From IMG/VR virus record IMGVR_UViG_3300042294_004113, positions 1 to 20,507 of that record: a stretch of 20,507 nt of DNA, one strand, 5' to 3'. Within the stretch, counting starts at the first letter, position 1; each line of letters opens with the position of its first letter. The notes beneath the pieces were generated by a model. It was not told the origin of the DNA and ran no database searches. It saw only the letters and a list, made by a program, of their open reading frames with translations. Shown here in pieces: positions 1-20,507 of the stretch. The position numbers were made by a program, and so were the translations under genes. Origin of the DNA: a virus.

Positions 1-115
1 CAGGAAAACTTATATCTTCATATGCTGGTATATTTTTTGCTTTAAAATATACCACTATAGCTTCTTGTGTGGCTACATCATTATTTTTAAATAGAATTTC
101 TTTTTCAGGTAACAT
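1..115 (-). CDS. Unknown protein, N-terminal part only (runs off left edge)
   Basis: An open frame starts with ATG at 115 and is still open at base 1, giving the first 38 residues (begins MLPEKEILFKNN). The start is preceded by AAAAAGTTATG, the same ANGTTATG context seen at many starts in this window, which supports it as a real gene. I do not recognise the protein. It is charged and shows no membrane segment in the visible part. It is the last gene seen in a minus-strand run and is separated from the upstream gene by a stretch of about 57 to 97 bases. Confidence 0.6.
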   Translation of the reverse strand, partial: MLPEKEILFKNNDVATQEAIVVYFKAKNIPAYEDISFP

Positions 116-212
116 AACTTTTTGTTTTTTTTGTTTGATTTAATATTTTAAAATTAATTAAAGAATTTAGGTTTAAAACTTTATTTTTTTCCAAAATTGC
201 CACCATTTAGGT
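116..212. other. A+T-rich intergenic stretch with a 12-bp direct repeat
   Basis: About 97 bases between the partial gene at the left edge and the gene ending at 213. It is very rich in A and T. The 12-mer ATTTAGGTTTAA occurs twice, at 165-176 and 205-216, exactly 40 bases apart. The right-hand part is also the 3' end of a possible 26-codon frame (173-253). I see no convincing hairpin terminator or canonical promoter. Confidence 0.4.
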
Positions 213-253
213 TTAATATAAAGGTTTACATTGACTAAATGGATTATCACCAT
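173..253 (-). CDS. Possible 26-aa aromatic/basic micro-protein
   Basis: A short frame runs from ATG at 253 to TAA at 173. It overlaps the 3' end of the gene at 213-461 in another frame and continues 40 bases past it. Its start sits in TAAGTTATG, the context shared by many genes here. The C-terminus is KPKWWQFWKKIKF, unusually rich in Trp and Lys for random A+T-rich DNA, and would suit a membrane-interface or capping peptide. Against it: the start region is also coding in the overlapping gene, so the context could be coincidence. Alternatively, a frameshift could append this tail to the overlapping protein. Function unknown. Confidence 0.25.
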   Translation of the reverse strand: MVIIHLVNVNLYIKPKWWQFWKKIKF

Positions 254-461
254 AACTTACTTTTTTGAGATATTTAGAAGTTAACATGTTAAGTAATACT
301 TCATGATACTTCGGATTTATACCTTCAAAATCTACTTCAATATTAGCTGTTATATCAATAGGTCCTTCTTCACTTATTAAAGTAAAATATTCTTTTAATT
401 TTACAACAGATGATGTTTTTATTGATACATGATCTGCTTTTAAACTATATTCTTCTGCCAT
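213..461 (-). CDS. Unknown 82-aa protein
   Basis: A complete frame with ATG at 461 (AAATATGGCAG) and TAA at 213. The protein is mixed alpha/beta in appearance, acidic, with a central stretch of alternating hydrophobics (around residues 35-45, DITANIEVDF) followed by a helix-like region (about 50-65). No Cys cluster, signal peptide or membrane segment is seen. It lies 8 bases downstream of the gene at 470-751 and reads in the same direction, so it is probably co-transcribed. I do not recognise the family. Confidence 0.7.
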   Translation of the reverse strand: MAEEYSLKADHVSIKTSSVVKLKEYFTLISEEGPIDITANIEVDFEGINPKYHEVLLNMLTSKYLKKVSYGDNPFSQCKPLY

Positions 462-469
462 ATTTTTTA

Positions 470-751
470 TTAATTATTTTTAATCATTAATCCATGATTT
501 AAATAAAACCATTCAAATTCATATTCTGCTTGTTGTCTATCTAAATCACAAACTTCTTGTATTACTTTAATACTATATTTTTTCCATTTTTCATATTGTC
601 TTTTAGTTAATTTATTATTATTAAACCAATTAGGATCATTTTTTATATCATCTATTGATTTACCTATATATGATAACTGTTTATTAATCAAATGTTGATC
701 AATGTTATTTTTATTTATTTTTTGTTTAGTAAATAATTTTTTGATAAACAT
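470..751 (-). CDS. Unknown 93-aa basic protein
   Basis: ATG at 751 follows the stop of the upstream gene (754) with only two bases between the frames, so the genes are likely translationally coupled. The protein is very rich in Lys and Asn in its first 60 residues (KKLFTKQKINKNN) and ends with an acidic-aromatic helix (EYEFEWFYLNHG, about residues 77-88). No metal-binding motif or membrane segment is seen. The function is not recognised. Confidence 0.7.
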   Translation of the reverse strand: MFIKKLFTKQKINKNNIDQHLINKQLSYIGKSIDDIKNDPNWFNNNKLTKRQYEKWKKYSIKVIQEVCDLDRQQAEYEFEWFYLNHGLMIKNN

Positions 752-753
752 AA

Positions 754-1068
754 TTATGGGTTTTGTAGTTTTTGTATATGTTTACAATATGAATTAGATT
801 TTGAAAATCCAAATGCAGGGCAATCACAACTCCAAACTCCATTATTGTGTTTAACAGTATATTTAGCTCCTTTAGATCCTTCTACTTCCCATGTGTTGTT
901 ATGAATTACTCTTGTTTTATCCTTTGTGTTGGCGATTTTACTCCACTGTATATCTTTCATAGTAGTATCCTTAGACACTTCAGTCCATTTGCCATCCGCT
1001 ATAACATAGCGTTTACCATCCTCTATTGAATTATAAATTATGGGGGGATACCAACTATGAACAATCAT
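754..1068 (-). CDS. SWIM-type zinc-finger protein
   Basis: A 104-aa protein with ATG at 1068 in the context TTTAGGTTATG. The C-terminal part reads WSCDCPAFGFSKSNSYCKH, which fits the SWIM finger CxC...CxH with C81, C83, C95 and H97. SWIM domains bind zinc and usually mediate DNA or protein contacts. The region before it (about residues 55-80) is a short beta-rich lead-in (KYTVKHNNGVW) typical of these fingers. The N-terminal 50 residues contain a tryptophan-containing repeat-like pattern (DGKWTEV, DIQWSKI) of unknown role. It is probably a small phage nucleic-acid-binding accessory protein. The finger assignment is strong; the biological role is inferred. Confidence 0.75.
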   Translation of the reverse strand: MIVHSWYPPIIYNSIEDGKRYVIADGKWTEVSKDTTMKDIQWSKIANTKDKTRVIHNNTWEVEGSKGAKYTVKHNNGVWSCDCPAFGFSKSNSYCKHIQKLQNP

Positions 1069-1116
1069 AACCTAAACTTTTTTACTTTATAAAATTAAGT
1101 AAAATAAATTAGGTAA

Positions 1117-1761
1117 TCAAATCTTTGAAATAAATTCTTCCCCTGCTTCTTTTTCTGTGTCTAATAACCCTAAATGAGTTAAATGTTCTTTATACCATTC
1201 ATCTAATTCCCAATCTACTTCTTGGGTTGATGTTGGAGGTGGGTTATAATCTTCTATATGTTGTAGTTGTCGGTCTGTAAATATATTTCCTACATTCAGG
1301 AAATAATGGTTATAACATAACATTTCTAAATTATCCAGAGACCAATTTTTTTTATTTCCATCTTTAAAATTAACCAGTAAAGGTACCTTATAATCAGTTA
1401 CACGGCGTTCTGCAAAATCACATATTGAACAACATTCCTGTAAGTATCCTTCTTGTATTAGTCTAGCCTTAAGTTTTTCAGGTGTGTATGAATCAATTGA
1501 GACACGTCCTTCCAAAATATCATTAAGCGGAGGATTTTTTCCATTATTGGGTAAAAACTTGGATATGCCTCTTCCTGCTTGATTTTTATGTTTTTCGAAC
1601 AATGTAGGCGAGTTAGGATCATTATCATCTGCTTTAAAATTTTTCGCCCATTTTTTATAATGCTGATAACTCACAGAAAGATAACGACTTGCTGCGCGAT
1701 TTGATTTTGTCATCCTCATAGCTCGTTCTATATCACTTTTTAATAACGGCTTAGGTAACAT
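1117..1761 (-). CDS. HNH-fold protein with N-terminal helix-turn-helix, active-site His absent
   Basis: A 214-aa protein starting at ATG 1761. Residues about 8-40 look like a helix-turn-helix (AMRMTKSNRAASRYLSVSY). A linker with HKNQAGRGISKFL (58-70) follows. Residues 110-152 carry an HNH-like frame: C111xxC114, then NFKDGNKKN (131-139), DNLEMLCYNH (143-152). The zinc cysteines and the N/H end of the motif are present, but where HNH nucleases have the first catalytic His (usually HHxDG or DHxDG) this protein has N131-F132. It may therefore be a structural or regulatory DNA-binding derivative, or cleave by a modified site. The upstream gene ends 1 base before it begins, indicating one operon. 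An HNH homing-type nuclease is the main alternative. Confidence 0.65.
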   Translation of the reverse strand: MLPKPLLKSDIERAMRMTKSNRAASRYLSVSYQHYKKWAKNFKADDNDPNSPTLFEKHKNQAGRGISKFLPNNGKNPPLNDILEGRVSIDSYTPEKLKARLIQEGYLQECCSICDFAERRVTDYKVPLLVNFKDGNKKNWSLDNLEMLCYNHYFLNVGNIFTDRQLQHIEDYNPPPTSTQEVDWELDEWYKEHLTHLGLLDTEKEAGEEFISKI

Positions 1762-1762
1762 A

Positions 1763-2170
1763 TTACTTTTCTGGTTGTTTCAATGTTTGGATTATATTCC
1801 ATATATCCTCTGGTGTTGTAGAAGGTACAACTTGATTATTGTCATCAAATAATTCATTTACGCTTCCATCAGGGCTTATTTTTTCATACAGCCAAAAACT
1901 AATAACTTCAAAAGCCTCTTTACCAAATGAAAGCAAAATTAATGAATCTATTACTTGATAAAACAAATCATCATAACTTGTATAGTCTATTTTTAATTCA
2001 TTATACAAAAGATTAGAACGTGTTTGTGTGGCTTGTATAGCAATCAGTATATTAATAAACAGTTCTTTTTGTTTATCAAACTCTGCTTTTTTCTTACGTT
2101 TAACAGTTGAATTTATTTTAAGTAAAGCATCAACTGCTTTTTTTATATCTGAATACCGTGGATCTTCCAT
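1763..2170 (-). CDS. Unknown 135-aa protein, conserved-phage style
   Basis: I place the start at ATG 2170 (MEDPRYSDIKK). It follows the stop of the upstream gene (TAA at 2178-2176) by five bases and has the AAATGTTATG context used by many genes here. A GTG at 2212 would extend the protein by 14 residues but overlap the upstream gene by 37 bases. The protein has a Lys-rich N-terminal helix (about 20-40), a hydrophobic central helix (LFYQVIDSLILLSFGKE, about 85-101) and an acidic loop with DGSVNELFDDNNQVVP before a C-terminal helix. It is soluble by appearance. Function is not recognised. Confidence 0.7.
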   Translation of the reverse strand: MEDPRYSDIKKAVDALLKINSTVKRKKKAEFDKQKELFINILIAIQATQTRSNLLYNELKIDYTSYDDLFYQVIDSLILLSFGKEAFEVISFWLYEKISPDGSVNELFDDNNQVVPSTTPEDIWNIIQTLKQPEK

Positions 2171-2175
2171 AACAT

Positions 2176-2484
2176 TTATATTTTGGTTTGTAACTCTTGT
2201 ATTAAAGAACACATTTCATATTCTTCTAATTTTGTATAATATATAATACATGATGATAAAGCATTATTCCATTCATTTTTCTTTATTTCAACGCTTGTTC
2301 CTTTTTCATCTACATTAAATAAAATAGCTGTTTTAGATTTATTTAATATTGCTTCTTCAATTCCGTTTACAGTTTCATAAAATACTGCTTTGGAAAAAAC
2401 TTCATTATTAACTAAATGTTCATGGGTATATTCTTTCAAATTACCTCCCACCTTCATTAACGGTATTAATCTTTTATTCTCCAT
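2176..2484 (-). CDS. Unknown 102-aa protein
   Basis: ATG at 2484 lies 9 bases after the stop of the glycosyltransferase gene at 2494. The protein has an alternating beta/alpha pattern: a hydrophobic strand (TAILFNVDEKG, about 53-63), then a helix with NEWNNALSSCIIYYTKLEEYEMCSL broken over about 70-95. No catalytic or metal-binding motif is clear. It is the first gene downstream of the glycan locus and may either belong to that transcription unit or mark the return to general phage genes. Confidence 0.7.
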   Translation of the reverse strand: MENKRLIPLMKVGGNLKEYTHEHLVNNEVFSKAVFYETVNGIEEAILNKSKTAILFNVDEKGTSVEIKKNEWNNALSSCIIYYTKLEEYEMCSLIQELQTKI

Positions 2485-2493
2485 AAACTATGT

Positions 2494-3654
2494 TTATAAT
2501 AAATATGTTAAATCCTGCTCATAAGTTGTAAGTGCTTTTATTTTTATTTTGAATATATCTAATTCAAATTCACCTACTTCACCTGAGTCTGCTATAATTT
2601 TAGGTAATTGCATTATAATGTCAAATGACTGCTGTGTAAATTTGGCAGCATCAAATTCAACTATTATGTCATTTGTTGGCACATCATGTTTAATTAATTT
2701 TAGGCGTTTTTTTAAATCAAATATTGTGTTTGGTTGTTCTACATCTATATATGCTGCTTCATTTATGCCTAATTCATCACCTGTATATATATTATTGCAC
2801 CATGGTTCCAATGTAGTTAATGCTTGAAAATTACAATTGTGTACTACAAACCCAATATCATATTTATGTTTTATTATTGGGTGTTGATATTCATCATTTT
2901 CTATCCAACTGCCCCATTTACGAATATAATTTCGGGCTGCTTTAGCTGTTGCTTTTTTATAAAATTCATCATCTTTACCTACCTGCTCAGTCCATCTATG
3001 TCCACGACATGTTAAATGATATACTAATGCATCTCTTGATTGGATAAGTTTGTAGCCGGCCATTATCCATCTTTGGAATATATCTGAATCTTCATATGGG
3101 AATGGAGCAAATAATGGGTCGTGTCCTCCTATGGCTTGGAAATCTTTTTTATATATTACCCAAGGAGCAAACATGCCCTTTGTTGTTTGGTTTTTAAATT
3201 CAGTTTGTTTTTCAACACAAAATGATTCAAAAGCGCTTACGTTTAATGAATCAAAATCTTGACCAAAATCTTTTATTATTTTTTCTTTACCTTCTGGATG
3301 CAACGGTGGTTCTATTCTGGTTGCACATACTACTTTGCCCGGTTGGAGATGTTTAAGTAAATTTTCAACATAGTTGGGCCCAATAATCATATCTGCGTGC
3401 AGTATTCCCACTATATCTTCGTTTACTTGCGCTATCCCTTTATCATACAGCACTGTGTGGCCTACTCTTTTATCTGCGAAGTATGGCGCGTATAAGTTGT
3501 CTTTAGGCAATGATAATAACCACTCACGCGTACCATCTGTTGAGGCATCATCAAGAAACATTATTTTAGCATACGGGGCATGTTTTATGATAGATGTATA
3601 CACATTTTTTAGATGTCTTAAATTATTGTAACTCGGTATTATAAAAGCTATCAT
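2494..3654 (-). CDS. Family 2 glycosyltransferase with C-terminal extension
   Basis: A 386-aa protein. The N-terminal GT-A fold is clear: FIIPSYNN (4-11) is the first strand, LDDASTDGT (34-42) the nucleotide-binding acidic motif, and HADM (86-89) takes the place of the metal-binding DxD. A helix with FPYEDSDIFQRW (about 185-196) supplies the typical ED motif. GT2 enzymes move a sugar from a nucleotide-sugar to an acceptor in the cytoplasm. Beyond about residue 265 there is an extra domain of about 120 residues (YDIGFVVHNCN, LEPWCNNIYTGDE) that I cannot assign. ATG at 3654 overlaps the stop of the FkbM-type gene by 4 bases (ATGA), showing translational coupling. Acceptor and donor are unknown. 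Confidence 0.85.
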   Translation of the reverse strand: MIAFIIPSYNNLRHLKNVYTSIIKHAPYAKIMFLDDASTDGTREWLLSLPKDNLYAPYFADKRVGHTVLYDKGIAQVNEDIVGILHADMIIGPNYVENLLKHLQPGKVVCATRIEPPLHPEGKEKIIKDFGQDFDSLNVSAFESFCVEKQTEFKNQTTKGMFAPWVIYKKDFQAIGGHDPLFAPFPYEDSDIFQRWIMAGYKLIQSRDALVYHLTCRGHRWTEQVGKDDEFYKKATAKAARNYIRKWGSWIENDEYQHPIIKHKYDIGFVVHNCNFQALTTLEPWCNNIYTGDELGINEAAYIDVEQPNTIFDLKKRLKLIKHDVPTNDIIVEFDAAKFTQQSFDIIMQLPKIIADSGEVGEFELDIFKIKIKALTTYEQDLTYLL

Positions 3655-4274
3655 ATGTTTTGATTTATAAACAATACATCTTTTTGGTATTCATCTAATG
3701 TAATTTCATCTTTTACAATAAATGAATATTTACCTAAATAATCAACCACATCATTATAATATGATTGTCCTTCCCATACTTGTTTTATTTCTAATTCTAT
3801 TTGTATTGCTTTAGTTTTATATAATTTATCTCCAAATCCCTGTAATACCTGTAACCCAAATCCTTCTACATCTATTTTTATTAAATCAAAACCATCTACT
3901 TTCATGTGATTCATTATATCCTCCATTCTCCATCCATCCACTTCTACTTCTTTACTTATAAATGGGCTTATTATTCTGTTGAGTAAAGATGATATACCTA
4001 TGTTTTCTTCCTGGCCAAACACACCAGCGTTAAACTTTACCACACCTTGTTTATCAGACGCGGCAGCATGTAATGTTACGTATTGGGGATATGTTTGTAT
4101 TATAGTTTTAAAACATTCTGGATGAGCCTCTATTATAAAACAATTTTCTGGTTTTAAATTCCAGTATTGAGCTATGTAATGGGTATCATGTCCATCTCTA
4201 GACCCTATCTCAACAAAATTATTTATTTGTTGCCCTTCCAACAGTTCAGTTAATTGTTTTATATCATGCCTCAT
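3651..4274 (-). CDS. FkbM-family SAM-dependent methyltransferase
   Basis: A 207-aa protein with the SAM-binding motif VEIGSRDG (21-28), an acidic end of strand 2 (FIIEAHPE, about 46-53) and the family hallmark IKIDVEG (132-138). FkbM-type enzymes O-methylate sugars or other small hydroxyls, which fits a neighbourhood of glycosyltransferases: it probably methylates a sugar of the glycan made by this locus. The length is near a minimal FkbM domain. ATG at 4274 overlaps the upstream glycosyltransferase by 11 bases and its own stop overlaps the next gene by 4. The substrate cannot be read from sequence. Confidence 0.85.
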   Translation of the reverse strand: MRHDIKQLTELLEGQQINNFVEIGSRDGHDTHYIAQYWNLKPENCFIIEAHPECFKTIIQTYPQYVTLHAAASDKQGVVKFNAGVFGQEENIGISSLLNRIISPFISKEVEVDGWRMEDIMNHMKVDGFDLIKIDVEGFGLQVLQGFGDKLYKTKAIQIELEIKQVWEGQSYYNDVVDYLGKYSFIVKDEITLDEYQKDVLFINQNI

Positions 4275-4986
4275 ATGTTTCTCCGTATTTTCTTAATTCG
4301 TGGTATAAACTGTTGTATGAAGATGAAACAAAATAATTATTCATGTTATTTTCTGCTTTAAAACAAAACTCATCTATACTTATATTTATTTTATTTTGTT
4401 TAAACGTCTGTGAGTTAAGATGGCATATAGTGTTATTATCTGATATTATTGTTTTTAGGTTATGTTTTTCAGTTATACATCCGGTATAAAAGTCAATTCC
4501 CCATCCATATATTAATTCTTGTGGATATTGTTTAATTATTTCAAGTATATCTCTTCTAAGTAATGGGCTTTGAAAATCAACCCATTTTACTTGTCTTAAT
4601 CCTTTACCCCAATTCCACATTTGTTTCCAATAGCATTGTTCTATAGAAGAATTTATTATAGTGGGACTATAGACAGATGCATCCGCTTTTTTGGCTTCAT
4701 CCAATGATGTTGTGAGAAATGATACACCATGAAATATAAGATCATTATTTAAAAAATACATATAATCATGATTTGTACTTAAAAAATACTCAACAGCAGC
4801 ATTTATACCTCCACCAAAAAATATATTTTCTTCTAATTTATGGGTAGTTGTTTTAGCCAATGGTTCTGATGAACCGTTGTCTATAACCATCAGTTCATAT
4901 TTATGGAATAATGGGTCACGCTTTAATTGGCTGACCAAATTATCAGTTAAATCAGGCAGGTTATGATTTAAAGTAGCTATTAGCAT
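4264..4986 (-). CDS. Family 2 glycosyltransferase
   Basis: A 240-aa GT-A protein. Motifs in order: TLNHNLPDL at the N-terminus in place of the usual P-x-Y/N-N, VIDNGSSE (34-41), a glycine-rich FFGGGINAA (56-64) typical of rhamnosyl/GT2 enzymes, and FLNNDLIF (78-85) replacing DxD. GT2 members of this type (WbbL-like) add a sugar to a growing oligosaccharide. ATG at 4986 comes one base after the stop of the methyltransferase gene (4988). It ends inside the FkbM-type gene. It most likely acts in sequence with the other transferases here. Confidence 0.8.
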   Translation of the reverse strand: MLIATLNHNLPDLTDNLVSQLKRDPLFHKYELMVIDNGSSEPLAKTTTHKLEENIFFGGGINAAVEYFLSTNHDYMYFLNNDLIFHGVSFLTTSLDEAKKADASVYSPTIINSSIEQCYWKQMWNWGKGLRQVKWVDFQSPLLRRDILEIIKQYPQELIYGWGIDFYTGCITEKHNLKTIISDNNTICHLNSQTFKQNKINISIDEFCFKAENNMNNYFVSSSYNSLYHELRKYGETYEA

Positions 4987-4987
4987 C

Positions 4988-5617
4988 TTAAATATATTTT
5001 ATTCCAATCCCCATTATACTGTTAGTTGTTAACTCTACATCTAAAGTAATGTTTGAATCTTGTATAGCTTTATATACACCACAATCATTAGTTGGTTCTA
5101 TTGGTCGTATATCATGAAATAAAAGCATATCTGTAGCCAGTGGGGCAAATTTATTTATATCATTTATTACTTCATGGTACTTATGTCCTGCATCTATAAA
5201 CACTATGTTAAATGAATCTCTTTCATTTTTAACTTTATCTAAAACATTTTCACTTAATGTATCTTCATTTATTAATCTAGTTGAAATATTATTTTGTTCA
5301 AGATAATTTATTGTTCTTATGAGTAATAAATTATTTGGATCATGCCCCATTAATGTTACGGTAACGTAATGTCCTTTTATATTATTTAATTTGCAGAACT
5401 CACAAAATGCTATAGCCCATAATCCTTTATAAGCACCCAACTCTAAAAATGATATTTCTGTTTTAGGATTTACTTTATAAAAATCACTTATTAACCCCCA
5501 GGCATTAAAAAATTCAAATTGTATTTGTGAACCATCAAAACTTATTTCTTTTCCATTAGTATATTCTACAGGTGAAATAATGTTTGAATAAGTGTTTATT
5601 ATATTTTGGTTTAACAT
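4988..5617 (-). CDS. Class I SAM-dependent methyltransferase (Methyltransf_24-like)
   Basis: A 209-aa protein with motif I FLELGAYKG (57-65), a Rossmann-like series of strands and the segment FIDAGHKYHEV (140-150) followed by LLFHDI (165-170). The IDAGHxYxxV and FHDI elements are typical of the Methyltransf_24 / CmcI-like group found in polysaccharide and antibiotic clusters. In this context O-methylation of a sugar is likely. ATG at 5617 is 3 bases after the stop of the DUF6492-type gene. It is not an obvious DNA methylase: no DPPY/NPPY motif is present. Confidence 0.75.
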   Translation of the reverse strand: MLNQNIINTYSNIISPVEYTNGKEISFDGSQIQFEFFNAWGLISDFYKVNPKTEISFLELGAYKGLWAIAFCEFCKLNNIKGHYVTVTLMGHDPNNLLLIRTINYLEQNNISTRLINEDTLSENVLDKVKNERDSFNIVFIDAGHKYHEVINDINKFAPLATDMLLFHDIRPIEPTNDCGVYKAIQDSNITLDVELTTNSIMGIGIKYI

Positions 5618-5620
5618 ATT

Positions 5621-6421
5621 TTAATATTTTAAAGGAGCATTATAATTTGATTGCATCACGATACCCATATAGTTTTGCGCTATCATTTCTTCAGTTATAC
5701 CTTGTTGTTTATACTCAGTATACTGTTGGGGATAATGAAATACTTTAAATAATGGTTCTACTGGATATAGATTGATGGATTTAAATTGAAGTAAAGATTC
5801 ACCGTACCAACTAAATTCGCTGGATGAGTATTGTATAGCATGTTCAAAGTTTACTCCATTTGGTTTTAAGTATTTTTCTTCTAAATCATTCCATACTTTA
5901 GATGACCAAATAACAGGTGATGGCCCAAAATCATAATATTTACCTTTCCTCTCAAAAACTTCATTCATTATTTTATCTCTATCTTTTATAAACGATTCTT
6001 TAGGATCAAAACCTAATATTTGTTTTTTATTCACTGTCCAACTAAATAATTCTTTTTGTTCATGCATCACAGTATAAGGTGTATCATCATCTACCAATAA
6101 ATCACTTTTACTAAAAGGTCTAATAAAATATGAATCTGAGTCTAAGCAAAGATAATTTTTGCTTAAATTTAATTTCCAAAAATTAGCTTTTATAATTTGT
6201 TGTTGTACCCAACCTGTTTTAGATGATGAATATATTTTTTCATCTTCTATTAAATTAAGATTTTTTATTTGGGAAAACAAAGGGATATCTTTTTCAGGAA
6301 CACTGACATAGAAAGGAATATTGTCTGTATTATATTTGTTAATAGATTCTACTAAGTTAACGACTCGGTCAAAATCTTTATAGTACGATTTACAAAATAA
6401 AACTATATTTTCCATTACCAT
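5621..6421 (-). CDS. DUF6492-type glycosyltransferase-like protein
   Basis: A 266-aa protein. The N-terminus (IVLFCKSYYKDFDRV) and the central YLCLDSDSYFIRPF (around residue 95), a DxD with flanking strands, match what I know of DUF6492, a GT-A-like family from capsule and lipopolysaccharide clusters. The following EQKELFSW and GPSPVIWSS segments fit the acceptor side of such enzymes. Two starts are possible: ATG at 6421, or ATG at 6415 that forms a TAATG junction with the upstream stop; they differ by two residues. Genes on both sides are glycosyltransferases, so a role in the same glycan is likely. Confidence 0.75.
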   Translation of the reverse strand: MVMENIVLFCKSYYKDFDRVVNLVESINKYNTDNIPFYVSVPEKDIPLFSQIKNLNLIEDEKIYSSSKTGWVQQQIIKANFWKLNLSKNYLCLDSDSYFIRPFSKSDLLVDDDTPYTVMHEQKELFSWTVNKKQILGFDPKESFIKDRDKIMNEVFERKGKYYDFGPSPVIWSSKVWNDLEEKYLKPNGVNFEHAIQYSSSEFSWYGESLLQFKSINLYPVEPLFKVFHYPQQYTEYKQQGITEEMIAQNYMGIVMQSNYNAPLKY

Positions 6422-7251
6422 TTTTTTATCATACCCAACTCATCAAATACAGGTAATCTACCCCATTTATTTATCCACTTTTTAAAATTACTTGCTTCTG
6501 ACTCGCGCTGACGTTGGGATGACTGTCCGTTGTTTTCTTCTAATCTATGTGACCCGCGCGCTCCAAAATGCCATACTACAGATTTATTAGTAACAACAAA
6601 TTCATATCCTTCATATATCATACGTAAAAATAAATCCATATCCTCCCAGCTGGCAGGAGCAAACAATGGGTCGTTACCTCCTATTTTATCCCAATCTGTT
6701 TTTTTTATTAATCCACTTACACCTTCTGCTTTTCGGAATTTAAAAGCTATTTGCTGGCTTAATTCTTCAGCTGCATTTTCAAATTCAAGTATATCAAAAT
6801 CACTGTATGTAGATCCCATTTCTTCTATATCTACTATATAAGTGCCGGGGCGTGATGCTTCATTAAAGATGTTAGGTTGTATTCTATATGGGAACACCCA
6901 CACTGGTTGAGTCCATAGTTTATGTTCTTCTAAACATGCTATATCCCAATTTTTGGATACATAAAAATCAGAATGAAGAAACATTATATATTCTGTTTTT
7001 ACTTTATCTGCGCAAAAATTCATTCCACCTCCAATACCAACAGGTATTTCATTTTTTTCAATATAGTACTCTAAATTATATTCATCCTTAACTTCAGCCA
7101 ACCATTCATCAGTTCCATCATCACAGTTCTCGGCATGTACTATAAATGGAGCATCCCTAAAATAACTATTTTTCCTTACTGAAAAGACCGCCAGTTTAAG
7201 ATAATTTAGATTATTATATGTACTTAAACAAAAAGTTATTGGTGAGTTCAT
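6415..7251 (-). CDS. Family 2 glycosyltransferase, paralogue of the one at 2494-3654
   Basis: A 278-aa GT-A protein with FCLSTYNN (7-14), ENCDDGTDEW (41-50), a glycine-rich VGIGGGMNF (71-79) and FLHSDFYV (91-98) in the DxD position. The second half (LFAPASWEDMDLFLRM, then WHFGARGSHR and FKKWINKWG) parallels the gene at 2494-3654 (LFAPFPYEDSDIFQRW, CRGHRW, YIRKWGSW), so the two are likely diverged copies. This copy ends at about where the other begins its extra C-terminal domain. ATG at 7251 overlaps the upstream gene by 4 bases. It is predicted to be cytoplasmic and to use a nucleotide-sugar; specificity is unknown. Confidence 0.85.
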   Translation of the reverse strand: MNSPITFCLSTYNNLNYLKLAVFSVRKNSYFRDAPFIVHAENCDDGTDEWLAEVKDEYNLEYYIEKNEIPVGIGGGMNFCADKVKTEYIMFLHSDFYVSKNWDIACLEEHKLWTQPVWVFPYRIQPNIFNEASRPGTYIVDIEEMGSTYSDFDILEFENAAEELSQQIAFKFRKAEGVSGLIKKTDWDKIGGNDPLFAPASWEDMDLFLRMIYEGYEFVVTNKSVVWHFGARGSHRLEENNGQSSQRQRESEASNFKKWINKWGRLPVFDELGMIKKW

Positions 7252-7874
7252 ATAGTACTATAAAGATTATTTTGTTTTTCTTGTCTATCTATTGTTTTAG
7301 GATGAATTAAACTACATTCATCAAGTGGCGGTAAAGTAGTAAATTGTTTATAACCAGTTAAACGTTCATGAACTTTATTTATAAAATATATTTCTGGTAT
7401 ATTTTTAAAAATGCGGGATTGTGGGTCGGGGTAGTTTACTCTATTATTATTGTAACTCCATCCCCATTTTTTGATATGCTCAGAAGTAATACCTTCAACT
7501 GTATTAATTCGAGGTATATAAAACATATCAATATCAGGATTAGTTTCTAATATTGATGGTAAATTTTCCAATAACCAAACAGTTGGATATTCATCCGCAT
7601 CAATTTGGAATATTACATCCTTGGTACAATGTTTAATTAAATTATTTTTGAATGAAGCAAAATCTTTATTTAATGGAAACCATATTCTATGATAATCATA
7701 TTTAGTAGCTACATTATATTTTATTGCTACGTTTTCAACTTCTTTTGTTGCTACAGTATCTAATTGTACTACAATTTCATCTTCAGGACGAATATATTGA
7801 TTTAATAAATCTAATAAACGTTCTAATTCAACATGTTCATTAACTGCTGTGATTGCGTAACTAATTGTTGGCAT
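7248..7874 (-). CDS. Family 2 glycosyltransferase (WaaE/KdtX-like pattern)
   Basis: I place the start at ATG 7874 (MPTISYAITAVNEH). It follows the upstream TAA directly as TAAAGTTATG, and the first GT-A strand begins there. A TTG at 7934 would add 20 residues and overlap the upstream gene by 56 bases. The 208-aa product has IVVQLD (34-39), FASFKNNLIKHC (72-83), QIDADEYP (90-97) as the DxD site, and near the C-terminus RIFKN...KVHERLTGY, a layout seen in LPS-core WaaE/KdtX-type enzymes. It belongs to the same glycan locus. Confidence 0.8.
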   Translation of the reverse strand: MPTISYAITAVNEHVELERLLDLLNQYIRPEDEIVVQLDTVATKEVENVAIKYNVATKYDYHRIWFPLNKDFASFKNNLIKHCTKDVIFQIDADEYPTVWLLENLPSILETNPDIDMFYIPRINTVEGITSEHIKKWGWSYNNNRVNYPDPQSRIFKNIPEIYFINKVHERLTGYKQFTTLPPLDECSLIHPKTIDRQEKQNNLYSTI

Positions 7875-7878
7875 AACT

Positions 7879-8313
7879 TTAATTTTTGAATAAACCAATA
7901 TATTCACAAGCATCCATAAATCCATTTTGACCAAATTCCTTTTTAGTTGTTGGATCAGTTTTATATGGAGCTCCTTTTAGTTTTTGTTTTTCTTCATCTG
8001 TTGTTTCTCTTGAAATAACTCCAACCCATTGCCAATTATCTTTATTAGTACCATCTACATACACTATACCTAATTCCTGCACATTCATTACATTTGGGTA
8101 CCATATTTGGTTTTTGTTATCTATGTACTTAATATCTTTATATAATTCGGGTAATACTTCTTCAGTTTCAGTAACTAATTTACTTCCCACAAGCATTACT
8201 TCATTAGATGTGAAACCACATCCCATGCAATTCCAAACCAATAAACCGTCTACTTTATGCTCATAACAAGCATCAGAAGAACATTTACGACATATTACTA
8301 ATCTATCTTTCAT
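7879..8313 (-). CDS. Zinc-ribbon protein of unknown function inside the glycan locus
   Basis: A 144-aa protein. C8xxC11 and C29xxC32 (ICRKC, WNCMGCGF) form a classic four-cysteine zinc ribbon within the first 35 residues. The rest has a beta-rich central part (IWYPNVMNVQELGIVYVDG) and a tryptophan motif (NWQWVGVI, about 94-101), ending in an acidic-aromatic tail (GFMDACEYIGLFKN). It starts at ATG 8313 as a TAATG overlap with the upstream transferase. Nothing indicates a glycosyltransferase fold, so it is probably a regulatory or virion-associated protein carried with the locus. I do not know its function. Confidence 0.7.
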   Translation of the reverse strand: MKDRLVICRKCSSDACYEHKVDGLLVWNCMGCGFTSNEVMLVGSKLVTETEEVLPELYKDIKYIDNKNQIWYPNVMNVQELGIVYVDGTNKDNWQWVGVISRETTDEEKQKLKGAPYKTDPTTKKEFGQNGFMDACEYIGLFKN

Positions 8314-9596
8314 TAATTAATTTTTTTCAGTTTAGGCAATGTTGGTAATTTAATATCTACTTGTTTAGGAGCTTCATCAAGATATTTATCTATCAGCTCA
8401 GTCATTTTATCAAACGAAAATTCAGTTTTTGATTTATATGACTGACGTTTAGCTCCATCCAAGTATTTATTATAATTTTCAAATACATCTTTTAATTTAT
8501 CTCCTACTTCAGCATCATTAGGTGTGAACCAAGATGATTCAGCAAGTATAATATTTTTAACAACAGCCGATGGATGTACTTGTTTTAAGTCTCCTGAGAT
8601 TGGTACTACAAAGTCAGGATCCAAGAAATCAGTATGTCCACTCCAATATGATACTATTATTGGTTTTTTAGATAATGAAAATTCAAGTAATGGGCGTCCG
8701 AATCCTTCTCCTTTGGTTAGGTTAACCATTGCTTTTACTTTGCCATGGTTATATAAATCATTCATGTCTTTATCTTCAATCTCACCATGCAGCAAATAAA
8801 TGTTTGGTAAATCGCCTTTAACTGTTTTTCTTATTTTATCTATTTTCTTTAATATTTCTTCTCTATCCATTATTGAGGCAGGTCCACTCATTGTTTTTAA
8901 AATAAGTGCAGGTTTGTTTTTTTTATTTTTAAACGTTTCGGAAAACGCTTTAACCAGATAACCTACATTTTTTCTATCTTCACCTAAATCACCTTGCAGA
9001 AAATGACCTACAAACAAGTAGCAAAAATCCTCTTTAATATTATCCAATGATGTAACTAATTCAGTTTCATCTAATTCATCATCATTTATATAAAAATACT
9101 TATCCAGATTTACACCTTCGAATAACACTTTAATAGGTTTTTCTACTTTTACTACTCCTAACTTATTACCTTTTTGGTCTTGTTTATCAAATGATGTTTT
9201 TTCAAACACGTCTTTGGAGTGTTTGGAAGATACCCAAACAACATCCATTCTGTTACATCCTTCAATCCAACTTGGATCACATATAGTAGTTTCTATACCT
9301 GCACTTACGCCCACATTGTATTTACCTACTGGCTGGAATTCAGAAGTGATAGTCACTTGCATCCATATATCTGGTTGGTATGGTAGTTGTGGTTGTTTCC
9401 ATATAAGATCAAGCAATTGTTTATCTTCTACATTATTAGGATTTAAAGCATTATATGGAGTATTTCCCCAACGTTGTGATATAATTTTTATATCATATTT
9501 ATCTAACTTGATTAATGCTTTGACTATATCTCTTGAACGAGCTCCATAACCAGATTGTGTTTCAATAGGGCAACTTATAAATAAAGTTTGTTTCAT
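8313..9596 (-). CDS. GT-B glycosyltransferase (family 4-like)
   Basis: A 427-aa protein with the C-terminal GT-B signature: FVGHFLQG (195-202) at the start of the second Rossmann domain, then GEGFGRPLLE (296-305) giving the E-x7-E motif at E297 and E305, followed by PIIVSYWSGHTDF. The N-terminal domain starts with FISCPIETQSGYGARSRD (6-23), a glycine-rich acceptor-side loop. Family 4 enzymes retain stereochemistry and transfer from a nucleotide-sugar. ATG at 9596 lies in TACGTTATG, 8 bases after the upstream stop. It is about the normal length for the family. It resembles the neighbouring gene at 9605-11053 in fold but not closely in sequence. Confidence 0.85.
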   Translation of the reverse strand: MKQTLFISCPIETQSGYGARSRDIVKALIKLDKYDIKIISQRWGNTPYNALNPNNVEDKQLLDLIWKQPQLPYQPDIWMQVTITSEFQPVGKYNVGVSAGIETTICDPSWIEGCNRMDVVWVSSKHSKDVFEKTSFDKQDQKGNKLGVVKVEKPIKVLFEGVNLDKYFYINDDELDETELVTSLDNIKEDFCYLFVGHFLQGDLGEDRKNVGYLVKAFSETFKNKKNKPALILKTMSGPASIMDREEILKKIDKIRKTVKGDLPNIYLLHGEIEDKDMNDLYNHGKVKAMVNLTKGEGFGRPLLEFSLSKKPIIVSYWSGHTDFLDPDFVVPISGDLKQVHPSAVVKNIILAESSWFTPNDAEVGDKLKDVFENYNKYLDGAKRQSYKSKTEFSFDKMTELIDKYLDEAPKQVDIKLPTLPKLKKIN

Positions 9597-9604
9597 AACG
9601 TATT

Positions 9605-11053
9605 TTAATAAACTAATTTATGACGTAATTGTTTTGGTTTAATAGGTTCAATTTTAATTAGTTCAAATGAATTTCTTGGTTTCCAAGTATTAAATGTTTC
9701 TTCAATCCCCTCAATTATATTTTCCGACATTAATCTAGATGACATCATTGATTCATCTGATGTTGCCCATTTGCGAGCAGCTTTACTTATCTTTTTATAT
9801 AAAAATGGGTTTTCTGTTTTATGAGTGTATGCTTTTTTTATTTGAGCAGCCGCATCTCTAAAATCAACTCTATCATCAAATATATATGGTGTAGGTATTG
9901 ATCCTTGAATACTCATACAACTTGGAAATACAGGATAAGCCCATTTACCATGTTTTTTGTAGGTACCAAAATGGTTAGAACAAAAATTCTCATCAAAATC
10001 AACCCACTCACCTTTTTCATTTTCAAAACGCATCTGGTCTTGCATACCACCTGTTACTGTGGCTATAATTGGCCTTTCAGCCATCATAGATTCAGTTAAT
10101 GATAAACCCCACCCCTCATTACTGCTCAGTAATATAGTAGCATCACATAGGTTATATAATATATTCATATCTTGTGTTGCTATTCTGTTTGGTGAGAAAA
10201 ATATATTACTTTGATCTTCACCAAATAATAAATCTATCACAGCAGGTAAATCAGTTCCGTTTTCATCTACTGGTTGGGTATGTAATAAAAAAGCACATTT
10301 ATCTGCTTTATCTTTAGGCAATGTATCTAAAAACACTTTAAATGCAGCTAAAGTATCACTTGTATTTTTTCTTCTTATATTACGTGAGTTATAAAATAAA
10401 ATGAAATCATATTCTTTATCTCCAAATATAGTTTTTTTAAATTCTTGCAAACGAGCATAATCTGCTTTATCTGAAGTGATATTGAAGAATAGGTTTTCAT
10501 TTATACCATGTGGGATATATTTTAATACTTTATTTTTTGCTTTATCACCTAACACAAGTTTATTTATGTTAAGTGTTTGTTTTGAAATAGCAAATAAAGC
10601 ATCACATGATTCATAATATGGTGAGTTATATAATGGGGCAGGATAATCATCCCATATGTTTAAGTATATTAAAGGTACTTTTTTTCTTATTTCATTTTCT
10701 ATCTGAAATAACCAAACCCAATAACGTGGATCGGTAAAGATCATTATAGCATCTGGTTTTTCAATTTCCATTATATGTCTTACCAACTCGGGAGAACCAT
10801 ACCCATCTGTTGGGTAAAGAAAAACACTCGAATCATTTATACCTAATTGATTATTTGTATCATGACTTAAATCAAATCTTTTTCCTTTATCTGGATGTTG
10901 TATAGCTCCTCCTATATTAACCCAATTAAAATGCATACTTGTTCCTATAACTAGTTCTCGGGCTATTGTAGAGATCCCTGAAGTCATCCGAATGTCATCG
11001 CAAAGAAGAAGTATTTTTTTACGTTGATCTTTAGCAATATAATTTTTTACCAT
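9605..11053 (-). CDS. GT-B glycosyltransferase, large
   Basis: A 482-aa protein. The N-terminus ILLLCDDIRMTSGISTIA (14-31) is the first strand and loop of a GT-B fold. SRNIRRKNTSDTLAAF (about 223-238) and SSNEGWGLSLTES (310-322) mark the second domain, with the E-x7-E pair at E313 and E321. The first domain contains an aromatic-rich run (DPRYWVWLF, 108-116) that may contact the acceptor. ATG at 11053 lies in CACGTTATG. It is the first gene of the 8.5-kb glycan run, downstream of the small ribbon-helix-helix gene by about 17 bases. Sugar and acceptor are not predictable here. Confidence 0.85.
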   Translation of the reverse strand: MVKNYIAKDQRKKILLLCDDIRMTSGISTIARELVIGTSMHFNWVNIGGAIQHPDKGKRFDLSHDTNNQLGINDSSVFLYPTDGYGSPELVRHIMEIEKPDAIMIFTDPRYWVWLFQIENEIRKKVPLIYLNIWDDYPAPLYNSPYYESCDALFAISKQTLNINKLVLGDKAKNKVLKYIPHGINENLFFNITSDKADYARLQEFKKTIFGDKEYDFILFYNSRNIRRKNTSDTLAAFKVFLDTLPKDKADKCAFLLHTQPVDENGTDLPAVIDLLFGEDQSNIFFSPNRIATQDMNILYNLCDATILLSSNEGWGLSLTESMMAERPIIATVTGGMQDQMRFENEKGEWVDFDENFCSNHFGTYKKHGKWAYPVFPSCMSIQGSIPTPYIFDDRVDFRDAAAQIKKAYTHKTENPFLYKKISKAARKWATSDESMMSSRLMSENIIEGIEETFNTWKPRNSFELIKIEPIKPKQLRHKLVY

Positions 11054-11070
11054 AACGTGTTTTACTTTAA

Positions 11071-11268
11071 TTAAGCTTTACTACTTGTAAATTGTAATTT
11101 TAAATGATTATGCATGTTTCTTCTATATTCTTCATCAGTTAGATATAAATCCATACTTCTGTCAACTAATTTTTGTAATGAAAATTTAGTACGAACACAT
11201 AATACTTTAAATTCTTCAAACAGTGTCTCATCAACTTTAACACTAGTTAGTTTTTCATTTTTAGCCAT
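11071..11268 (-). CDS. Ribbon-helix-helix (Arc/MetJ-like) DNA-binding protein
   Basis: A 65-aa protein. Residues 7-45 fit the ribbon-helix-helix pattern: a short strand (LTSVKVDETL), helix A (FEEFKVLCVRTKFS) and helix B (LQKLVDRSMDLYL). Such dimers bind DNA through the paired strands and act as repressors or activators. It is a minimal-length member. It stands directly upstream of the first glycosyltransferase gene and directly after an A+T-only gap that could hold a promoter, so regulation of the glycan locus or of itself is plausible but unproven. ATG at 11268. Confidence 0.75.
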   Translation of the reverse strand: MAKNEKLTSVKVDETLFEEFKVLCVRTKFSLQKLVDRSMDLYLTDEEYRRNMHNHLKLQFTSSKA

Positions 11269-11321
11269 ATTATTTTATATATTTTATATATATAAATATA
11301 CGTAGATACTAAAAATCAATA
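11269..11321 (-). promoter_or_regulatory. Possible promoter region ahead of the RHH gene
   Basis: This is one of the few real gaps in the tightly packed gene run. On the minus strand it contains TTG (11319-11317), then 16 bases, then TATATTTA (11300-11293). That is close to the Bacteroidota host consensus (a TTTG-type -33 box and TAnnTTTG at -7), with one mismatch in each box. The rest is almost pure A and T, so chance similarity is likely and I rate this low. A phage-specific promoter could equally be present. Confidence 0.3.
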
Positions 11322-11618
11322 TTATGAATATATTTTTCTAATTAAACTTCCTAATTCAGCATCATTAGGATATTTTTTAACTAAATCTTGTATTGTATCT
11401 TGAGTTGTAATTTCTTTTTTACAATACTGTGCTGCATCTAGCAATTCTTCATAAAGATGATTCATAAAATTGTCTTTATTATTTTGTTCTAATGTAGTAT
11501 TATACTTTTTTAAACCAAGGTCTGCTCGTGATTTAAGATCTTGCATTACAGCCGCGGTGATGGCGTCTTTAGAAGCTAAAATATACGTCTCCTCTATCTT
11601 GTCAAATGATTTATCCAT
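11322..11618 (-). CDS. MazG-like all-alpha nucleotide pyrophosphohydrolase family protein
   Basis: A 98-aa, fully helical protein. The middle reads SRADLGLKKYNTTL (about 29-42), then HLYEELLDAAQYCKKE (54-69). The EELLD segment fits the metal-binding EExxD of the all-alpha NTP-PPase (MazG/dUTPase-like) superfamily, and the R-x-x-x-G-x-x-KY-x-x-TL lead-in is common in phage members. These enzymes hydrolyse dNTPs or NTPs to monophosphates and may tune nucleotide pools or alarmones. Only one helix pair with acidic residues is obvious, so activity is uncertain. ATG at 11618 overlaps the upstream gene by 8 bases. Confidence 0.55.
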   Translation of the reverse strand: MDKSFDKIEETYILASKDAITAAVMQDLKSRADLGLKKYNTTLEQNNKDNFMNHLYEELLDAAQYCKKEITTQDTIQDLVKKYPNDAELGSLIRKIYS

Positions 11619-11913
11619 TGTATGTTACTTGATTATTGTCTGTTTTTTTAATATATGTTCTATCAACGTATGTTTTAAAGTTATTTAGTTCTTCTTGACT
11701 ATAAAACGAAATACGATTTATTTTACTCTTTAATTCAAAATTACTATCAGATAAATCTAAAACTTGGTTTTTTAAATATATATTATCTTTTATTAAAGAA
11801 TTTATTTTTTCATCTAATTTATTTTTTTCATCTGTAATATATATAGTTAACGTAGCAAAATATGCTGCTAATGCTATAAACAGAGCCATTAGTAAAATTA
11901 TCATTATATCCAT
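11611..11913 (-). CDS. Small membrane-anchored coiled-coil protein
   Basis: A 100-aa protein. Residues about 3-26 (from IMIILLMALFIALAAYF) form one strong transmembrane segment at the N-terminus; the following 30-70 (heptad-like DEKNKLDEKINSLIKDNI and later LKSKINRI) look like a coiled coil. Topology is probably N-in with a periplasmic or cytoplasmic coiled-coil tail. This shape is shared by many phage inner-membrane proteins, including i-spanins, but there is no lysis gene next to it. ATG at 11913 forms a TAATG overlap with the gp62-like gene. Function unknown. Confidence 0.65.
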   Translation of the reverse strand: MDIMIILLMALFIALAAYFATLTIYITDEKNKLDEKINSLIKDNIYLKNQVLDLSDSNFELKSKINRISFYSQEELNNFKTYVDRTYIKKTDNNQVTYNG

Positions 11914-12296
11914 TATTTACCGTTTATTTGTTTTATGATATTATTTTTATCTTCTTCTTTAAGCAATAAAGCATATTCTTTTGCTTCTCTAACACTACAT
12001 TCAAAATACTTGGATATAGCATCTAATATTTCTTTTTTAAAACTATTAGTAGGTTTAACATATTTAAAATATTCTTTTCCTTTAGGTAACCAATCTTTAT
12101 ATGCTTTATATATTACTTTAGGTTCAAGATTTTTTGATTGAAGATAATTTACTATTTCAATATATTGAGGATTCATTGATATAAAACGATTAATCATATA
12201 TGGGTTAACTGCTTTTTTTTCATCTTCAGTTAAATCCTCCCATTCTGTTTTATTAACAAAAATATGATCCAATATATCAAATATACTACTCGCCAT
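11913..12296 (-). CDS. 62: Putative sliding-clamp-loader small subunit (T4 gp62-like)
   Basis: A 127-aa protein. The order of features follows T4 gp62: NPYMINRFISM (25-35; T4 has a Y-x-x-FMV-N pattern), a helix, then DWLPKGKEYFKYVK (68-81; T4 has AAVPRGKRYGKWAK), then ISKYFECSVREAKEYALLL (94-112; T4 has AKRYQVNTNDAINYKSIL). In T4, gp62 joins gp44 to load the gp45 clamp for the DNA polymerase. This protein is shorter than T4 gp62 (187 aa), mainly at the N-terminus. It lies 0.6 kb downstream of the gp44-like gene on the same strand; the T4 order is also 44 then 62. The assignment rests on remembered motifs, so I keep it as putative. Confidence 0.6.
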   Translation of the reverse strand: MASSIFDILDHIFVNKTEWEDLTEDEKKAVNPYMINRFISMNPQYIEIVNYLQSKNLEPKVIYKAYKDWLPKGKEYFKYVKPTNSFKKEILDAISKYFECSVREAKEYALLLKEEDKNNIIKQINGK

Positions 12297-12525
12297 CTAT
12301 GTTTTTTAATGCTTCAGGCAAAAAATCATTATTAACATGGCCGCATGAAGCACATGCAAATACAGGTAAGGGAATAATAGCATCAGTTGTAGTGCCGGTC
12401 AAAAACTTATTTGCTTTTCTAAGCATAAGACCTTCTTGAAATACTGTATGTTCACATTTTTCACATGTTATAGGTGTTGTTTTCTTTAAATCAATGTTTA
12501 ATTTAATTTGTTCTTGTTGACTCAT
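12286..12525 (-). CDS. Small four-cysteine zinc-ribbon protein
   Basis: A 79-aa protein with C21xxC24 (TCEKC) and C58xxC61 (ACASCGH), a zinc ribbon with a 33-residue insert (LRKANKFLTGTTTDAIIPL) between the knuckles. The ending NNDFLPEAL is short and helical. Similar small proteins sit near the clamp-loader genes in T4-like phages as I recall, but their function is not known to me. ATG at 12525 overlaps the upstream gene by 4 bases and its 3' end overlaps the gp62-like gene by 11, tying it to the replication cluster. Confidence 0.7.
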   Translation of the reverse strand: MSQQEQIKLNIDLKKTTPITCEKCEHTVFQEGLMLRKANKFLTGTTTDAIIPLPVFACASCGHVNNDFLPEALKNIDGE

Positions 12526-12902
12526 TTATCTGTTATTTTAAAAGGTATATTATTTATTTTACATAATACTGCTACTACATCCACTAATTTAAGTATATCT
12601 TCTCCATTTTCCAAAGTTAATGTTTTGGTTTTACCTTCCCAATTAAAACGTATACTGAATGGTTGCTGAGCTAAGAATGGTTGCTGAACTAAAGGAGAAG
12701 TAAGTGTTGTGGCTGGCGTATATGTTGGATATGGGTTAGATGTTAAATTATATGGACTAGATGTTGAATTAGCTATATGATTTGCTATATTAGCGATGCT
12801 ATTATTTGCTGCCGCTGCTGTTGTTCCTGAATTATTAGATGGAAGATTAGACATTTTATTAGACATATATAATGATTTAAAAAGTTTATTAAATATTTTC
12901 AT
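12522..12902 (-). CDS. Protein with disordered Asn/Ser/Thr/Pro-rich N-terminus and short conserved C-terminus
   Basis: A 126-aa protein. Residues about 12-85 are low complexity (Asn, Ser, Thr, Ala, Pro, Tyr) and include a near-duplicate QQPFLAQQPF, which is visible in the DNA as two copies of a GGTTGCTGA-containing unit around 12660-12690. Residues 86-126 (IRFNWEGKTKTLTLENGED, then KINNIPFKI) look folded: two strands and a helix. ATG at 12902 is two bases after the clamp-loader stop; a second ATG (residue 13) could also serve. It lies between the 44-like and 62-like genes and may be a replication accessory protein; no function is recognised. Confidence 0.6.
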   Translation of the reverse strand: MKIFNKLFKSLYMSNKMSNLPSNNSGTTAAAANNSIANIANHIANSTSSPYNLTSNPYPTYTPATTLTSPLVQQPFLAQQPFSIRFNWEGKTKTLTLENGEDILKLVDVVAVLCKINNIPFKITDK

Positions 12903-12904
12903 GG

Positions 12905-13786
12905 TTATACAGATATTAGTTTAGAAACACAAGCCATAAAACATATTTCTTTATCGGGTATAGTAGATGAATGATTTAGGTATTCTTCTATTATTATAGA
13001 TGCTTCAGGCGTGTTATATTCTTCATATAATGCTCTATATAATCCAGTAAATTCAGTTATGTTATTATCAGCTATAATTTGTCTTATTTTATTAAATGAT
13101 TTATTTTCTACTTCATCTATAATAAGTTGAGTCACATTACTTGAAACAATTAATTTACCATCTAATTTTAATACACCATTATTTATACATCCCTGTATAG
13201 TATTTAATGCTTTTCTTATATCAGGGTATGTTTTTTTTATTATTGTAGCTAAATCTTTTAGTTCATATCTAACATATTCAGTGTCAAGTATTTTTTGTAA
13301 GTGTTTGGCTAACTGCTTCATATTAGGAGCTGTTAACTCATATTCAACTAAACGTGATCTAAGCGGTTCAATAATACGTTCAACATAATTACATGTGAAG
13401 ATAAACCTAGTATTAACGCTAAATGTTTCTATAATGTTTCTAAGTGCTGCTTGAGCTGATAGGCTTAAGAATTCTGCTTCATCTAAAATAACTACTTTAA
13501 TTGGTTTAAATGACATAGAAGAAGCAAACTGTTTAACTTTATCCCTTATAACATCTATTCCATTTTCATCACTGCAGTTTAAGTATAGATAATCACATTG
13601 AATATTTTTTACTATAAGTTTAGCTGCTGTTGTTTTACCAGTACCAGGAGGGCCATATAATAACAAATTAGGAATATGGTTTTCATTAATCCATTTATTT
13701 ATATCACTGATAAATGTTTCATTTCCTATATACCCATCTAAAGTTTCAGGTCTATATTTTTCTACAAGTAATAAATCTTTTACCAT
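12905..13786 (-). CDS. 44: Sliding-clamp-loader ATPase large subunit (T4 gp44 / RFC small-subunit type)
   Basis: A 293-aa AAA+ ATPase that opens and loads the sliding clamp onto primed DNA. Visible motifs in order: RFC box EKYRPETLDGYIGN (9-22), Walker A GPPGTGKTT (45-53), Walker B VVILDEAE (98-105), sensor 1 FTCN (130-133), and the arginine-finger SRC box as SRL (144-146, Cys replaced by Leu). The later segment YPDIRKALNTIQGCINNGVL matches the T4 gp44 pattern FPDFRKTIGEL...GVLDA, supporting the phage rather than a host DnaX origin. T4 gp44 is 319 aa. ATG at 13786 overlaps the upstream gene by 7 bases. It begins a replication group that includes the gp62-like gene. Confidence 0.92.
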   Translation of the reverse strand: MVKDLLLVEKYRPETLDGYIGNETFISDINKWINENHIPNLLLYGPPGTGKTTAAKLIVKNIQCDYLYLNCSDENGIDVIRDKVKQFASSMSFKPIKVVILDEAEFLSLSAQAALRNIIETFSVNTRFIFTCNYVERIIEPLRSRLVEYELTAPNMKQLAKHLQKILDTEYVRYELKDLATIIKKTYPDIRKALNTIQGCINNGVLKLDGKLIVSSNVTQLIIDEVENKSFNKIRQIIADNNITEFTGLYRALYEEYNTPEASIIIEEYLNHSSTIPDKEICFMACVSKLISV

Positions 13787-14001
13787 AATTTTATTGTTAT
13801 CCCTTCAGTTCTTCTAAATGTTACTCCTTCATTTATTTTTATTAATGGAACAAACGGAGTAGCAGGACTACTGCTTATAAATTGCCCATTTGCATACACA
13901 CGATATCCTCCATTAACCCATTGAGCCATACCTGTTAAATCTATACCAGTAATACTTGATGCTGTGGTAAGGATAGATCCACTTACGTTTAAACTACTCA
14001 T
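13780..14001 (-). CDS. Unknown 73-aa protein
   Basis: ATG at 14001 overlaps the preceding gene by 4 bases and the end overlaps the clamp-loader gene by 7. The sequence is rich in Ser, Thr and Gly with no run of charged residues in its first 30 residues (SGSILTTASSITGIDLTGM), followed by a beta-like part (GGYRVYANGQFISS). It looks like a small beta-structured protein. There is no metal site or membrane helix. I do not recognise it. Confidence 0.6.
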   Translation of the reverse strand: MSSLNVSGSILTTASSITGIDLTGMAQWVNGGYRVYANGQFISSSPATPFVPLIKINEGVTFRRTEGITIKLW

Positions 14002-14267
14002 CTGTTTATTGGTTGTTGTTCTAAAAATGATGTTGCTGCTTTTAGTTTTGGAACGTGTGTTTCATCTAATATCATCTCATCAAATGCTCCATACTTACAT
14101 TGGTATCCAAAAATATATTTAATTCCATATACTAATCTTTGCCAAAACGAACGCTTGTTTAAATGAATATGGACATATATATACCTATCAGTTTCATATT
14201 CTGATTCAAGTAATACTATCTGGTGTTCTGTACTGTGACATGAACATATAAGTAGTTCTTCTTTCAT
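13998..14267 (-). CDS. Conserved-phage-style 89-aa protein with N-terminal CSCHSxEH
   Basis: The N-terminus ELLICSCHSTEHQIVL (4-19) places two Cys and two His in a compact cluster that could bind a metal. A beta strand pair (YIYVHIHL) and an amphipathic aromatic helix (SFWQRLVYGIKYIFGY, about 40-55) follow. I recall small phage proteins of just this layout from Bacteroidota phages, all uncharacterised. The aromatic helix may touch a membrane. ATG at 14267 forms a one-base TAATG overlap with the upstream gene. Confidence 0.65.
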   Translation of the reverse strand: MKEELLICSCHSTEHQIVLLESEYETDRYIYVHIHLNKRSFWQRLVYGIKYIFGYQCKYGAFDEMILDETHVPKLKAATSFLEQQPINR

Positions 14268-14500
14268 TATACAATTATAATTTTTAAATAATCAACATCA
14301 GAAACGGGTGTTCTATTAATATTTACTTGTAAGTTCCAATTAGGTATAAACTTATTATATCCTATAAAACTACATATACCTTGAATATAATCATCTTTTT
14401 TTATAATACCAAATCCAGTAGTATTTATATAAGGTATTCTTATAATTTTTCCAATGTATTTATTTTGCAACTGTTGTATTTGCTGTTCAGTTAGTTTCAT
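14267..14500 (-). CDS. Unknown 77-aa protein, small beta-barrel style
   Basis: ATG at 14500 lies inside the 3' end of the upstream gene (14-base overlap). The protein starts with a helix (LTEQQIQQLQNKYI), then alternates short strands (KIIRIPYIN, FGIIKKDDY, GICSFIGY, WNLQVNIN, YLKIIIV), suggesting an SH3-like or similar small barrel. No catalytic motif is visible, and I do not recognise the family. Confidence 0.65.
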   Translation of the reverse strand: MKLTEQQIQQLQNKYIGKIIRIPYINTTGFGIIKKDDYIQGICSFIGYNKFIPNWNLQVNINRTPVSDVDYLKIIIV

Positions 14501-15113
14501 AATCTAAACTATTGGGATAGTACAATAATGTTGGATTTTTCTTTTGAATGTCAGGAACATCTCCGCCCAAGAAGTATTTTTGAAATTCCATAATATCAAA
14601 TCGTTCAGTTATTAAATGATATCCATTTTTAGTCGGTATAACACTAATAACTTTAGTATCATCTTTATAAGGTTTAACACCATTAATAATATGCTGTGTT
14701 CTTATTAATGTGCTTTCATCTTTAGTATCAACATCTACAATCCATCTTTTTTCATATGTTTTAATTTGGCCTACAACAGAATCAAATATATGTTGTTGTT
14801 TATGTTGTTTGTTTTTTATCCTTTGGGCTAGTTCCACCATCATTTCTAAAGACACATCCTTATAGTTTTGTTTAGCTACATGTATGTAAGCTCTTGCTCT
14901 AAACATCTCACATAACATTTTTATTTCTTCATAACGTTTATCTAAATACTCTATATTATCTATACAATATGATTTTATAGTACGTGCGGATTGGTGATTA
15001 TCACGTTCGTTTTCTGGTTGATCTTTTTTTCTTTTAAAGACATACAGCATGTAAAAGTCTCCTTCATCTTCAAAATTAAGTAATGGTTTTATTAATTCTA
15101 TATTATCGATCAT
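14487..15113 (-). CDS. Putative archaeo-eukaryotic-primase-like protein
   Basis: A 208-aa protein starting at ATG 15113 (TAGGTTATG junction with the upstream gene). The second half carries three elements in AEP/PrimPol order: WIVDVDTKD (124-132) with D127 and D129 as the hDhD metal site, PTKNGYHLIT (160-169) as the sxH motif with H166, and LLYYPNSLD (196-204) as the hD motif with D204. The first half (residues 1-110) is helical with a DFYMLYVFKRKK segment and would have to supply the small N-terminal subdomain. It lies near the clamp loader and RNA ligase. If correct, it may prime or extend nucleic acid; it could also be an inactive or repair relative. The motif reading is mine; no search was done. 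Confidence 0.45.
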   Translation of the reverse strand: MIDNIELIKPLLNFEDEGDFYMLYVFKRKKDQPENERDNHQSARTIKSYCIDNIEYLDKRYEEIKMLCEMFRARAYIHVAKQNYKDVSLEMMVELAQRIKNKQHKQQHIFDSVVGQIKTYEKRWIVDVDTKDESTLIRTQHIINGVKPYKDDTKVISVIPTKNGYHLITERFDIMEFQKYFLGGDVPDIQKKNPTLLYYPNSLDYETN

Positions 15114-15116
15114 AAC

Positions 15117-15299
15117 CTATTTATTTTTAATTATTTTAAATTCGCTAAATATAATATCCTTCCTCCAGTCATCTATACATTTAAAATTTACTGTTTTTAC
15201 AGGTATTCCTAAAACATAAATAACTAATGTATAATCGGCAACTCGTAATCCGCCTTCATTTGTATAGAACATGCCTTCAAACACTTTATATTTTATCAT
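15117..15299 (-). CDS. Unknown 60-aa protein
   Basis: ATG at 15299 is in ATAAGTTATG, 12 bases after the RNA-ligase stop; TAG at 15119 leads into the next start as TAGGTTATG. The sequence is beta-rich (YKVFEGMFYTNEGG, YTLVIYVLGIPVKTVNF) with a C-terminal basic tail. It may be a small domain-size accessory protein for either neighbour. Function not recognised. Confidence 0.65.
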   Translation of the reverse strand: MIKYKVFEGMFYTNEGGLRVADYTLVIYVLGIPVKTVNFKCIDDWRKDIIFSEFKIIKNK

Positions 15300-15311
15300 A
15301 ACTTATTTATT

Positions 15312-16442
15312 TTAATGGCTATCTTCTACATTATGTTTTTCACTATAAATTAAATAGTCGGGATTAATTACTTTGGCTATTTTTTCTCTTTTACCACTTA
15401 TATGTTTAATTACAATACCTTCTTCAGGTATTTTAGTTCCAGGAATGAAATTATTAAATGTAAATTTATTTTGAATTTCTTGTGACCAATTTCCTACATA
15501 TAATACTTCAACATAAGGTAATTCCAGAATAAGTTTAAATAATGTTTCTGAGTAATCAGTACTTAAATAGTCTCCTTGTTTTTTTATATCAAACCCTGCA
15601 AATTTAATTTCTTTTAATCCATAATCATATCCTTTTTGAATTCCTGCTCCATAAATTTCTCCATATAAAATAATACCTTCTCCAATATCATCTACATCTC
15701 TATTTATTTCTTTAACATAATTCCATAATTTATTTTTTATGTCATATTTTTTTTCAATTTCAAACCATACATTAGTATCATAAAATCCTTGAGATTCTGA
15801 TCCTTTTTCTACATTATGGGATCCAATTATAAATTCATAGTCAATCCATTTATCTGCTATTTTAAAGAATTTTTTTATTTTGTCCCATAAAGATAATTTA
15901 TTTTTTCTTACAATTCCATATCTAGATGAAGTGCCGTGAATTTTTCTTGTTATTTCAACAATATCTTCTTCAGTAAACATTCCGGGCACGTTCTTAATAT
16001 TAGCAAATTTATAATACACATGGAAATTAGGATTGTCTTGATAACGAATTTTCTTACCACTTGCTAATTGTATTTGTTTAACAGGAGGTTCATACTTAAA
16101 TATTTCCAACAATTCCATGCAATCAGATCCTTCATAATGATATTTATCTGGTATGAAACTAATAGGTATAATTAAACATTCACTATACACTCCTTTGAGT
16201 TTAATAGTTTTTACTCTACCTCCTTTACGCAAATAATTTGTTACACCTAAATTATCTGATAATTTTTCAGGTATAATAGCATCTGTAGTTGCCACTACTA
16301 TCAAATCACCTACATTATAGGTATTCTTTTTAACAATACAATTCCATCCATTAATAATAGCTAATTCAATATTATCTGCTCCTTCAATTGGTTTAATTTC
16401 ATTGATAGAAGCTACATAACAAACACTGTTTAAATTCTCCAT
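15312..16442 (-). CDS. RNA ligase, Rnl5 / DRB0094-like
   Basis: A 376-aa ATP-dependent ligase. The first about 120 residues form an OB-like domain (VCYVASINEIKPIEGADNIE, then VGDLIVV), the arrangement known from Deinococcus DRB0094-type Rnl5. The nucleotidyltransferase domain follows: motif I KIHG (167-170, Lys167 takes AMP), motif III-like LYGEIYG (259-265), FAGFDI (281-286), motif IV EGIVIK (341-346) and motif V around K357 (AKVIN). It would join 5'-phosphate to 3'-OH ends, preferably in nicked duplex RNA. ATG at 16442 is in AAAGGTTATG. The gene follows a P-loop kinase and a metallophosphoesterase that could prepare the ends. It is not T4 Rnl1 by layout. Confidence 0.85.
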   Translation of the reverse strand: MENLNSVCYVASINEIKPIEGADNIELAIINGWNCIVKKNTYNVGDLIVVATTDAIIPEKLSDNLGVTNYLRKGGRVKTIKLKGVYSECLIIPISFIPDKYHYEGSDCMELLEIFKYEPPVKQIQLASGKKIRYQDNPNFHVYYKFANIKNVPGMFTEEDIVEITRKIHGTSSRYGIVRKNKLSLWDKIKKFFKIADKWIDYEFIIGSHNVEKGSESQGFYDTNVWFEIEKKYDIKNKLWNYVKEINRDVDDIGEGIILYGEIYGAGIQKGYDYGLKEIKFAGFDIKKQGDYLSTDYSETLFKLILELPYVEVLYVGNWSQEIQNKFTFNNFIPGTKIPEEGIVIKHISGKREKIAKVINPDYLIYSEKHNVEDSH

Positions 16443-16481
16443 AACCTTTTATTTTTTTAAATATAATAAATTTTTATTGGT
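16443..16481. other. Short A+T-rich gap between the kinase and RNA ligase genes
   Basis: The 39 bases are nearly all A and T and include an imperfect inverted repeat AATAAA/TTTATT on the minus strand. The stem is too weak and short to call a terminator. It ends in the RNA ligase start context. It could tune expression between the two genes. Confidence 0.2.
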
Positions 16482-16904
16482 TTATCTAAGTTTTATATTC
16501 TTTTTTAATCTAGCCTCCATTTTATCTAAAATATCATCAGGCACTCCATGCCTGCTAATTCCGTTATGTCTGTTTTCTACAATTAATGAAACTACATAAT
16601 AACCATATTTGTTAGCTAAATCTAAATATGGTTGTAGTTCTTTTTCAGTAGTAGATGTATTTGATATTACAATTTCAGGATAATACTGTGGGTTGTCTTG
16701 GTTAACTTTCATAGCATTTTCTACTCTTTGTTGGCATTGTGCATGTGCTTCTCTTAATTTAGAAGCATCAAAGTTATAGTTACCTTCATCATCGTAAAAA
16801 TATTGGTCAGCTTCAAATATAACTCCACTTTCCCAAATAAAGTTAGCAAATGTTGACTTTCCGGCCCCCGGAATGCCCCGAAGGATGATTAATGTTTTAT
16901 TCAT
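16482..16904 (-). CDS. P-loop kinase, polynucleotide-kinase-like (AAA_33 type)
   Basis: A 140-aa protein with a clear Walker A, RGIPGAGKST (9-18), and the family signature EADQYF (31-36) followed by FDASKLREAHAQCQ (49-62). Later VISNTSTTEKEL (79-90) provides the usual substrate/metal loop, and RHNGISRHGVP (107-117) the basic lid. These small kinases phosphorylate nucleic-acid 5'-OH ends or nucleotides. Its position between a metallophosphoesterase and an RNA ligase favours a 5'-end kinase for RNA repair. ATG at 16904 overlaps the metallophosphoesterase stop as ATGA, so the two are translationally coupled. It lacks the HAD-type phosphatase domain of T4 Pnkp. Confidence 0.75.
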   Translation of the reverse strand: MNKTLIILRGIPGAGKSTFANFIWESGVIFEADQYFYDDEGNYNFDASKLREAHAQCQQRVENAMKVNQDNPQYYPEIVISNTSTTEKELQPYLDLANKYGYYVVSLIVENRHNGISRHGVPDDILDKMEARLKKNIKLR

Positions 16905-17584
16905 TGTTCATTTTTTAGTTCATTTTCATGATGATCAGAAGGTAATGTGTTTGCTTTAATAGGTCTATTTTGTAATAATTTAATAATTTCATTAAAATTA
17001 TATGGCATCAAATTATTTCCATCCATTCCTACATCTATGCTTCTACCAGCCATTAATTTTTGATGCGGAGGTAAATGAATATGCCCAAATAAATGCATTC
17101 GGCCTTTATTCATATTATGCCAACTACATAATGGATAATGATCAATTACAAACTCATAAACACCTCCTACAAGCGCGCCATGTGATACCTGTTTTACTTG
17201 CAGTACTTCATATTGAAATGTTTTTTTAAAAATACCTTGAATACCTCCTTTATTATTTTCAATATGATGATCATGATTACCATAAGCCAGGTATATGTTT
17301 TGGCATGTAATTCTATCCCTAAATTCTTTGATAGATTCAAACCCACCAAATGACCAATCACCCAAATGAATCAAAATATCATCTTGATCTACTACGCTAT
17401 TAATATTATTAACAATAGTATCATTCATGTGATCTAAGTTTTTAAAATCTCGGGTTTGTTCTATAGGTATTTTTCCATCTTTAGTTCTCCATTCAGTTAC
17501 CCCACGGCATATATTTTTATGATTGTAATGAGTATCTGATGTAAAAAATAATTTTTGCCCTATATTTAGTTCTATCTTTAACAT
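16901..17584 (-). CDS. Calcineurin-like metallophosphoesterase
   Basis: A 227-aa protein with all core metal ligands of the superfamily: D17-x-H19 (TSDTHYNH), GDW (75-77), GNHDHH (102-107), H149 (IDHYPL) and GHIH (167-170). It resembles the phosphoesterases often found in phages. Possible substrates are cyclic phosphates or 3'-phosphates of RNA, or nucleotides. It overlaps the kinase gene by ATGA and precedes the RNA ligase, so phosphate removal from damaged RNA ends is an attractive role; this is inference. ATG at 17584 is in the TAAGTTATG context. The last about 25 residues are polar and likely disordered. Confidence 0.85.
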   Translation of the reverse strand: MLKIELNIGQKLFFTSDTHYNHKNICRGVTEWRTKDGKIPIEQTRDFKNLDHMNDTIVNNINSVVDQDDILIHLGDWSFGGFESIKEFRDRITCQNIYLAYGNHDHHIENNKGGIQGIFKKTFQYEVLQVKQVSHGALVGGVYEFVIDHYPLCSWHNMNKGRMHLFGHIHLPPHQKLMAGRSIDVGMDGNNLMPYNFNEIIKLLQNRPIKANTLPSDHHENELKNEQ

Positions 17585-17587
17585 AAC

Positions 17588-17983
17588 TTATTTATTTTTT
17601 ACAAGTTCAATTAGTTTGTCAATACATGCGGATTCGGCTTCTTCATAAGTATAATAAAGATCACTATTAAAAACTATATCTTTCCAATATGAAAAATAAT
17701 ATTGTGATATAGAATAGCAAAATTTTGGTTCTAATGTTTGATCTACATTTATAGATGCAAATATTTGATGTATATCACGAAACCATTTAAATACTTGTTG
17801 TTTGAGTGGAGCAGTTGTAGATGGGTAACTTAAATCAGAGTTTTTTGGTTGGTTTTCCAAAGTATTAATATTAGTACTGAAAAGAGATTTAGTATGGATA
17901 TTATAAACAACTAAACAAGACTCATCAAATCCTAATTCTTTCAAAGCTAATGCTTGTTCGTATATAACAAATTCATTATTCAT
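17588..17983 (-). CDS. Conserved unknown protein typical of Bacteroidota phages
   Basis: A 131-aa protein. The layout EQALALKELGFDESC (8-22), later APLKQQVFKWFRD (58-70), and a final YEEAESACIDKLIELVK (113-129) matches a family of unknown function I know from Bacteroidota phages and prophages (APxxQQ-FRWFRE and SYEEAExACLxKLIEIVK patterns). This is the best host hint in the window. No catalytic motif is evident; it is helical and soluble. ATG at 17983 lies in TTAAAGTTATG, 4 bases after the upstream stop. The next gene begins 3 bases after its stop. Confidence 0.75.
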   Translation of the reverse strand: MNNEFVIYEQALALKELGFDESCLVVYNIHTKSLFSTNINTLENQPKNSDLSYPSTTAPLKQQVFKWFRDIHQIFASINVDQTLEPKFCYSISQYYFSYWKDIVFNSDLYYTYEEAESACIDKLIELVKNK

Positions 17984-17987
17984 AACT

Positions 17988-18179
17988 TTAATTTATATAT
18001 TCAATTAATAATTCTTTATTTCCTACAATATATTGTAGTGCTTTAAGTTTACTTTCTTCATTAAATGGTTTACCATCATTAATATTCATTGACCATTGTG
18101 GTTTACCTCCATTTGCTAAGCCTGTAAAAAATCCTTCCTCACTAAAAATAACAAACTCACGTTGTTTAGTTTTTTTCAT
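17988..18179 (-). CDS. Unknown 63-aa protein
   Basis: ATG at 18179 directly follows the upstream TAA as TAAGTTATG. A basic N-terminus (KKTKQREFVIFSEEGFF) is followed by a Gly-rich turn (LANGGKPQW) and a C-terminal helix (ESKLKALQYIVGNKELL). It is probably an independent small folded protein. Nothing identifies its function. Confidence 0.65.
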   Translation of the reverse strand: MKKTKQREFVIFSEEGFFTGLANGGKPQWSMNINDGKPFNEESKLKALQYIVGNKELLIEYIN

Positions 18180-18182
18180 AAC

Positions 18183-18944
18183 TTATATTTTGCCTAATTT
18201 TATAGCACCATCTTCAATTATTAGATATTGTTTTTGATTATATTCAAGTGTGTCTATAAAATAATATCTACCACCTGTTGATTTACCTTCAATATCAATT
18301 TGTTTTTGTGGTGTATGACCTACTATTTGAATAACCTTATCGCGTAATGTTTCTTTATTAACAGCCATTAATGATTTAGGTCTAATCCAAATAGGACTTT
18401 GAAACGTTTCATCACCATATCCGCTTCCTTGTTCATATCGTTCATTGGGTATGTTTTCATTATACCATTTATATGGGCGATGTGCTATTTTATAGGGTTG
18501 GTATAAAAATAGCTCATTAATTTTATCAACCATATTATCTACACCCCAATCATTTCCAAACACATCATTCATCCATTCATTGCTAATACCGGCATGTGAA
18601 CATACAAAACTATTAAATTGATAAGCTACTTGTAAATGTTCTTTATTTTCATTTATTATGCTTGTAATATGTGGAGCTAATGACATTTGATATCCTGAAC
18701 ATATATCATTTATGCCTGGGAAGTAATGATAGTCATGGTTGCCTAATAATAGTATAACTTCTTTATTGGTTGTTTTTTTATACTCAATAATTTCTTTAAA
18801 ATTATGGATTTGTTCTATACCCTTTATATCAAATGAATCAAAATAATCTCCCATGAAGATTACTCGATCAGCATCTTGTTCTAAATGTGTAATTAATTTC
18901 CAAAATGATCTTCCGTGTGTGTCGCCTAAGAGTATAGTTTTCAC
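18183..18944 (-). CDS. PPP-like metallophosphoesterase
   Basis: I place the start at GTG 18944, 10 bases after the stop of the upstream gene; it begins right before strand 1 (KTILLGDTHGR). A TTG at 19016 would add 24 residues that overlap the upstream gene by 62 bases. With this start the 253-aa protein shows GDTHG (7-11), GDYFDSFD (32-39), GNHD (68-71), CSHAGI and VGHTPQ, the motif order of PPP-type Ser/Thr phosphatases and related ApaH/PrpE-like enzymes. It would remove phosphate from proteins or dinucleotide polyphosphates, in the cytoplasm. The downstream gene follows as TAAGTTATG. Confidence 0.8.
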   Translation of the reverse strand: MKTILLGDTHGRSFWKLITHLEQDADRVIFMGDYFDSFDIKGIEQIHNFKEIIEYKKTTNKEVILLLGNHDYHYFPGINDICSGYQMSLAPHITSIINENKEHLQVAYQFNSFVCSHAGISNEWMNDVFGNDWGVDNMVDKINELFLYQPYKIAHRPYKWYNENIPNERYEQGSGYGDETFQSPIWIRPKSLMAVNKETLRDKVIQIVGHTPQKQIDIEGKSTGGRYYFIDTLEYNQKQYLIIEDGAIKLGKI

Positions 18945-18954
18945 TAGCTTAAAA

Positions 18955-19698
18955 TTATAAGCTGAAGATAGTAAATCCTTTATTTTTTTCCAAAAGTAAG
19001 GCTGTTTGGTTTTCAACCCAATCCCCCGAATTTAAGTAATGTTTATTATTTATCACTACATCCTCGGGTTGATGTATATGACCACATATTACTCCGTCAC
19101 ATCCATGTTTTTCAGCTATTTTTAAAGCTGTAGTTTCAAAATCATTGATGTAGTTAGTTGCTGCTTTAACGCCTTCTTTTATTTTTTTAGATATAGATTG
19201 ATAAGGTAATTTACGCCACGTTCTATATTTATTATACCAACGATTTAACCACAGTGCTAAATCATAGCCTACAGAACCTATTTTTGATAACCATTTATAT
19301 TTTGTAATAAATACATCTATTATATCACCATGAAATACGTAATAACTTTTTCTCTTAAATTGATCGTCTACTACCCATTCATAAGTGTTTAGTATATAGT
19401 CTTCTCTTATTTCTATATTACCAAAATGGGCACCAATAAATTCTTCTATAAATTCATCATGGTTACCTCTAATCCAAATTATTTTGGTTTTATTGGATAA
19501 TTTAAGTAGGTAAGATATTACTTTAGCGTGTGATTTTTTCCATTTAGAACCTCGGTTTAATGCCCATCCATCAATTATATCACCATTTAATATAAGTAAC
19601 TCAGTTGGATGTACTTCTAAAAACTCAATAAATTCTTTTGCTTTAGAATCTTTAGTACCTAAATGTAAATCAGATACAATGATGGCTTGATATTTCAT
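18955..19698 (-). CDS. LpxH-like metallophosphoesterase
   Basis: A 247-aa protein with SDLHLG (9-14), NGDIIDGW (38-45), RGNHDE (77-82), FHGDIID (after about residue 115) and CGHIHQPE near the C-terminus. This pattern is that of UDP-2,3-diacylglucosamine pyrophosphatases (LpxH/LpxH-like), which cleave a nucleotide-sugar lipid in lipid A synthesis. A phage copy might act on host lipid A precursors or on another nucleotide diphosphate. ATG at 19698 overlaps the upstream glycosyltransferase by 4 bases. The link to a glycosyltransferase on one side and a second phosphatase on the other is notable. Precise substrate is unknown. Confidence 0.8.
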   Translation of the reverse strand: MKYQAIIVSDLHLGTKDSKAKEFIEFLEVHPTELLILNGDIIDGWALNRGSKWKKSHAKVISYLLKLSNKTKIIWIRGNHDEFIEEFIGAHFGNIEIREDYILNTYEWVVDDQFKRKSYYVFHGDIIDVFITKYKWLSKIGSVGYDLALWLNRWYNKYRTWRKLPYQSISKKIKEGVKAATNYINDFETTALKIAEKHGCDGVICGHIHQPEDVVINNKHYLNSGDWVENQTALLLEKNKGFTIFSL

Positions 19699-20390
19699 TC
19701 CCAGTATTTATAATCTTGATGGAACCACTTATCGTTATTTCTATTTAACCATGAGATACATGCTAATTTTATCATGTACCATACACCCTTTTTCTTAAAT
19801 CGTCTACTTGAAGTATAAACTGTATCGTTAATGATTTTAAACTTTCCAGGTTTAATCTTCGAAGATAAATGATAATCCTCAGCAATTTTATCTTGTTCAT
19901 CAAATCCTCCTAATTGATTGAATGTTTCGGTTTTAAATAACATAAACCCACCTATTGCAAATGGTTTTGTTTTAGAACTAATCCATTGTATAACATTAAA
20001 TATAGCATATACCCAATTAAATTTACCATCTATAGTTTTAAAACGACATGTTACTAAATCGCAATCATTTGCAATAATTTCTCTAACAATATGTCTAATT
20101 GTATTTGGATTTTTTAAATATACATCCGCGTCTAAAAATAATATATATGGTGTGGTAACTAATTTAGCTCCTTTATTTCTTGCTACAGCTGGTAATCCGC
20201 CACTTATTATTTGTATAACTTGAGTTGAATGTATTTTATAATTATATAATAAATTGATTGTATCATCTGTAGATGAATCTGCTACTATTATTTTACAATC
20301 AACTTTTTGTCGTTTAATAAACTTCAGTACATCAATAACACCATGTCCTTCATTTTTACAAGGTATTACTATTGTAAGTTGTTTATTCAT
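19695..20390 (-). CDS. Family 2 glycosyltransferase next to thymidylate synthase
   Basis: A 231-aa GT-A protein: IVIPCKNEG (7-15), VADSSTDDT (36-44), AVARNKGAK (68-76), FLDADVYL (85-92) with the DxD at 87-89, and AEDYHLSSK (170-178). A hydrophobic stretch WVYAIFNVIQWI (126-137) may be membrane-peripheral. It stands apart from the 8.5-kb glycan locus, directly after thyA, so its acceptor could differ: a lipid or glycan, or modified DNA. ATG at 20390 follows the thyA stop by 13 bases that include the short palindrome acatataaatatgt. Confidence 0.85.
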   Translation of the reverse strand: MNKQLTIVIPCKNEGHGVIDVLKFIKRQKVDCKIIVADSSTDDTINLLYNYKIHSTQVIQIISGGLPAVARNKGAKLVTTPYILFLDADVYLKNPNTIRHIVREIIANDCDLVTCRFKTIDGKFNWVYAIFNVIQWISSKTKPFAIGGFMLFKTETFNQLGGFDEQDKIAEDYHLSSKIKPGKFKIINDTVYTSSRRFKKKGVWYMIKLACISWLNRNNDKWFHQDYKYWE

Positions 20391-20403
20391 ACATATAAAT
20401 ATG

Positions 20404-20507
20404 TTAATTATTTAAGGGTGCTTTAATCGCTGGGTGTGATTGATAGTTTTCTAATTCGAAATTATGAATACTATAATAATCTAAATCTAACTTATTCGGG
20501 TCAGGTT
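20404..20507 (-). CDS. thyA: Thymidylate synthase, C-terminal end only
   Basis: The frame enters from the right edge and ends with TAA at 20406-20404, giving 33 residues. The stretch DLDYYSIHNFELENYQSHPA followed by IKAP matches the ThyA C-terminus (E. coli: DFEIEGYDPHPGIKAPVAI). In ThyA the C-terminal tail closes over the active site and the YxxHPxIKAP segment is near-invariant. The enzyme converts dUMP to dTMP with methylene-tetrahydrofolate; phage relatives that hydroxymethylate dUMP or dCMP share the fold, and the tail alone does not settle which this is. Not a FAD-dependent ThyX. Confidence 0.85.
   Translation of the reverse strand, partial: PDPNKLDLDYYSIHNFELENYQSHPAIKAPLNN

Follow-up and report, generated by a model that had tools for sequence, protein, structure and literature searches.

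We analysed a 20,507-base IMG/VR virus fragment over its whole length (the window) and propose that three adjacent genes within it probably form an unfused, three-enzyme cassette for healing and sealing RNA ends, in which the ligase can be swapped and whose likely task is to repair tRNA damaged by host defences. The observed basis of this proposal is gene identity, conserved motifs, the fold of the kinase, linkage of the genes across phages, exchange of the ligase and proximity to tRNA arrays. From family knowledge and context we infer the RNA substrate, the tRNA specificity and the counter-defence role. The genes concerned are as follows.

16901..17584, minus strand: calcineurin-like metallophosphoesterase, 227 aa, of the COG4186/phrog_547 branch, which we propose heals 3' ends as a 2',3'-cyclic phosphodiesterase / 3'-phosphatase.
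16482..16904, minus strand: P-loop kinase of 140 aa (AAA_33/phrog_2071), for which we propose polynucleotide kinase activity on RNA 5'-OH ends; it has no phosphatase domain.
15312..16442, minus strand: Rnl5-type ATP-dependent RNA ligase, 376 aa (PF21189 + PF09414, phrog_968), with N-terminal OB and nucleotidyltransferase domains.
18183..18944, minus strand: MPE2, a second phosphoesterase, PPP/ApaH/NinI-like (PF00149).
18955-19698: LpxH-like phosphoesterase, lying, as MPE2 does, just upstream of the trio.

The three cassette ORFs are open, complete and contiguous on the minus strand throughout, with the same boundaries and the same co-directional layout that the sequence-only reading had described. 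They are transcribed in the order phosphoesterase, kinase, ligase. The ATGA overlap between phosphoesterase and kinase that had been reported is real (16904-16901); the kinase and ligase are 39 nt apart, and AAAAGG stands 2 nt 5' of the ligase ATG. A DNA-level search of the window against the phage collection gave no match, a search of the fragment for tRNA genes found none, and a promoter scan was uninformative (29 sites versus 36.5 expected). Glycosyltransferase-like and methyltransferase-like genes form a large block in the window (2494-11053 and 19695-20390), and the gene for the LpxH-like phosphoesterase overlaps a family 2 glycosyltransferase. Together, the block and the LpxH-like gene suggest a role in sugar or lipid modification.

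The kinase scores over the Pfam cut-off for AAA_33 and falls in PHROGs family phrog_2071. As a single sequence it matched nothing in the PDB at E 0.1, and a profile was needed: built from 40 relatives, it placed T4 Pnkp at the top (E 7e-4), with the next matches including Pnkp1, PSTK and Clostridium thermocellum Pnkp (CthPnkp). The sequence-only reading had named a structural comparison with the Pnkp kinase as a check. In that comparison the AF2 model (pLDDT 89) had the CthPnkp kinase as its nearest structure (Z 15.5 over 132 residues, rmsd 2.7), and T4 Pnkp scored Z 14.9; PSTK (Z 13.0) and PFKFB (Z 12.0) rank lower, at about Z 11-13. Polynucleotide kinases thus come out best by both profile and fold, and the model has the kinase fold of bacterial Pnkp (TIGR04075). 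Identity as a nucleotide or sugar kinase was also considered and is unsupported, as Pnkp kinases rank above PSTK, PFKFB and others.

In T4 Pnkp, D35 is the general base and the R38/D85 pair serves the acceptor nucleotide. The window kinase has a P-loop that reads GIPGAGKS, and its D33 aligns with D35, which gives it the P-loop and general-base Asp that mark the 5'-kinase domain of the T4 Pnkp family. In the profile alignment the R38 and D85 positions are occupied by F36 and N82, so the acceptor site is likely to differ in construction from that of T4 Pnkp. Invariants specific to the kinase family include AH..C, SNT.T and ENRH. There is no HAD 3'-phosphatase at the C-terminus, and the 140 aa contain no further domain.

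The ligase (PHROGs family phrog_968) matches two Pfam families, each over cut-off: the PHA02142 OB-fold (PF21189, residues 10-94) and RNA_ligase (PF09414, 162-359). A profile of 24 relatives matched the Naegleria gruberi RNA ligase (NgrRnl) end to end (its residues 5-335, E 5e-57), in an alignment of the ligase covering residues 5-365. The nucleotidyltransferase motifs are intact, with K167-x-x-G170, E262, E341 and K357 invariant in the 24 sequences. An N-terminal OB domain is followed by the nucleotidyltransferase domain, with no C-terminal Rnl1 or Rnl2 domain, and by this architecture the protein is classed as Rnl5-type; the label given to it from sequence alone was thus well chosen. The same domains and the Naegleria match set it apart from the Pnkp-specific ligase domain. 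It scores below the NCBIfam cut-off for the DRB0094 equivalog (TIGR02306; 96.2 bits versus 151.15). A further mark of Rnl5 ligases is nick sealing that requires RNA on the 3'-OH side. Joint action of a 5'-kinase and an RNA ligase is supported by the sequences.

The phosphoesterase matches phrog_547 'phosphoesterase' (E 2.8e-39) and lies just under the Pfam Metallophos cut-off (21.1 bits versus 21.5). Its metal-binding motifs are complete and invariant (D17-x-H19, GD76, GNHD 103-105, H149, G167-H-x-H170 and D184), and together with the profile match they place it in the COG4186/phrog_547 family. The C-terminal D217-H218-H219, also invariant, is specific to that branch. Its AF2 model has pLDDT 91, and by profile or fold the sole clear relative in the PDB is aq_1665 (1xm7). 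The Pnkp phosphatase belongs to the same superfamily; only aq_1665 was matched, in a library whose Pnkp phosphatase content is unestablished. The enzyme is of the COG4186/AQ_1665 branch and is not visibly tied to the Pnkp phosphatase. Because the kinase has no phosphatase domain, this phosphoesterase is the natural candidate for 3'-end healing.

MPE2 probably starts at the GTG at position 18944, a start shared by its homologues, rather than at 19016, where the mechanical ORF begins. Its profile found no match in the PDB. Among the phosphatase families to which it shows weak similarity is phrog_8238, a family of kinase-phosphatase-ligase fusions, of which it resembles the phosphatase segment; in huge phages, Lak included, homologues of MPE2 stand alone as ORFs about 220-270 aa long. 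Neither the weak matches nor the stand-alone homologues support descent of the cassette directly from a fused Pnkp. In one locus (L032, 4090-6152), kinase, MPE2 and Rnl5 ligase are contiguous, as though MPE2 had taken the place of the usual phosphoesterase. MPE2 is possibly an accessory end-healing enzyme, and we assign it to the RNA repair cassette only tentatively.

How might the three enzymes work together? The phosphoesterase would open and remove the 2',3'-cyclic phosphate, or the 3'-phosphate, that metal-independent ribonucleases leave behind, and the kinase would phosphorylate the 5'-OH end. The Rnl5-type ligase would then self-adenylylate on K167, activate the 5'-phosphate and seal it to the 3'-OH. 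The likely substrate would be host or phage tRNA that anticodon nucleases or RNase toxins of the host have cleaved.

Bacterial Pnkp carries a 5'-kinase, a metallophosphoesterase-type phosphatase and a ligase in one chain and repairs broken RNA, while T4 uses a separate Pnkp and Rnl1 to repair tRNA-Lys against the PrrC anticodon nuclease. The window trio resembles bacterial Pnkp (TIGR04075; Clostridium thermocellum), which goes with Hen1, in combining, with like logic, the same three predicted reactions: a kinase of the same fold, a predicted phosphatase of the metallophosphoesterase superfamily and a nucleotidyltransferase ligase. However, Pnkp is one polypeptide whereas the window has three separate ORFs; the window ligase is Rnl5-type (Rnl1 in relatives), the phosphoesterase comes from another branch, and no Hen1 was noticed in the window. 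With the T4 system the cassette shares a phage-borne kinase of the same family and, in its relatives, the use of Rnl1. Unlike T4 Pnkp, the window kinase lacks a HAD 3'-phosphatase, and the separate metallophosphoesterase is apparently the healing phosphatase; the R38/D85 pair is replaced, and the ligase is Rnl5. The Naegleria ligase and Deinococcus DRB0094/DraRnl share with the window ligase the OB and nucleotidyltransferase domains, the full-length match and the motifs. It differs from them in its shortfall against TIGR02306 and in being phage-encoded beside its own kinase and phosphoesterase. The term 'split Pnkp', taken to mean a bacterial Pnkp cut into pieces, is not supported, as the ligase is of a different family and the phosphoesterase has no recognisable link to the Pnkp phosphatase. 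To judge from the sequences, the cassette is an assembly of parallel parts rather than a demonstrable fission of Pnkp.

We gathered relatives with each of the three genes as bait and scored them by profiles, which gave 46 dereplicated viral kinase loci (kinase proteins <90% identical). The phosphoesterase lies within 10 kb of the kinase in 43 of these 46, often overlapping it or within 10 bp, and 38 of the 46 hold the complete trio of phosphoesterase, kinase and one ligase. Conserved linkage in related phages, on which the sequence-only reading also depended, is therefore found. Phosphoesterase-kinase-ligase on one strand is the dominant arrangement, and several loci have the ligase 4-8 kb off. 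A scan anchored on the kinase, and so free of bias towards either of its partner genes, found the phosphoesterase in 6/7 and a ligase in 6/7 distinct loci. Vibrio phage 1.170 is an exception: neither ligase nor phosphoesterase was detected around its kinase.

In cultured phages from genera far apart (rV5-like, Phapecoctavirus, Pakpunavirus, Thalassavirus and others), too, kinase, Rnl1 and phosphoesterase lie within about 4 kb, in differing and even divergent orders. The order is phosphoesterase-Rnl1-kinase in Schickermooser; in rV5_ev156, Rnl1 is divergent from kinase-phosphoesterase. Other cultured carriers of a kinase and Rnl1 with a nearby phosphoesterase are Thalassa, AhSzq-1, PAK_P2, Aci02-2, ACP17, Va1 and Mydo. 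Because the arrangement recurs in dozens of divergent loci, it is far beyond chance, and the locus counts and the rearranged yet linked orders rule out chance adjacency. Since order varies while the neighbourhood holds, a single inherited arrangement does not explain the linkage either.

Perhaps only the kinase and ligase repair RNA, and the phosphoesterase works separately, degrading small signalling nucleotides (cyclic oligonucleotides or 2',3'-cNMPs), its neighbourhood merely reflecting the clustering of counter-defence genes? We consider this possible but rather unlikely. The phages immuto and phi17:2 have the phosphoesterase without the kinase, and the profiles used detected neither ligase class in them; more phage records hold the phosphoesterase than the kinase (1087 versus 616). 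Since it occurs in immuto and phi17:2 without these partners, the phosphoesterase may have another or an additional substrate or role, and this is the main doubt about the three-enzyme reading. A survey of jumbo phages reports co-occurrence of RNA ligases with kinases and with phosphoesterases, a few of the latter calcineurin-like; for the calcineurin-like enzymes it proposes action on nucleotide signals, and for cREC-domain or 2H enzymes the opening of cyclic ends (PMC7824862). Genes for cREC_REC (PF20274) stand directly beside Rnl1 in Mydo (L139 4647-4991) and rV5_ev156 (L131 3618-3968); cREC_REC is a predicted cyclic-phosphate processing domain and could share the 3'-end healing step. Against a separate phosphoesterase, however, stand its presence near nearly every kinase counted above, a link that outlasts rearrangement across genera, and the absence of a phosphatase domain from the kinase itself. 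A Pakpunavirus paper has proposed tRNA repair for a kinase and two ligases, with a kinase that likewise lacks a 3'-phosphatase domain (PMC12846349). The phosphoesterase linked to the kinase in the relative PAK_P2 would fill that gap.

The ligase is not constant among the relatives. Of the 38 complete trio loci, 20 have Rnl5 and 18 have Rnl1 (Pfam RNA_lig_T4_1 confirmed on four ligases), and none has both. In whole records, which are mostly fragments, Rnl5 was found in 0/18 Rnl1-cassette records and Rnl1 in 0/19 Rnl5 records. The kinase tree, from an alignment of only 139 columns, implies at least 14 changes of ligase class, at least 6 of them forced by supported branches; the phosphoesterase tree implies at least 7, at least 4 of them forced, and phage recombination can scramble both trees. 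The window's own closest relative in kinase and phosphoesterase (L036/L046, 74% and 79% identical) has an Rnl1 1.2 kb downstream. Ligase class shifts many times on both trees, so one ligase has replaced another in that slot with the two partner genes kept in place. On this reading, kinase and phosphoesterase stay together as a stable pair, and phages add to it a ligase of either the Rnl5 or the Rnl1 class. The original interpretation is upheld in part, and this exchange had gone unmentioned in it. Nor does the jumbo-phage survey, in its accessible text, describe the pair as a unit, the Rnl5/Rnl1 alternation or placement in tRNA arrays (PMC7824862). In the literature searched, which excluded most subscription journals, we found no description of a phosphoesterase-kinase pair with alternating ligase classes.

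Six other loci (L086, L089, L092, L099, L106 and L116) have the phosphoesterase with a shorter Rnl5 relative that shares about 30% identity with the window ligase. Five of these loci also have an Rnl1 next to it, so strict exclusion of the two classes is not universal. GOLLD RNA lies about 3-5 kb beyond this arrangement, and the kinase is elsewhere in the record in three of the six and was not found in the other three. In L121 (8814-10838) the cassette's Rnl1 ligase is interrupted, its two pieces about 950 bases apart.

A connection with tRNA, suggested earlier from the window sequence, is backed by the genomic setting of the relatives. At least two tRNA genes lie within 6 kb of the kinase in 9/22 Rnl5 loci compared to 0/18 Rnl1 loci (Fisher p 0.002, related phages not being independent), and several Rnl5 cassettes are inside or adjoining arrays that comprise about 20 tRNA genes. 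The L003 cassette starts 18 bp past a long same-strand run of tRNA genes and is followed by a tRNA-Ser; L007, L008, L009, L012 and L042 have a similar layout with wider gaps. Three loci with this layout (L003, L012 and L042) hold GOLLD RNA, and two of them a tmRNA. Phage tmRNA genes sit within near-complete tRNA arrays in L003 (2274-2644), L019 (1838-2205) and L042 (4151-4536), and their tag peptides end in AVAA. GOLLD (Rfam RF02032) is at 3673-4085 in L003, 1661-2071 in L012 and 5501-5914 in L042, as well as in other loci. GOLLD forms an RNA nanocage, and its occurrence near tRNA islands is already known. Here it is present in 12/37 virus records with a repair cassette, several next to tRNA arrays; the accessible text of PMC12286853 does not mention it together with an RNA repair cassette.

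This setting would also suit a cassette that processes RNAs of the phage itself, maturing or splicing its tRNAs or other transcripts, such as those with self-cleaving ribozyme ends, instead of mending defence damage. Cassettes are embedded in tRNA arrays or adjoin them, in some cases together with tmRNA and GOLLD RNA, and an enrichment of DRB0094-type ligases is reported for gut phages that carry tRNA-linked theta ribozymes (PMC10879173). However, at Rfam gathering thresholds neither the window nor any of three tRNA-rich loci gave an intron or ribozyme family, and the window and most Rnl1 cassettes have no tRNA nearby; we judge maturation of the phage's own RNA improbable. DNA repair or late-gene DNA end processing by the kinase and phosphoesterase, with the ligase acting on RNA only incidentally, is very improbable: the kinases of T4 Pnkp and CthPnkp also take DNA (4mde and 1rc8 are DNA complexes) and in Schickermooser and Mydo a gene for a DNA ligase is no more than a few kb away, but every complete locus has an RNA-class ligase, Rnl5 or Rnl1, and several are set in tRNA arrays.

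We return to the reading of the trio as an RNA repair cassette. As a bolder and distinctly tentative extension, the phosphoesterase-kinase pair might be a dedicated phage core for RNA end healing that takes an exchangeable sealing module, the choice of Rnl5 or Rnl1 following the type of break made by local host RNases. Those types might speculatively be nicks in paired RNA versus breaks in loops. In tRNA-rich jumbo phages, the cassette could on this extension be part of a translation-protection island with tRNA arrays and perhaps tmRNA and GOLLD.

The cassette reading gives a consistent role to three small genes that in hundreds of phages often bear labels such as 'ATPase', 'phosphoesterase' or 'hypothetical protein'. 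It also supplies a candidate for the missing 3'-end healing enzyme in phages whose kinase has no phosphatase domain. Carrier phages that infect E. coli and Pseudomonas are in culture, so laboratory strains equipped with defined tRNA-cleaving defences could be used to test the proposed counter-defence role. The repeated exchange of Rnl5 and Rnl1 behind one healing pair makes a testable prediction about the RNA breaks that go with each ligase class, and ligase class would thereby indicate which host RNases each phage lineage meets.
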